A stretch of DNA of 64,000 nt from the NCBI RefSeq assembly GCF_014200755.1, contig NZ_JACHCM010000003.1:186001-250000 (forward strand), in the 5' to 3' direction. The stretch is from Rhodanobacter sp. ANJX3. GTDB lineage: Bacteria; Pseudomonadota; Gammaproteobacteria; Xanthomonadales; Rhodanobacteraceae. Position numbers and translations under genes: made by a program. This document shows positions 1-64,000 of the stretch, one piece after another. The notes below the pieces were generated by a model. The model did not search any database. It was not told where the DNA came from and saw only the letters and a list, made by a program, of their open reading frames with translations. Every line of letters starts with the position of its first letter. Position 1 is the first letter of the stretch.

Positions 1-29
1 CCGAAGCCTCTCGTCTTTTGCCCGCCCGC

Positions 30-2477
30 TCAGGCCGTCGCGCGACGGCGGCGACGGCGCAACCACCAGCCGACCAAGCCGCCCAGCACTAACACGGAGG
101 CGACAATTTCGACCGGCAGCCAATGCCGAATGAAGTGCCTGGCCTTGACGAAGCGTTGATGCCGCAACAGCTGCCGCGCGCGGTCGAAATCCGGCGCTTC
201 GCAGTCGGCGCCGAAATTGTCGTTCCACTTCACGTAGGCGCCCTGCTTGATGTAACGCTGGTAATAGGTTTCCACGCGACGCTGCGCTTCCGACGGTCCG
301 GTCGGCTTGGTGTCGCTATATCCCTGATAGTGGTCGTCGTAATCGGGCGGACCTTCGCGCATCCAGCTGGCCGCTTTGCACAGCACGGCCGCGAAAGCTT
401 GCGAGCGCGGCGGCAGCAGGTCGGCCGCGGCAACCGCCTCGTCGGCGGCGATATAGCGATAATGAAAACGCCAGTTGAGCTTGGCCGCGCTGTCGGCAAA
501 GCGCTGGCGTTCGCCGTCGGTGACAAAGGCCTGTTTCAGGTCGGCGGCCGAGTGTCCGCTGCCACCCTGAAGGCCACCGCCGTTGTCTGCGTAATCGGGG
601 CCCTGCTCGAAGCCGAGCAGCTCCATGCCGTTTTCGCGGGCGATCACGGCGGCAGCATAGCGCGCCTGCGCCTTGCCGATATCGGTCCAGGCGGTGTCGG
701 CATGATGAAGGTCGCTGGCATACTCGCTCGCCTTGGCGCGCAAATCGACGGTGCCGAAACGCGGGTCGCCGCTGGCCGGAAAATATGCCTGCGCCTCGTC
801 GTAACGCTTCGCCCGCATCAGCCGGCGCGCCAGCAGCCAGCGCAGGTTGTCGGCCAACGTGCCCGAGCCGTATTGGTGATCCTTGTCCTTGCTCGGGGCG
901 GGCACGGGCGTCTCGGCAGCATGCGCGTCGACAAAAGCCTTCAGTTCGTCGATGGTGAGCACGCGCTCGGCGACATAAAACGTGTCGTTGCCGTAGCCGA
1001 TGCCGCCATCCTCGTCGGTATACGTATTACCGTCGCCGCCGGCGCGACTGGCCGCAGCATAGAGATGATCCATCGCCTCGACGTATTCACCGCGCGCTAG
1101 CGCCAGCACGCCCTGCTCCCCGCCTATCTGCAGCACGTTACTCGGCTCGATGGCTGCCTTCGGATCGTTCGCGGTGGGAAAGGCTTTGGCGGCCTGCGCA
1201 TAGGCAGCCGCGGCGGCGGCAAGATCGCCCTTGTGCAAAGCGAGTTTGGCGTCGACCCAGCTGGCCAACGGGCCCGGCGCCTTGGCCGCCAACGTTGCCG
1301 CCAGGTCATAGCGCCCACTGCCATAGGCCAGCGCAGCCAGACGGTCGGCGCCAGCGACATGATCGAGACCCTGCTTTTCGATGGCCTGCACCAACGCCGG
1401 CAATACCGGATTGGGCTTGGCCGAGGCGCTCGTTGTCGCGTCGCTATCCGCGCCGTCGCCTACGCGGGCGAGCGCATAGGCCACCAGCAGGCGCTGCGAA
1501 AGCGGGCCGTCCACGAGCGCGGCAGCGCGGTCATCGTCGCGCAGCACGTTATTGGCGAGGGTGGCCAGCGACTGCACGGCGCTGTCCGAACCGTGCCCGG
1601 CCTGCGCCGCGTAAAGCGCGATCGCGTGCTTGAGGTCGGCCACGGCGATGCCTGTGCCGCAGTCGTTATCGTCGACGTAGAGACTGGCCCAGCTGCACTG
1701 CTGTTTGCCGTTATACAGATACAGCCGCGCCTCCTCGCCGAAGCTGGAGACGGCCAGGCCTTGCGTATCCGTAGCGCCGGCAACGGCGCGAGTGCGCGCC
1801 AGCTGAAACGCCTTGGCGGCGGCATCGCGCTCGCGCTTGAACGCCGCCGCGTCGTTGACCGCGGCATTGGCGCGCTGCGCATGGATACGGCCCAGCGAAT
1901 AAGCCGCCCACACCGAGCGCAGCGTCGCCTGATCTGGCGGCAGCGCCAGCACTTTCTCGAAGCTGGCGATGGCCAGATCCATTTTTGCCTGATCGGGTTT
2001 GTCGCACGCGGTGGTCGCGGCGGTGGTCGCGGCGGTCGCCGCCGTGGTGGACTCGGCGGGTTTCGACGCCGCGGCACACGCTTGATTGGCGGCGGCGTAA
2101 TCCACTGCGCCGGCCACATACAGGCGCAGATCCTCGGGCAGATCCTTGCCATCGTCATATGCCTTGCTGCCGTCCGCCGACTGCCGCAGCGCCAGCAAGC
2201 GCTGCCACTGCGCCGCCGTCAGACCTTGCGAGGCAGCGTCGTCGGCGGGCTTGGGCGCGTCGTAGGGCGACACGTCCGATTCGTGCGCCTGCAGCTTGTC
2301 GGTGGCGGGCAGCAGATGCGCCGCCTCCCAGGCAAAGCTGTTTTGCGGCGTGGCCTTCAACGTGGCATCGCGATGATCAAGCAGCTGGGTAGGGAAATCC
2401 GGGCCGCACGCCCACACGGCGCCAGCGGTAATCGCGGCGACAGCGCACACCACCCAAATCCCGTTACGGCTCCACAT
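30..2477 (-). CDS. Conserved hypothetical exported protein with CGPDFP N-terminus and C-terminal membrane anchor
   Basis: The 815-residue product starts with a hydrophobic export signal (about residues 6-23) ending at Cys24 in a CGPDFP motif. The residue at -2 is Trp, so it is not a textbook lipobox and lipidation is uncertain. The middle is rich in Ala-based helical stretches resembling TPR-like repeats. A single transmembrane helix lies near residues 787-806 and is followed by a run of Arg, which suggests a periplasmic body with a short cytoplasmic tail. The start codon overlaps the end of the upstream DUF3142 gene by 14 bases, so the two are probably translated together. I do not recognise a biochemical function. 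Confidence 0.8.
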   Translation of the reverse strand: MWSRNGIWVVCAVAAITAGAVWACGPDFPTQLLDHRDATLKATPQNSFAWEAAHLLPATDKLQAHESDVSPYDAPKPADDAASQGLTAAQWQRLLALRQSADGSKAYDDGKDLPEDLRLYVAGAVDYAAANQACAAASKPAESTTAATAATTAATTACDKPDQAKMDLAIASFEKVLALPPDQATLRSVWAAYSLGRIHAQRANAAVNDAAAFKRERDAAAKAFQLARTRAVAGATDTQGLAVSSFGEEARLYLYNGKQQCSWASLYVDDNDCGTGIAVADLKHAIALYAAQAGHGSDSAVQSLATLANNVLRDDDRAAALVDGPLSQRLLVAYALARVGDGADSDATTSASAKPNPVLPALVQAIEKQGLDHVAGADRLAALAYGSGRYDLAATLAAKAPGPLASWVDAKLALHKGDLAAAAAAYAQAAKAFPTANDPKAAIEPSNVLQIGGEQGVLALARGEYVEAMDHLYAAASRAGGDGNTYTDEDGGIGYGNDTFYVAERVLTIDELKAFVDAHAAETPVPAPSKDKDHQYGSGTLADNLRWLLARRLMRAKRYDEAQAYFPASGDPRFGTVDLRAKASEYASDLHHADTAWTDIGKAQARYAAAVIARENGMELLGFEQGPDYADNGGGLQGGSGHSAADLKQAFVTDGERQRFADSAAKLNWRFHYRYIAADEAVAAADLLPPRSQAFAAVLCKAASWMREGPPDYDDHYQGYSDTKPTGPSEAQRRVETYYQRYIKQGAYVKWNDNFGADCEAPDFDRARQLLRHQRFVKARHFIRHWLPVEIVASVLVLGGLVGWWLRRRRRRATA

Positions 2478-3687
2478 GCGGCTGTACTCCCTCTGTGGCG
2501 CAGCGCGCCCACCCTATGACTCTTTGGCTGTGCGCCCGCAGCAACCCCGGCTGCAGGCGTTCGATGCGTAGTGTGTCGCGGCCAGCGCTCAGTGCATAGC
2601 CGTTGATGCCGTCGGTCAGCGTGCAACTCTTGGGCAGCACCACCGCCCCAGGCAGCGGCTGGTCCAGCTCGCCAGGATTTTTCAGAGCTAGGTCGAGCGT
2701 ACCCGCCGTACTGCCGGGCCGCGCGTTGGCCGTCACCTCGCCATGCAAGGGCTGCTGCTGCATGACAGCCAGCCACGTCGGCAGGCTCCATGCACGGTCG
2801 TCACTAGCGATGGGCAGCCGGAACCAGACGATACCCGCCAGGTGAGCCGGCGGATCGTGCTGCAGCCGCGCGAGAAACGCGGCTACCTCCTGCGGTGTGG
2901 CGAGCAGCTCCCGGCTATCGTCGCCGGCATCCAGCACGCCGGCTTCGCTCTGCACGCTGACCAAATGGCCCTGGGTATCCCAGCTCACGCGGGAGCCATA
3001 CGTCGGCAACGCTACGCGAAACGGTTTGTCGCCGCGTTGCGCGTAGTCGTCCACCCAACGCATCGCGAGCGCACCGTCGAACAGCCCCGCGCGCGGATTG
3101 CGCACGGCATGCACCTGCAGCACGGACTCATCCACTTGCGCCAGCACGGTCGCGAGGTCAGGCGAATGCAGCCACGCCGGCAATGCGGTGATCGACAGCG
3201 TCAGGCCTGGCAGCGACGACCGCAGTGCAGCGAGGTAGTGCGCATAGGCCGGCAGCCTCGCCGTGCCGCAGTCGTGGTCGATCTCCAGCCCAGCGAGGCG
3301 GATACCGCGCCCCTGCCAACCGTTCCAGAGCGCCATGGTATCGGCCAGCAGCAACGCCTCGTTCCACTGTACCAATTGGCCGTCTATACGCACGACCATA
3401 ACGACCGGCTTGCCGCTGCTCGACAGCGCGGAAATATCCGGATGAAACACCTGCAGCCGCCCGGCGCGATCGGTCTGCGCCGCCAGTACGCGCCACTGGC
3501 GGATATCGGCGGCACTGTCATGCATCGCCTGCGCCACGGCCGGCGTCCATACGCGCTGCCAGATGTAGGCGTCGTTGGTCAGCGCGCTGGACGGGTGGCT
3601 GCAAGCCACCAGCCCCATCGAGGCGACCAAGAGCGCCGTGCGAAAAAACGCTGCGAGGCGAAACCGGATAACGATCATCAACCCCAT
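2464..3687 (-). CDS. DUF3142 domain-containing probable lipoprotein
   Basis: The 407-residue protein has a basic N-terminus, a hydrophobic segment and an LVAC lipobox near residue 29, so it is likely a lipoprotein anchored in an envelope membrane. The body matches my recollection of the DUF3142 family, which looks like a TIM-barrel glycosidase fold. Segments such as GLEIDHDCGTARLPAYAHYL and VVWF-like strands fit a barrel with acidic residues at strand ends, but no catalytic activity is established. It is upstream of, and overlaps by 14 bases, the CGPDFP protein gene, so the two probably work together at the cell surface. The family call is from memory and should be confirmed by a profile search. 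Confidence 0.75.
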   Translation of the reverse strand: MGLMIVIRFRLAAFFRTALLVASMGLVACSHPSSALTNDAYIWQRVWTPAVAQAMHDSAADIRQWRVLAAQTDRAGRLQVFHPDISALSSSGKPVVMVVRIDGQLVQWNEALLLADTMALWNGWQGRGIRLAGLEIDHDCGTARLPAYAHYLAALRSSLPGLTLSITALPAWLHSPDLATVLAQVDESVLQVHAVRNPRAGLFDGALAMRWVDDYAQRGDKPFRVALPTYGSRVSWDTQGHLVSVQSEAGVLDAGDDSRELLATPQEVAAFLARLQHDPPAHLAGIVWFRLPIASDDRAWSLPTWLAVMQQQPLHGEVTANARPGSTAGTLDLALKNPGELDQPLPGAVVLPKSCTLTDGINGYALSAGRDTLRIERLQPGLLRAHSQRVIGWARCATEGVQPHVEP

Positions 3688-3785
3688 GCCCCTGCACCGC
3701 CGTGCGATGTGAAGCCCATTCTAGCCATCCTTGGCTAGTCACTCATCCACTGGCATGAGAGTCCGCGCAGCGGATTTTCATGCCC

Positions 3786-3813
3786 AAAAAAACGCCGCTC
3801 ACGAGGGGCGGCG
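3786..3813 (-). terminator. Intrinsic terminator of the slipin-rtcB operon
   Basis: Read on the minus strand, a 6-bp CGCCGC/GCGGCG stem with a 9-nt loop is followed by seven T residues. It lies about 35 bases beyond the rtcB stop codon, in the position expected for a rho-independent terminator. Confidence 0.75.
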
Positions 3814-3846
3814 CCGCTTGCTGCAAACCCGGCGAGCACCCGGGCC

Positions 3847-5067
3847 TCATCCCTTCACGCAGAGCACCTGACGCAAGGTGTGAACCACCTCGACCAGATC
3901 GGTCTGTGCCGCCATCACGGCGTCGATCGACTTGTACGCCGCCGGCGACTCGTCGATCACCGCCGCGTCCTTGCGGCATTCGACATGCGCCGTCGCTTCA
4001 CGATGCTGAGCCAGCGTGATCTGCTGACGCGCCGCGGTACGACTCATCACACGACCCGCACCGTGGCTGCAGCTGTGGAAGCTGTCGGCATTGCCCTTGC
4101 CGCGCACGATGTAGCTGCACGTCCCCATGCTGCCCGGAATGATGCCCAGCTCGCCCTCGCGCGCACTGACCGCTCCCTTGCGGGTCACCAGCAGTGCGTC
4201 GCCGCCGTGCGTCTCCTTCTGCACGTAGTTGTGATGGCAGTTCACCGCCATCTTGGCGAGCTGGAATGCGGGCAGGCGGTGACGCATTTCCGCCAGCACC
4301 CGCGACATCATCGCCTCACGATTGGCGCGGGCGTAATCCTGCGCCCAGGACACCGCTTCGACGTAGTCATCGAACAGCGCCTCGCCTTCCATGAAGAACG
4401 CCAGATCCTTGTCCGGCAGATGGAAACCCAGCACGCGATGCGCCAGCTGCTCGCGCGCCCTCTCGATGAAGTAGCTGCCGATGAGGTTGCCGGTGCCGCG
4501 CGAACCCGAGTGCAGCATCACCCACACGGCGTCGGACTCATCCAGACACACCTCGATGAAGTGATTGCCGCCGCCGAGCGTGCCGATCTGCTTGTCGACC
4601 TTATCGGTGCGGATCTTGCGGTGCTTGGCCTTGATCAGCTCCAGCCTGGCAACCAGCCCGGACTGCGCCAGCCGCGTTTCGATGCTGTCGGGCATGCGCC
4701 CGTGATCGCCGCCGCGGCCGTTGCCGACCGGCACACCACGCTCGATGCTCGAACGCAGTTGCGCCAGACTGTCGGGCAGGTCCTTCGCCGTCAGCGTGGT
4801 CCGCACCGCGGCCATACCGCAGCCGATATCGACACCGACAGCGGCGGGAATGATGGCGCCTTCGGTCGGCACAACGGAACCTACCGTCGCGCCCTTGCCC
4901 AAGTGCACGTCCGGCATCACCGCAACCCACGGGCCGACGAACGGCAGCGCGGCGATGTTGCGCAGCTGCTGCCTGGCGGAATCCTCCAGCGGCACGCCGT
5001 GCACCCAGCCCTTGATCGGCGTGGTGCTGCCTTCGGCGTGCAGCAGTTCATAGTTTTGCTTCACCAT
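3847..5067 (-). CDS. rtcB: RNA-splicing ligase RtcB
   Basis: RtcB joins a 2',3'-cyclic phosphate or 3'-phosphate RNA end to a 5'-OH end, using GTP and Mn2+, and repairs broken tRNA and rRNA. The 406-residue length matches E. coli RtcB (408). Visible hallmarks are GVDIGCGM with Mn-ligand Cys83, GGGNHF with His169, LHSGSRG with His186, NCHHN near 276-280, and SCSHGAGR with the guanylylated His335. I chose the ATG at 5067 because GAGGAAG lies just upstream and the protein then starts like its homologues. Another in-frame ATG with its own Shine-Dalgarno lies 15 bases upstream. It is the distal gene of a slipin-rtcB operon. No rtcA or rtcR is present in the window. Confidence 0.95.
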   Translation of the reverse strand: MVKQNYELLHAEGSTTPIKGWVHGVPLEDSARQQLRNIAALPFVGPWVAVMPDVHLGKGATVGSVVPTEGAIIPAAVGVDIGCGMAAVRTTLTAKDLPDSLAQLRSSIERGVPVGNGRGGDHGRMPDSIETRLAQSGLVARLELIKAKHRKIRTDKVDKQIGTLGGGNHFIEVCLDESDAVWVMLHSGSRGTGNLIGSYFIERAREQLAHRVLGFHLPDKDLAFFMEGEALFDDYVEAVSWAQDYARANREAMMSRVLAEMRHRLPAFQLAKMAVNCHHNYVQKETHGGDALLVTRKGAVSAREGELGIIPGSMGTCSYIVRGKGNADSFHSCSHGAGRVMSRTAARQQITLAQHREATAHVECRKDAAVIDESPAAYKSIDAVMAAQTDLVEVVHTLRQVLCVKG

Positions 5068-5110
5068 GATTCTTCCTCGCATGACTCTTTCCTTGCATGA
5101 TTCTTTCCTT
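5065..5110 (-). promoter_or_regulatory. Three tandem Shine-Dalgarno/ATG units before rtcB
   Basis: On the minus strand a unit of about 15-16 bases, consisting of an AGGAA-type Shine-Dalgarno, GA(A/G)TC and ATG, occurs three times in a row, with ATGs beginning at 5098, 5082 and 5067. The last two are in frame with rtcB and the first is not. It looks like a small tandem duplication of the translation initiation region. Confidence 0.7.
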
Positions 5111-5155
5111 GAATGAAATCGTGGGGATCGCGTCCGTGCGATCGCCACGCGGTGT

Positions 5156-6277
5156 TTACTTCAGACTGACCAGCTGGTTCAGCACGCCATCCAGGCCGCC
5201 GAACACGGTCAGCTTGTCGATCTTCTCGGTGACCTTTTCCAGCGCCTCCAGCTCCTTGAGCCGCATGAGGGTCGGGCTCTCCTCGATCAGACGCGCGGTG
5301 TTGAGCAGCGAACGGGTGGCATTCGACTCCTCGCGACGACGGATGACGTTGGCCTGGGCCGCCTTCTCCGCCTGCACGACGCTGTTGAGGATGGTCTTCA
5401 TCTCGCCTGGCAGGATCACGTCCTTTACGCCGACACCGAGCACCTCCAGGCCCAGCTCGCTGACGCGGCCACGCACGTAGGCAAAGATGTCCGCATCCAG
5501 CGAAGCCTTGTCGCCGAGCAGTTCGTCCAGCGTTTTGTCCGAGACGGCCTTGCGCAAACCGTACTGCAGCTCGCGATACAGGTAGTCGCCGTACTTGGCC
5601 ACCTTGGTCCGCGCCGCGACCGGGTCGATCACGCGCAGGCTGGCGGCCAGGTTCACCCGCAGGCTGACCTTGTCGCGCGTCAACAGCTCCTGACCCGACA
5701 CCTCCAGCGACTGCACGCGCAGCTCGATCACCTCGGCCGCCACGTTCTTCTGGAAATTCCAGAAGGCGTAGGCACCGGGCGCCAGCGTACGCAGCAGCTT
5801 GCTGTCGACGAACAGCAGGCCCGCCGACTCCACCGGCACATCCACCGTCACCGCCACCTTGGCCAGCAGGCTGAGCTGACGCAAACGACTGGCGACGCGC
5901 GCATCGACCTCCAGCGAATCGACTAGCGATACCGCCTGTATCTCGACCGGCACCAGACCCTTCCAATACAGCTTGCGGGTACCGGGTGCGAGCACATCCT
6001 CCAGCTTGCCGTTCTTCAGCACCAGGCCGACTTGCAAGGTACCGATGTCGGCCACCACGAAGCATTCGGCCAGCGGGCCGTCCATTTGCGCCATCAGCAC
6101 ATCGGCATCCGCACCGACGTACTCGGGCTTGGCAAAGTTGTGGACGGTCACGGCCACGCGGTTGCGCGGATCGAAGATCCGGTACACGCCCGCAGGCAGT
6201 ACGCGCTCGAAACGACGGTTGCGATACAGCAAACCGCGCTCGCCGTCGCCGATCACGATTTGCTTGAGCCAGAACAT
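5156..6277 (-). CDS. Slipin family (SPFH/band 7) protein
   Basis: The 373-residue protein belongs to the SPFH/band 7 group. Recognisable features are the band 7 core around residues 140-310, including AKVAVTVDVPVESAG and LASLRVIDPVAARTKV-like segments, and a coiled-coil rich end starting near VVQAEKAAQANVIRRREESNATRSLL. Unlike typical slipins it has no obvious N-terminal transmembrane helix and instead carries about 120 extra residues before the core. The start at 6277 follows AAGGAG at good spacing. It sits 88 bases upstream of rtcB. SPFH genes are a known partner of RtcB in bacterial RNA-repair operons, so a role in that response is inferred, not shown. Confidence 0.88.
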   Translation of the reverse strand: MFWLKQIVIGDGERGLLYRNRRFERVLPAGVYRIFDPRNRVAVTVHNFAKPEYVGADADVLMAQMDGPLAECFVVADIGTLQVGLVLKNGKLEDVLAPGTRKLYWKGLVPVEIQAVSLVDSLEVDARVASRLRQLSLLAKVAVTVDVPVESAGLLFVDSKLLRTLAPGAYAFWNFQKNVAAEVIELRVQSLEVSGQELLTRDKVSLRVNLAASLRVIDPVAARTKVAKYGDYLYRELQYGLRKAVSDKTLDELLGDKASLDADIFAYVRGRVSELGLEVLGVGVKDVILPGEMKTILNSVVQAEKAAQANVIRRREESNATRSLLNTARLIEESPTLMRLKELEALEKVTEKIDKLTVFGGLDGVLNQLVSLK

Positions 6278-6593
6278 GATGATTCTCCTTTTGGTGATTC
6301 TAGTTTCGATCCGATAGATAATCCGTAAGCGCCGCCGGATCGTTACGGCGCATACGTCGATTTGATAATAGTTAGATCCACGCAGGGATCTCCCTTTCGG
6401 GATAATCGATTCGCTATTAATAACGAATTGATAAAAAATAAAGTGGAAACGCCTCCCAACGTCAACGGAGCGAAACCTGCGTGCATTCACGGGGAATCGG
6501 TTATCTCGCCGGAAGCCTGCGATATTCCTCAGAGGCATCCGTCGCGATACCCGATCGCCCGGTTTCAGGACGTGGGTCCGGCTCCACCTCCGC

Positions 6594-6642
6594 TGCCCTG
6601 CAACGCATATCGCCCTCCATGGCGTGTATGCCCTGCAACGCA
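6594..6642. repeat. 14-bp direct repeat in the slipin leader
   Basis: TGCCCTGCAACGCA occurs exactly at 6594-6607 and again at 6629-6642, 35 bases apart. It lies between the tRNA-like elements and the slipin gene, inside the presumed 5' leader. It might be a protein or RNA interaction site, or simply a small duplication. Confidence 0.6.
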
Positions 6643-6696
6643 CGAGGCGTTTCCTGGTCGGAACTTTCGTTCCTGGTGTCATGACGTGACATGTCA

Positions 6697-6771
6697 TGGT
6701 GTTGGAGCGGGAGTCGAACCCGCGACAGTCGGTTTCTTAGGACCGATGCTCTACCCATCTGAGCTATCCAG
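6697..6771 (-). ncRNA. tRNA-like element A upstream of slipin-rtcB
   Basis: Read on the minus strand this folds as a cloverleaf: D-stem GCTC/GAGC with a GG-containing loop, anticodon stem TCGGT/ACCGA, 5-nt variable region, T-stem GCGGG/CCCGC with loop TTCGACT, and an encoded 3' CCA. Two features are abnormal. The anticodon loop has eight nucleotides, CCTAAGAA (a nominal AAG after T33). The acceptor stem retains only four pairs (TGGA/TCCA) because its 5' strand is abutted by the CCA of element B. It is probably not a functional decoding tRNA. A degenerate tRNA gene is the alternative reading. Confidence 0.65.
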
Positions 6772-6844
6772 TGGTTGACGTGCCGGAGTCGAACCGGCGA
6801 CCAGCAACCGCGAGGCTGCCGCTCTACCTCTGAGCTAACGTCAG
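6772..6844 (-). ncRNA. tRNA-like element B, contiguous with element A
   Basis: On the minus strand: acceptor TGACGT/ACGTCA (six perfect pairs) then A and CCA, D-stem GCTC/GAGC with a 7-nt loop, T-stem GCCGG/CCGGC with loop TTCGACT. The anticodon arm can form as GGCAG/TTGCT with an 8-nt loop CCTCGCGG (nominal anticodon CGC), or as a longer GCAGCC/GGTTGC stem with a 4-nt loop. Its CCA runs directly into element A without a spacer. The 6-bp acceptor and 8-nt loop make a normal tRNA unlikely. Both elements lie on the same strand and upstream of slipin-rtcB. Confidence 0.65.
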
Positions 6845-6893
6845 CTTTCGGAACACCGCCTGACAGGGTCTGGCATACGCTATCGGCATGGCC

Positions 6894-6980
6894 GAGCGCA
6901 CCGGATGGGGGTTGAACCCATACCGCGGGAACCTGCTGTTTCGGCGCTCCGTATTGCCGGCCGTCGCCAACCGGCAATAC
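6894..6980 (-). ncRNA. Structured element C: hairpin plus T-arm mimic
   Basis: On the minus strand a perfect 10-bp hairpin (6971-6980 with 6951-6960) is followed by a 5-8 bp acceptor-like stem (GAGCG at 6945-6949 region with CGCTC at 6894-6898) enclosing about 20 unpaired bases and a perfect T-arm: ATGGG, loop TTCAACC, CCCAT (6905-6921). D-arm and anticodon arm are absent. It resembles the tRNA-like modules of bacterial Y RNAs in general design, but no Ro60/Rsr gene is present in the window. The fold was drawn by eye. Confidence 0.45.
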
Positions 6981-7184
6981 ATGTGGACAAACACGCCGCT
7001 AATCCGGCTGCACTCGTCCTATTCGGTGAATCCGATTCCCGCACAGCCCGCGCCGAAGCATCGGGACGCAGCGCACAGGCGCCCGTCGCAGCTGCGCCCC
7101 TGCCTCAGCTGGGAACAGCCGGATGCTTCAGGGCGAAACGTATTCCATAAACGTTGGTCGATTCACGACTTTCCTTGCGAACGC

Positions 7185-7224
7185 CAAAAACAAAACGCCC
7201 CCGGGTAGCGACCCGAGGGCGTTT
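7185..7224 (-). terminator. Strong intrinsic terminator, minus strand
   Basis: AAACGCCC (7193-7200) pairs with GGGCGTTT (7217-7224), and CGGGT with ACCCG inside, closing on AGCG. On the minus strand the hairpin is followed by TTTTGTTTTT. It ends transcripts coming from the 7.4-kb promoter and any read-through from the two-component operon. Confidence 0.85.
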
Positions 7225-7425
7225 CGCGTTGCCTCGGGAGATCGGGGTGACCGATCTCCACGAGTGGAATCAGTCTGGTGAGTGAACGAAATCTTTTCCT
7301 GCCACATGTTCCGGGCGCACGCGCCGGCCACCGTCACGCATTAGCGGCGACGTATTTGGCTGGACAACAATGGCGAGATGGAATGACATGAATAGATGAC
7401 TCGGTTATCGTCGGGAGTGGCGAGG
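7190..7425 (-). ncRNA. Candidate small RNA (or very short mRNA) bounded by promoter and terminator
   Basis: A sigma70-like promoter at 7432-7460 and the terminator at 7185-7224 would give a minus-strand transcript of about 235 nt. It contains a second perfect 9-bp hairpin, GGAGATCGG/CCGATCTCC, at about 7236-7258. The only open frame on it is 39 codons (7389 to 7270) with no Shine-Dalgarno, so a non-coding RNA is favoured. I do not recognise a known RNA family. It could also be the leader or trailer of a neighbouring gene. Confidence 0.4.
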
Positions 7426-7431
7426 TGACGG

Positions 7432-7460
7432 AGAATACGCGCGTTTATTTTCAATCGCAA
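7432..7460 (-). promoter_or_regulatory. Sigma70-like promoter
   Basis: On the minus strand TTGCGA (7460-7455) and TATTCT (7437-7432) are separated by 17 bases. An AT-rich stretch just upstream (7463-7500) could act as an UP element. The predicted start is near 7425. Confidence 0.5.
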
Positions 7461-7501
7461 GCGTTTTTATAAATAAATTCGATTTATTTAGTCCGGATTA
7501 T

Positions 7502-8104
7502 TTATAGCCAGCCTTTCTGCCGCGCCATGCGATACGCCTCGATGCGATTGGCCACGCCGAGTTTGCCGATGGCTTCGGAGAGGTAGTTGCGCACGGTGCC
7601 GTGCGACAGGTTCAACTGGGTGGCGATATCGCAGGCCGACTGGCCCTCGCCGGCGAGACGCAGCACCTGGCGCTCGCGGTCGTTGAGCGGGTCGGCCTCG
7701 GACCAGGCTTCCAGCGCCAGCTGGGGATCGATGGCGCGGCCGCCGCGATGCACGCTGCGCAGCGCTTCGGCCAAGTTTTCGGCAGGCGCGTCCTTCAATA
7801 GATAACCGCCCACGCCGGCATCCAGCGCGCGGCGCAGAAAGCCCGGGCGCGCGAAGGTAGTGACGATGATCACTTTGATCGGCAGCGCGTGCCGCTGGAT
7901 GCGCTGCGCCAGCTCCAGCCCCGTAAGGCCGGGCATTTCGATGTCGGTCACCAGCACGTCGGGCTTCAGCCGCTGCAGTTCGCGCCAGGCGATTTCGCCG
8001 TCGGCGGCCGAACCCAGCACCTCGATATCGGATTCCAGGTTTAGCAGTGCAAACAGCGCGCCGCGCACCATCGCCTGATCTTCGGCAAGCAGAACGCGGA
8101 TCAT
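7502..8104 (-). CDS. NarL/LuxR-type response regulator (DesR-like)
   Basis: The 200-residue protein has an N-terminal receiver domain with acidic residues Glu8-Asp9, phospho-acceptor Asp54 in VTDIEMPG, Thr82-83 and Lys104, and a C-terminal LuxR-type helix-turn-helix (LNDRERQVLRLAGEG... near 138-190). It would bind DNA as a dimer when phosphorylated. It is the last gene of a minus-strand operon and lies 46 bases after the DesK-like kinase gene, its obvious partner. The likely target is the promoter of the ABC transporter genes in the same operon, an inference from context. Confidence 0.92.
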   Translation of the reverse strand: MIRVLLAEDQAMVRGALFALLNLESDIEVLGSAADGEIAWRELQRLKPDVLVTDIEMPGLTGLELAQRIQRHALPIKVIIVTTFARPGFLRRALDAGVGGYLLKDAPAENLAEALRSVHRGGRAIDPQLALEAWSEADPLNDRERQVLRLAGEGQSACDIATQLNLSHGTVRNYLSEAIGKLGVANRIEAYRMARQKGWL

Positions 8105-8150
8105 GCGACCACCTCGTCGAGGGATAAAAGCACAGCAACAGGCGATCGAT

Positions 8151-9398
8151 TCATACGGCAGGATTTCCGGATGCGTTGGTGTTCAATGTCGGCCCCAGCG
8201 AGAGATCCGATGGCGCGCGCGAGGTTTCGACCAGCCGAAGAATCGGCACGGGAGCCACGATGCGAAGCTTGGTGCCGTGGCCGCGGGGCGACTCGATGGT
8301 GAGCGTGGCGCCCAGCGCGCGAACGCGTTCGCGCATACCGCACAGGCCATTGCCATCGCTGCTGATGCCGCCGCGGCCATTGTCGCTGATCAGCATGCGC
8401 ACGCTGGCATGCTCGCGGATGATTTCGATTTTCGCGGCGCTGGCTTCGGCATGGCGCGCGATATTGGTGGCGGCCTCGCGCACGATCAGCGAAAAGCCGC
8501 GCTCGATGTCCGCCGGCAGATCGGTCGGCAGATCGCCGTAATCGAAATGCACGCGCGAGGATTCCAGCAGCAGTCGCGCCGATGCCAGTTCAGCGGCCAG
8601 ATCCGTGGCGCGAATGCCGCTGACCGCGCTGCGCACCTCGGCCAGCGCGTGGCGCGCCACTTTTTCGGCCTCTTCCATCTCGCGCCGCGCCGCTTCGCTA
8701 TCGCGATCGAACAGCTTGCGCGAGAGCTCCAGTTTCAAAGTGATCAGCGACAGTGTGTGACCCAGCAGATCGTGCAGATCTCGGCCGATGCGCTCGCGCT
8801 CAGCCAGGCCGGCGAGGCGGCGAACCTCCTCGTGAGAGAGCTGCAGTTCGGCGTCCTTCGCTTCGTTGGTGCGTTCAACGCTGATAATCATGCCGATGAT
8901 GAAAGTGGTCAGCGGCATCCACACAATCGCTTGCCACGGATAATGAAGAAACCACGCTTCAAGCAGGATCACCGCATTGAGACCCGCGAGCACCACTAGA
9001 TAACGCCGCATACTCATGCGGCAGCTGATCATCATCACGCAGCTGTAAACGAAGTAAACCAGACCGCTTGGATACCATGGCAACAACAGCATGCACATGG
9101 CGAGCAGCGACACCGCATAGGCGGGGGCTTCCCGACGTGATACCAGATGAGACTTCGCGTACAGCAAAAGAAAGACGGGGTAGCTGAGAAGCGTAAGAGC
9201 AGCCCAAAGCCAAGTGAAGTGATCGAAGACCGGCGTGATGAAAATCCACGCCGACCAAAGCAAGTGAACGGAATCCACCCAAGGCGACTTGCCCTTGCGC
9301 ACGCTGCCCGCTACCAGCGAATCGGGCGCCGGCCTAAACCATTCACGCAGCCACTCGGACATTCCCCGCGCCTCCATCGGTGCGTCGTTATCTGACAT
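8151..9398 (-). CDS. DesK-type sensor histidine kinase
   Basis: The 415-residue protein has about five membrane-spanning helices between residues 45 and 175, a HisKA_3 dimerisation domain with the phospho-accepting His209 in GRDLHDLLGH, and a HATPase_c domain with the N-box REAATNIARHAEA and the G1 motif DNGRGG. There is no large periplasmic loop, so it probably senses a membrane property or works with the adjacent permease, as in DesK- and LiaS-like systems. It begins six bases after the permease stop codon and is followed by its response regulator. Confidence 0.92.
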   Translation of the reverse strand: MSDNDAPMEARGMSEWLREWFRPAPDSLVAGSVRKGKSPWVDSVHLLWSAWIFITPVFDHFTWLWAALTLLSYPVFLLLYAKSHLVSRREAPAYAVSLLAMCMLLLPWYPSGLVYFVYSCVMMISCRMSMRRYLVVLAGLNAVILLEAWFLHYPWQAIVWMPLTTFIIGMIISVERTNEAKDAELQLSHEEVRRLAGLAERERIGRDLHDLLGHTLSLITLKLELSRKLFDRDSEAARREMEEAEKVARHALAEVRSAVSGIRATDLAAELASARLLLESSRVHFDYGDLPTDLPADIERGFSLIVREAATNIARHAEASAAKIEIIREHASVRMLISDNGRGGISSDGNGLCGMRERVRALGATLTIESPRGHGTKLRIVAPVPILRLVETSRAPSDLSLGPTLNTNASGNPAV

Positions 9399-9404
9399 GC
9401 TACT

Positions 9405-10187
9405 TCAACCGTAACGTCGCAGCTGACGTACGGCCAGCAGCAGAAAGACAATGGTGTATCCCGCCAGCGCCAGCACGTGCGGCAGCAGCGCACCGTTGTT
9501 CAGGCCCACGGCAGCGAGGGTGAGCTGGTTGAGGTGGTAGCTCGGCCAGATCGGCGCGATCGTTTGTAGAGCATGCGGCAGCATCGACAGCGGCAGCCAC
9601 AGGCCGGAGAGAAAGGCCATCGGCAGGTAGACCAGGTTGAGCAAACCCGGCGCACCCTGCCCCTTGATTAGCGTCCCGACCAACATGCCCAGCGCGCAGA
9701 ACGGCAGCACGCCGAACGCACCGGTCAGCATCAGCTTGGCTATCTGCGTCACACTGAGACTCACGTGCGCCAGAAACACGCCGATCAAAACCAGCAATAC
9801 GGTAACGATGGTGGCCGCGATCATCGCCATCGCCATCTTGCCCAGCAGATACGCACCCGGCGGCATCGGCAGTGCCCGCTTCAATGTGAGCAGACCGCCG
9901 TCGCGTTCGATCGCCAGCGACACGCCGAAACCGAACAGTCCGGGTCCGATGATGCCGAACGCGCTATAGCTCGCCAGAAGGTAGCGTGAGGCTTCACCGT
10001 GATTCAGCAGCACGCCGAACATCAGATAGAACACGGTCGAAAACAGCAGCATCGGCAGAATGAATCCCGGCGCACGCAGATAGCGCAGGCATTCGCTGCG
10101 TGCCTCCGCCACATAGGCGCCGAACACGCGCTGCCACGGCATTGCGCTCGCAGCTGTGGAATCATTGATCGACAGAACGTTTTCCAT
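9405..10187 (-). CDS. ABC-2 type transporter permease
   Basis: The 260-residue protein has six predicted membrane helices and the overall pattern of ABC2_membrane permeases, with a cytoplasmic N-terminus and the conserved LPMPPGAYLLGK stretch after helix 2. The start at 10187 leaves only one base between the upstream ATPase stop and this ATG, with GAGG inside the end of the ATPase gene, which implies translational coupling. With the ATPase it would form an exporter, for example of a drug, peptide or lipid. The substrate cannot be told from the sequence. Confidence 0.9.
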   Translation of the reverse strand: MENVLSINDSTAASAMPWQRVFGAYVAEARSECLRYLRAPGFILPMLLFSTVFYLMFGVLLNHGEASRYLLASYSAFGIIGPGLFGFGVSLAIERDGGLLTLKRALPMPPGAYLLGKMAMAMIAATIVTVLLVLIGVFLAHVSLSVTQIAKLMLTGAFGVLPFCALGMLVGTLIKGQGAPGLLNLVYLPMAFLSGLWLPLSMLPHALQTIAPIWPSYHLNQLTLAAVGLNNGALLPHVLALAGYTIVFLLLAVRQLRRYG

Positions 10188-10188
10188 A

Positions 10189-11133
10189 TCAGGCAGCCTC
10201 GCGCTGGTCGGTAGTGGAGGACGGATCGGCGGACGACTGATCCGCATCGCGGGTGAGTTCGGTAAACGCTTCAGCCAGACCGGCACGCTGCACCTCCAGC
10301 TCGCTCAGGTGCGCGTCGGCATCGAGCAATCGGCGCACTATGGTTTCGGCTTCGGCCGTGGTGACGTGCAGACGCTTGTTGTCGCGGCGCACGTCGGTAA
10401 CGTGCTGCCAGCTGCGCACCAGTTCGACATCCAGCGCGCTGATGCAGCGAATGCGTTTGAGCGACACGCGCGAACGCAGCGCTTCGACCGTACCTTCGTG
10501 AATCATGCGGCCATGCGCCATCACGCAGACGCGGTCGGCCAACGCTTCGGCTTCCTCCAGGTAATGCGTAGTAAGCAGCACCGAACAGCCTTCGGCGATC
10601 AGTTGGCGGATGGCCGTCCACAGCTTCTGACGTATCTCGATATCCATGCCGACCGTCGGCTCGTCCAGAAACAGCAGCTCGGGACGTCCACACAAGGCCA
10701 ACGCAAACTGCACGCTGCGCTGCTGGCCGCCGGAGAGCTTGGCGTAAGGCCTCGGCAGCAGCTCGCCGATGCCGGCCAGCGCGGCGGTTTCGGCCAGCGG
10801 TCGCGGCGACGGGTAATAGCTGGCAGTCAACCGCAAGAGTTCGCCCACGCGCAGGGTCGGCGGCAGCGCGGCGTTCTGCAGCATCACGCCGATGCGGCGG
10901 CGCGCATCGATGTGCTGCGGATCCTGGCCGAACAGTTCGACCTTGCCACTATCGGCACGAATCAGGCCCAGCAGCAGCGCTATCGCTGTGGTCTTGCCGG
11001 CACCGTTGGGGCCGAGCAGCGCCAGCAGCTCGCCACGGCGAATCTGCAGATCGGCGCCGTCCAGCGCGGTGAGTCGTGCATAGGTTTTGATGACGCCATC
11101 GAGGCGGGCGATCGGGGCAGTGATGTCGGGCAT
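10189..11133 (-). CDS. ABC transporter ATP-binding protein (DrrA/NodI-like)
   Basis: The 314-residue ATPase shows Walker A GPNGAGKT (41-48), Q-loop MLQN, signature LSGGQ (133-137), Walker B LLFLDEP (153-159) and the H-loop TTHYLEEAE. After the ATPase core there is a C-terminal extension of about 90 residues, as in DrrA/NodI-like exporter ATPases. It is the first gene of the operon with the permease, histidine kinase and response regulator. Such sets often respond to the compound they export. Confidence 0.93.
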   Translation of the reverse strand: MPDITAPIARLDGVIKTYARLTALDGADLQIRRGELLALLGPNGAGKTTAIALLLGLIRADSGKVELFGQDPQHIDARRRIGVMLQNAALPPTLRVGELLRLTASYYPSPRPLAETAALAGIGELLPRPYAKLSGGQQRSVQFALALCGRPELLFLDEPTVGMDIEIRQKLWTAIRQLIAEGCSVLLTTHYLEEAEALADRVCVMAHGRMIHEGTVEALRSRVSLKRIRCISALDVELVRSWQHVTDVRRDNKRLHVTTAEAETIVRRLLDADAHLSELEVQRAGLAEAFTELTRDADQSSADPSSTTDQREAA

Positions 11134-11222
11134 GGGTGTTCCTCCTGTACTGCCGATGCTGGGCTTGTCGACGCGCCATAGGCAGTCGCCAGCGTCAGCG
11201 ATCGCGGGTGACAGGAGTCATA

Positions 11223-11275
11223 CAGGGGGTACCGGACCACCCCCTGCTCGCGCTATGCTCAAGGCCTGCTTGAGC
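11223..11275. promoter_or_regulatory. Two inverted repeats between divergent genes
   Basis: CAGGGGG (11223-11229) pairs with CCCCCTG (11240-11246), and GCTCAAG (11257-11263) pairs with CTTGAGC (11269-11275). Both lie in the 316-base gap between the ABC operon (minus) and the aminotransferase gene (plus). They could be operators for one of these genes. No T-run follows, so they do not look like terminators. Confidence 0.35.
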
Positions 11276-11449
11276 CCGCCAGCCCTTGTGCGGCGGTGCA
11301 TCAGAGGGCTTAGAGCCCGCAAAAGGGGCGGGGAATGCGCAACCGTTTCGGTGCAGCACACCCAACCCAGCGTCCGTATCGAGCATTGAAAAACCTGGCG
11401 GCCTGCTTTGCGTTCGGAGCGAGGCGCCGACGGGGTGAGGAGAAGCGTC

Positions 11450-12949
11450 ATGCGAATGATTGAACAGCTGCGTGAACTGCGCGAATTCGGCGGCAAGCCG
11501 CGTACCGCCGGCCTGGATGACGCCAGCATCGAGCGGATGGCCGCGATCGATCCCAAACTGGTCGAAGCGATTGCCGATGCGGTGGCGCGTCACCGCGAAC
11601 TGCGTGCTGACATGGCCGATTTTCTGAAGCTGGACGAGGTCGAGCAGTTGGCGCAGGCGCAGGCCGGCTTTATCAATTTCTACCCCGACGACGCGATCAA
11701 TCCCTACCTGCCCGCGGCGGCCAGCGGCCCGTGGGTGGTGACGCTGAAAGGCGCGGTGCTGCACGACAACGGCGGCTACGGCATGCTCGGCTTCGGCCAC
11801 AACCACCACGATATTACCGCGGTGATGGCCAAGCCGCAGGTCATGGCGAACGTCATGACGCCGAGCGTGGCGCAAATGCGCCTCAGCAAAGCCCTGCAGC
11901 GCGAGCTGGGCCACACCCGCGGCGGCAGCCCGTATACGCACATCATGTGCCTGAACTCGGGCTCGGAAAGCGTCAGCCTTGCCGGCCGTCTGGCCGACGT
12001 CAATACCAAGCTGATGACCGACGAAGGCGGCCCGCACGCCGGCCGCAAAATCAAGCGCATTGCCGTGCGCGGCGCGTTCCACGGTCGCACCGAGCTGCCC
12101 GCACTTTATTCGGACTCCACCCGCAAGACCTATCTGCAGCACCTGGGCAGCTTCAAGTTTCACAACGACCAGCTGCTGATCGTGGAGCCGTACAACGTCG
12201 AGCAGTTGAAGCAGACCTTTGCCGACGCCGAACAGAACGGCTGGCATATCGAAGCGATGTTCCTTGAGCCGGTGATGGGCGAAGGCGACCCGGGCCGCGC
12301 CGTGACGCCGCAGTTCTACGCCGCCGCCCGCGCGCTCACGAAAGCCCACGGCACCTTGCTGCTGGTCGACTCGATCCAGGCCGGCCTGCGCGCGCACGGC
12401 GTGCTGTCGATCATCGACTATCCCGGCTTCCAGGACTTCGAAGCGCCGGATATGGAAACCTATTCCAAGGCGCTCAACGGCGGCCAGTACCCGATGTCGG
12501 TACTCGCCGTGACCGAACGCACCGCCGCGCTGTACCGTAAGGGCATCTACGGCAACACGATGACGGCCAACCCCCGCGCGCTCGACGTGGCCTGCGCCGC
12601 GCTGGATCTGCTGACCGATGAACTGCGCAACAACATCCGCGACCGTGGTCACGAGTTTCTCGACAAGCTAAACGCGCTCAAGAGCGAGCTGGGCGGCATG
12701 ATCACAAAGGTACAGGGCACCGGCCTGCTGTTTTCGTGCGAGCTGTCGAGCGACTACAAATGCTACGGCGCCGGCTCCACCGAGGAATACATGCGCGAGC
12801 GCGGCGTCGGCGTGATCCACGGCGGCGTCAATTCGCTGCGCTTCACCCCGCACTTCAACGTGACCAGCGCGGAAGTGGATTTGATCGTGGCAAACCTGCG
12901 CAAGGCGTTGCTCGAAGGCCCGTGCAAGGCCAGAGCCGAAGCCGCCTGA
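11450..12949 (+). CDS. Class III PLP-dependent aminotransferase
   Basis: The 499-residue protein has the fold-type I aminotransferase layout: glycine-rich NSGSESVSLA (169-178) for PLP phosphate binding, Asp307 in LLVDSIQAG contacting the pyridine nitrogen, and the Schiff-base Lys340 in TYSKALNGGQ. It is longer than acetylornithine aminotransferase (about 400) because of an extra N-terminal region of roughly 90 residues. The start was chosen at 11450, where GAGGAG lies eight bases upstream. It stands alone between intergenic gaps, so neighbours do not reveal the substrate. Confidence 0.88.
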   Translation: MRMIEQLRELREFGGKPRTAGLDDASIERMAAIDPKLVEAIADAVARHRELRADMADFLKLDEVEQLAQAQAGFINFYPDDAINPYLPAAASGPWVVTLKGAVLHDNGGYGMLGFGHNHHDITAVMAKPQVMANVMTPSVAQMRLSKALQRELGHTRGGSPYTHIMCLNSGSESVSLAGRLADVNTKLMTDEGGPHAGRKIKRIAVRGAFHGRTELPALYSDSTRKTYLQHLGSFKFHNDQLLIVEPYNVEQLKQTFADAEQNGWHIEAMFLEPVMGEGDPGRAVTPQFYAAARALTKAHGTLLLVDSIQAGLRAHGVLSIIDYPGFQDFEAPDMETYSKALNGGQYPMSVLAVTERTAALYRKGIYGNTMTANPRALDVACAALDLLTDELRNNIRDRGHEFLDKLNALKSELGGMITKVQGTGLLFSCELSSDYKCYGAGSTEEYMRERGVGVIHGGVNSLRFTPHFNVTSAEVDLIVANLRKALLEGPCKARAEAA

Positions 12950-13130
12950 CGTTATCGCGGTGCGGCGATGCTGTTTCAGCGACACATCGCCGCTGCTCTG
13001 TGTCATCTGCGACCAGTGCAGTTCAGCGGATACGGCAGAAGAAATAGGACTTCCCTCACTGCCGGTCTGCCGACCAGAAGCATAAACTGGCGCGGCCGGC
13101 GCTCGCCGGTCACCTAGGGAGGACTTCACG

Positions 13131-13487
13131 ATGTCGACGACACTTCTTCGTACATTGGCGATAAGCGCGGCGTTTGCTTTCGCTGGAGCCGTTTTTGCGT
13201 CCCCGCAATCCAGCATGACCGGTCCTGCAGCCAAGACACCGACGCCGCAGCAGCAGCGCATGAGCGACTGCAACAAGCAGGCGACCGGCAAGAAGGGCGA
13301 CGACCGCAAAACCTTCATGAGCAGTTGCCTGAAAGGTCAGACGACCGCCATGGCCGCGCCGACAAAGATGACCCAGCAGCAGAAAATGACCAGCTGCAAT
13401 GCGGATGCCAAGACCAAGGCGCTCAAGGGAGCCGACCGCAAGACTTTCATGAGTTCGTGTCTGAAGAACGCTCCGGCTACTCCATAA
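13131..13487 (+). CDS. psiF: PsiF repeat family periplasmic protein
   Basis: The 118-residue protein has a signal peptide (about 1-23, cleaved after VFA) and two PsiF repeats, each of the form QQ.M..CN..A..K...D.RKTFMS.CLK (about residues 38-66 and 80-112). The paired cysteines in each repeat are conserved in the family. E. coli PsiF is induced by phosphate starvation, but its function is not known. AGGGAGGA lies well placed before the ATG. It appears to be a single-gene unit. Confidence 0.88.
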
Positions 13488-13502
13488 CCGGTGTATCGAC
13501 CC

Positions 13503-13551
13503 GCAACCCCGCGTGCGGCTCTCGATTATCGAGATGCGCATGCGGGGTTGC
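13503..13551 (+). terminator. Long hairpin downstream of psiF, probable terminator
   Basis: GCAACCCCGC (13503-13512) pairs with GCGGGGTTGC (13542-13551), extended inward by about five pairs and enclosing a second small hairpin CTCGAT..ATCGAG. Only a short, interrupted T-run (TTCGTT) follows. It could be a terminator for psiF or an mRNA-stabilising structure. Confidence 0.5.
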
Positions 13552-13623
13552 TTCGTTAAGCTCAGGCGTTATCGGCACAGGGCAACATTCGAACCCGTGC
13601 CTCGCCAACGAAGAGCATCGCGC

Positions 13624-14271
13624 ATGAAAATTGTTGAAGTCCGTCATCCGCTGATCCGACACAAGCTCGGCCTTATGCGCCGCGCCGGGATCAGCACTAA
13701 GGAGTTTCGCGAACTGGCCGGTGAAGTCGCCGCCTTGCTCACTTATGAAGCTACCGCCGACCTGGAAACCGTCGAGGAATCCATCGCCGGCTGGGCGGGC
13801 GATCCCGTGCCGGTGCAGCGCATCAAGGGCAAGAAGATCACCATCGTGCCGATCCTGCGCGCAGGCCTGGGCATGCTGCCCGGCGTGCTCGACATGATTC
13901 CGTCGGCCAAGGTCAGCGTGGTCGGACTGCAGCGGGATGAACACACCCTGCAACCGGTCACCTACTATGAAAAGCTCAGTGGCCGCATGGACGAACGCAT
14001 CGCCCTGATCGTCGACCCGATGCTAGCTACCGCCGGCACCCTGATCGCCACCGTCGACATGCTCAAGGCGGCCGGCTGCAAACGGATCAAAGGCATCTTC
14101 CTGGTCGCCGCGCCCGAAGGCCTAAGAAACATCGAAGCCGCACACCCCGACATCGAGATCTACACCGCCGCCATCGACGATCACCTCAACGAAAACGGCT
14201 ATATCTTGCCGGGCCTGGGCGACGCCGGCGACAAGATTTTCGGAACGAAACAACTGCCGTCGAACGATTGA
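13624..14271 (+). CDS. upp: Uracil phosphoribosyltransferase
   Basis: Upp makes UMP from uracil and PRPP in pyrimidine salvage. The 215-residue protein begins [16 protein letters not shown], a typical Upp N-terminus, and carries the PRPP-binding loop [15 protein letters not shown] and the C-terminal uracil-binding stretch [17 protein letters not shown]. It is a few residues longer than the E. coli enzyme (208). It is alone on the plus strand. There is no uraA permease gene next to it, in contrast to E. coli. Confidence 0.97.
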
Positions 14272-14463
14272 AATTGGCCTGACATCGAATAGACGTCCAT
14301 CACGCATTACGCGTTTATCGATTTCGAGAGGTGCGCTTCGACTTCGGCACAACGGACCTGCTCTCAGGGTAAACGGTAGGTGCGTCTCTTGCGGTTACGC
14401 CGGAAGCGCGCCGCTGTTCACCCCCCAATGTGGCGGTGAATTGGAGACGATAGGCCCGCTAGG

Positions 14464-14490
14464 GGAATCGGCACGATGCCGATTCCTTTT
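14464..14490 (+). terminator. Intrinsic terminator downstream of upp
   Basis: GGAATCGGCA (14464-14473), a 3-base loop and TGCCGATTCC (14477-14486) form a perfect 10-bp hairpin followed by TTTTC. It is about 190 bases after the upp stop codon. Confidence 0.75.
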
Positions 14491-14529
14491 CGCCAGCACA
14501 CGGACGTGCTGTCGAAAAGCCCGGCTTCA

Positions 14530-14700
14530 ATTCACGGACTTGCCGAGCGAAGCCCGGCAAGCGCCAAGTGGGGTGGCCTCTCTTTTACTCCGGGCATCCT
14601 GCCCTTCGCCCTTCGCCCTTCTGGCCAGCTTCGCTGCTCGCGCCGCTCCTGCGGCGCAGTGGTGACTTTTCTCTAGCCATCAGAGAAAAGTTACTCGCCT
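14530..14700. repeat. Composite intergenic repeat with several hairpins
   Basis: This gene-free stretch between upp and pip holds CTTGCCG..CCGGCAAG, CGCCGCTCCTGCGGCG (14641-14656) and ACTTTTCTCT/AGAGAAAAGT (14665-14691, 7-base loop). Such modules are typical of dispersed intergenic repeats in Lysobacterales genomes. No coding region was recognised here. The last hairpin could also serve as a terminator. Confidence 0.5.
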
Positions 14701-14770
14701 TCCGCAGGAGGACGAAAGCTCTGTTTTTTATTCGAAACGCCGATGAAGGAAGGCAAAACACAACAAAACC

Positions 14771-15727
14771 TTAGCGACCAAAGCGATCCGTCGCCTCCAG
14801 CAACTCATGCATGATGCCCGGCTCGAACGCCGAATGACCCGCATCCTGCACGATCTTCAGATCCGCTTCGGGCCAGGCGCGATGCAGATCCCATGCGCTG
14901 CGCATCGGGCAGACCACGTCGTAGCGACCCTGCACGATAACGGCGGGAATATGGCGAATGCGCTCGACGTTGCGCAGCAGCTGATCGTCATGCTCGAGGA
15001 AGCCGCCGTTGACGAAGTAATGGCACTCGATGCGGGCGAACGCCAGCGCAAACTCGTCCTCCCCGCTGGACGCGATGTGCGTGCGGTCCTGCCACAGAAA
15101 ACTGGTCGCACCTTCCCATACCGACCAGGCGCGCGCGGCAGCCACGCGGGTTGCCGCATCCGGACTGGTGAGGCGGCGGTAATACGCGCTCATCATGTCG
15201 GCGCGTTCCACTTCGGGAATCGCGTCGCGATAGGTTTCCCAGGCGTCGGCATACAGCGAATTGCAGCCTTGCTGATAAAACCACTCCAGCTCGGATCGAC
15301 GCAGCAGAAAAATGCCGCGCAGCACGAGCTCGGTCACCTTGTCCGGATGCGTTTGTGCATAGGCCAGCGCCAGGGTCGAACCCCATGAGCCGCCGAACAC
15401 CTGCCAGCGATCGATCGACAGGTGCGTGCGTATGCGCTCAATGTCGGCGACCAGATCCCAGGTGGTGTTGTCAGTGAGCTCCGCGTGCGGCGTGGATTTG
15501 CCGCAGCCGCGCTGATCGAACAGCACAATGCGATAGATCGCCGGGTCGAAGAAGCGCCGGCACTTCGGATTGGTGCCGCCGCCGGGACCGCCATGAAGAA
15601 ACACCACCGGCTTGCCGTTCGGATTGCCGTTCTCTTCGTAGTACAGCGTGTGCAGCGGCGAGACTGCCAGCGTGCCACTGTTGAAGGGCTCGATCTCGGG
15701 ATAAAGCGAACGCAGGGTCGACGGCAT
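14771..15727 (-). CDS. pip: Proline iminopeptidase
   Basis: The 318-residue alpha/beta hydrolase releases N-terminal proline from peptides in the cytoplasm. Diagnostic features are the oxyanion stretch HGGPGG (45-50), FDQRGCGKS (70-78), the nucleophile Ser114 in GGSWGS, and near the C-terminus the catalytic Asp in GRYDVVCP and His in AGHSAFEPG. Length and motifs match family S33 prolyl aminopeptidases such as the Xanthomonas enzyme. It is a single gene on the minus strand, separated by 65 bases from the next gene. Confidence 0.96.
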   Translation of the reverse strand: MPSTLRSLYPEIEPFNSGTLAVSPLHTLYYEENGNPNGKPVVFLHGGPGGGTNPKCRRFFDPAIYRIVLFDQRGCGKSTPHAELTDNTTWDLVADIERIRTHLSIDRWQVFGGSWGSTLALAYAQTHPDKVTELVLRGIFLLRRSELEWFYQQGCNSLYADAWETYRDAIPEVERADMMSAYYRRLTSPDAATRVAAARAWSVWEGATSFLWQDRTHIASSGEDEFALAFARIECHYFVNGGFLEHDDQLLRNVERIRHIPAVIVQGRYDVVCPMRSAWDLHRAWPEADLKIVQDAGHSAFEPGIMHELLEATDRFGR

Positions 15728-15792
15728 GATGACTCCAGGAGGCGTGCAAACTCAGCGTCCAAGGCTACCACGCAAGCGCTGTCGAGCCGATT

Positions 15793-17184
15793 TCACCCGT
15801 CGGTAAACAGCTTGCCGGGGTTGAGTATGCCGCGCGGATCGAACACCTTGCGCACCCCTTTCATCAGCAGAATCTCAGCCGCGTCGCGCGTGCTTTCCAG
15901 ATACGCGCGCTTGACCAGGCCGATGCCGTGCTCGGCCGAGATGCTGCCGCCGTGATTCTTCAGCGTGGCGGCCAGCAGCTTGGTGACGTGCTCGCACTGC
16001 GCGATAAACGCGTCCTCATCCAGATCGTCCGGCCGCAGCACGTTGATGTGCAGATTGCCGTCGCCGATGTGACCGAACCAGACCACCTCGATATGCGGAT
16101 ACTCGTGCGCCAGCAGCGCCTGCATCTCGTGCAGAAACGCCGGCACGGTGCTGACCTTTACCGACACGTCGTTCTTGTAAGGCCGATGCGGCGCCAAGCT
16201 TTCGGTAATGCCTTCGCGCAATCGCCACAACGCCGCGGCCTGCGCGTCGCTCTGCGCCAGCACGCCGTCGCTGACCCAGCCTTTTTCCACCGCCTGCTCG
16301 AAGGTCGCCAGCGCGAGCTCCTGCGTGTTTTCGTCGACCGCGTCGAACTGGGTAACCACGTAATACGGGTGCTCGCCTTCGATCGCGCGCTGCGCCCCGT
16401 GCGCCAGCACGTGATGCAATGCACGATCGGTAAAAAACTCGAACGCCTGCAGCGACAGCTGCGCGCGGAACAGCGCAAACACCTGCATCAGCGCATCCAT
16501 GTCAGGCAGCGCCAGCAGCATGACCTGCGACGGCAGCGGCCGATCGGTGAGCTTCAGCGTGGCCTCGACCACGATGCCCAGCGTGCCCTCCGAGCCGATC
16601 ATCAGCTGGCGAAAATCGTAGCCGCTGGAGTTCTTGATCAGGCCACGGTTGAACTCGATCAGCTCGCCGTTGCCGGCAACCACCTTCAGCGAGGCGATCC
16701 ACTCGCGCGTGTTGCCGTAGCGGATCACCCGAATGCCGCCGGCGTTGGTGGCGATGTTCCCGCCGATCGAACACGAACCGCGCGCCGCGAAATCGACCGG
16801 ATAGAGCAGGCCGTGTTCGGCCGACGCGTCGTGCACCGCCTGCAGCGTAATGCCTGGCTGCACGGTCAGCGTGCGATCGACGGCGTTGAAGTCGAGCACG
16901 CGATTCATCCGCTCCAGGCTCAACACCAGTTCGCCGTTGGCCGCCACCGCGCCGCCGGACAGGCCGGTACGTCCACCAGACGGCACCAGCGCGATATTCG
17001 AATCGTTCGCCCAGCGCACGATGGCCTGCACCTCGTCGATACTCGCCGGCAGTGCGATCGCCAGCGGCGCGGGCGTCCAGCGGCGGGTCCAGTCGCGACC
17101 GTAATGCTCTAGATCGCCCGGCTCGGTGAGCACGCGCAATTCGGGCAGTCGTTGACGCAGTTCGGCGAGCGGGTGGGTCGACAT
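15793..17184 (-). CDS. FAD-binding oxidoreductase, probable D-2-hydroxyglutarate dehydrogenase
   Basis: The 463-residue flavoprotein has a PCMH-type FAD domain (VPSGGRTGLSGGAV near 95-110; GSCSIGGNIATNAGG) and a GlcD-type C-terminal domain with the metal-site motifs WFGHIGDGNLH and SAEHGIGLVKR. It is divergent from serA with 122 bases between start codons. In Pseudomonas stutzeri a D-2-hydroxyglutarate dehydrogenase removes the D-2-hydroxyglutarate made by SerA and keeps serine synthesis going, so this identity is inferred from the pairing. A D-lactate or glycolate oxidase subunit is the main alternative. Start chosen at 17184 after a GGAG. Confidence 0.85.
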   Translation of the reverse strand: MSTHPLAELRQRLPELRVLTEPGDLEHYGRDWTRRWTPAPLAIALPASIDEVQAIVRWANDSNIALVPSGGRTGLSGGAVAANGELVLSLERMNRVLDFNAVDRTLTVQPGITLQAVHDASAEHGLLYPVDFAARGSCSIGGNIATNAGGIRVIRYGNTREWIASLKVVAGNGELIEFNRGLIKNSSGYDFRQLMIGSEGTLGIVVEATLKLTDRPLPSQVMLLALPDMDALMQVFALFRAQLSLQAFEFFTDRALHHVLAHGAQRAIEGEHPYYVVTQFDAVDENTQELALATFEQAVEKGWVSDGVLAQSDAQAAALWRLREGITESLAPHRPYKNDVSVKVSTVPAFLHEMQALLAHEYPHIEVVWFGHIGDGNLHINVLRPDDLDEDAFIAQCEHVTKLLAATLKNHGGSISAEHGIGLVKRAYLESTRDAAEILLMKGVRKVFDPRGILNPGKLFTDG

Positions 17185-17306
17185 ACAGGGCTCCAGGGGG
17201 GCCAACGAAGCCTGCCAGCCGTGCGCCATCGCGTCCAGTGCTGCATTGCCACACAGCCTGTCTCGCTCTGGCATAGTAAGGGCCATCATTTGTGTGGAAG
17301 CTCGTC

Positions 17307-18539
17307 ATGGAAACCTCGTATCCCCGCCAAGACATCAAGGTGCTGCTGCTGGAAGGCGTCAGCGCCAGCGGTGTCGAGGTTTTCCACCGAGCCGGCTACA
17401 GCCAGGTCGAGTTGCACAGCAAATCGCTGCCCGATGCCGAGCTCAAGCAGCGCATCGCCGATGCGCATATCGTGGGCATCCGTTCGCGCACCCAGCTCAC
17501 CGACGACGTGCTGGCGCACGCCAAGCGACTGATCGCGGTCGGCTGCTTCTGCATCGGCACCAACCAGGTGGATCTGGGCGCGGCGCGCAAGCTCGGTATT
17601 CCGGTGTTCAATGCGCCCTACTCCAACACGCGCAGCGTGGCCGAACTGGTGATCGCCGAGGCGATCATGCTGCTGCGTGGCATCCCGCAGAAGAACGCGC
17701 TGTGCCATCGAGGCGGCTGGACCAAGTCGGCCGCCGGCAGCTTCGAAACGCGCGACAAGGTGCTGGGCATCGTCGGCTACGGCCACATCGGCACCCAGGT
17801 CGGCGTGCTGGCCGAAGGGCTGGGCATGCGGGTGATCTTCTACGACATCGAAGCGAAGCTCTCGCTGGGCAACGCGCGCGCCGTACACAGCCTGGACGAG
17901 CTGCTGGAACGCGCCGACGTGGTGACCCTGCACGTGCCGGAAACGCCGGCCACGCAGATGATGATCGGCGCCGAGCAGCTGGCGAAAATGCACGAGGGCG
18001 CGATGCTGATCAACGCCTCGCGCGGCACCGTGGTGGATATCGACGCCCTGGCCGAAGCACTGCGTGCCGGTCATCTGGCCGGTGCGGCGGTCGACGTATT
18101 CCCAGTCGAGCCCAAGGGCAACGACGACGCCTTCGTCTCGCCGTTGGTCGGCATGGACAACGTCATCCTCACTCCGCATATCGGCGGCAGCACGCTGGAA
18201 GCGCAGGACAATATCGGCATCGAAGTGGCCAGCAAGCTGATCCGCTACAGCGACAACGGCTCGACGCTGTCGGCGGTGAATTTCCCCGAAGTCACTCTGC
18301 CTGAGCACCCCAACAGCTACCGCCTGCTGCATATCCACCGCAACGTGCCGGGCATGCTCGCGCGCATCAACGAGCTGTTCTCCAACGGCAACATGAATGT
18401 GGACGCCCAGTTCCTGCAGACCGACAGCGAAGTCGGCTACGTCGTGATCGACGTGACTGCCGACGAGGCCCAGGCCACCGCCCTGAAAAGCCAGCTGGCG
18501 GCGATACCGGGGACTTTGCGCAGTCGGGTTCTTTATTGA
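17307..18539 (+). CDS. serA: D-3-phosphoglycerate dehydrogenase
   Basis: SerA oxidises 3-phosphoglycerate with NAD+, the first step of serine synthesis. The 410-residue form is the E. coli-type enzyme with one ACT domain. Visible features are the NAD-binding GYGHIG (157-162) with Asp180 after it, catalytic Arg239 in NASRGTVVD, the Glu/His pair ending in His291 of TPHIGGST, and a C-terminal ACT domain from about residue 337 for serine feedback. The ATG at 17307 follows GGAAG. A GTG 15 bases upstream is in frame but less likely. Confidence 0.96.
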   Translation: METSYPRQDIKVLLLEGVSASGVEVFHRAGYSQVELHSKSLPDAELKQRIADAHIVGIRSRTQLTDDVLAHAKRLIAVGCFCIGTNQVDLGAARKLGIPVFNAPYSNTRSVAELVIAEAIMLLRGIPQKNALCHRGGWTKSAAGSFETRDKVLGIVGYGHIGTQVGVLAEGLGMRVIFYDIEAKLSLGNARAVHSLDELLERADVVTLHVPETPATQMMIGAEQLAKMHEGAMLINASRGTVVDIDALAEALRAGHLAGAAVDVFPVEPKGNDDAFVSPLVGMDNVILTPHIGGSTLEAQDNIGIEVASKLIRYSDNGSTLSAVNFPEVTLPEHPNSYRLLHIHRNVPGMLARINELFSNGNMNVDAQFLQTDSEVGYVVIDVTADEAQATALKSQLAAIPGTLRSRVLY

Positions 18540-18674
18540 CGCGGTAGATATTCGCTATCCGGCAGTCGTCAACGACGCATTGGAAACTCTAAAGCATCAG
18601 CCATTGGCGTCAGCCTGGCTCGATCGCTTGAATATCCATCACCTCTTCATCGACTGTCCTGTTTGCTCGCAAGT

Positions 18675-18710
18675 GCAATAAAAAAGCGCCCTTATGCGCT
18701 TTTTTATTGC
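18675..18710. terminator. Bidirectional terminator between serA and the host-attachment gene
   Basis: GCAATAAAAAAGCGC (18675-18689) is the exact complement of GCGCTTTTTTATTGC (18696-18710). T-rich tracts lie on both strands, so it can serve the converging serA and host-attachment protein genes. Confidence 0.9.
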
Positions 18711-18790
18711 TTGCCACATTGGCTGGGTCTATATCGATAGAGTGCATCGCCATCGTTTTGACCCGAAATCATCGACTGATCGCATCTCGA

Positions 18791-19201
18791 TCAATCGTGG
18801 GCCTGCAGGATTTTCTCGATGTCTTCGAGGGTGGAATTGGTCAGTGTCTTGGCCAGCTCGCCCGTGATGCGCTTAGTTGTTTCCATGTGCAACTGCGGCC
18901 GGATTTCGCCCAGCGTCTTGGGATCGGCGATCAGGAAAAGGTGCTCGAATTCCTGCTTCAACGCCGCGGCGTTCAGGCGATGCACAAGCTGCTTGGCAAA
19001 GGTTGCCTCGTCGTTCTGCTCGGGACTCTCCTCCGGCGGACGATGTCCCGATGGACCCTGCCCTTGTTCATCGACCACTTCAAACTTCACGATGTCTTCC
19101 TGCTTCAGCCGCAGCGCATCGCCTTTACCGATATTGTGAAATAAGCGGGCGTGAGTGCCATCGGCGACCACGACCCAGGTACCCGTAGGAATCTTGTGCA
19201 T
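18791..19201 (-). CDS. Host attachment family protein
   Basis: The 136-residue protein resembles the family described as required for attachment to host cells (Host_attach, first named in Agrobacterium). The N-terminal WVVVADGTHARLF strand and the later FAKQLVHRLN and HLFLIADPKTLGEIR segments match the release-factor-like fold of that family. The family name overstates what is known, and the biochemical role is unclear. It faces serA across a shared terminator and has its own promoter region upstream. An AGGAGT lies before the ATG. Confidence 0.85.
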   Translation of the reverse strand: MHKIPTGTWVVVADGTHARLFHNIGKGDALRLKQEDIVKFEVVDEQGQGPSGHRPPEESPEQNDEATFAKQLVHRLNAAALKQEFEHLFLIADPKTLGEIRPQLHMETTKRITGELAKTLTNSTLEDIEKILQAHD

Positions 19202-19382
19202 CAGTTACTCCTTTAAGCGGAGGCACACTACAAACGTTGCGCCTCGTTCTATGCAACGTAGCCTTGACAGCGTGATGGCGCCGATAAAGAATCGTGTGGA
19301 CGACCTTACGTCCTACGGCACGCCCGGAGGCATTCCAAATGACAGACGTTGACCGGCTCCCTGCGCCTTTTCGGACCAACAA

Positions 19383-19406
19383 AAAAGCGCCCGGAAGGGC
19401 GCTTTT
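19383..19406 (-). terminator. Terminator of tRNA-Pro (bidirectional form)
   Basis: AAAAGCGCCC (19383-19392), GGAA loop and GGGCGCTTTT (19397-19406). On the minus strand a TTTTTTGTTGG tract follows. It is 15 bases after the CCA end of tRNA-Pro. Confidence 0.88.
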
Positions 19407-19421
19407 CTTATTTCACTGAAT

Positions 19422-19498
19422 TGGTCGGGGCGGCGGGATTCGAACCCACGACCCTCTGCCCCCCAGGCAGATGCGCTACCAGGCTGCGCTACGCCCCG
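19422..19498 (-). tRNA. tRNA-Pro (anticodon GGG)
   Basis: The minus strand gives a complete cloverleaf: acceptor CGGGGCG paired with CGCCCCG, D-arm GCGC..GCGC, anticodon stem TCTGC/GCAGA with loop CTGGGGG (anticodon GGG, reading CCC and CCU), T-arm with loop TTCGAAT, discriminator A and encoded CCA. It is 70 bases after the MerR-like gene, at the end of the pheST-ihfA block, and has its own terminator. Confidence 0.97.
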
Positions 19499-19569
19499 AC
19501 TGCATTCAAGTCGGCCATTCTAACAGCACACAGGTACATCCCGGAAGCAAAAACGCAGCGCGCGCTGGC

Positions 19570-19926
19570 TCAGCGACGCAGCAGCGTCAGCACTTCTTCC
19601 AATTCCATGCGCACCTGACGCACGATCTGATGCGAGATGCTGGCCTCCATACGCGCCTGCGGGCCTTCCAGACGCGCGCGCGCGCCGGTGATGGTGAAAC
19701 CCTCGTCGTACAACAGCGACCGGATTTGCCGGATCATCAGCACATCGTGACGCTGATAGTAACGACGGTTGCCGCGGCGCTTGACCGGATTGAGCGCAGG
19801 AAATTCCTGCTCCCAGTAGCGCAGCACATGAGGCTTCACACCGCACAATTCGCCGACCTCACCGATGGTGAAGTAGCGCTTGGCCGGTATGGCAGGTAGT
19901 TCGGTGTTATTCCCTTGATCCAGCAT
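19570..19926 (-). CDS. MerR-family transcriptional regulator
   Basis: The 118-residue protein consists mainly of a MerR winged helix: [21 protein letters not shown] (18-38) and the wing around [14 protein letters not shown], followed by a helical segment ending in [11 protein letters not shown]. There is no effector-binding domain and no metal-binding cysteines. A MerR-like gene directly after ihfA is a conserved arrangement in many gammaproteobacteria. It overlaps ihfA by 20 bases, so it is almost certainly co-translated. Its targets are unknown. Confidence 0.9.
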
Positions 19927-20206
19927 ACCCTTCCACTCTTACCTTGAGTTTTTGCCCTGGACGGAACGTCACCACGCGCCGGGCAGAGATGGGAATCTCC
20001 TCACCGGTTTTAGGATTACGTCCAGGCCGCTGGTTTTTCAACCGCAGATCGAAATTGCCGAAACCGGACAGTTTGACCTGCTCCCCGTTTTCCAATGCCC
20101 CACGCACTTCTTCGAAGTACGCATCCACGAATTCTTTCGCCTCACGCTTGTTGAGGCCCACTTCGAGGAATAGCCGCTCGGCCATTTCCGCCTTGGTCAG
20201 CGCCAT
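19907..20206 (-). CDS. ihfA: Integration host factor subunit alpha
   Basis: IHF-alpha pairs with IHF-beta to bend DNA at specific sites. The 99-residue protein has the HU/IHF fold: [13 protein letters not shown] at the start, [21 protein letters not shown], which forms the DNA-intercalating beta arm with its Pro, and [12 protein letters not shown] at the end. The ATG at 20206 follows GAGGATGAC. It starts one base after the pheT stop, the usual pheST-ihfA linkage. Confidence 0.97.
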
Positions 20207-20207
20207 G

Positions 20208-22586
20208 TCATCCTCGTAACTTTGCCTTGCATGTTTGCTCCAACGCAGCAATTGCTTCCCGTACGCAACGGTCCGCGTCGTCGTCAGTAAGGGTGCGTGA
20301 AGCGTCCTGTAAAATCAAGCCCATAGCGAGGCTTTTTCGGCCCGCTTCGACGCCTTTACCGCTGTAACGGTCGAACAGCAGCAGCTGCTTCAGCCGTGTA
20401 ACGAGGGTTGCACGCACAGTTTGCTCGATTTGCGACCAGCTGATCTCCTCCGGCAGGTCCATGGCGATATCCCGACGCACCGTAGGAAATCGCGATACCG
20501 GCTGGGCACTCGGCAGGCGTCGGGCGAGCACCGGCTCCAAGGCCAGTTCCAGCACGTGAACGTCGGCGCCCAGATCGAGCACCTTGGCCAACTGGGGGTG
20601 CAATGCTCCGAGATAACCCACTGTCTGCCCGTCGCGCGCGACCCGCGCAGCGCGGCCCGGATGCAGCCAGGGCGGCAAGCTATCTGCATGCACCGACCAG
20701 CGCGACGGCTCGCCGCCCCAGGCGATCAGCGCATCGAGATCGCCCTTGATGTCATGGAAGTCGAGCATGCGCGATGGCTCACCCCACTGCTCTTCGCGCG
20801 CGCTGCCGCACGCGACGATGGCCACGCTCGGCGTTTCGACCGGTGGATTGCCCGCCGCAAACACGCTGGCCACTTCGAACAGACGAACGCGATCCTGCTG
20901 GCGTGCACGATTGTGCCGCAGCGCTTCGATCAAGCCCGGCAACAGCGAGGGCCGCATGATCGCCAGATCCGCCGAGAGCGGATTGGCCAGCGGCACGAGG
21001 CGCTCGGTGAAACCCCAGCGCGTCAGCAGGTCCGCCGCGACAAAGGAAAGGTTCACCGCCTCGTAGTAGCCGCGCGCGGCCAACTGCTCGCGCAGGGCCA
21101 GTTCGTTGATGCGCGCCTCCGGCTCGATCGCCAGCACCAGCGCACCGGCGGGCGTATGCGTGGGGATATTGTCGTAGCCGAAGATGCGCGCGACCTCTTC
21201 GATCAGATCTTCCTCGCGCTCGATATCGAAACGGCTGCTGGGCGCGGTGATGCGCCAACCTTCCCCGCTCGATTCCACCTGCATGCCCAGCGCGGTGAAG
21301 ATGCGCGCGACCTCGGCGTCGGCCACTTCGACGCCGAGCACACGCTGGAGACGTGCGCGGCGCAGCGTGACCGGCACCGGTGCCGGTAGATCGGCGAGAT
21401 TCTCGGCCACCAGGACTGGACCGGCCTTGCCGCCAGCGATCGACAGCAGCAGCTCGGTGGCGCGCTCCAGCGCACGCCGCGGCAGCTCGGGATCGACGCC
21501 GCGCTCGAAGCGATGCGACGCATCGGTATGCAAACCCAGCTTGCGCGCGCGGCCCATGATGGCGGCGGGGACAAAGTGCGCCGACTCGAGAAAGACGTTG
21601 TGCGTGGCATCGGTAACCCGCGAATCGAAGCCGCCCATCACGCCGGCCACCGCGAGCGCGTTTTTCTCGTCGGCGATCAGCACAAACGTGTCATCGAGCT
21701 TGGCTTCACTGCCGTCGAGCAGCTTCAGCGTTTCGCCCGCGTGCGCGTGACGTACCACGATATCGCCGTGCAGCTTGTCGTTGTCGAAGGCGTGCATCGG
21801 CTGACCCAGTTCCAGCATCACGTACGCGGTGATGTCGACCACTGCGCTGATGGAGCGCAGACCGGAACGGCGCAAGCGCTCGGCCAACCAGAGCGGACTG
21901 CGCGCCGTCGGGTCGATGCCTTCAACGATACGGCCCAGGTAGCGCGGCGCGTCCTTGCCGGCGTCGAGACGAATGCCCCGATGCGTGTCGGTCGTTACCG
22001 CGGCGGGCACCTGCTCGGCGACTTTCACTCGGCTGCCAAACAAGGCGGCCACATCGTGCGCCAGGCCAACCAGGCCGAGGCAGTCGGGACGATTCGGGGT
22101 GAGCTTCAGTTCGAAGCTGGCGTCAGGCAGGCCGAGATAAGCCGCCAGTGGCTGGCCCACCGGCGCGTCAAGCGGAAGCTCGAGCAAGCCGGAGGCATCG
22201 GTATCAATTGCCAGTTCCTTGGCCGAACAAAGCATGCCGAACGATTCCACGCCACGCAGCTTGGCCGCCTTGATCGCGATACCGTTGGGAAGATTGGCCC
22301 CGACCTTGGCCAGCGGCACCTTGATGCCGACGCGTGCGTTGGGCGCGCCGCAGACAATCTGCAGCGGTTCGGCCAAGCCCGCGTCGACCTTGCATACCTG
22401 CAGCCGATCCGCTTCGGGATGCTTTTCGGCCGAAATAATTTCCGCCACCACCACGCCATCGAGATGTTCGCCAAGCGTGGTCAGCTCCTCCACCTCGAGC
22501 CCGGCCATGGTCAGCGCGTGCGCCAACTCGGCGCGATCGGCCTTTATCTCGACGAGTTCACGCAGCCAGTTTTCGGAGAATTTCAT
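20208..22586 (-). CDS. pheT: Phenylalanyl-tRNA synthetase beta subunit
   Basis: The 792-residue protein is the larger subunit of the alpha2-beta2 enzyme that charges tRNA-Phe. In order it shows an N-terminal tRNA-binding OB domain ([23 protein letters not shown] near 45-65), the B3/B4 editing domain, the B5 domain, a catalytic-like core, and a C-terminal FDX-ACB anticodon-binding domain ([15 protein letters not shown]). Length matches E. coli PheT (795). It follows pheS after a 123-base gap that contains a long inverted repeat. Confidence 0.97.
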
Positions 22587-22610
22587 AGATGCTCACTGTG
22601 TTCGAAAAGC

Positions 22611-22702
22611 GGGACGAGGGACGAGTAGCGAGGGCGGCACTTCCAGCCTTTTGGCAACAGCATGAACCACGCTCTCGCTACTCGCCCCTCTGCGCTCGTC
22701 CC
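22611..22702. repeat. Inverted repeat inside the pheS-pheT gap
   Basis: GGGACGAG (22611-22618) pairs with CTCGTCCC (22695-22702), and CGAGTAGCGAG (22622-22632) with CTCGCTACTCG (22674-22684), enclosing a 41-base loop. The CTCGCTACTCG type of motif is familiar from dispersed repeats in Lysobacterales. It interrupts the otherwise tight pheST operon and could affect translation or stability of the pheT part of the mRNA. Confidence 0.7.
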
Positions 22703-22709
22703 TTGCGTC

Positions 22710-23789
<1,080 letters not shown>

Positions 23790-23835
23790 TCAACAAACGC
23801 CGCGTTCCGTAAAAACCGTATTCCAGAAACGAAAG

Positions 23836-23861
23836 GGGGAAGAGGTTTTCGCCTCTTCCCC
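23836..23861 (-). terminator. Terminator or attenuator between rplT and pheS
   Basis: GGGGAAGAGG and CCTCTTCCCC form a perfect 10-bp stem with a 6-base loop. On the minus strand it is followed by CTTTCGTTTC, a moderate T-run. It is 45 bases after rplT and 128 bases before pheS, so it may end the thrS-infC-rpmI-rplT transcript or act as an attenuator for pheST, as known in E. coli. Confidence 0.65.
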
Positions 23862-23905
23862 GCTTGCTTTCAATCACATCGCACTGGCGCCGAAGCGCCC
23901 GACGA

Positions 23906-24289
23906 TCAAGCGGCCTTAGTGGCCTTCGCTTTCTCGGCGATGCTGGCCTTGGCCTTCTCAGCGATCACTTCGAATGCCTTGATGTCATGCACCGCGATAT
24001 CGGCCAGCACCTTGCGGTCGACTTCGATACCGGCAAGCAGCAGGCCATTGATCAAGCGGCTATAGGAAAGACCGAACATGCGTGCTGCCGCATTGATACG
24101 GACAATCCACAGCGCGCGGAACTGACGCTTGCGCTGCTTGCGGCCGATATAGGCGTACTGACCGGCCTTGATGACGGCCTGATTGGCAACGCGGAAGACC
24201 TTGCGGCGGGCGTTGTAATAGCCCTTGGCACGACCGATAACTTTTTTGTGACGACGACGGGCGGTAACGCCACGCTTTACACGAGCCAT
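23906..24289 (-). CDS. rplT: 50S ribosomal protein L20
   Basis: L20 binds 23S rRNA early in assembly and in many bacteria represses its own operon. The 127-residue protein has the Arg-rich N-terminal extension [17 protein letters not shown] and the globular [23 protein letters not shown] region. It has about eight extra Ala/Lys residues at the C-terminus relative to the usual 118-119. It is 16 bases after rpmI in the conserved infC-rpmI-rplT order. Confidence 0.98.
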
Positions 24290-24305
24290 GGTTTATCTCC
24301 TCGTC

Positions 24306-24503
24306 TTACAAGTACGGCAACATGCGCGCTACACCTTTGGTGTCACACGCCTTGAGATGATTCGGTGCACGCAGACCGCGCTTACGCTTGGTCGACTTCT
24401 TGGTCAGGATGTGTGACTTGAAGGCGTGGCCGCACTTGATCTTGCCCGACGCGGTCTTGCGAAAACGCTTCGCCGCCGCCCGGTTGGTCTTGATCTTGGG
24501 CAT
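24306..24503 (-). CDS. rpmI: 50S ribosomal protein L35
   Basis: The 65-residue protein begins [14 protein letters not shown] and contains the basic [15 protein letters not shown] segment, the L35 signature. The ATG at 24503 follows AAGGAAAT. It lies between infC and rplT. Translation of rpmI-rplT is often controlled by L20 binding in this leader, but I cannot map that site here. Confidence 0.97.
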
Positions 24504-24706
24504 AACTATTTCCTTGTGTGAGAACGCCTGTTGGAGTGGGCGTCCCGGTTTCTGACTGATCTGGCGGTGCCTCGGAGTCCTTGGGAATCCGGCCACACTT
24601 TCCGTCCTGCCACGATCGGTGCACGACCCATCCGGCGGGTCGAACCGCGAATTGTACGGGCAAACGCGGCGACATGCCAGTCGCCGCTTGCCAAATCATC
24701 CGATGA

Positions 24707-24730
24707 TGAAAACGGCGGCCGGCGGCCGCC
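24707..24730 (-). promoter_or_regulatory. GC-rich hairpin after infC
   Basis: GGCGGCC, 3-base loop and GGCCGCC form a 7-bp stem directly after the infC stop codon, followed on the minus strand by GTTTTC. It may partly terminate infC transcription before rpmI. The 234-base infC-rpmI gap also holds a TACAAT -10-like hexamer at 24656-24651, so an internal promoter is possible. Confidence 0.45.
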
Positions 24731-24737
24731 GAAAGCC

Positions 24738-25265
24738 TCAGGACTTTTTCTTCGGACCGATCATCATGACCATCTGACGGCCTTCCAGACGCGGAAAGGA
24801 CTCGATCTGGCCATTCTCGCCGACGTCTTCCTGGATCTTCTTGGCCAGATTCTGGCCCAGATCCTGATGCGACATCTCGCGGCCGCGGAAGCGGATGGTG
24901 ACCTTGACCTTGTCGCCTTCCTCGAGGAAGCGAAGCATGTTGCGCAGCTTGATCTGGTAGTCGCCCACGTCCGTGACCGGACGGAACTTCACTTCCTTGA
25001 TCTCGACCTGCTTCTGCTTCTTCTTGGCGGCCTGTGCCTTCTTCTGCGCTTCGAACTTGAACTTGCCGTAGTCCATGATGCGGCAGACCGGCGGATCGCC
25101 GTTCGGCTGGATCTCGACCAGATCCATGCCAGCTTCCTGCGCCAGCGCCAGCGCCTCGTCGCGGGTCAGAATGCCGAGCTGTTCGGCTTCGGCACCAATA
25201 ACACGTACCCGTGGCACACGGATTTCCAGGTTGCGACGATTGCCTTTGTTGTCGGTGGTTGCGAT
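24738..25265 (-). CDS. infC: Translation initiation factor IF-3 with ATC start codon
   Basis: IF3 keeps 30S subunits free and rejects non-canonical start codons. The 175-residue reading is [19 protein letters not shown] after the start, then the N-domain, the Lys-rich linker ([20 protein letters not shown]) and the C-domain ending in MIGPKKKS. The first ATG in this frame (25217) would remove 16 conserved residues. The family start aligns with an ATC codon at 25265, eight bases after GGAGG, and no ATG, GTG or TTG is suitable. Rare start codons at infC are the basis of IF3 autocontrol (AUU in E. coli). Confidence 0.93.
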
Positions 25266-25309
25266 ACCACGATCCTCCAGAAGAATGAATTGAACTGACC
25301 GCCAAGCGC

Positions 25310-27211
25310 TCAGCGCTTGGTTTCGGTCACCAGCCGTTCGGCGAAATCGGTCAGCGACAGGCTGCCCAGATCCTCACCCGAACGGGTACGCACGGCTAGG
25401 GTACCCGTTTCTTTCTCGCGGTCACCGACCACGAGCAAATAAGGCACTTTCTGCATCGTATGTTCGCGGATTTTATAGCCGACCTTCTCATTGCGCAAAT
25501 CGGATTGCACCCGGAAGCCTTTATCGACAAGGGTTTGCGTCACTTCGCGGACATAATCGGCCTGCGCATCGGTGATATTGAGCACTACGGCCTGTACCGG
25601 AGCCAGCCAGGACGGCAGCTGACCGGCATAGTGCTCGATCAAGATGCCGATAAATCGCTCCATCGAACCGACGATGGCCCGGTGCAGCATCACCGGATGC
25701 TTTTTCTGCGAATGCTCGTCGACATACTCGGCGCCAAGGCGCTCGGGCATCATGAAATCGACCTGCATGGTACCGACCTGCCAGGCGCGGCCGATCGAAT
25801 CCTTCATGTGGTATTCGATCTTCGGACCATAGAAAGCGCCCTCGCCCGGCAGCTCTTCCCACTGCACGCCGGCCACCGACAGCGCCGCGCGAAGCGCCGC
25901 TTCGGCACGATCCCACACTTCGTCGGTACCGATGCGCTTGTCCGGGCGCAGCGCAATCTTCAGACCGATGTTCTGAAAGCCGAAGTCGCCGTAGACCTGC
26001 ATGGCCTGCCGATGGAACGCCGTGACCTCGGACTCGATCTGCTCGGGCGTGCAGAAAATATGGCCGTCGTCCTGGGTGAACGCGCGCACGCGCATGATGC
26101 CGTGCAGTGCGCCCGAGGGTTCGTTGCGATGGCAGCCGCCGAACTCACCGTAACGGATCGGCAGCTCGCGGTAGCTGTGCAGGCCGGTGTTGAACACCTG
26201 CACGTGACCGGGGCAGTTCATCGGCTTCAGCGCATAGGTGTGCTTTTCCGACTCGGTGAAAAACATGTTCTCGGCGTAGTTGTCCCAGTGGCCGGACTTT
26301 TTCCATAGCGACACGTCCAGCACCTGCGGACAGCGCACTTCCTGGTAACCGCTGCGCTTGTAGACGTTGCGCATGTGCTGCTCGACCTGCTGCCAGATCG
26401 CCCAGCCGTTGGGATGCCAGAACACCATGCCCGGGCTCTCTTCCTGCTGATGAAACAGGTCGAGCTGCTTGCCGATCTTGCGATGGTCGCGCTTTTCCGC
26501 TTCTTCCAGCTGGAACAGATAGGCCTTCAGGTCCTTGTCGTTGAGCCATGCGGTGCCGTAGATGCGGGTCAGCATCGCGTTGTTGGAGTCGCCGCGCCAA
26601 TATGCGCCAGCTACCTTCATCAGCTTGAACGCGCGCAGCTTGCCGGTATTGGGCACATGCGGGCCACGGCAAAGATCGGTGAACTCGCCCTGGGTATAGA
26701 GCGACAGCGGCTGATCGGCCGGTATGCCTTCGATGATTTCGGCCTTGTATTCCTCGCCAAGGCCGCGGAAAAACGCCACGGCCTCGTCGCGCGTTTTCAC
26801 ATCGCGCGTCACCGGCAGCTGTTCGGCCACGATCTTGGCCATTTCGGCCTCGATCTTCGGCAGATCGTCCGGAGTGAACGGCCGCTCGTAGGCGAAGTCG
26901 TAGAAAAAGCCGTTGTCGATCACCGGACCGATCGTGACCTGCGCGCCGGGATAAAGCCGCTGCACGGCCTGCCCCATCAGATGCGCGGTGGAGTGGCGCA
27001 GGATATCCAGCGCCTCCGGGCTCTTGTCGGTGATGATCTGCAGGCTAGTGTCGTGCTCGATCGGGAAACTGGCGTCGACCAGTTGACCGTCGACTTTGCC
27101 GGCCAACGTCGCCTTGGCCAGACCGGCGCCGATCGAGGCGGCCACGTCCTGCACGGTAACGGGATGACCGAACGGCTTCTTGCTGCCGTCGGGTAGCGTA
27201 ATTTCAATCAT
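25310..27211 (-). CDS. thrS: Threonyl-tRNA synthetase
   Basis: The 633-residue class II synthetase has an N-terminal TGS domain ([19 protein letters not shown]), the editing domain with HxxxH-type HSTAHLMGQ, a catalytic core with the zinc-site Cys of [11 protein letters not shown], motif 2 [17 protein letters not shown], motif 3 [23 protein letters not shown], and a C-terminal anticodon-binding domain. Length matches E. coli ThrRS (642). It heads the thrS-infC-rpmI-rplT operon, 44 bases before infC. Start at 27211 from alignment with the TGS domain. Confidence 0.97.
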
Positions 27212-27475
27212 GGAGAAACCCTGGACGTTCGCGCCGGTGGCGCACGTTGATGAAGTGTTGGGCTGCAGGTCTTTGGCCACGCCTGCGGGTATCGGACATA
27301 AAAGCTAAGGGCGCTGCGCCCCTGCTTTCGAAACAAGGCGAGCAGAATCAGCAGTGGTAGCGGGTAGTTGCCATGTCGCACGCTCGGCCGGCGCGATGCG
27401 CGGGCCACCTTGTCGGTCAGTTGTCTAAGCCTCAGTTTAGCGCAGTTCGTCGCCGAACCGACTGCGCCGCCGCCC

Positions 27476-27925
27476 TCAAAACGGCTTGGCGATGGCCAGG
27501 TAAAGCACGCCGAGCAGCAATAGCACCGGCAGCTCGTTGGTCCAGCGCAGGGCCTTTGGAGACGGCAGCGAACCGCCAGCCGCGGCACGCTTGAGCATGC
27601 GCCCGCAGAAAATGAAATAGATCAGCAGCAGAATCACCAAGGTGACCTTGGCATCGATCCAGTGCATCGGACCGACCACGTTCGGCAACGCCGCCGGAAA
27701 CACCCTCCAGCCCTGCCACAGTGCCAGGCCGAGTACAAACGCCAACCCGAACATAATGTGGCCGAAGCGATACAGCCGACGTCCCATCAGCTGCAGGCGC
27801 GCCTGCACCGGCGGCTGACCCGCCGTCTCGGCCATGTTCACCAGAATCCGCGGCAGGTAGAAAACCGCCGCCATCCACGCGACCACAAAGAGCACGTGCA
27901 GCGTCTCGACAAGCGGGTAAGTCAT
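27476..27925 (-). CDS. CopD/HemJ-like integral membrane protein
   Basis: The 149-residue protein has four membrane helices. The first contains LHVLFVVAWMAAVFYLPRILV, which closely follows the HemJ-type pattern of a His and a WM..LFYLPR motif, and a later WIDAKVTLVILLLIYF helix also fits. HemJ is an oxygen-independent protoporphyrinogen oxidase. The family also overlaps annotations as CopD. The start at 27925 was preferred because it begins just before helix 1. It follows glnD on the minus strand, with no heme genes nearby. Confidence 0.7.
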   Translation of the reverse strand: MTYPLVETLHVLFVVAWMAAVFYLPRILVNMAETAGQPPVQARLQLMGRRLYRFGHIMFGLAFVLGLALWQGWRVFPAALPNVVGPMHWIDAKVTLVILLLIYFIFCGRMLKRAAAGGSLPSPKALRWTNELPVLLLLGVLYLAIAKPF

Positions 27926-28036
27926 GGCGAAGTCGACCCTGATCGCTGCGAAGCGCAGCAGCGGCGATGATAGCGCGGACATCGCCCCTTTCCATCGCGC
28001 GGGCCGCGGCGCCATCGCCGCAGCAGGATCGGCAGA

Positions 28037-30748
28037 CTAATTCCGAACCGGCCCGATGCTCGACATCAGCGCCTGCATCAGCTGCTCCTGCTGCAACACG
28101 GAGAGTGGTGCGTTGTGCCGGTCGGTAATCTGAAAGAAATCCTCGACCCGCTCGCCGAACGTGGCGATGCGCGCGTCGTGCACACGCACTCCGGTGGCGA
28201 GCATCACCTGCGCGACCGCGGCCAGAATGCCCGGGCGATCGGTGCCGACCAGAGCGAGCTGAGTGCGGTCGCCGGCCGCGTGAAAGGTGATCCGCGGCGG
28301 CGTCTGGAAATGCTTCTGATGACGCGTCATGTTGCGTCTGCAAGGCTGCATGCCGGTGGGGCGCTCCAGCTCACCCTGCAGCCGCTGCTGCAGCTCCTGC
28401 GCCCGCGTGGCGCTCGCCGGCTGTTGGGTATCGGCCTCAAGCAGCAGAAAGGTATCCAGCGCCATGCCGGTCGGCGAACTGAGAATGCGCGACTCCATCA
28501 CTGAAAAGCGCAGCCGATCGAGCACCGCGGTCACCGTGGCAAAAAGGCCGTCGCGATCGGGTGTGTAGACAAAAAGCTCGGTGCTGCCGCGGACCGAGAA
28601 AGGCTGTACCGCGACCAGCGGCACCTTGCCCTTCGCGGCCAGGATCGCCCGCGTCTGCCAGGCGATCTGTTCCGGGCGATGGCGCATGAAACTCAGCGGC
28701 GGAAAATCGGCCCACACTCGAACCACGTCGGCTTCGGCGAAACCATCATTCATCAGCAGCGCCAGCGCGTGTTCGGAACATTCGCGCACGCGCTCGGTCG
28801 CATCGCGCGGCAGGTTGACGTCGCTGCGCAGCGCGTAGCGCGTCGCGGTGTACAGATCGGACAGCAGCCGATCTTTCCATGCGTTCCACAGGCGCGGGCT
28901 GGTGCCGATGATGTCGGCGATGGTCAGCAGATAAAGCTGGCCGAGGCGCTCGCGATCGCCGACGAGATCGGCAAAGCGCTGCACGACATCGGGGTCGGTA
29001 ATGTCCTGACGCTGCGCGGTGGTGCTCATCAGCAGATGCCAGCGCACCAGCCACGCGACACGGTCGATATCGGCGCGAGGCAAGCCCAGCTGTGCGCAGA
29101 ACGTGCGCGCATCGTCCTCGCCCAGCACGGAATGATCGCCCCCCCGCCCCTTGGCGATGTCGTGGAACAGCGCCGCCAGCAGCAGTATTTCCGGCTTCGG
29201 CAGCGTGCCCCAGATCTGGCATGCGACGGGAAATTCGGCGAGCGCCGACGGCTCGGCAAAACGCGCCACATTGTGCAGCACGCGCAGGGTGTGTTCGTCG
29301 ACCGTGTACACGTGAAACAGGTCGTACTGCATGCGGCCGAAGACCTTGCCGAATGCCGGCAGAATCGCCGCCAGCAGACCGTGCCGATTCATGCTCCATA
29401 GCGCGTTGACCGCGGGCGCACCGCGGCGAAGCAGATGCAGAAACGCGTCCAGCACGCCGCGATCGGTCGACAGCGTTTCGCCGTGCGCGGCGGTGGCCTG
29501 ATGGATGCGGCGCATGGTGTCGGCGGTAAAACCGATTACGCCCGGCTGATCGAGCCGCGCAATGAACACATCGACCAGCGCCGCCGGTCGCTGCAGGAAA
29601 AGTTCGGGATCGCGCGCGGCCAGCCGCTTGCCGAACCGCACGAAATCCGCGCCCGCCGGCTGTGCCGCCGAAGGCGTCTCGAGCATTTCCTCGAAGCGCT
29701 CGGCCACCTGCACCCCGAGCCGCTCGATCTGCGTGGCGGCGCGGTAATAGCCCTGCATGAACTGTTCGACGCCGAGATTCTTTTCGTGCTCGTCCTCGAA
29801 GCCCAGCCGCGTCGCCAGACCGCGCTGATAGTCGAACAGCAATCGCTCCTCGGCGCGGCCGGCTTCCAGATGCAACGCGTACCGGTAGCGCTGCAGCGTG
29901 GCTTCGGATTCCTCAAGCGCCAGCTGCTCGGCCGAGTCGAGCAAGCCCTCGGTCACCAGATCGGCAAAACCGTTGGCGTGCGCCAGCCGGCGGCCCAGCC
30001 AGCGCAGCGCGTCCAGCGTGCGCAGACCGCCCGGCCCGTCCTTGATGTTCGGTTCGAGGTTATGCGCGGTGTCGTCGTAGCGGGCGTGGCGCGCATCGCG
30101 TTCGGCCAGCCGCGCCGCCAGATATTTCGCCGGCGGCCACCGCGCAGGGTCGTCGATGATGCCGCGCAGCTGCTCGGCCAGTGCCGGATCGCCGGCCAGC
30201 CGGCGCGCATCCAGCAGGCTGGTGAACACGCTGACATCTTGCGACGCCAGCTGGCGGCACTGGGGCACATCGCGCACGGCGTGACCGACTTTCAGACCCA
30301 CGTCCCACAGGGTGGCGAAAAACTGCTCCAGCGCGCGCAGTCGCGCCGGCGCCGGCGCCTCGACGAGGGCCAGCAGGTCGACGTCCGAATAGGGGAAAAG
30401 CAGGCCGCGGCCATAGCCGCCGACGGCGAAAAGCGCTGCACCACTGACGTCGCCCAGACAGGCCATCCATACGTGCGCCACCACCCGCTCGACCGACTCG
30501 CTGCGGCGGCGTGCCAGTACGGCGGCATCGCCACCGTTGCGAAAGGCCGTGGCAAGGCTGCGGTTGACGTCACCCAGCAGCTGCCGCAGCGCCAGCCGCG
30601 CCTCGGCCGACACGCCCGAGCGTGGCACCGCCACCGGCAGGCGTGGCAGCGGCGGCAGTGCGGCAAGACTGGGGATCGACGACATGATCTTAAGCGTGGC
30701 TCCGTGAGAACGTGACGACTCGGGCGCGGCGGTGGGCCGAAGAATCAT
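28037..30748 (-). CDS. glnD: Bifunctional uridylyltransferase/uridylyl-removing enzyme
   Basis: GlnD adds or removes UMP on PII proteins in response to glutamine. The roughly 900-residue protein has a nucleotidyltransferase domain (GGYGRGLLFPYSDVDLL), a GlnD-linker, an HD domain with LFHDIAKGRGGDHS, and two C-terminal ACT domains (FVYTPDRDGLFATVTAVLDR and ALVGTDRPGILAAVAQVM). The start is uncertain: an ATG at 30685 gives a protein 21 residues shorter, and neither start has a strong Shine-Dalgarno. It is 69 bases after map. Confidence 0.95.
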   Translation of the reverse strand: MILRPTAAPESSRSHGATLKIMSSIPSLAALPPLPRLPVAVPRSGVSAEARLALRQLLGDVNRSLATAFRNGGDAAVLARRRSESVERVVAHVWMACLGDVSGAALFAVGGYGRGLLFPYSDVDLLALVEAPAPARLRALEQFFATLWDVGLKVGHAVRDVPQCRQLASQDVSVFTSLLDARRLAGDPALAEQLRGIIDDPARWPPAKYLAARLAERDARHARYDDTAHNLEPNIKDGPGGLRTLDALRWLGRRLAHANGFADLVTEGLLDSAEQLALEESEATLQRYRYALHLEAGRAEERLLFDYQRGLATRLGFEDEHEKNLGVEQFMQGYYRAATQIERLGVQVAERFEEMLETPSAAQPAGADFVRFGKRLAARDPELFLQRPAALVDVFIARLDQPGVIGFTADTMRRIHQATAAHGETLSTDRGVLDAFLHLLRRGAPAVNALWSMNRHGLLAAILPAFGKVFGRMQYDLFHVYTVDEHTLRVLHNVARFAEPSALAEFPVACQIWGTLPKPEILLLAALFHDIAKGRGGDHSVLGEDDARTFCAQLGLPRADIDRVAWLVRWHLLMSTTAQRQDITDPDVVQRFADLVGDRERLGQLYLLTIADIIGTSPRLWNAWKDRLLSDLYTATRYALRSDVNLPRDATERVRECSEHALALLMNDGFAEADVVRVWADFPPLSFMRHRPEQIAWQTRAILAAKGKVPLVAVQPFSVRGSTELFVYTPDRDGLFATVTAVLDRLRFSVMESRILSSPTGMALDTFLLLEADTQQPASATRAQELQQRLQGELERPTGMQPCRRNMTRHQKHFQTPPRITFHAAGDRTQLALVGTDRPGILAAVAQVMLATGVRVHDARIATFGERVEDFFQITDRHNAPLSVLQQEQLMQALMSSIGPVRN

Positions 30749-30817
30749 CTCGACGAATCATCTCAGCCGAGCAGCATCCGCGGCGCCTTATTCGACGCCG
30801 CGATTCAGCCATGCGGG

Positions 30818-31582
30818 TCAGGCGTCGGGCCACGCCGTGAGGATTTCGTAACCGTCATCGGTCACCGCGATAGTGTGCTCCCACTGCGCCGACAGCGAGT
30901 GGTCCTTGGTCACGACAGTCCAGCCGTCCGGCAGCTGCCGGGTCTGCGGCTTGCCGGCGTTGATCATCGGCTCGATGGTGAAGGTCATGCCCTTTTTCAG
31001 TTCGACGCCCGCACCCGGCTTGCCGTAATGCAGTACCTGCGGCTCGTCGTGGTAGACCTTGCCGATGCCGTGGCCGCAGTACTCGCGCACCACGCTGAAG
31101 CCGGCCGCCTCGGCGTGCTGCTGAATCGCGTGACCGACGTCGCCCAGCGTGGCGCCCGGACGCACGGCCCTGATGCCGTTCATCATCGCCTCGAAGGTAG
31201 TGTCGACCAGCCGCTTGGCCAGCACCGACGGCGTGCCGACGAAATACATGCGGCTGGTGTCGCCGTGCCAGCCGTCCTTGATCACGGTGACATCCAGATT
31301 GACGATGTCGCCATCCTTCAGCACCTTGCCCTCGTTCGGGATACCGTGACAGATCACGTGGTTGACCGAGGCGCACAGGGTTTTGGGGAAACCGTGATAG
31401 CCGACGTTGGCCGGAATCGCCTGCTGCACGTTGACGATGTAGTCGTGTGCTAGGCGATTCAGCTCTTCGGTGGTCACACCGGGCTTGACGTGGTCCTTGA
31501 GCATGGCGAGCACATCGGCGGCCAGTTTGCCGGCGACGCGCATGCCTTCGAGGTCTTCGGGGGATTTCAGAGTAATAGCCAT
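30818..31582 (-). CDS. map: Type I methionine aminopeptidase
   Basis: Map removes the initiator methionine from nascent proteins. The 254-residue protein has the pita-bread fold pattern and five metal ligands: Asp in VNLDVTVIKDGWHGDTSR (two), His in CGHGIGKVYHDEP, Glu in FTIEPMINAGKP and Glu in QWEHTIAVT. Length is close to E. coli Map (264). It is divergent from rpsB, a widespread arrangement, and leads the map-glnD unit. Confidence 0.97.
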   Translation of the reverse strand: MAITLKSPEDLEGMRVAGKLAADVLAMLKDHVKPGVTTEELNRLAHDYIVNVQQAIPANVGYHGFPKTLCASVNHVICHGIPNEGKVLKDGDIVNLDVTVIKDGWHGDTSRMYFVGTPSVLAKRLVDTTFEAMMNGIRAVRPGATLGDVGHAIQQHAEAAGFSVVREYCGHGIGKVYHDEPQVLHYGKPGAGVELKKGMTFTIEPMINAGKPQTRQLPDGWTVVTKDHSLSAQWEHTIAVTDDGYEILTAWPDA

Positions 31583-31639
31583 AAGTCCTGCCTAAATGGC
31601 GGCGCAGGTCGGTCGGTTCAACTGAGAATCCGCCGCAAC

Positions 31640-31669
31640 TTGCCGCGCTGCCGGAGCACCGGCTACAAT
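31640..31669 (+). promoter_or_regulatory. Probable rpsB promoter
   Basis: TTGCCG (31640-31645) and TACAAT (31664-31669) are separated by 18 bases and point towards rpsB. This gives a leader of about 230 nt. Long rpsB leaders are known sites for S2 feedback control, but I could not identify the specific structure. Confidence 0.5.
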
Positions 31670-31906
31670 TCGGGAGTTTTGCTGACCTGATGCGGCCGGT
31701 TTCACCGGTGCGTACAGCGCAAAGCGTCCCGGGATTGTAACCGTCAAGCGGTCCAATACCCAACCAAACGCCACACACGTATCGGCACCGCCTTCGGGGT
31801 GCTGCGCTCGATCCCATCATTTAATGGGACGTTCGCGGTCGAAGTCGGGGGTACGTGGAGGTCCCAACCCCCAGACCTTATAAAGGTCCATGCAAGGAGT
31901 TTCACC

Positions 31907-32782
<876 letters not shown>

Positions 32783-32886
32783 GCCGGTGCAGCGACGGCC
32801 TCTGGCCGTCGTCTCGCCCTGAGACATCAACGCCGCTGCGGGCAACCGCCGCGGCGTATCCAATCCAAAGCTTTGGAGAAATACCC

Positions 32887-33768
32887 ATGAGCAACATTTC
32901 CGCCCAGCTGGTCAAGGAACTGCGCGAGCGTTCCGGCGCCGGCATGATGGAATGCAAGAAGGCCCTCGTCGAAAACAACGGCGATATCGAGACCGCGATG
33001 GAGTGGCTGCGCAAGTCCGGCCTGTCCAAGGCCGACAAGAAGGCCAGCCGCGTGGCCGCCGAAGGCCGCATCGTGGCCGCCCAGGCCGGCAAGACTGCCG
33101 TGCTGGTCGAAGTCAACTGCGAGACCGATTTCGTCGGCAAAGACGCCAGCTTCCTGAAGTTCACCGACACCGTCGCCGATATCGCGCTGAAGTCGGGCGC
33201 GACTGACGTAGACGCGCTGAAGGCCGCCGCTTACCCGGATGCCGGCAACGTCGAAGAAGCCGCCAAGGCCCTGATCGCCAAGATCGGCGAGAAGATCGAC
33301 GTGCGCCGCATGGCCCGCGTCGAGAGCGATGGCGTGATCGGCAGCTACATCCACGGCGGCCGCATCGGCGTGCTGGTCTCGCTCAAGGGCGGCTCCGAGG
33401 AGCTGGCCAAGGGCATCGCGATGCACGTCGCCGCCATGAACCCGGCGCACATCCGCGCCGAGGACGTGCCGGCCGATTTCGTCGCCAAGGAAAAAGAGAT
33501 CGCGCTGAGCCAGATGACCGAGAAGGACAAGGCCAAGCCGGCCGAAATCCTCGAGAAGATCATCGCCGGCAAGATCAACAAGATCGTCTCCGAAGTCACC
33601 CTGCTGGGCCAGCCGTATGTGCTGGACACCAATACCACGGTGGCCGAGGCGCTGAAGAAGGAAGGCGCAGACGTGGTCACCGTCGTGCGTCTGGCCGTCG
33701 GCGAAGGCATCGAGAAAGTGGAAGAGGATTTCCACGCCGAAGTGATGAAGCAGGCCGGCCTGGCCTGA
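32887..33768 (+). CDS. tsf: Elongation factor Ts
   Basis: EF-Ts exchanges GDP on EF-Tu. The 293-residue protein starts with the UBA-like domain [24 protein letters not shown] and includes the TDFV motif (CETDFVGKD) that contacts EF-Tu. Length is near E. coli EF-Ts (283). It follows rpsB by 104 bases and is followed by a strong terminator. Confidence 0.97.
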
Positions 33769-33787
33769 GTCAGCGCCGTAAACAAGC

Positions 33788-33818
33788 AAAAAAAGCCGCG
33801 GCAAACCGCGGCTTTTTT
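33788..33818 (+). terminator. Intrinsic terminator after tsf
   Basis: GCCGCGG (33795-33801), CAAA loop and CCGCGGC (33806-33812) followed by six T residues. It is 20 bases after the tsf stop and separates rpsB-tsf from pyrH. Confidence 0.92.
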
Positions 33819-33937
33819 GTATCTGCGCATCGCCGGAAAAACCCGCATACATGCCGCGCGACGCGGCGAAACCTCTCCCCGTCATTGACGACAGCCGTTA
33901 CACTGCCGCTGTTTTGCCACACAAACCCGGAGACCCC

Positions 33938-34660
33938 ATGAGCACCCCGCTGAATTACGGCCGCATTCTGCTCAAACTTTCCGGTGAAGCCCTGATGGGC
34001 CAGGGCGATTACGGCATCGACCCCAAGGTAATCGGCCGGCTGGCCGACGAAATCATCGAGGTCCAACGCGCTGGCGCCGAGATCGGCGTCGTCATCGGCG
34101 GCGGCAATATCTTTCGCGGCGCCGGACTGGCGGCTGCGGGCATGGACCGCGTGACCGGCGACCACATGGGCATGCTGGCCACGGTGATGAACGCACTGGC
34201 GATGCAGGACGCGATCGAAAAGCGCAACGGCTTTGCCCGCGTGATGAGTGCCATTCAGATCCACGACGTCAGCGAGGATTTCGTGCGCCGCCGTGCGATC
34301 CGCCATCTCGAAAAGGGCCGCATCGTGCTGTTCGCTGCCGGCATCGGCAATCCGTTCTTCACCACCGACTCCGCCGCGGCACTGCGCGCGGTCGAAATCG
34401 GCGCCGACCTGCTGCTGAAAGCCACCAAGGTCGACGGCGTCTACACCGCCGACCCGGCCAAGCACAGCGACGCGGTGCGCTACGACCGCCTCGACTACGA
34501 CGAGGTGATCGAGCGCAAGCTGGCGGTGATGGATACCGCCGCCATCGCGCTGTGCCGCGACCACGACATGCCGCTGCGCATCTACGACATGACCGTGCCG
34601 GGCAACCTCATGCGCATCATGCACGGCGAGCCGATCGGTACCCTGGTCGACGGCGGCTGA
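33938..34660 (+). CDS. pyrH: UMP kinase
   Basis: PyrH makes UDP from UMP and ATP. The 240-residue amino-acid kinase fold protein shows [13 protein letters not shown] at the N-terminus, [12 protein letters not shown], the UMP site around [16 protein letters not shown], and [12 protein letters not shown]. Length equals that of E. coli PyrH (241). The ATG at 33938 follows GGAG. It begins the long plus-strand run pyrH-frr-uppS-cdsA-dxr. Confidence 0.97.
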
Positions 34661-34750
34661 ACCGCCCGCCGGAGCGCGTTTATCGCTCACAGCTCGCCGT
34701 AACCCGGCTGCTATAATCATCTGCTAGCCAGATTCATCGGGAAACGTTTC

Positions 34751-35308
34751 ATGATCAACGATATCAAGACCGACGCCCAGACCCGCATGGGCAAAAGCAT
34801 CGAGTCACTCAAGCACGACCTCACCCGCATCCGCACCGGCCGCGCCAGCACCGCGCTGGTCGATAACATCAAGGTGTCCTACTACGGCGCCGACATGCCG
34901 CTGACCCAGGTCGCCTCGGTTTCGCTGGCCGACGCGCGCACGATCATCATCACGCCGTGGGAAAAGCCGATGGTGGCGCCGATCGAAAAAGCGCTGATGG
35001 CTTCCGATATCGGCGTCACGCCGACCACCGCCGGCACCGTGATCCGCCTCAACATGCCGCCGCTGACCGAAGAGCGCCGCCGCGAGCTGGCCAAGCATGT
35101 GGGCCACGAGGGCGAGAACGCGAAGATCGCTATCCGCAACGTGCGCCGTGACGCACTTCAGCAGATCAAGGACCTGCTGAAGGAAAAGCTGATCACCGAG
35201 GACGACGAGCGCCGCGTCGATGACGAAATTCAAAAGCTCACCGACCGCGCCGTGAAAGATGTGGACGCCGTGGTCAAGGCCAAGGAAGAGGAGCTGATGG
35301 CGCTCTGA
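34751..35308 (+). CDS. frr: Ribosome recycling factor
   Basis: RRF splits post-termination ribosomes with EF-G. The 185-residue protein matches the usual length and shows the conserved SLKHDLTRIRTGRASTALVD and PPLTEERRRELAKHV stretches plus the long C-terminal helix. A TATAAT hexamer at 34712-34717, 34 bases upstream, may give an extra promoter in the pyrH-frr gap. uppS follows 18 bases later. Confidence 0.97.
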   Translation: MINDIKTDAQTRMGKSIESLKHDLTRIRTGRASTALVDNIKVSYYGADMPLTQVASVSLADARTIIITPWEKPMVAPIEKALMASDIGVTPTTAGTVIRLNMPPLTEERRRELAKHVGHEGENAKIAIRNVRRDALQQIKDLLKEKLITEDDERRVDDEIQKLTDRAVKDVDAVVKAKEEELMAL

Positions 35309-35325
35309 GCGCCATCGCCCTTTGC

Positions 35326-36066
35326 ATGTCCGGCGCCGAAGCCGCTCGGGTTCCGCGCCATATCGCCATCGTGATGGATGGCAACGGCCGCTGGGCGAAG
35401 GCGCGCCATCGTCCGCGCAGCTTCGGCCACAACGCCGGCCGCAAGGCGGTGCGTGAAGCGATCGAATCGTGCATGCGCGAAGGCGTGCAGGCGCTGACCG
35501 TATTCGCCTTCTCCAGCGAGAACTGGCAGCGCCCGCCCGAAGAAGTGATGGCGCTGATGAGTCTGTTCGTGCGGGCGCTGGACAAGGAAGTGGACGAGCT
35601 GCACAGCAACGGTGTGCGCCTGCGCTTTGTCGGTGACTTGAGCGCGTTCGAGGAACCGCTGCGAGATCGCATGCACGCCTCGATGGCGCGCACCGCCGGC
35701 AACGACAAGCTGCACGTCAGCATCGCGGTGAACTATGGCGGCCGCTGGGATATCGTGCAGGCGGCGCGGCAGGCGGCCGACGCGGTCAAGCGCGGGGATC
35801 TACGTTCGGACCAGATTGACGAGACGACGCTGGGCCAGTGGATGACGCTGTCCGAACTGCCGCCGCTGGATCTTTTTATCCGCACCGGCGGCGAAACCCG
35901 CATCAGCAATTTCCTGCTGTGGCAGGCTGCATACGCCGAACTGTATTTTACCGACGTGCTCTGGCCCGATTTCGATCGGGACTGCCTGCGTCTCGCCATC
36001 GACGACTACGCCCGCCGCGAGCGCCGTTACGGCCGCACCGGTGAGCAGGTCGCTGCCGTCAACTAA
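35326..36066 (+). CDS. uppS: Isoprenyl transferase (undecaprenyl diphosphate synthase)
   Basis: UppS condenses FPP with eight IPP units to make the C55 carrier for peptidoglycan and O-antigen. The 246-residue cis-prenyltransferase has IAIVMDGNGRWAKARHRPRSFGHNAG with the catalytic Asp, FAFSSENWQRP, and LFIRTGGETRISNFLLWQAAYAELYF. Length matches the family (about 250). It sits between frr and cdsA as in E. coli. Confidence 0.97.
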   Translation: MSGAEAARVPRHIAIVMDGNGRWAKARHRPRSFGHNAGRKAVREAIESCMREGVQALTVFAFSSENWQRPPEEVMALMSLFVRALDKEVDELHSNGVRLRFVGDLSAFEEPLRDRMHASMARTAGNDKLHVSIAVNYGGRWDIVQAARQAADAVKRGDLRSDQIDETTLGQWMTLSELPPLDLFIRTGGETRISNFLLWQAAYAELYFTDVLWPDFDRDCLRLAIDDYARRERRYGRTGEQVAAVN

Positions 36067-36074
36067 GGATTCCG

Positions 36075-36911
36075 ATGCTGCTACAGCGCGCCATCACCGC
36101 CGCGATACTCGCCCCGCTGGTGATTTTCGTCATTCTGTTTGCGTCGACAGCGGTGTTTGCCGCGATCGCGGCGGCGGCGTTTCTTGCCGCGCTGTGGGAG
36201 TGGGCGCGCTTGAGCGGACTGAAAAGCGTCGCGCTGCAGGCGGCGTGGTTGATCGTGTCGGCGGCGGTGTTCGTGTTGCTGTGGATGGCGCGCTTTACCC
36301 TCGTCGCACCGGCCGTGATTGGACTCGGCGTGCTCTGGTGGCTGGTCGCCTGTATCTGGCTGCGTCACTTCGCTTACGGCGCCGCACCGACCCTGGAAAA
36401 CCGCGCACTGAAGCTGCTCGCCGGCGCGTTCGTGATTTTCCCCGCGTGGGTCGCGGCGATCACCATCCACGCCGGCCGGCCGCACGGCCACGGCCTGGCC
36501 CTGCTCTCGCTGGTGATTGTCTGGGCCGCCGATATCGGCGCCTATTTCAGCGGCCGCACGTTCGGCAAGCGCAAACTCGCCCCGCAGATCAGCCCCGGCA
36601 AGACCTGGGCCGGTGCCTATGGCGCGCTGGCGGCTGGCGTCGTAGTCATGGCGCTGGGCGGCTGGTGGCTGCTCGATATGCGCGGCGGACAGCTGATCGG
36701 ACTGGCCGTGCTGGCCGCTGTCACCGTCGGTGCATCCATCGTCGGCGACCTGATCGAAAGCCTGATGAAGCGCCACGCGCAGGTGAAAGATTCGGGCACC
36801 ATGATTCCTGGACATGGCGGCATGATGGATCGCCTGGACAGCGTGTTTGCCGCGCTGCCGGTGTTCGCTGCCGGCATGCTGCTGCTGAACCTGTTCATGG
36901 CGGCTGGATGA
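36075..36911 (+). CDS. cdsA: Phosphatidate cytidylyltransferase
   Basis: CdsA makes CDP-diacylglycerol at the inner membrane. The 278-residue protein has about eight membrane helices and the C-terminal CTP-transferase signature: [33 protein letters not shown]. It begins eight bases after uppS and ends one base before dxr, so the three are co-translated. Confidence 0.96.
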
Positions 36912-36912
36912 C

Positions 36913-38100
36913 ATGAAGAACGTTGCCGTACTCGGCGCCACCGGCTCGATCGGCGGCAACACGCTGGACGTGATCGCCCGCCACCCGGAGCGCTTTCGCG
37001 CCACGGTGCTGACCGCGCATCGCCAGGTCGACGCGCTGGTCGCGCTGTGCATGCAGCACCGCCCCGAGCTGGCCGTGATCGCCGACCCTGCGCTGGAGGC
37101 CGAACTGTCGCGCAAGCTGACGGCGGCCGGCGTTCGCTGCGACGTCGCCAGCGGCCGCGAGGCCCTCGCCATCGCGGCCTCGGGCAACCTGTGCGATACC
37201 GTCGTCGCGGCGATTGTCGGTGCGGCCGGGCTGGAGTCCACGCTCGCCGCCGCCCGCGCCGGCAAGCGCCTGCTGCTGGCGAACAAGGAAGCCATCGTGA
37301 TGGCCGGGCCGCTGCTGCTCGATGCCGTAACCTCGGGCGGCGGCGCGCTGATTCCGGTCGATTCCGAACACAACGCGCTGTTCCAATGCCTGCCCGCCGA
37401 AGGCTTGGCCGGCGGCAAGCCGTCGCTGCACAAGGGCGTTCGGCAATTGACGCTGACCGCCTCGGGCGGCCCGTTCCGCGGCCGCAACCGCGCCGAACTG
37501 GCCGGCATCACGCCGGAACAGGCCTGCAAACACCCCAACTGGGTCATGGGCCGCAAGATTTCGGTCGATTCGGCCACGCTGATGAACAAGGGCCTGGAAG
37601 TCATCGAAGCCCATCACTTGTTCGGCGCCGCGCCCGATCTGATCAATGTCGTAGTTCACCCACAAAGCTTGGTGCACTCCTTTGTCGAATACGTCGACGG
37701 CTCCGTGCTGGCCCAGCTGGGCAATCCCGATATGCGCACCGCGATCGCCCACGCGCTGGCGTGGCCGGAGCGCGTGAACGCTGGCGTGGCGCCGCTGGAC
37801 CTGACCGCCTGTGCCCCGCTCGCCTTTGAACCGCCGGATCTGACGACGTTCCGCTGTCTGGCGCTGGCGTTTCAGGCGTTGCGTGCCGGTGGCGATGCGC
37901 CAGCGGTGCTGAACGCAGCCAACGAGATCGCGGTGGAGGCCTTTTTGGCCGGCTCGCTGGCGTTTCTCTCGATTGCCGACGTCGTGGATGCGGTTCTTGC
38001 GGAACTGCCGGCGCAAGCCGTGGTCGATGTTCAGACCCTGCTGGAACGTGATCGGGTGGCCCGGGAAGCCGCCCGCCGTATTCTGCGCAATGCTTGCTGA
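36913..38100 (+). CDS. dxr: 1-deoxy-D-xylulose 5-phosphate reductoisomerase
   Basis: Dxr converts DXP to MEP with NADPH, the committed step of the MEP isoprenoid route. The 395-residue enzyme shows [18 protein letters not shown] for [28 protein letters not shown] with metal-binding Asp/Glu, ASGGPFRG, and [18 protein letters not shown]. It directly follows cdsA and precedes rseP. Confidence 0.97.
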
Positions 38101-38150
38101 TATTCTTGGCCTGATACCCTTGGCGTGACGTCCCCTCACAACGGCGATTG

Positions 38151-39497
38151 ATGAATTCCTTTTTCGGCTCGGTTTTCTGGTTGGCCATCACGCTCGGCGT
38201 ACTGGTGACCTTTCATGAGTTCGGCCATTACTGGGTCGCGCGCCGCTGTGGCGTCAAGGTGCTGCGCTTCTCCGTCGGCTTCGGCAAGGCCATCTGGAAG
38301 CGCACCGGCCGCGACGGTACGGAATACCAGATCGCCTCGATCCCGTTGGGCGGCTATGTCAAGATGCTCGACGCGCGCGAGGGCGAGATCGATCCGGCGC
38401 TGCGCGATCAGGAGTTCACCGGCAAGTCGGTGTGGAAACGCATCGCCATTGTCGCGGCAGGGCCGGGTTTCAATGTGATCTTTACCCTCGCTGCGTTCTG
38501 GCTGATGTTTATGCTGGGGCGGCCGGATTACGTACCGGTGGTGACCGCCACACCGCAAAGCATCGCCGCCAAGGCCGGCGTCCTGCCGGGTGATCGCATT
38601 CTGAGCGTGGATGGCCAGCCCGTAACGACCCTGGGTGATTCCCTGGATGCCATCGCCAACGGTCTGCTGAGCCGCGCGCCGCTGCCGATAACGGTAAGCG
38701 GCGCAGATGGTCGCCCCCGCCAGTTGGTGCTGCCGCTGGATCGGCTACCGCCGGGGCAGCCGGTAGAAAAGTATTTCGACGCGCTCGGGCTGAAACCCGC
38801 GCCGCCGCCCGCGATTGCCGCCACCGTGACACCGGGCCAGCCGGCCTCGCTGGCGGGCATGCAGGGCGGCGATCGACTGATCAGCGTGAATGGTCAAGCA
38901 GTGGCCGATTTCGAGGCGTTCGGCAGACTGGTCCAGGCCGACGCGGTCAAATCACCGACGCTGTCGGTAGTGATCGAGCGCAACGGCCAACCGAAAAAAC
39001 TCAGCGTCATTACCAAGTGGGAGTCGCTGCAAGGCCAGCCACAGAAGTGGGTCATGGGCATCGGTGCGCCGATGCCCGAACAGGCGATGGTGCGCTACGG
39101 GCCGATCAAGGCGCTCGACGCCTCGCTGCAAACCACCTGGCACAACGCGATGCAGACGTTTGCGATGTTCGGCAAGTTGATTACCGGCGAGGCCTCCACC
39201 CAAAATCTGCACGGCGTGATCGGTATCGCCCAGGTAGCCAACGCATCGGCCGGCATGGGCTTCGCTTCGTTCCTGCAGTTCCTTGCGCTGGTGTCGCTTA
39301 GCCTGGCCATTATCAACCTGATGCCGATTCCCGTCCTCGACGGTGGGCACCTGCTGTATTATCTGATCGAGTTGATCAAAGGCAGTCCGGTCAGCGAGCA
39401 GACGATGATTGTTGGCCAGTACATCGGCATCGCGCTGCTGTTTACCGTGATGGGGCTGGCGTTTTACAACGATATCCATGGCATCTTGTTGTCGTGA
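38151..39497 (+). CDS. rseP: RseP site-2 zinc metalloprotease
   Basis: RseP cleaves the anti-sigmaE factor RseA inside the membrane after DegS. The 448-residue protein has the zinc motif HEFGH (22-26) in the first helix, two central PDZ domains (about 120-290), and the third ligand region LMPIPVLDGGHLLYY. The ATG at 38151 was chosen over the TTG three bases earlier. Length matches E. coli RseP (450). It precedes bamA, itself a classic sigmaE-linked gene. Confidence 0.96.
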   Translation: MNSFFGSVFWLAITLGVLVTFHEFGHYWVARRCGVKVLRFSVGFGKAIWKRTGRDGTEYQIASIPLGGYVKMLDAREGEIDPALRDQEFTGKSVWKRIAIVAAGPGFNVIFTLAAFWLMFMLGRPDYVPVVTATPQSIAAKAGVLPGDRILSVDGQPVTTLGDSLDAIANGLLSRAPLPITVSGADGRPRQLVLPLDRLPPGQPVEKYFDALGLKPAPPPAIAATVTPGQPASLAGMQGGDRLISVNGQAVADFEAFGRLVQADAVKSPTLSVVIERNGQPKKLSVITKWESLQGQPQKWVMGIGAPMPEQAMVRYGPIKALDASLQTTWHNAMQTFAMFGKLITGEASTQNLHGVIGIAQVANASAGMGFASFLQFLALVSLSLAIINLMPIPVLDGGHLLYYLIELIKGSPVSEQTMIVGQYIGIALLFTVMGLAFYNDIHGILLS

Positions 39498-39643
39498 CAG
39501 CGGCGAGAGACGCATGGTATCGGTCGACGACGGGCTTCACTGCCGCTGACGCAGCCGGTCGATGTGGTGGCTTTAACGATGTGCTTTTCTCGAGCGCATA
39601 CCCTTTTTCGAAGCAGGGCGTTGCCTTGCTTCATGTGTTGATC

Positions 39644-39666
39644 GGAGCCGCCGCGCTGGCGGCTCC
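39644..39666 (+). promoter_or_regulatory. Hairpin just upstream of bamA
   Basis: GGAGCCGCC (39644-39652), GCGCT loop and GGCGGCTCC (39658-39666) form a perfect 9-bp stem that ends 26 bases before the bamA ATG. No T-run follows, so it is more likely a translational or stability element than a terminator. The remainder of the 195-base rseP-bamA gap shows nothing else recognisable. Confidence 0.5.
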
Positions 39667-39692
39667 ATCGAAATAACCCAACGGAACCGACG

Positions 39693-42098
39693 ATGAAGCG
39701 TATCGCCGCGCTGATCCTGCTTGCCTCCCTCTCCGCCAATGCGTTTGCGTTCGACCCGTTCGTGGTCTCGGACATCCGCATCGACGGCCTCAGCCGCATC
39801 GCTCCCGGTACGGTCTACACCTACCTGCCCGTCAACAAGGGCGACCGGCTGACCAACGACCAGGCACAAAAAGCCATCCGTGCGCTGTATCAGACCAAGT
39901 TCTTCAGCGACGTGGAAATCGATCGCGAAGGCGACATCATGGTGATCAAGGTGGTCGAGCGTCCGTCGATCGCCAAGCTGACCCTGCGCGGCAACAAGGA
40001 CATCAAGACCGACGACCTGAAGAAGGGCCTGAAGCAGATCGGCCTGGCCGAAGGCGAAACCTTTGACCGGCTGGCGCTGGACAACGTGCAGCAGGAGCTG
40101 GTGCGCCAGTACTACAACCGCGGCAAGTACAACGTGTCGGTTACCCCGCACGTGACCCAGCTCGAGCGCAATCGCGTTGCGGTGGATATCGAAATCCGCG
40201 AAGGCAAGGCCGCCAAGATCGAAGAGCTGAACATCATCGGCAACCACGCGTTCACCGACAAGGAAGTACGCGAAGGTTTCGAGTCGAACACGCCCGGCCT
40301 GCTGTCCTGGTACTCGAAAGACGACCAGTACTCGCGCGAAAAGCTCTCCGGCGACCTGGAGAAACTGCAGTCGTACTACATGAACCGCGGTTACGCCGAC
40401 TTCGGCGTGGATTCAACCCAGGTCAGCATCGCGCCGGACCGCCGCTCGATGTACATCGACGCCAGCGTCAAGGAAGGCGACACCTACAAGATCGCCGACG
40501 TGAAGCTGCTCGGCACGCTGATCCTGCCCGAGGCCACGATACGCCAGCTGGTCTACGTCAAGCCGGGAGACCTGTTCAACCGCTCCGCGATCGAGGCCAG
40601 CACCAAGTCGATCAAGGCGATTCTGTCCAACATCGGGTACGCCTATGCCAAGGTCACGCCGATTCCGAAGCTGGACAAGGACAAGCGCACTGTCGACCTC
40701 ACCCTTTTCGTCGAGCCCGGTCAGCGCGTTTACGTGCGCCGCGTGGTATTCCAGGGCAACACCCGTACCGAAGACGCCGTGCTGCGCCGCGAAATGCGCC
40801 AGCTCGAGGGCACGTTCTATTCGCAGGCTGCCCTCGACCGCTCCAAGATCCGCCTGCAGCGCCTGGGTTATTTCAAGACGGTCGATATCGACAAAAAGCT
40901 GGTGCCCGGCTCGCTCGATCAGGTCGACGTAACGGTCAAGGTGGAAGAGCAGTCCGCCGGCAGCCTGCAGTTCGGCGTGGGCTATTCGCAGTACTCGGGC
41001 ATCATCCTCAATGCCTCCGTCTCGCAGAACAACATCTTCGGTACCGGCGATAGCGCCTCGATCAGCGGCGAGCGCAGCAGCTACTACACCAAGTACGGCG
41101 TCAGCTACTTCAACCCCTATCTGACCGACAGCAACATCGGCATCGGCTACAACGCCACTTATTCGAAGACCGACTACGGCAATACCGATTTCGCCGACTA
41201 CTCGACCAGCGATCGGGCGTTCTCGACCTATCTGAGCATTCCGGTCACGGAAACCGACGGCATCCGCGTCGGCATGGGCATCAGCAGCGACAAGGTCAGC
41301 CTGATTCCGGGCTTCAGCCCCCAGGTGCTGATCGACTATCAGAACGAAATCGGCCACGACACGCTGCATACCTGGACCGGCACGCTGGGCTGGAACCACG
41401 ACACGCGCAACGCCTACTTCTCGCCCACCCGCGGCGGCCTGATCTCGGCCTCGACCGACATCGCCCTGCCGGGCTCCACCGTCCAGTATTGGAAGTTCAC
41501 GGCGGAAGCCAACCACTACTGGCCGATCGGTGGCGGTTTCGTGCTGTACCTGGACGGCCAGGTCGGCTACGGCAAGACCTACGGCAACAACGGCATCAGC
41601 GATTCGCAGTACGCCACGCTGCAGAGCGCCGTCACCGACCATACCCTGGTCGATATGCGGCAGGATTTCCCGTTCGTGCAGAACTTCTACTCCGGCGGCG
41701 TGCGCGACGTGCGCGGCTTCCAGGACAACACGCTCGGTCCGCGCGTCTGTATCGCTTACACCGCACCGGCGAAGAACGGCTTCTGCCCGGACGGCAACTA
41801 CGCCGAGCCGATCGGCGGCGCGTTCAAGGTGCTGGGTACGACCGAGGTCTATCTGCCGCTGCCGTTCCTGAAAGACATCAATACGGCGCGCGTGTCGGTA
41901 TTCATGGACGTGGGTAACGCGTATCAGAGCTTCAGCACGTTCAGCGCCAGCACGCTGCGCGCATCGGCCGGTATCTCGGTGCACTGGCAGGCCCCGATCG
42001 GCCCGCTGATCATCAGCCTGGCGCACCCGTTCCGCACCCAGCCTGACGACAGCCATTACGAAGAGAAAATCCAGTTCACCTTCGGCAGCCAGTTCTGA
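39693..42098 (+). CDS. bamA: Outer membrane protein assembly factor BamA
   Basis: BamA inserts beta-barrel proteins into the outer membrane. The 801-residue protein has a signal peptide (MKRIAALILLASLSANAFA), five POTRA domains to about residue 420, and a 16-strand barrel. The barrel includes VRGF (GGVRDVRGFQDN) in loop 6 and ends in aromatic Phe (IQFTFGSQF), the BAM recognition signal. Length matches E. coli BamA (810). No skp lies between it and lpxD, unlike E. coli. Confidence 0.97.
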   Translation: MKRIAALILLASLSANAFAFDPFVVSDIRIDGLSRIAPGTVYTYLPVNKGDRLTNDQAQKAIRALYQTKFFSDVEIDREGDIMVIKVVERPSIAKLTLRGNKDIKTDDLKKGLKQIGLAEGETFDRLALDNVQQELVRQYYNRGKYNVSVTPHVTQLERNRVAVDIEIREGKAAKIEELNIIGNHAFTDKEVREGFESNTPGLLSWYSKDDQYSREKLSGDLEKLQSYYMNRGYADFGVDSTQVSIAPDRRSMYIDASVKEGDTYKIADVKLLGTLILPEATIRQLVYVKPGDLFNRSAIEASTKSIKAILSNIGYAYAKVTPIPKLDKDKRTVDLTLFVEPGQRVYVRRVVFQGNTRTEDAVLRREMRQLEGTFYSQAALDRSKIRLQRLGYFKTVDIDKKLVPGSLDQVDVTVKVEEQSAGSLQFGVGYSQYSGIILNASVSQNNIFGTGDSASISGERSSYYTKYGVSYFNPYLTDSNIGIGYNATYSKTDYGNTDFADYSTSDRAFSTYLSIPVTETDGIRVGMGISSDKVSLIPGFSPQVLIDYQNEIGHDTLHTWTGTLGWNHDTRNAYFSPTRGGLISASTDIALPGSTVQYWKFTAEANHYWPIGGGFVLYLDGQVGYGKTYGNNGISDSQYATLQSAVTDHTLVDMRQDFPFVQNFYSGGVRDVRGFQDNTLGPRVCIAYTAPAKNGFCPDGNYAEPIGGAFKVLGTTEVYLPLPFLKDINTARVSVFMDVGNAYQSFSTFSASTLRASAGISVHWQAPIGPLIISLAHPFRTQPDDSHYEEKIQFTFGSQF

Positions 42099-42231
42099 CG
42101 ATCCAACGCTGATTATCTCGAACCGATGATCTCGCTCGGATAATCCCGCGCTGACAAATCAGCTCTAACAAAACCGTTCTGATGACCCAGCCCGGCGTAC
42201 CGGCATCCCGCCGGGCGCCGATGCACGGAGC

Positions 42232-43281
42232 ATGCGCTTGAACGCAGCGTCTTATTCAGTGGCCGAACTGGCCGAACGTTTCGGGCTGTCGTCGCACGGC
42301 GACGGCGCGAGGCGCGTCGATGGCGTCGGCACCCTGGCGGGCGCCGGTGCCAATCAGCTGAGCTTTCTCTCCAACAGCAAATACGATGCGCAACTGGCCG
42401 CCACGCATGCCGGCGTGGTCGTGCTGCGCGAAGAAAATCTCGCCGCTTGCCCCACCGCGGCGCTGATCGCCAAAGACCCCTACGTGGCCTACGCGAAAAT
42501 CGCCGCGCTGTTCGAGCGCCAGCCGCTGGCGCCGCCAGGCGTACATCCCAGCGCGGTGGTCGCCGCCAGCGCGCGGGTCAGCGCCAGCGCCAGCGTGGGA
42601 CCCTGTTGCGTCATCGAGGACGACGCGGTCGTCGAGGATGGCGCCGTACTTGGCCCACACTGCATCATCGGCACCGGCTGCACGGTCGGCGCGCAGTCCC
42701 GCCTGGTGGCGCGTGTGACCCTGGTGACCCGCGTGACGCTAGGCAAACGCGTGCTGGTGCATCCCGGCGCGGTGATCGGCTCGGACGGCTTCGGCCTGGC
42801 ATTCGACCGCGACGCCTACGATCACGGTGGCTGGATCAAGCTGCCGCAGCTCGGCGGCGTGCGCATCGGCGACGACTGCGAGATCGGTGCCAACACCACC
42901 ATCGACCGCGGCGCACTCGAAGATACCGTGCTGGAAGAAGACGTGCGGCTGGATAACCAGATTCAGATCGCGCACAACGTATATATCGGCGCACACACCG
43001 CCATGGCCGGCTGCGCAGCGGTGGCGGGCAGCGCCAAAATCGGCCGCTACTGCCAGATCGGCGGCAACGCCGGCGTGCTGGGCCATCTCGAACTCGCCGA
43101 CCGCGTTACCATTACGGCGAAGAGTCTGGTCACCAGCTCGATCCGCGAGCCGGGCGAATACTCGTCGGGCGTACCGCTGCAGGCAAATCTGGCGTGGCGC
43201 AAGAATGCGGCTCGCTTCAAACATCTTGATGAGTACGCGCGCCGGCTCTCGGCGCTGGAAAAGGACAGGAATCATGAGTGA
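42232..43281 (+). CDS. lpxD: UDP-3-O-acyl-glucosamine N-acyltransferase
   Basis: LpxD adds the N-linked acyl chain in lipid A synthesis. The 349-residue protein has an N-terminal uridine-binding domain, hexapeptide repeats of a left-handed beta-helix (about 105-310), the catalytic His in QIAHNVYIGAH, and a C-terminal helix. GGAG precedes the ATG. Its end overlaps fabZ by eight bases. Confidence 0.97.
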   Translation: MRLNAASYSVAELAERFGLSSHGDGARRVDGVGTLAGAGANQLSFLSNSKYDAQLAATHAGVVVLREENLAACPTAALIAKDPYVAYAKIAALFERQPLAPPGVHPSAVVAASARVSASASVGPCCVIEDDAVVEDGAVLGPHCIIGTGCTVGAQSRLVARVTLVTRVTLGKRVLVHPGAVIGSDGFGLAFDRDAYDHGGWIKLPQLGGVRIGDDCEIGANTTIDRGALEDTVLEEDVRLDNQIQIAHNVYIGAHTAMAGCAAVAGSAKIGRYCQIGGNAGVLGHLELADRVTITAKSLVTSSIREPGEYSSGVPLQANLAWRKNAARFKHLDEYARRLSALEKDRNHE

Positions 43282-43747
43282 CAAACCCGCTGCCCTCACC
43301 ATGCCGGTGACCATCGAGCAGATCCAGGAACTGCTGCCGCACCGCTATCCCTTTCTGCTGGTGGATCGCGTGATCGAGATCGTGCCGGATGTCAGCGTGG
43401 TCGCGCTGAAAAACGTCAGCATCAACGAGCCGTTTTTCCAGGGCCACTTTCCGGGGCATCCGGTGATGCCTGGGGTGTTGATCGTCGAGGCGATGGCGCA
43501 GACCGCCGGCCTGCTGACACAGATCAGCAGCCGCATGAAAGGCAATACGGGCAGCCCGCTGTTCTATCTGGTGAAAGTCGACAACGCGCGCTTCAGCGCC
43601 GTGGTTTCCCCGGGCGACCAGCTGCGTATGGAAGTGGGCTTGAAGCGCCTGATGCGCGGCATGGGCATCTTCGTCGCGCGCACCCTGGTCGACGGCAAGG
43701 AAGTGGCCAGCTGCGAACTGATGTGCGCGGCGAGGTCCGATAAATGA
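43274..43747 (+). CDS. fabZ: 3-hydroxyacyl-ACP dehydratase FabZ
   Basis: FabZ dehydrates 3-hydroxyacyl-ACP and competes with LpxA/LpxD for the same substrate. The 157-residue hot-dog protein has [14 protein letters not shown], catalytic His58 in [11 protein letters not shown] and Glu72 in LIVEAMAQ. It overlaps lpxD by eight bases and lpxA by four (ATGA), which keeps the three in fixed proportion. Confidence 0.97.
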
Positions 43748-44517
43748 TTCACGCCACTGCGTTGATCGATCCTTCCGCCATTATCGGCGAAAACGTCCGT
43801 ATCGGCGCCTACAGCGTGATCGGCGCCGATGTGGAAATCGGCGACGGCACCGTCATCGGCCCGCACGTGGTGATCGAAGGGCCGACGAAGATCGGCCGCG
43901 ACAATCGCATCGCCCAATTCGCCTCGCTGGGCGGCGATCCGCAGGACAAGAAGTTCGCCGGCGAGCGCACCGAGCTGATCATCGGCGACCGCAATCTGAT
44001 CCGCGAATTTGCCAGCATCAATCGCGGCACCGGCGATGGCGGTGGCGTGACGCGTATCGGCAACGACAACTGGCTGCTTGCCTATGTACACATCGCGCAC
44101 GACTGCCAGGTCGGCAACAACATCGTTTTCTCCAATTATTCGGCACTGGCCGGACATGTGGAGATTGGCGACTGGACGATCCTGTCCGGCTACTCCGGCG
44201 TACACCAGTTCTGCAAGGTCGGCGCGCACGCCTTTATCGGCATGGGCTGCCTGGTCGGTTCGGACGTGCCGCCGTTCGTGATGATGGCCAACGAGCAGCA
44301 CGGTCGCCCGCGCGGCATCAACAGCGAGGGCCTGAAACGCCGCGGCTTCGACGCGCCGCGCATTTCGGCGATCAAGCGGGCCTACCGCACGCTGTACATG
44401 GCCGGCCTGTCGTTGCCGGAGGCGCGCGAGCTGCTGGAAAAGCAGGCCGGCGAGAGCGACGACGTGCGCGCCATGCTCGACTTTCTCGATCGCAGCAAGC
44501 GAACGTTGGCTCGATAA
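43744..44517 (+). CDS. lpxA: UDP-N-acetylglucosamine acyltransferase
   Basis: LpxA does the first acylation of UDP-GlcNAc in lipid A synthesis. The 257-residue protein is a left-handed beta-helix of hexapeptide repeats with catalytic His119 in [11 protein letters not shown] (E. coli His125) and a C-terminal helical region. Its ATG overlaps the fabZ stop. The stop codon lies inside the stem of an 11-bp hairpin. Confidence 0.97.
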
Positions 44518-44534
44518 GCGTCCCGCTTATCGAG
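44510..44534 (+). promoter_or_regulatory. Perfect hairpin spanning the lpxA stop codon
   Basis: CTCGATAAGCG (44510-44520), TCC loop and CGCTTATCGAG (44524-44534) form an 11-bp stem. The lpxA TAA (44515-44517) is part of it. No T-run follows. It may slow ribosome release or protect the mRNA 3' of lpxA, or limit lpxB expression. Confidence 0.6.
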
Positions 44535-44586
44535 AATCAAACGCGCGCTCCGGCTCGTGCTCATTCGTCAGCCAAAGGGAGACAGC

Positions 44587-45804
44587 ATGACGACGCTCAA
44601 TGACGTCTCCACCAACACCCCGCTGATCGCCCTGATCGCCGGCGAAGATTCCGGCGATCAGCTCGGCGCCGACCTGATTCTCGCCCTGCGCGAACGCTAT
44701 CCCGACGCGCGTTTCGTCGGCATTGGCGGCGCGCGCATGCAGGGGCAGGGTTTCGAATCGTGGTACGACATTCGCGAGCTGTCGCTGTTCGGCTTCAGCG
44801 AGGTCATTCGGCATTTACCGCGGCTGCTGCGGCTGCGCCGGGAGCTGATCGCACGGCTGCTGAAAGTGCAGCCGGCGGTCGTCGTCGGCATCGATGCACC
44901 GGATTTCAATCTCGGCCTGGAGCAGCGCCTGAAACACGCCGGCCTGAAAACCGTGCACTACGTCAGCCCGTCGGTATGGGCGTGGCGCGAAAAGCGCGCG
45001 GAAAAAATCGGCCGCAGCGCCAACCGCGTGCTGTGCCTGTTTCCGATGGAGCCGCCGATCTACGCCAGGCACGGCATCGACGCGCGCTTCGTCGGACATC
45101 CCCTGGCCGATCGCTTTGCGATGATCTCCGATCGCGTGGGCGCGCGCGAGTTTCTGCAGCTGCCGCAGCGGGCGCCGATTCTGGCCTTGCTTCCCGGCAG
45201 CCGCGCCTCGGAACTGTCGCGCATGGGGCCGGTTTTTATCGATGCGGCGATGCGCGTTGCCGGCGCACTGCCCGGCTTGCGCATCGTGATACCCGCAGCC
45301 AATCCGCATATGCATGCAAAGCTCAAGGATTTGCTGGCCAAGCTTCCCCGCGACGAAACGGCGCCGCTGCTGCTGGACGGCCACGCGCACGAAGCGATGC
45401 TGGCCGCCGACGTGGTACTGCTCGCTTCAGGCACCGCCACGCTGGAAGCGATGCTGGCCAAACGGCCGATGGTGGTGGGCTATCGCGTGGCGCCTGCGAG
45501 CTATCGCATAGCGCGCGCCTTGAAGATGCTGAAGACCGACGTCTACGCGCTGCCGAATATTCTCGCACGCGCCAACGGCATCGACGGCGAACTGCTGGTA
45601 CCGGAGTTCATGCAGGACGAGTGCACCGCGAGCCATCTCGCCGCGGCCACACTGGCGCTGTTTCAGGACAGCGAACGGCGCGGTTACATCGTGAACGCGT
45701 TCGAGCAGTTGCATCGAGCGCTGCGCAGCAGCCTCGACGGTCACGCGGGCGAACGCGCCGCCGCCGCGATTGCCGAACTGGTGGATGCCACCGATGGCGG
45801 CTGA
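44587..45804 (+). CDS. lpxB: Lipid-A-disaccharide synthase
   Basis: LpxB joins lipid X and UDP-diacylglucosamine to form the lipid A disaccharide. The 405-residue GT19 glycosyltransferase shows [53 protein letters not shown] and [12 protein letters not shown]. The ATG at 44587 follows GGGAGA. It overlaps rnhB by 11 bases. Confidence 0.97.
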
Positions 45805-46471
45805 CGTGATCGAGGCAAGCCTCCGCCCTTCGGCGCAATTCGTCTTCCCCGAACAGGGGGCCTTGTTCGGTCGCGGCGGGCCGCCGGCAGCGAACGCGAA
45901 AAGCCGGTTTGTCGCGGGCGTCGACGAGGCGGGGCGCGGGCCGCTGGCCGGGCCGCTTTCCATCGCGGCGGTCATTCTCGATCCCGACCGGCCGATTGCC
46001 GGCCTCAACGATTCGAAAAAGCTCAGCGAAGCGAAGCGCGAGGCGCTATACCCGCTGATCGTCGAGCGCGCGTTGGCCTGGTGCGTGGTGCTGATCGAGC
46101 CGGAAGAAATCGATAGGCTGAATATCTTCCAGGCCACCATGACCGGCATGAGCCGCGCGGTCGCCGGTCTTGCGCTGATGGCCGAAGAGGCGCTGATCGA
46201 CGGCAACAAGCTGCCGAAGGATCTACCCTGCCGCGGTCGCGCCATCGTCGGCGGCGACGCGCTGGAACCGGCGATCAGCGCTGCCTCGATTCTGGCCAAG
46301 GTCACGCGCGATCGACTGATGGTGACGATGGAGTCTCACCATCCGGGCTACGGCTTTGCCGTGCACAAGGGTTATCCCACGCCGGCCCATCTCGCTGCGC
46401 TGAGTCTGCTAGGCCCCTGCCCGCAGCATCGGCGCAGCTTTGCGCCGGTCAGGCGACTGATCGGACCATAG
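45794..46471 (+). CDS. rnhB: Ribonuclease HII
   Basis: RNase HII nicks RNA:DNA hybrids and single ribonucleotides in DNA. The 225-residue protein has the catalytic [12 protein letters not shown] (Asp44, Glu45), NDSKKLSE and [21 protein letters not shown] with the further Asp residues, and [17 protein letters not shown]. It has an extra N-terminus of about 30 residues. Placement after lpxB is the usual gammaproteobacterial order. Confidence 0.96.
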
Positions 46472-46498
46472 TTTCCAGCGTCGAGCGGTCTTCCATCG

Positions 46499-46513
46499 AT
46501 AGCTTTTGGCTAT
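46499..46513. promoter_or_regulatory. MntR-like inverted repeat upstream of mntH
   Basis: ATAGC (46499-46503), TTTTG and GCTAT (46509-46513) form a symmetric site 80 bases before the mntH start. The E. coli MntR operator has ATAGC and GCTAT half-sites with a 4-base spacer. Here the spacer is five, so the match is suggestive only. Confidence 0.4.
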
Positions 46514-46593
46514 GAATGACATGCGCAGGATCAGTTGGACACCGACGCGCGGGATGCCTCTCAATAGAGACGTCCGAATCCCTGCCTACGGTC

Positions 46594-47883
46594 ATGTCCG
46601 CGCTGATTGAAACCTTGAGCTTGCTGCATCCCATCCACCGGTCGGTATCCCCTGCGACCCGACGCTCCATGCGTCGGCTGATCGGGCCCGGGCTGCTGGT
46701 GGCGGTGGGCTATGTCGACCCCGGCAACTGGGCCACCGACATCGCCGCCGGCTCGAGCTATGGCTACACGCTGCTGGGCTCGGTGCTGCTGGCCAGCCTG
46801 CTCGGACTGCTGTTTCAGACGATGGCAGCACGACTGGGCATGGCCACCGGCGAAGATCTCGCCGAACTCACCTGTCGACTGCTGCCACGTCCGCTGGCGC
46901 TCAGCGCGTGGCTGGCCAGCGAGCTGGCGATCGTGGCGACCGCGCTGGCGGAGCTGGTCGGCGGCGCCATCGCCTTGCGCCTGCTGTTTGGCCTGCCGCT
47001 GCAGGTAGGCATGATTGTCGCAGCGCTGGGCACGCTGGCGATCATGGCACTGTCACAGCGCCGACAGCGCGCCCACGAGTTCGTGGTCAGCGCCTTGCTG
47101 GCGATCGTATCGCTGACCTTCGTCTATCTGCTGATCAAGGCCCGGCCCGTCGGGGGCGACGTGCTGCAAGGATTGGCATCGAGCGCCAGGGTATTCGGCA
47201 ACCACGGCATGCTGACGGTGGCGCTGGGCATCGTGGGCGCCACGGTGATGCCGCACAATCTGTTCCTGCATTCGGGCCTGATCGCCGAGCGCAGCAAGGA
47301 CCTGCCGGCGCACGAACGACCGATGGCGCTGCGCGTCGTGGAAACCGATACCCGCGTTTCGCTGCTGCTGGCCACCCTGGTCAACGCCGCCATGCTGATG
47401 GTGGCAGCCGCGTCGCTCTCGCATATCGGTATGCCGGTGAACAATCTGGACGACGCTTACCACGCCATCGCGCTGACCCTTGGCGCCGGCGCGGCGGCGA
47501 TTTTCGCGGTCGCGCTGTACGCAGCGGGGCAGAGCTCGGCGATCACCGGCGTGCTGGCCGGATGCATTCTGAGCCGCGGTTTTCGCGGGCGCGAAAGCCG
47601 CACCTGGCTGCGTGGCATCGCCACACGGCTGGCCGGCGTCTGCATCGGTTTCGTGCTGCTCGCCGCGCGCCCCGGCATCGGCGCCGATACGCTGCTGGTG
47701 CTGAGCCAGTGCGTGCTCGGCATTGCCCTACCGTTCGCGCTGCTGCCCATGCTGATGCTGGCGGGCAAGCGCGATCTGATGGGCCAGTACGGCTTCGGTC
47801 GTGGTTTCATGGCGCTGGCTGCCGCCGGCACAGCCCTGGTCATCGTGCTGGATGGCTATCTGCTGATCACCGCCTTCGGCTGA
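46594..47883 (+). CDS. mntH: Nramp family divalent metal transporter
   Basis: The 429-residue protein has 11 predicted membrane helices and the two Nramp metal-site motifs: DPGN (42-45) in helix 1 and MPHNLFLHS in helix 6. It would import Mn2+ (and Fe2+) with protons. The ATG at 46594 was chosen because it starts just before the conserved N-terminal region. An MntR-like inverted repeat lies upstream. Located between rnhB and a TlpA-like gene, it breaks the usual rnhB-dnaE linkage. Confidence 0.9.
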   Translation: MSALIETLSLLHPIHRSVSPATRRSMRRLIGPGLLVAVGYVDPGNWATDIAAGSSYGYTLLGSVLLASLLGLLFQTMAARLGMATGEDLAELTCRLLPRPLALSAWLASELAIVATALAELVGGAIALRLLFGLPLQVGMIVAALGTLAIMALSQRRQRAHEFVVSALLAIVSLTFVYLLIKARPVGGDVLQGLASSARVFGNHGMLTVALGIVGATVMPHNLFLHSGLIAERSKDLPAHERPMALRVVETDTRVSLLLATLVNAAMLMVAAASLSHIGMPVNNLDDAYHAIALTLGAGAAAIFAVALYAAGQSSAITGVLAGCILSRGFRGRESRTWLRGIATRLAGVCIGFVLLAARPGIGADTLLVLSQCVLGIALPFALLPMLMLAGKRDLMGQYGFGRGFMALAAAGTALVIVLDGYLLITAFG

Positions 47884-47953
47884 TCGGCAACCATGACCAT
47901 CGTGCGCATCGCAAAGGCGGTAGGCTAGACGCTTAGACAGGGGAGTCCTCGCG

Positions 47954-48523
47954 ATGCGCAAAATGATTTTTGCCTGGGTCATGGCCTTGATCTGCGTATC
48001 GGCCAACGCGCAGATCCAGCCGGGCGCGGTGCCGCCCGACTCACTGGGGAAAACACCCAGTGGCGACTCAGTCAGCTTGGCATCGATGCGCGACAAGGTC
48101 GTCGTCATCAGCTTCTGGGCGACCTGGTGCACTTACTGCATGAAGGAATTGCCGGTACTGGCGGGCCTGCAGAAGCTGGCTACCGATCGCCATCTGCCGC
48201 TGCAGGTGGTCTCGATCGACCACAAGGAAGGTCGCGATGTCTATCTACGAACCGTCCGAGTGCTCAGGCCGCGCCTGCCCGGCCTGCTGATGAGCTGGGA
48301 TCGCGACGGCTCGATCGGCAAGCCGTTCGGCACGAACAAGGGCATTCCGGTGATGGTGATGCTTCACCGTGACGGCACCGTGGCCGACATCCACGTGGGC
48401 TATAGCGAAGACGCGCTGGACGGCCTGATCGCCGAGATAAACACCTTGATGGCCGAGCCCTCCGCGCTGCCGACCGCGTCGAGCTCGTCGGCGACGCAAA
48501 AAACGCTCACCTCGGTGAATTGA
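47954..48523 (+). CDS. TlpA-like periplasmic thiol-disulfide oxidoreductase
   Basis: The 189-residue protein has a signal peptide (cleavage after SANA, about residue 19) and a thioredoxin fold with active site WCTYC (Cys59, Cys62) after VVVISFWAT. A cis-Pro is visible in KGIPVMVM. It lacks the membrane anchor of many TlpA proteins. The Ser/Thr-rich tail after residue 165 is likely unstructured. It lies 70 bases after mntH and before dnaE. Its partner proteins are unknown. Confidence 0.87.
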   Translation: MRKMIFAWVMALICVSANAQIQPGAVPPDSLGKTPSGDSVSLASMRDKVVVISFWATWCTYCMKELPVLAGLQKLATDRHLPLQVVSIDHKEGRDVYLRTVRVLRPRLPGLLMSWDRDGSIGKPFGTNKGIPVMVMLHRDGTVADIHVGYSEDALDGLIAEINTLMAEPSALPTASSSSATQKTLTSVN

Positions 48524-48629
48524 GCAGCCGCCCCGCCCAGCGCAACGGATCGTGGAAAATCGGCACAAGTCAAACCTTGTCCGTGCGTAGCCAGGCGGGT
48601 AGCCTTCATGGACTCGCCGCGTGAGTTTC

Positions 48630-51600
48630 ATGACCACCCGCTTCGTCCACCTGCATCTGCACAGCGAGTATTCGCTGGTCGATTCGACCATCCGCATCAA
48701 GGCGCTGGTCGACGCCTGCGTGCGCGCCGGTATGCCCGCCGTGGCGCTCACCGACGAATGCAACATGTTCGCGCTGGTGAAGTTCTACAAGGCCTGCAGC
48801 GCTGCCGGCATCAAGCCGATCAGCGGTTGCGACCTATGGATTTCCGCGCCGGACGACCCACGGCCGTGGCGGCTCAACCTGCTGTGCCAGAACCGCGCCG
48901 GCTACCTCAATCTGTCGCGGCTGGTGTCGCGTGCCTGGCGCGAGGGCCAGCACAGCGGCCGCGCGCTGATCGAGGCCGGCTGGCTGCACGCCGAGGCGAC
49001 GCACGGACTGATCGCGCTGCTCGGACGCGAGAGCGAAGTCGGCCGCATCGCCCTGAATCAGGGTCTGGAGGCCGCCCTCGCGAAACTGCGGCCATTGACG
49101 CGGCTTTTCCCCGATCGGCTGTACCTGGAGCTGACCCGCTGCGGTCGCGACGGCGAGGAAAACTGGAACGCCCTCGCACTGGCATTGGCCGTGGAACTCG
49201 ACCTGCCGGTGGTCGCCAGCAACGACGTGCGTTTTCTGCTGCAGGACGATTTCGAAGCGCACGAGGCACGCGTGTGCATCAACCAGGGCCGCGTGCTGGC
49301 CGACAACAAGCGCCCGCGCGACTACAGCAACCAGCAGTATCTGAAATCGCCCGAGGAAATGGCGACGCTGTTCGCCGACATTCCCGAAGCGCTGGAAAAC
49401 ACGGTCGAGCTGGCGCGGCGCTGCAACGTCGAACTGCAGTTCGGCACGTATTACCTGCCCGACTTTCCGGTGCCCGACGGTCATGACCTGGGCAGCTATA
49501 TCCGCGAGCTGTCGCACGAAGGGCTGAAGCAGCGCCTGTCCGCCGCGCCGCTCGCCGCCAACTGCACGCTGGCCGACTACGAAAAGCGGCTCGACCGCGA
49601 GCTGGACGTCATCGTCAAGATGGGTTTCCCCGGCTACTTTCTGATCGTGGCGGACTTCATCAACTGGGGCAAGGAACACGGCATTCCGGTCGGACCCGGC
49701 CGCGGTTCGGGCGCCGGTTCGCTGGTCGCATGGGCGCTGAAGATTACGGATCTGGACCCGCTGCAGTTCGACCTGCTGTTCGAGCGATTCCTCAATCCCG
49801 AACGCATCTCGATGCCCGACTTCGACATCGACTTCTGCATGGATCGCCGCGACGAGGTGATCGACTACGTATCGCGCAAATACGGCCGCGACCGCGTCAG
49901 CCAGATCATCACCTACGGCTCGATGGCGGCGAAGGCCGTGCTGCGCGATTCCGGCCGCGTGCTGAGCATGCCGTACGGCCAGGTCGATCGGCTGGCGAAA
50001 TTGGTGCCGCCGCGCCCGCTCGACCTGACCTTGTCGGACGCGCTGGGCCGTTCGGAAAAATCGAAAAAAGAAACCGATCGCGTCGTCAAGGAATTCTGCG
50101 AAGCCTACGAGCAGGACGAAGACGCCCGTGCGCTGATCGATCTGGCGCTGAAGCTAGAAAGTCTGACCCGCAACGCCGGCAAGCACGCCGGCGGCGTGGT
50201 GATCGCGCCGACCGCGCTGACCGATTTCGCACCGCTGTACTGCGAGCCGGGCGGTGCCGGCGTGGTCACCCAGTTCGACAAGGACGACGTGGAAGCCGTC
50301 GGCCTGGTGAAGTTCGACTTTCTCGGCCTGCGCACGCTCACCATCATCGACTGGGCGGTCAAGGCGATCAACGCGCGCCGTGCGAAAGCCGGCGAAGCGC
50401 CGCTGGATATTTCGCAGCTGCCGCTGGACGACCCCAAGCCCTATGAGCTGCTGAAAAAGGCGCAGACCATCGCGGTGTTCCAGCTCGAATCGTCCGGCAT
50501 GCAGCGCATGCTGAAAGATGCCAAGCCCGACCGCTTCGAGGACATCATCGCGCTGGTGGCGCTGTACCGCCCAGGCCCGATGGATCTGATCCCCAGCTTC
50601 GTCGCGCGCAAGCACGGCCGCGAGGACGTGAGCTATCCCGATCCGCGCGTGCAGCCGATTCTGGAAGAGACCTACGGCATCATGGTCTACCAGGAGCAGG
50701 TCATGCAGATGGCGCAGATCGTCGGCGGTTACTCGCTCGGCGGCGCCGACCTTCTGCGCCGCGCGATGGGCAAGAAAGACGCCAAAAAGATGGCCGAGGA
50801 GCGCGCCAAGTTTCGCGACGGTGCGGCCAAGGACGGTCTGGCCGGCTCCAAGGCCGACGAAATCTTCGACTTGATGGAGAAGTTCGCCGGCTACGGCTTC
50901 AACAAGTCGCACGCCGCCGCCTACGCCCTGGTGAGCTACCAGACCGCGTGGCTGAAGGCGCATTATCCGGCCGAATTCATGGCCGCGACGATCTCGTCGG
51001 ACATGGACAACACCGACAAGGCGGTGATCTTTCTCGACGAGTCGCGCGCGATCGGCCTTACCGTGCTGCCGCCCGACGTCAACGCATCGGACTACATGTT
51101 CGTCGCCGTCGAACCCGACGCATCGTCCATTCACTCGCGTCAGGGCGCTCGCACGATCCAATACGGCCTCGGCGCGATCAAGGGGGTCGGCCAGGGCGTC
51201 TGCGAAGCCATCGTCGCCGAACGCAAAAACGGGCGTTATACCGACCTGGCCGACTTCTGCCGCCGCGTCGATCCGACCAAACTCAACCGGCGCGTGCTCG
51301 AGGCGCTGATCTATTCCGGCGCGCTCGACGCTCTGGCGCCGACGCGCGCCAGCCTGATGCTGCAGTTGCCCGATACGATCAAGGCCGCCGAGCAGCACCT
51401 GCGCGACCGCCAGTCCGGCCAGAACGACATGTTCGGTGCGGCCTCGGGTGCGCTGACGCCGGTGGTGCATATCGATCTGCCCACGGCACCGGAGTGGCCG
51501 CTGGAGCAGCTGCTGCAGGGCGAGCGCGACACGCTCGGCCATTATCTGTCCGGCCACCCGACCGACCCCTGGAAAGAGGAGCTGGCGCAGCTGTCGACCT

Positions 51601-52202
51601 GCCCGCTCGGCGAAATCGCCCTGCGCTACCAGCCGCCCAAGCCGCGGAAAAACGACAACGACGACGGCAACCGTTTCCGCCGCGGCCCGGACACGCCCTG
51701 GACGATCGCCGGCATGGTGACCGCGGTGCGCAAGCGGGGCGACAGCGATGCCTTCGTGCGCATCGAGGACGGCACCGGCAGCATCGAGGTGAGCTTCTTC
51801 GGCGAGCTGTATCAGCAGATCGCACCGCTGTTGACCCGCGACGAAATGCTGGTGGTCGAGGGTGGCTTGCGCATCGACGACTTCTCCGGCGGCGGCTTTC
51901 AGATCCGCGCGCGCAGCGCCAGTTCGCTCACCGATGCCTGCCGCAAGCATGCGCGCCTGCTGCAGCTGAAATTGAACGGCGTAAAGCCCGACTTCGTCGA
52001 AAAATTGCAGCACGCGCTGGCCGGCTACCGCGGCGGTCGCGCCACGGTGATACTGCACGGTTATCACAACCAGAACGCGCAGGCCGACCTGGAGCTGAGC
52101 GACGCCTGGCGCGTCGATGCGATACCGGCCTTGCTGCGCACGGTACGGGCGCTGCCCGGTGTGCAGGCCGCAAAGCTGCGTATCGTCAAGCAGGCCGACT
52201 GA
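48630..52202 (+). CDS. dnaE: DNA polymerase III subunit alpha
   Basis: DnaE is the replicative polymerase. The 1190-residue protein begins with the PHP domain FVHLHLHSEYSLVDS, then the palm with PDFDIDFCMDRRDEV carrying two catalytic Asp, the third Asp region, GPGRGSGAGSLVAW, the helix-hairpin-helix region and a C-terminal OB domain (WTIAGMVTAVRKRGDSDAFVRIED). Length is close to E. coli DnaE (1160). The ATG at 48630 was preferred over a GTG nine bases earlier. It retains its usual neighbour accA downstream. Confidence 0.97.
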   Translation: MTTRFVHLHLHSEYSLVDSTIRIKALVDACVRAGMPAVALTDECNMFALVKFYKACSAAGIKPISGCDLWISAPDDPRPWRLNLLCQNRAGYLNLSRLVSRAWREGQHSGRALIEAGWLHAEATHGLIALLGRESEVGRIALNQGLEAALAKLRPLTRLFPDRLYLELTRCGRDGEENWNALALALAVELDLPVVASNDVRFLLQDDFEAHEARVCINQGRVLADNKRPRDYSNQQYLKSPEEMATLFADIPEALENTVELARRCNVELQFGTYYLPDFPVPDGHDLGSYIRELSHEGLKQRLSAAPLAANCTLADYEKRLDRELDVIVKMGFPGYFLIVADFINWGKEHGIPVGPGRGSGAGSLVAWALKITDLDPLQFDLLFERFLNPERISMPDFDIDFCMDRRDEVIDYVSRKYGRDRVSQIITYGSMAAKAVLRDSGRVLSMPYGQVDRLAKLVPPRPLDLTLSDALGRSEKSKKETDRVVKEFCEAYEQDEDARALIDLALKLESLTRNAGKHAGGVVIAPTALTDFAPLYCEPGGAGVVTQFDKDDVEAVGLVKFDFLGLRTLTIIDWAVKAINARRAKAGEAPLDISQLPLDDPKPYELLKKAQTIAVFQLESSGMQRMLKDAKPDRFEDIIALVALYRPGPMDLIPSFVARKHGREDVSYPDPRVQPILEETYGIMVYQEQVMQMAQIVGGYSLGGADLLRRAMGKKDAKKMAEERAKFRDGAAKDGLAGSKADEIFDLMEKFAGYGFNKSHAAAYALVSYQTAWLKAHYPAEFMAATISSDMDNTDKAVIFLDESRAIGLTVLPPDVNASDYMFVAVEPDASSIHSRQGARTIQYGLGAIKGVGQGVCEAIVAERKNGRYTDLADFCRRVDPTKLNRRVLEALIYSGALDALAPTRASLMLQLPDTIKAAEQHLRDRQSGQNDMFGAASGALTPVVHIDLPTAPEWPLEQLLQGERDTLGHYLSGHPTDPWKEELAQLSTCPLGEIALRYQPPKPRKNDNDDGNRFRRGPDTPWTIAGMVTAVRKRGDSDAFVRIEDGTGSIEVSFFGELYQQIAPLLTRDEMLVVEGGLRIDDFSGGGFQIRARSASSLTDACRKHARLLQLKLNGVKPDFVEKLQHALAGYRGGRATVILHGYHNQNAQADLELSDAWRVDAIPALLRTVRALPGVQAAKLRIVKQAD

Positions 52203-52249
52203 AACGGCCGACGGAAGGCAGGTCGACTGATACCGACGCCGCGACTCGG

Positions 52250-52630
52250 TTATTTCCTGCCGCGCTCCATCATCGCCTTCAGGTCGGCGAAGGGATTGCC
52301 GGTGGCCGGCGCGACCTCCTCCTGCACGCTGTAACCGGCGCCGCGTACGTGGTCGATATAGCGCGAATGCTCGTTGTCGTGACAGTACACGCACAGCAGC
52401 TCCCAGTTGCTGCCATCGGCCGGGTTGAAGTCGTGGTCGTGGTTGCGATGGTGCACCGTGAGCTCGCTCAGGTTGGTGCGGGTGAACTCGCGCGCGCAGC
52501 GGCCGCAGATCCACGGGTACATTTTCAGCGCCCGCTCACGATAGCCCAGCTCCCGCTGCTCGGCGTTGCGACGGGCTTCGGCCACGATGCGGTCGAGCTT
52601 GTTGTTGTCGATGGTCGGTTGAATCGGCAT
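52250..52630 (-). CDS. yajD: YajD-type HNH nuclease
   Basis: The 126-residue protein carries zinc-type CGRC, the HNH segment [32 protein letters not shown], and no other domain. It corresponds to E. coli YajD (115 residues), an HNH family protein of unclear role. It is transcribed opposite to dnaE and accA, inserted between these two normally adjacent genes. Confidence 0.9.
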
Positions 52631-52794
52631 GGTCGAGTCCGGAAATAGCGCGTCTTAAGAGAACCATAGCGCAACCCGGCGCCGCGTCGCTTCTCCCGCG
52701 CGGTAAGTGCATCCACGGGCCGCCATACGGCGGCGTTCTCGCCTTCACGCGTCTAACGGTATACTGCGCTGCTCTGTGCCACGAAATGTCGCGA

Positions 52795-53751
52795 ATGAAC
52801 CCTAACTTCCTCGATTTCGAACAACCGATTGCCGACCTGGAAGCGAAGATCGAAGAGCTTCGCCACGCCAGCCAGGGTCAGGCGTTCAATATCGAGGACG
52901 ACGTCAATCGTCTGCGCGAAAAGCTGAAGATCAAGACGGCCGAGATTTTCCGCAACCTCAGTTCATGGCAGATGACCCAGCTGTCGCGCCATCCGGCGCG
53001 GCCGTACACGCTGGATTACATCGGCGTGATCTGCGAAGAGTTTCATGAGCTGGCGGGCGACCGCATGTACGCCGAGGATGCCGCCATCGTCGGCGGCCTG
53101 GGCCGCATCAATGGGCGCCCGGTGGTGATCGTCGGTCATCAGAAAGGCCGCGATACCAAGACCAAGGTGCGCCGCAACTTCGGCATGCCGCGTCCCGAGG
53201 GCTATCGCAAGGCGCTGCGCCTGATGAAGATGGCCGAACGCTTCCATCTGCCGCTGCTGACCCTGATCGACACACCCGGAGCGTACCCGGGCATCGGCGC
53301 CGAAGAACGCGGCCAGAGCGAGGCCATCGCGCGCAATCTGATCGAAATGGCCAGTCTGAAAGTGCCTATCATCTGCACCGTGATCGGCGAAGGCGGCTCC
53401 GGCGGCGCGCTGGCCATCGGCGTCGGCGACCGTACTCTCATGCTGCAGTACTCGACCTATTCCGTCATTACGCCCGAGGGCTGCGCCTCGATCCTGTGGA
53501 AAAGCGCCGACAAAGCCCGCGATGCGGCCGAGGCGATGGGCATGACCGCTCCCCGCCTGTTCGAACTCGGCCTGATCGACAAAGTCGTGCGCGAGCCGCT
53601 GGGCGGCGCGCATCGCAACCCCCGCTCGATGGCGGTACGTCTGAAAGCCGTGCTGCTCAAACAGCTCGACGAGCTCGAAGCGCTGCCGGTAAACGAGCTC
53701 CTGGAACAGCGCTACAAGCGCCTGCGCAGCTACGGCGCATTCCAGGAATAA
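52795..53751 (+). CDS. accA: Acetyl-CoA carboxylase carboxyltransferase subunit alpha
   Basis: AccA and AccD transfer the carboxyl group from biotin to acetyl-CoA. The 318-residue protein opens [19 protein letters not shown] and contains [37 protein letters not shown] and [15 protein letters not shown], hallmarks of the crotonase-like alpha subunit. An ATG three codons upstream (52786) is possible. A TATACT at 52760-52765 may be the -10 box. Confidence 0.96.
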
Positions 53752-53755
53752 ACCC

Positions 53756-54142
53756 ATGGCCGGCGTGCGCGGACTGGATCACATCAATCTGCGCGTGCCG
53801 ACGGATCTGCTCGAACCCGTGCGCGCGTTCTATATCGACATGGTGGGCCTGCACGACGGTCCACGGCCGTCGATGAGCTCAGGCTCGCACGGCTACTGGC
53901 TTTACGCCGGCAACGCCGCCGTAGTGCATCTGAGCACCGGCCATGCCGGCGGATCGTGCGGCGAGGGCAACGGCTATTTCAGCCACGTCGCGTTTGCATG
54001 CACGGAGCTGGAGACGACGCGTGCCAGGCTCGATCAGGCGCAGGTACCGCACCGTATCGCCGTGCTGGATGACGGTGCCCAGGTGCAGATCTTCGTCGTC
54101 GACCCGGCCGGCATCACGGTCGAGCTCAATTTTCGCCCCTGA
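53756..54142 (+). CDS. VOC family (glyoxalase-like) protein
   Basis: The 128-residue protein shows paired beta-alpha-beta-beta-beta modules. GLDHINLRVP holds a likely metal-ligand His9-type residue, and FVVDPAGITVELNF ends the second module with a ligand Glu. FSHVAFACTELE supplies another His. The substrate is unknown. It starts four bases after the accA stop, so it is translated from the accA mRNA. Confidence 0.87.
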   Translation: MAGVRGLDHINLRVPTDLLEPVRAFYIDMVGLHDGPRPSMSSGSHGYWLYAGNAAVVHLSTGHAGGSCGEGNGYFSHVAFACTELETTRARLDQAQVPHRIAVLDDGAQVQIFVVDPAGITVELNFRP

Positions 54143-54281
54143 GCCGCCGCGGCGAGGTAGCCTCGTTATCCGCACGACAGGAAACATCATGGCCAACGAT
54201 AACGCCGGGCGCGTCGTGCCGATCGATACCGACCTCTTAGAGCCTGTTCACGATCTACAAGCTCTACAGCGCGAGCGAAGT

Positions 54282-55583
54282 ATGAGCGATTCGCTGCAAC
54301 GGCATCTTGCCTCCGCGCTGGCGGATACGCAGGCATCGCCGTTATGCGTGGCCTTCAGCGGCGGCCCGGATTCGACCGCCCTGCTGCATGCGCTGGCCGG
54401 CATGCCGGAAGCGCGAAAACGCGGCCTGCGCGCGCTGCACGTGGACCATGCCATGAACCCGCAAAGCGGGGCCTGGTCCGCGCATTGCCAGCGCTTTTGC
54501 GAATCGGTGGACGTGCCGTGCGAAGTGATACGTGTGCAGGTACCGCTCGACAAAGGCCTTGGCCTAGAAGCCGCCGCGCGCCACGCGCGCTACGAGGCAT
54601 TTGAGTCGTCTTTGCAGCCGGGCGAGTACCTGCTGCTCGCGCATCATCGCGACGATCAGGCCGAGACCGTATTGATGAAACTGCTGCGCGGCGCGGGACC
54701 GGACAGCCTCGGCGGCATGCGCACGCTGCGTCCGTTCGCGCGCGGACAGCTGTGGCGTCCGCTGCTGGCGCTGTCGCGACGGCAGCTGCGCGACTATCTC
54801 GATGCCCGGCAATTGCCTTCGATCGACGACCCGTCCAACGGCGACACGCGGTTTGCGCGCAATCATCTGCGCCACGACATCCTGCCGAGGCTGGAACGTT
54901 TATGGCCGCAGGCGGTGGATTCCATCGTGCACAGCGCCGCGCTCAGCCGTGCCGCTGCCGATGCCCTGCAGCAGCACTGGCTGGCGGCTTACGACACCAT
55001 GCACGATGCGGCCACGCACACGATCGACGCCTCGACGTGGCTCGCCCTGCACCCTGCGCTGCGCGAGCCGCTGCTCGATCACTGGCTGCACGGGCTCGGC
55101 CTGCCCGCACCGACTACCGCACAACGCCAGCAGATCGAGCATCAGTGTGGCGCACGCGCCGGGCAGCAGCCGTGCGTGCAATGGCGCGGCGCCGAGCTGC
55201 ATATCTGGCGCGGGCGGCTGTGGGCACAGTCGCCGCCACGGATAGTCGACAGCAGCTGGCAAGCGACGTGGCACGGCGAACTGCTGGCGCTGCCCGACGG
55301 CGGCACGTTGTCGCTGGTCGATACCAAAGTCCGCCTGACCGAGCCGATCCAGGTGCGCCTGCGCCAGGGCGGCGAGCGTATCAAGCCGGCCGGCGATATC
55401 TATACGCGCGAGCTGCGCGACCTGTTTCAGCAGGCCATGATCCCCCCGTGGCGGCGATTTGGCGTGCCGCTGCTGTATGTCGGCACTGAAATTGTCGGCG
55501 TGGCCGATCGGTGGTTGAGCGAACGAGGCAAGCTGATCTTCGAGCAGGCTGGCACGCGGGCACACTGGTCGCCTGCGCGCTGA
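54282..55583 (+). CDS. tilS: tRNA(Ile)-lysidine synthase
   Basis: TilS converts C34 of tRNA-Ile(CAU) to lysidine. The 433-residue protein has the PP-loop SGGPDST (26-32), HVDHAMNPQS, LLAHHRDDQAETVLMKLLRG, and a C-terminal region with LFQQAMIPPWRR. The start at 54282 fits the family length. An in-frame ATG at 54189 has a better Shine-Dalgarno (AGGAAAC) and would add 31 residues without family resemblance, so the true start is open. Linkage to accA is conserved in gammaproteobacteria. Confidence 0.95.
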   Translation: MSDSLQRHLASALADTQASPLCVAFSGGPDSTALLHALAGMPEARKRGLRALHVDHAMNPQSGAWSAHCQRFCESVDVPCEVIRVQVPLDKGLGLEAAARHARYEAFESSLQPGEYLLLAHHRDDQAETVLMKLLRGAGPDSLGGMRTLRPFARGQLWRPLLALSRRQLRDYLDARQLPSIDDPSNGDTRFARNHLRHDILPRLERLWPQAVDSIVHSAALSRAAADALQQHWLAAYDTMHDAATHTIDASTWLALHPALREPLLDHWLHGLGLPAPTTAQRQQIEHQCGARAGQQPCVQWRGAELHIWRGRLWAQSPPRIVDSSWQATWHGELLALPDGGTLSLVDTKVRLTEPIQVRLRQGGERIKPAGDIYTRELRDLFQQAMIPPWRRFGVPLLYVGTEIVGVADRWLSERGKLIFEQAGTRAHWSPAR

Positions 55584-55657
55584 CGCCATCACCCGCAGGT
55601 ACCTTTCATAGCCTAATCGATTGATTCCGCGCGGTCACTCGGTTAGCTTTGCTGTCC

Positions 55658-55915
55658 ATGGCCAAGACCGCTTCCGCTTCCACCAAGACGCCACCCGCCG
55701 TGGACTTCGAGCACTCGCTGGACGAACTCGAACAGCTGGTCGCGAAGATGGAAGGCGGCGAAATGAGTCTGGACGAGTCGCTGGCCTCGTTCGAACGCGG
55801 CATCGGCCTGTACCGTCACTGCCAGCAGTCGCTGGAAAAAGCCGAACTGCGCGTGCGCCTGCTGCTTGATCCCGACGCCCCCGAGAGCGCCGAACCGTTT
55901 GAACCCGAACTCTGA
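55658..55915 (+). CDS. xseB: Exodeoxyribonuclease VII small subunit
   Basis: The 85-residue protein contains the XseB core [27 protein letters not shown] and [23 protein letters not shown]. With XseA it degrades single-stranded DNA. It overlaps the following ispA gene, the common xseB-ispA arrangement. The ATG at 55658 was chosen over upstream TTG codons. Confidence 0.95.
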
Positions 55916-56789
55916 GTTAGGTCCCGCCCTCAAGGCGTTGATCCTCCGTGCCGAGCAGGCACTCGAACATTGCCTGCCGCCTGCCGAACAGTCCCCCGCC
56001 CTCCTGCACAGCGCGATGCGCTATGCCGTGCTCGGTGGCGGCAAGCGTCTGCGACCCTTGCTGGTCTATGCCGCGGCACAGGCACTTGGCGAAAGCGGAC
56101 CTTCGCTCGACGCTGCCGCCTGCGCGGTGGAGCTAATTCACGCCTATTCGCTGGTGCACGACGACCTGCCGGCGATGGATGACGATGCGATGCGCCGCGG
56201 CCGCCCGACCTGCCACATCGTGTTTGGCGAAGCGATGGCGATTCTGGCCGGGGACGCATTACAGGCGCTGGCGTTCGAGATACTCAGCGACGCTGCCGAC
56301 GACGACGCGATCGGTATGAAAAAGCAGCGCGTGCTTGGCCGCGCCTGCGGCGCGGAGGGCATGGCCGGCGGGCAGGCGCTGGATCTGGCCGCCGTCGGCC
56401 GCACGCTTACCATTGCCGAACTAGAGCACATGCACGCGTGCAAGACCGGCGCGCTCATCCGCGCATCGGTAAAGCTCGGCGCGCTGACAGCGGGGGCCGA
56501 TGCGGCGACATTGGCCTTATTCGACCGCTATGCCGACGCCGTTGGCCTGGCATTCCAAGTGCGCGACGATATTCTGGACGTCGAGGGAGACGCCACCATC
56601 ATCGGCAAGACCGCCGGCAAAGATGCCGCCGCGGACAAGCCCACGTTTCCATCGATTATCGGTCTGAATGCATCGCGTGATCGCTTGCGCGAGCTCACCG
56701 ATCTCGCGCTATCCGCTATCGCACCTCTGGGCACGTCCGGCTCATTGCTGCAGGAGCTTGCGCTGTACGCAGCGCATCGCAACAGCTGA
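55899..56789 (+). CDS. ispA: Farnesyl diphosphate synthase with non-ATG start
   Basis: IspA builds FPP, the substrate of UppS. The roughly 296-residue trans-prenyltransferase has [15 protein letters not shown], the first Asp-rich motif DDLPAMDDD, and the second motif QVRDDILD with the GKD-TF pattern after it. No ATG precedes the conserved region. TTG codons at 55866, 55899 and 55936 are in frame; I chose 55899, which overlaps xseB by 17 bases. dxs, often next, is absent. Confidence 0.92.
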
Positions 56790-56809
56790 GTTTGGCCATC
56801 CAGCCGTCC

Positions 56810-56842
56810 AAAGAAAAAGCCCGATCAGCGGGCTTTTTCTTT
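56810..56842. terminator. Bidirectional terminator between ispA and the DUF4870 gene
   Basis: AAAGAAAAAGCCCG (56810-56823), ATCAG loop and CGGGCTTTTTCTTT (56829-56842). T-rich tracts on both strands let it serve the two converging genes. Confidence 0.92.
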
Positions 56843-56868
56843 CATTCAAACATTGAAGATTCGGTCGC

Positions 56869-57252
56869 TCAGCTCACCAGGCGCAGCGCAAACGGATAGC
56901 GGTAACTTCCGTCGGCACTGACCTTCACGGCAGCGATGATGCAGAACACCAGATTCGCAATCCACAGCAGCCAGGTGAGGAAAGCACCAATGATAATGAT
57001 GGTGAGAATCCAGCAGATGACGTAACCGATAAGCACGGTGATCTGGAAGTTCAACGCTTCCTTGGCCTCACTCACGAGATAAGCCTTTTCGGGCCGATCC
57101 TTGTTCATCAACCAGATGATGAGCGGAACGACGATGCTCAGAATCACACCCGACAGATGCGTCAGCATCGCCAGGTTCTTGTCATCGGTGGACCGAACGC
57201 CCACGGGCGGTTCCGGCGGTATCGGCGAAAACTGATCGGACGGTGTACTCAT
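56869..57252 (-). CDS. DUF4870 domain-containing membrane protein
   Basis: The 127-residue protein has a Pro-rich N-terminus and three to four membrane helices. LAMLTHLSGVILSIVVPLIIWL, KEALNFQITVLIGYVICWIL and the following hydrophobic segment match my recollection of DUF4870 (Tic20-like). Function is unknown. The start at 57252 follows AGGGG. It lies downstream of pmbA on the same strand, 89 bases apart. Confidence 0.85.
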   Translation of the reverse strand: MSTPSDQFSPIPPEPPVGVRSTDDKNLAMLTHLSGVILSIVVPLIIWLMNKDRPEKAYLVSEAKEALNFQITVLIGYVICWILTIIIIGAFLTWLLWIANLVFCIIAAVKVSADGSYRYPFALRLVS

Positions 57253-57341
57253 GGCCCCTGCTCTCCCTGGTGGTGGTACCGCGAAAGCTTGCTGGCGCCA
57301 TCTTCGACCTTGCGGCCAGCGACCGCAAGATGACCCTTGAA

Positions 57342-58739
57342 CTACTCGCCGGCGATAGTCATCCGATCGACAAGAATGGAGCCGGTAAGCACAGCCGAGC
57401 GTGCATCGACATCCGCGCCGACAGCGAGAATACCGGTGAACATTTGGCGCAGATTGGCGGCAATCGTGATTTCTTCCACCGGATAGGCGATCTGGCCGTT
57501 CTCGACCCAGAAACCCGCCGCGCCGCGCGAGTAGTCGCCGGTGATGGTCGACACGCCCTGACCCATCAGCTCGGTCACCAGCAGCCCGGTGCCCATGCGC
57601 TGGAGCAGCGCGGCAAAGTCGTCTTTTGAATTGTCGACGCTGCCGGGCTCGACGATCAGGTTGTGGATACCGCCCGCGTTGCCGGTGGATTCCAGTCCGA
57701 GCTTGCGCGCCGAATAGCTGCCCAGGATATAGCGCGAGAGCACGCCGCCCTCGATCAGCGAACTGTCGCGAGTGGCCACGCCTTCGGCGTCGAAATTGCC
57801 CGAGCCCTGGCCGCCGATCAGGTGCGGCCGCTCGTTGATATCGAGCCATGACGGCATGATCTGCTGACCGACATGGTCGAGCAGAAAACTGGCCCGGCGA
57901 TACAGCGCGCCACCGCTCACCGCGCCGAGAAGATGCCCGATCAACCCACGCGCCAGCTCCGGCGGAAACAGCACCGGACTCTGCCGCGTCGACAGGCTGC
58001 GCGCGCCCAGGCGCGCCAGCGTGCGTTCGGCGGCGCGATCGGCCAGCGCCTTGGCGCTGATGAAACGATCCGCGCGGCGCACGCTGTCGTACCAATAGTC
58101 GCGCTGCATGCCCGCTTCGTCGCCGGCGATAAGAGCCAGCGACAGCGAGTGCCGCGTGCCGCGCTCGCGTCCGACAAAGCCGTGCGAGTTGGCGTACACC
58201 GAGACGCCCTGCCCGGCCTGCACGCTGGCGCCGTCCGAATTGGTGATGCCGGCGTGTGCGCGACCGATATCCTCGATTTCGATACCCAGCTCGATCGCCC
58301 GCGTGGTGTCGATATCCCACGGATGCCACAGATCGAGATCGGGAAACTGCGTCGCCATGCGCGACGCATCGGCGAGGCCCGACGACGGATCGGCTTCGGT
58401 ATAGCGCGCTATCGCGCAGGCCTGATCGAGTGTCGCCTGGATCGAATCGGGATGCAGGTCTGCCGTACTGGCCGAGCCTTTGCGCTGGCCGAAATACACG
58501 GTCAGACCGAAACCACGGTCGCGCGTGTGCTCGACCGTTTCTACCTCGCCCAGACGCACATTGACGCTCAGCCCGCTGTCGATACTGGCGGCGACCTCGG
58601 CCTGGCTGGCACCGGCGGCACGGGCGCGGCGAATCACATCCTCGGCCAGTTCCGACAGACGATCCAGTTCTTCGAGGCTGCGATCCTGGCTGATGGCGCC
58701 GCGATGGCGGTGGTCCTGGCTGCTAACGACTTCGCTCAC
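57342..58739 (-). CDS. pmbA: Metalloprotease PmbA (TldE), GTG start
   Basis: PmbA/TldE and TldD form a heterodimeric protease that matures microcins and degrades unfolded peptides and CcdA. The 465-residue protein matches in SVNVRLGEVETVEHTRDRGFGLTVYFG and GNAGGIHNLIVEPG. It lacks the HEXXH motif, as expected for the E subunit. No ATG is available before the conserved region, and GTG at 58739 follows AGGAAG. Its partner gene tldD is 3 kb away on the same strand. Confidence 0.95.
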   Translation of the reverse strand: MSEVVSSQDHRHRGAISQDRSLEELDRLSELAEDVIRRARAAGASQAEVAASIDSGLSVNVRLGEVETVEHTRDRGFGLTVYFGQRKGSASTADLHPDSIQATLDQACAIARYTEADPSSGLADASRMATQFPDLDLWHPWDIDTTRAIELGIEIEDIGRAHAGITNSDGASVQAGQGVSVYANSHGFVGRERGTRHSLSLALIAGDEAGMQRDYWYDSVRRADRFISAKALADRAAERTLARLGARSLSTRQSPVLFPPELARGLIGHLLGAVSGGALYRRASFLLDHVGQQIMPSWLDINERPHLIGGQGSGNFDAEGVATRDSSLIEGGVLSRYILGSYSARKLGLESTGNAGGIHNLIVEPGSVDNSKDDFAALLQRMGTGLLVTELMGQGVSTITGDYSRGAAGFWVENGQIAYPVEEITIAANLRQMFTGILAVGADVDARSAVLTGSILVDRMTIAGE

Positions 58740-58876
58740 GTTGGGCTTCCTGAAGGTTTGACGCGTAGAATAGTGGCTCGCTAAAGCCGGCTTGCCATTC
58801 GACGCGATCCCGAAACGGGTTGACACCTTCAAATGGGGTCGCCGCGGCGAAATGAAAAGAGCCGCGGAGAACCAAC

Positions 58877-59128
58877 ATGACACCCATCCCCGGCACCTAC
58901 CGCCATTACAAGGGCCAGCGCTACCGCGTGCTGGGTACGGCGCAACACAGCGAAACGATGGAGCCGCTGGTGGTCTATCAGGCGCTGTACGGCGATTACG
59001 GCTTGTGGGTGCGCCCGGCGGCCATGTTCGTCGAAACCATCGAACTGGATGGCGAGCCGATTCCGCGGTTTGCGCTCGAACAGGCCGACCCGTCCGATAC
59101 AGCCGGCGATCGCCAGCCGCAACCTTGA
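58877..59128 (+). CDS. DUF1653 domain-containing protein
   Basis: The 83-residue protein opens with PGTYRHYKGQRYRVLGTAQHSETMEPLVVYQALYGDYGLWVRP, the pattern of DUF1653 proteins. No function is known. It is divergent from pmbA and 30 bases upstream of darP, so it probably shares a promoter with it. Confidence 0.88.
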   Translation: MTPIPGTYRHYKGQRYRVLGTAQHSETMEPLVVYQALYGDYGLWVRPAAMFVETIELDGEPIPRFALEQADPSDTAGDRQPQP

Positions 59129-59158
59129 TCCCCAACGTCCCATTCTGGAATTGAAACC

Positions 59159-59755
59159 GTGAGCCCGAGCCGCAGCCGCAACCAGACCGAACTCGACGAA
59201 GAAGACTACGGTCCCAGCCGCACCCAGCAGCGCCGTGAGGCGCTGGCCGTGCTGGCGCTGGCCAGCCAGCTCGTCGCGATGCAGCCCAGCCGCCTCGCCA
59301 AGCTGGAACTGCCCGACGACGTGCGCGAGGAAATCACCCGTACGCGCAACATCACTGCGCATATCGCGCACAAACGACAGCTCGCCTTTCTCGCCAAAGT
59401 CATGCGCCGCTACGAAGACGAAGTATTCGCTTCGGTACGCGCCGAGCTCGGCGAAAATCGTGAGAAGCAGCGTCAGGAAAACGCCGCCATGCATCGGCTT
59501 GAAGCGATGCGCGACCGCCTAATCAATGAGGAAGAAGCCGCACTCTCCGAGCTCATCAGCGAGCACCCGCAGGTCGATCGCCAGCATCTGCGTTCGCTGG
59601 TGCGCAAAGCGCGCATCGAGAAGGAAACGCCGAACAAGCCGCCGCGCGCTTATCGCGAGATTTTTCAGCTATTGAAGGATCTGGCGGGAAACAAACAGGA
59701 CGACACGGGCGAAAGCGCCGATATCGACCATGAAGGCGACGACGTCCAAGCGTAA
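59159..59755 (+). CDS. darP: Ribosome biogenesis factor DarP (YjgA), GTG start
   Basis: The 198-residue protein matches the DUF615/YjgA family, which binds precursor 50S subunits and helps peptidyl-transferase centre assembly. The recognisable run is AVLALASQLVAM.PSRLAKLELPDDVREEI and, later, RQHLRSLVRKARIEKE..NKPPRAYREIFQLLK. The start is GTG at 59159. Next to pmbA on the opposite strand, as in E. coli where yjgA and pmbA are neighbours. Confidence 0.94.
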   Translation: MSPSRSRNQTELDEEDYGPSRTQQRREALAVLALASQLVAMQPSRLAKLELPDDVREEITRTRNITAHIAHKRQLAFLAKVMRRYEDEVFASVRAELGENREKQRQENAAMHRLEAMRDRLINEEEAALSELISEHPQVDRQHLRSLVRKARIEKETPNKPPRAYREIFQLLKDLAGNKQDDTGESADIDHEGDDVQA

Positions 59756-59770
59756 CGGCATCGTCCGGCC

Positions 59771-60040
59771 CTAGCTTTCGTTGATTCCTAGCGCATCGAT
59801 TGGTACCGCTGCGCTGAATCGGGCGCAGTGGTCATCCGGCGACACCAGCCGGTCGTGCAAAACGCACAATCCGCTCTCACCGATGCTTGCGCCATAAGCC
59901 GAGCCAAATACGGCCAGCCCGGAAACACGCTGTTCGATCGCCTGACGGTCGGCCAGGCGATGGTGGCAGTCGGCACAGCGTGAGACAACCGCCTGCGCAA
60001 GATGCAGTGTGTTCGCGGCAACCATGGGTGGCGCTTGCAT
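59771..60040 (-). CDS. Small Cys-rich protein coupled to the YeiH transporter
   Basis: The 89-residue protein has CADCHH (Cys22, Cys25, His26), Cys59 with His62, and Cys72, which could form a zinc site. No signal peptide is present, so a cytochrome c role for the CXXCH is unlikely. The middle reads VFGSAYGASIGESGLCVLHDRLVSPDDHCARF. Its ATG overlaps the stop of the YeiH gene (TGATG), so it depends on translation of that gene. I do not recognise the family with certainty. Confidence 0.7.
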   Translation of the reverse strand: MQAPPMVAANTLHLAQAVVSRCADCHHRLADRQAIEQRVSGLAVFGSAYGASIGESGLCVLHDRLVSPDDHCARFSAAVPIDALGINES

Positions 60041-61461
60041 CAGTGCCCCACACTGTCCCAATACCCGGCGAACACGTGCACCGACATCACGTAGCCGACA
60101 ACGATATTGATCGCCACGCCGACAGTGAAAGCCAGAAACGGCTTCCAACCGGTCTTGCTCAACGAACCCAGCCGCGTGGTCAAACCGATGCTTAGAAAGC
60201 AGAAGGTAAAAGCCCAGGTGCGCAGCGCAGTGATCGGCGCCACCAGATCCGGCGTGACCACCTTGCGGTAATCGGCCAGCGAATACGAACTGGCGATCCA
60301 GGTGATCAGCGCCGAAGCGATGACAAAGCCGATCACGAATTTCGGAAAGCGCGCCCAGATTTCGCCGGCATCTACCTTCTTTACCTGCACGCCGTCCTCG
60401 AAGGCGTCCCAGCGGGTCGTCGCCACCCACGCCAGCACGAACGCCCAGATGCCGATCCAGATATCTCGCCCGACGACTTTCATCAAGGTGAAGTTCTGCA
60501 GCGCCGCCTCCGGTGCGCCGGCAATCGCGCCACCGGCGTTGCGTGCGATATCGCCGTAGGCCTGCGCCGCGGCGATACCGGCCGCATCGGCGAATTCGGA
60601 TGTGCCGATCCACGCACCGGCCACGCCGGTCGACAGACCCAACGCGTGCGACGCGAATGGCAGCACGAAGATCATCACAATCGCCCACAGCACCACCAGG
60701 GTAATCGCCACCGATGCCTGCTCGCGTTTGGCGCGTACCGCGCCGGCGATCGCAATGGCTGCCGACACGCCGCATACCGCACCACCCACGCCAAGCACCG
60801 CGGCAAAACGACGATCCAGCCCCAGCGCGCGGCCGGTGAAAAAGATCACAAAGAAGGTCAGCAGCGACACCACCGTCGCCTGTCCTACCGCCACCGGCCC
60901 GGCCCACACCAGCAGCGTGAACGGGAGTGTCGCACCCAGCAGCACAATGCCGACCTTGATGAAAAACTCCACCCGCAAACCGGCCTGAAACCATGCCGGC
61001 AGACGCACCAGATTCGATACGATCAGACCGAGCAGCAGCGCCACCAATGGCGCCTCGAGGTTGTAGTGCGAGGCCTGCGTCCACGCCGCGGTTTCAAAGA
61101 TGAACAGCGAGACCACAAAAAGAATCAGAAATGCCGGCAAAAAGTGCGCGAGCCGCTGCTTCAACACTGCCAGTGCGATACCAAAGATCACGGCAAACAC
61201 CACAAACAGCGCCACGTAGTTCGGCACATGCGCGGCAAGATCGGTCCCTGCCTGTGCGAGGCTGGTCCATTTCGCCGGCGCCGAGGCCAGCCACCTGATG
61301 CTGCTACCCGAGGCAAACGTCAGCCACGCCACGGCCACCAGCAGCAGCCCCACCCATACCGACCACCAATCTTCGTTGGAGAACGGACCACGCCGGCTGT
61401 TTACCGCGCCGCCAGCGGCGACTTCACCGCCTTGCGGTAATTCACGCGTCACTTGATTCAT
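60040..61461 (-). CDS. YeiH family putative sulfate exporter
   Basis: The 473-residue protein has about eleven membrane helices and the UPF0324/YeiH core: GLIVSNLVRLPAWFQAGLRVEFFIKVGIVLLGATLPFTLL, CGVSAAIAIAGAV and the later GxxRTWAFTFCFLSIGLTTR stretch. It is longer than E. coli YeiH (349), with an extra hydrophobic N-terminal region of about 100 residues. Sulfate or organosulfonate transport has been proposed for the family but is not proven here. The small Cys-rich gene is co-translated downstream. Confidence 0.88.
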   Translation of the reverse strand: MNQVTRELPQGGEVAAGGAVNSRRGPFSNEDWWSVWVGLLLVAVAWLTFASGSSIRWLASAPAKWTSLAQAGTDLAAHVPNYVALFVVFAVIFGIALAVLKQRLAHFLPAFLILFVVSLFIFETAAWTQASHYNLEAPLVALLLGLIVSNLVRLPAWFQAGLRVEFFIKVGIVLLGATLPFTLLVWAGPVAVGQATVVSLLTFFVIFFTGRALGLDRRFAAVLGVGGAVCGVSAAIAIAGAVRAKREQASVAITLVVLWAIVMIFVLPFASHALGLSTGVAGAWIGTSEFADAAGIAAAQAYGDIARNAGGAIAGAPEAALQNFTLMKVVGRDIWIGIWAFVLAWVATTRWDAFEDGVQVKKVDAGEIWARFPKFVIGFVIASALITWIASSYSLADYRKVVTPDLVAPITALRTWAFTFCFLSIGLTTRLGSLSKTGWKPFLAFTVGVAINIVVGYVMSVHVFAGYWDSVGH

Positions 61462-61731
61462 CGCTCCCCCTCAATAAAGGCGCTGCCGGGCCTGCCGAAA
61501 GTCCAGGCTGAAAACATCGCCCGGAACGGAAGACCAACGCTGGCGCGACAGACTTGCTGCCCAGTGTTGACGGAACGGCCGGCCCAGCAAAATGATGTTT
61601 CGCTTTATCGATATGCCGGATCGTGATGGACGGCTTACCCCAGCCGAATGAGTAGCTTCAGACAACATCGGTGTCGACCGACGATGCCGCTCAAGGCGAG
61701 AGGACTACGTTGCGCGCAATTAAAAAGCATA

Positions 61732-61755
61732 AAAAAGGCGCCACAGCGCCTTTTT
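61732..61755. terminator. Bidirectional-looking terminator downstream of tldD
   Basis: AAAAAGGCGC (61732-61741), CACA loop and GCGCC followed by TTTTT (61746-61755). On the minus strand it can end tldD transcription, about 200 bases after the stop codon. Confidence 0.82.
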
Positions 61756-61809
61756 GTTCCCGAGTACGTTGGTTCGAGCGCATTTACACGCTCCCTTCAA
61801 CCTTCCCTG

Positions 61810-61920
61810 AAGTTGGGTTTACGAGCCGCTCCTGCGGCTCGCCCTCCGGGCCATTCGCTCCGCGAATGTTCGTTCCGGCATCCTGCCTACACAGTTGCTG
61901 CGCCCGACCCAACCTACGTT
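61810..61920. repeat. Intergenic repeat module between tldD and the YeiH gene
   Basis: It contains GAGCCGC/GCGGCTC (61823-61840) and CATTCGC/GCGAATG (61852-61868) hairpins, flanked by AGTTGGGTTTACG on the left and GACCCAACCTACG on the right. The latter type of sequence is common in dispersed proteobacterial repeats. No gene was recognised in the whole 61462-61957 gap. Confidence 0.5.
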
Positions 61921-61957
61921 CGTGCTCGAAGACTATTTCGTATAGCCGTCCAAACGG

Positions 61958-63397
61958 TTACGAGGCGGTACCACCAACGGTCATGCCGTCGATCTTGAGG
62001 GTCGGCTGGCCCACGCCGACCGGCACGCTCTGGCCATCCTTGCCGCAGACGCCGACGCCTTCGTCGAGCTTCATATCGTTGCCGATCATCGACACGCGGT
62101 TGAGCACCTCCGGACCGGAGCCGATCAACGTGGCGCCCTTCACCGGACGCGTGATCTTGCCGTCCTCGATAAGGTAGGCCTCGCTGGCGCTGAAGGTGAA
62201 CTTGCCGCTGGTGATGTCGACCTGGCCACCGCCGAAATTCGGTGCATACAACCCCTTCTTGACCGAGCGAATGATCTCGGCGGGATCGTGCTGGCCGCCG
62301 AGCATGTAGGTATTGGTCATGCGCGGCATCGGCAGCGAGGTGAACGATTCGCGGCGGCCATTGCCGGTAGGCTTCATTCCCATCAGTCGCGCGTTGAGCT
62401 TGTCCTGCATATAGCCCTTGAGGATGCCGTCCTCGATCAGCGTGGTGCATTCGGTCGGCGTGCCCTCGTCGTCGATGCTGAGCGAACCGCGGCGGCCCTG
62501 CAGGGTGCCGTCGTCAACGATGGTCACCCCCTTGGCGGCAACGCGCTGGCCGATGCGACCGGAGAACGCCGAACTGCCCTTACGATTGAAGTCTCCCTCC
62601 AGCCCATGACCGATCGCTTCGTGCAGCAACACCCCGGGCCAGCCCGGACCGAGCACCACGGTCATGTTGCCGGCCGGCGCATCGACCGAATCGAGGTTCA
62701 CCAGCGCCTGGCGCACGGCTTCGTCGGCGAAAGACAGCGCGCGGCCATTCTCGATCAGCTCGCCATAACCATAACGGCCACCGCCGCCGGAATGCCCTTG
62801 CTCGCGACGCCCGTTCTGCTCGGCGATCACCTGCACGTTCAAGCGCACCAGCGGCCGCACATCGGCGGCCAGGGTGCCGTCGGAAGCGGCGATAAGAATC
62901 GTATCGATGGTAGCGGCGATACTGACGATCACCTGCTTGATGCGTGGGTCGCGCGAGCGCGCGTACGCATCGACCTCGCGCAACAGCGCGATCTTCTCCG
63001 GGTTGGGCAGGCTGTCGACCGGATCGATGGCCGGATACAGCTGGCGCGCGCCGTTCAGCGCCAACGGCTTGCCGGCGCCGTTGCCGTCGTGGGCGATGGC
63101 GCGGGCGGCACGCGAGGCGTCCAACAGCTGCGGCATGACAATTTCGTCGGAATAGGCGAAACCGGTTTTCTCGCCGCTGATGGCACGCACGCCCACACCC
63201 TGCTCGATCGAGTGGCTGCCGTCCTTGACGATGCCCTCTTCCAGCAGCCACGACTCGCTGCGCGAATGCTGAAAATACAGGTCGGCCGCGTCGATCGACG
63301 GGCCCATCAGCTGATTGAACACGCGGTCGAGGTCGGTGGCGGCGATGCCGCCCGGAGCGAGCAGCCGGCGTTCGGCCTGGGCAAGCAATGAATCCAT
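61958..63397 (-). CDS. tldD: Metalloprotease TldD
   Basis: TldD is the zinc-bearing subunit of the TldD/TldE protease. The 479-residue protein has the HEXXXH-type site HEAIGH (259-264), [18 protein letters not shown], and the C-terminal GGTAS end typical of TldD. Length matches E. coli TldD (481). It has its own promoter region opposite the next plus-strand gene, and its partner pmbA lies downstream on the same strand beyond the YeiH unit. Confidence 0.96.
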
Positions 63398-63592
63398 GGG
63401 TTTCTGCCGTTACTGGTGCGGTGGGACTGAAGAGATATGGCCAAATCCTGCGGCTTAAAGCCCGCTCCCGCAAGCCTGGCCGTCAGCGGAAGACGGCGGC
63501 CGCCGACACGCGCGCCGATCGAACTTGGCGCTACCATGCGCCGAAGGCCGGATAGACCACCTCGTATGCACCCTTTGACGCAGGAAAGCTTG

Positions 63593-64000
63593 ATGACGCA
63601 TCCCTCACGACGCAAGTTCGCGCACAAGCTGATCGACGCCGCCGTGATGGCACCGGCCGAACGTCTTGGCGTGGTGGTCGACGATACCAGGGAGATGTTC
63701 CGCGGCAGCGGCGAGCTCGAACCGGGCAAGGCGATGGTGACCACTGCGATCGCCATGTCGCTGGCGATCCTGTGTCTGCTCGGCGTGCTGGCATTTCACT
63801 TTCCGCAGTACCTGACCACGCCGGAGCTGCGCGCGAAGTATTCGGTGGACCTGCTGCGTCAGGCGCTGTTCGGCGCCCTGCTGATGGCTGGCGCACTGTC
63901 GCTGGGCAATCTGATCCTCAACCGGCAGCGCAATATCAATATCGCGGCGTTCGTCCTGGTGATCGCTGCGGTCGCGCTGGGTGGTTCACGCGTACCGGTC
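63593..64000 (+). CDS. Partial membrane protein, possibly sterol desaturase family
   Basis: The first 136 codons of a gene run off the window end. The N-terminus is MTHPSRRKFAHKLIDAAVMAPAE, followed by three hydrophobic segments (about 52-70, 88-108, 118-130) separated by FPQYLTTPELRAKYSVD. This arrangement recalls the N-terminal part of bacterial sterol desaturase (fatty acid hydroxylase) proteins, but the His boxes would lie beyond the window. The ATG at 63593 follows AGGAAAG. An in-frame ATG at 63566 is the alternative. Confidence 0.6.
   Translation, partial: MTHPSRRKFAHKLIDAAVMAPAERLGVVVDDTREMFRGSGELEPGKAMVTTAIAMSLAILCLLGVLAFHFPQYLTTPELRAKYSVDLLRQALFGALLMAGALSLGNLILNRQRNINIAAFVLVIAAVALGGSRVPV

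Follow-up and report, generated by a model that had tools for sequence, protein, structure and literature searches.

Two tRNA-like elements lying head to tail upstream of a slipin gene are, as judged by comparative folding, the central portion of a structured RNA of approximately 690 nt, with covarying domains on both sides. On balance, we consider it probable that these elements are tRNA-mimicking domains in a conserved RNA that is genetically partnered with slipins of this type. The aligned loci establish a predicted fold with compensatory changes, the retention of the RNA in genomes devoid of a detectable RtcB, and the preservation of the D- and T-arms across relatives while the anticodon triplet varies.

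The elements are located on the minus strand of the window, which is the whole 64,000-nt stretch of DNA that was analysed. ARAGORN placed them at 6773-6844 and 6698-6773, and the Rfam tRNA model (RF00005) scored 48.0 bits at 6774-6844 and 42.7 bits at 6703-6770 for a cut-off of 29. Thus, the two head-to-tail cloverleaves of the preliminary description, for which it had proposed a check by Infernal, were detected by both programs. With one base at position 26, the upstream element (6774..6844) has the anticodon stem GCAGC/GTTGC (6819-6815 / 6808-6804) closing the 6-nt loop CTCGCG (6814-6809). The anticodon arm of the downstream element (6703..6770), at 6746-6729, reads TCGGT[CCTAAGAA]ACCGA and consists of a perfect 5-bp stem (6746-6742 / 6733-6729) and an 8-nt loop (6741-6734), the latter being preferred because TCGGT and ACCGA pair perfectly. 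ARAGORN assigned a two-letter anticodon to each element. Loops of 8 nt had been claimed for both; this holds for the downstream element, but the upstream loop is better read as 6 nt.

Both units could be parsed in 24 loci (22 from the window's family and 2 from Pseudoxanthomonas, window included), which allowed comparison with a decoding tRNA. The cloverleaf is present in the window, both scores exceeding the Rfam cut-off. A 7-nt loop with a conserved anticodon was not found: the loops of the window are 6 and 8 nt long, and loops varied in the 24 loci. Nor was a 7-bp acceptor stem with a CCA end, since the downstream unit of the window has four acceptor pairs and CCA is unconserved. The four-pair acceptor had been correctly described, and exactly four contiguous pairs were present in 13 of the 24 loci, the window among them. 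The CCA reported as encoded can be read by letter in both elements of the window, but it is not conserved (17/24 upstream and 6/24 downstream elements). Elsewhere, the window harbors an ordinary tRNA-Pro gene (GGG) at 19422-19498 on the minus strand and a t44 RNA (61.5 bits) at 31754-31868 on the plus strand.

Conservation of the pair was assessed in 51 parsed loci. At least one unit was present in 48 of these, and the 26 loci with two units in register formed alignment A2; this selection implies that the pair counts describe intact pairs. RNAalifold returned the tandem cloverleaf unaided from the 26 aligned pairs. In A2, 98.2% of the cells were paired and both-side changes were detected in 25 of 38 base pairs. 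Double-changed cells numbered 119, a count reached in none of 500 shuffles (24.3 ± 4.2), and pairing fell to 35–46% when the partners were slid. When the 1 kb ahead of slipin was searched for T-arms under strict criteria, 58 of 63 loci had one or more and 44 had two or more, whereas 140,800 nt of sequence from the slipin genes, counting both strands, contained none. The five loci missed were L038, L098, L099, L123, and L124, and the RNA of L124 sits further upstream. One unit was too degenerate to be parsed in 6 of 30 loci, and three consecutive tRNA-like units, not two, precede slipin in L127 (2669-2883; genome G386). The preliminary description had named the lack of conservation in relatives and the lack of compensatory changes as outcomes that would speak against it; conservation and compensatory changes were both found. 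Taken together, the tandem elements are conserved and covarying, and they appear to be non-decoding.

The fold of the entire leader was predicted by RNAalifold from 28 loci (26 from the family and 2 from Pseudoxanthomonas), after columns with more than half gaps had been dropped. The predicted RNA spans 6445..7136 on the minus strand, the 5' end being at the high coordinate; the limits 7136 and 6445 are the ends of predicted helices and not of mapped transcripts. The fold energy of columns 80 to 760 was −434, versus −214 ± 7 in 20 column shuffles, a gap that overstates significance since column shuffling destroys neighbour correlations. From 5' to 3', the 5'-most domain (7048..7136) contains a 10-bp helix (7131-7122 / 7062-7053) that was paired in 94% of the cells, with double changes in 7 of 10 pairs, and in 31–51% when slid by 1 to 3 columns. 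It is followed by a hairpin with an 11-bp stem and a GCGA loop (6953..6978; 98% paired, double changes in 6 of 11 pairs) and by a domain (6849..6951) closed by a 10-bp helix (6951-6942 / 6858-6849; 92% paired, double changes in 8 of 10 pairs). Beyond the tRNA-like units are the hairpins CATGAC...GTCATG (6680..6698; 97% paired, double changes in 4 of 6 pairs) and GGAAC-GAAA-GTTCC (6660..6673; 96% paired, double changes in 3 of 5 pairs). The 3' domain (6445..6654) has an 11-bp long-range closing helix, GGAAACGCCTC / GAGGCGTTTCC (6654-6644 with 6455-6445), which was paired in 99% of the cells with double changes in 5 of 11 pairs. For the 5'- and 3'-most domains, the folding covered only Pseudoxanthomonas and the family of the window. 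The RNA has its 3' limit approximately 167 nt ahead of the slipin start codon, and searches with Rfam 15 at gathering thresholds matched no family except tRNA over the 690 nt.

The domain at 6849..6951 holds a conserved core of 59 positions (6929-6871, minus strand; GGTGCGC ... GCGTATGCC). This motif was first spotted by eye, then by pattern, and the core alignment (A1) retained 40 of 49 motif hits, with the exclusion of a false, intragenic hit (L054), duplicates of other genomes (L028-L032), and L079, L080, and L106. Double changes were detected in 11 of 16 pairs of the core (0/500 shuffles as high). The corresponding covariance model, R1, scored 67.2 bits in the window. Eight helices outside the tRNA-like units were paired in 92–100% of the cells in register, and seven of these in 62% or less when slid. 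The core helix GTGCGC/GCGTAT was paired in 83% when slid and showed no double change in the 28-leader set; double changes were present in 3 of its 6 pairs in a wider set of 39.

The gene downstream of the RNA encodes a slipin, an SPFH/Band 7 protein of 373 aa (5156..6277, minus strand; Pfam Band_7, 90.3 bits), whose start codon (6277) is located approximately 425 nt past the end of the downstream element. It is followed by a gene for a 406-aa RtcB RNA ligase (3847..5067, minus strand; Pfam RtcB, 412.3 bits). The assignment of the elements to an RNA-repair locus is borne out by slipin and rtcB here and by rtcR and rlaP in other clades. Stomatins are the nearest solved sequences of the slipin. 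Vault-protein-like repeats at its N-terminus were considered and rejected, as a structure profile search gave stomatin, QmcA, HflK/HflC, and flotillin, and no vault protein.

The search for slipin in 233 genomes of the family was bimodal: 29 genomes matched at 8.9e-159 or better, and the remainder gave either distant SPFH proteins, with matches no better than 4e-18, or, in 8 genomes, no match at all. Strong R1 matches (at least 58 bits) were obtained in exactly the 29 genomes carrying slipin and in none of the 204 slipin-less genomes, where the best score was 31.8 bits. The training set of R1 included 27 of the 29 genomes, G053 and G226 being outside it. The RNA thus adjoins a Band-7 gene in a repair locus, Band_7 and RtcB being identified by Pfam and the core being present in 29 of 29 cases. 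In a class sample of 369 genomes, R1 matched 11 (E value of 0.001), four of which were not in training (G340, G479, G486, and G280); 10 matches were upstream of slipin and on its strand, and the one in G280 was at a contig edge. Slipin was present in 21 of the 369 genomes, and only 10 of these had an R1 match under the strict filters. The association crosses phyla, as the core motif and one strict T-arm are present upstream of slipin-rtcB-rlaP in Subdoligranulum variabile, a Clostridium (L104). In Burkholderia stagnalis (L106, 2533-4125), slipin has an internal duplication (530 aa versus approximately 377). At the level of sequence, these comparisons establish that the RNA follows slipin, in a one-to-one manner within the family. 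From this linkage we infer that RNA and slipin are in contact; a leader acting in cis would likewise be linked to the gene downstream of it.

Such a leader would mimic tRNA and be bound by slipin, RtcB, or a tRNA enzyme, which would thereby repress its own mRNA until drawn off by damaged tRNAs, the operator of E. coli thrS being a model for autorepression of this type. This explanation, which we regard as rather unlikely, fits the position of the RNA upstream of slipin and on the same strand in nearly all loci examined. It accounts less readily for the RNA of the window ending well ahead of the slipin start codon, and for the loci in which RNA, rtcB, and slipin are dissociated. In the family, rtcB comes after slipin in 24 of 29 loci; of the other five, L072 ends at a contig edge and L073-L076 have no rtcB within the fetched stretch. 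Among 22 hand-chosen genomes searched for the RtcB domain (PF01139), no match was found in G201 (99% complete), G225 (100%), G226 (78%), and G090 (86%), all of which have the RNA and slipin. RtcB is encoded elsewhere in the genome in G244. Within the genus, RtcB tracks slipin, the six slipin-less genomes examined being also devoid of RtcB. The order is rtcB-RNA-slipin in five loci (L039, L081, L122, L092, and L125), with the tRNA-like part between the two genes; in G340, a draft of approximately 430 contigs, an opposite-strand PhyH gene is interposed between RNA and slipin. The case against a cis-acting leader rests on these rtcB-upstream loci, RtcB-less genomes, and single draft. The same observations disfavor the purpose put forward in the preliminary description, namely to couple the expression of slipin-rtcB to damage of tRNA. 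The RNA is kept with slipin without detectable RtcB (G201 and G225), has rtcB on one side and slipin on the other in five loci, and is followed by an opposite-strand gene in the draft G340.

Two repair loci seem to carry spare tRNAs. ARAGORN detected 13 tRNA-type genes in L122 (940-4317; G490), flanking slipin on both sides and after rtcB, and five before slipin in L124 (4709-5904; G340).

Control by RtcR and sigma-54 was also considered. Among 40 hand-chosen genomes, RtcR was above the cut-off in six and absent from the window's own genome; in G161 and G244, it is distant from slipin by coordinates. The rtcR gene adjoins the locus in Burkholderia, Photobacterium, Citrobacter, G386, and G307. 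Four Burkholderia loci (L100, L102, L105, and L106) have a sigma-54-like site with 11 of 12 matches (at most 1/200 shuffles as high), 73–74 nt upstream of the core motif. This position indicates that the RNA starts the operon transcript there, which favors a cis-acting leader. Scores of 11/12 were also obtained, without shuffle control, for E. coli and Citrobacter, and L104 scored 10/12 (2/200 shuffles) without an rtcR match. In L094 and L103, where rtcR is a direct neighbor, no site exceeded chance. No locus stood out in the family and Pseudoxanthomonas (best 9/12, 20–23/200 shuffles), and the best score in the window was 8/12, reached by 79 of 200 shuffles. An RtcR/sigma-54-controlled operon was therefore rejected for the window, RtcR being absent from the genome and the sigma-54 score being at chance; both features were present in the four Burkholderia loci.

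In closely related loci, the anticodon loops mostly diverge more than the rest of the units. Upstream loops in the 24 loci were of 7 nt (12 loci), 6 nt (5), 4 nt (5), 5 nt (1), and 3 nt (1). Downstream loops were of 7 nt (22), 8 nt (the window), and 5 nt (1), so that the 8-nt loop, stressed in the preliminary description, is unconserved and confined to the window among these loci; outside the family, L090 likewise has an 8-nt loop. The 22 downstream 7-nt loops have T33 in 18, A37 in 20, and A38 in 18, and contain ten triplets, GTT and CAT being the commonest (7 each). Between loci L048 and L049, differences affect 4 of 14 positions in the loops versus 1 of 129 elsewhere. More generally, loops differ more than the remainder in 15 of 16 listed close pairs, which are not independent, the exception being L051-L052 (0/11 loop versus 6/129 other differences). 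In ordinary tRNA genes of the genus (six genes compared in 17–19 loci), the loop sequence is constant for each gene, apart from a single Leu variant.

Faster variation of the loops than of the remainder, near-constant loops in ordinary tRNA genes, and the T33 and A37 kept despite ten triplets would be expected if the RNA were a bait for anticodon nucleases, the variable loops being cleavage sites that spare the real tRNAs, or the cut RNA being a signal. We nevertheless judge this explanation improbable. Among the 24 upstream elements, seven have an anticodon loop of only 3 to 5 nt, an observation that speaks against a simple nuclease bait, and the upstream loop is a GAAA tetraloop in L051, L052, and L070. 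By eye, L100 and L102 of Burkholderia have a downstream loop of 3–5 nt and an upstream unit with no clear anticodon arm. In addition, Salmonella YrlA was not cut by an anticodon nuclease according to passages of one article (PMC7790460).

The short acceptor and the anticodon-less loops common to relatives also bear on the alternative that ordinary or decaying tRNA genes stand in the operon by chance. The latter could draw on the tRNA arrays that surround or precede slipin in L122 and L124 and on the upstream unit of L075 (3037-3109) in G225, a genome with no detectable RtcB, which is a near-perfect tRNA-Asp-like gene (76.3 bits) with a GCCA end. However, compensatory changes occur in both units, and the sole other match of the stretch in its own genome is a tRNA-Arg gene, with 77% identity over 56 nt. 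We therefore consider ordinary or decaying tRNA genes very improbable; in most relatives, covariation and tetraloops contradict this alternative, the decayed form of which had been named beforehand in the preliminary description.

Returning to an RNA that is the partner of slipin, the two may act together, as Ro60/Rsr and Y RNA may do in other RNA-repair operons. The RNA would be transcribed as a functional molecule and would bind slipin, which would form an oligomer. The elbows of the RNA (D-arm and T-arm) could then dock tRNA-handling enzymes, for example RtcB, RlaP, or nucleases; alternatively, the RNA might compete with damaged tRNAs for these enzymes. This scaffold or competitor role is proposed by analogy with Rsr and Y RNA of Salmonella, as presented in parts of one article (PMC7790460). 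More tentatively, and with less than even confidence, we suggest that slipins and a large dedicated RNA displaying tRNA elbows may constitute a ribonucleoprotein of its own kind, which would not need RtcB and would extend from Gammaproteobacteria and Burkholderia to a Clostridium. If so, slipins of RNA-repair operons would own a dedicated tandem tRNA-mimic RNA that persists in RtcB-less lineages, and the role of SPFH proteins in RNA repair would become testable.

The tRNA mimic appears reduced in E. coli and Citrobacter (L098 and L099), where only a T-arm-like remnant, missed by the strict search, was seen by eye. In these loci, slipin-rlaP lies between a DUF3811 region and lysC. The queried leader-slipin-rlaP stretch was held at 80% or more in 1617 of 5426 complete E. 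coli genomes (approximately 30%). The natural series of full tRNA, tetraloop tRNA, and T-arm remnant poses the question of which part of tRNA is mimicked.

This kind of RNA is probably already known. The 2016 abstract of Burroughs and Aravind reportedly describes, in RNA-repair systems, SPFH/Band-7 modules that have 'a novel tRNA-like molecule' for their RNA; the window has in common with these the SPFH protein, the RtcB-type repair locus, and the tRNA-like RNA. A search of the open literature (titles, abstract starts, and passages) gave no article describing the RNA of the window, nor any description of the tandem units, the larger RNA, or the independence from RtcB. Canonical tRNA (RF00005) shares the cloverleaf and the D-arm and T-arm sequences, whereas in the RNA considered here the anticodon is unconserved or absent, CCA is unconserved, and the downstream acceptor is short. 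GOLLD and ROOL are giant structured RNAs, large and ornate. The RNA of the window resembles them in size and ornateness, but matches no Rfam family except tRNA.

Closer in genetic context is YrlA, which acts with Rsr/Ro60. According to sections of one article, the rsr-yrlBA-rtcBA operon of Salmonella carries a tRNA-mimicking Y RNA, and it is suggested that Rsr and Y RNA take part in tRNA decay or inhibit the nuclease competitively (PMC7790460). YrlA (RF02553) is similarly a tRNA-mimicking RNA in an rtc operon; in contrast, the partner in the window is an SPFH protein, and the tRNA units are whole and in the normal order. A Pfam scan of five genes of the window gave no Rsr/Ro60 gene. The YrlA model scored 27.9 bits in the window for a cut-off of 69, the match covering the first unit's T-arm and the second unit's D-arm. 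At E values up to 3, it matched 7 of 9 chosen leader loci (23.4 to 37.3 bits, the best in L064; no match in L056 and L060) and one of four ordinary tRNA clusters (L003, 27.9 bits). These matches were not counted as evidence of homology to YrlA, which may nonetheless exist, all scores being far below 69 and an ordinary cluster equalling the window. In Anabaena, excerpts of a study of the TrcR regulon report that rtcB, slipin, and a 26-gene tRNA operon are co-repressed and induced by translational stress (PMC10272220). That regulon differs in comprising separate loci in a cyanobacterium, and those excerpts mention no tRNA mimic. The rtc locus of P. aeruginosa includes an SPFH gene, as stated in part of a further article (PMC13086221).
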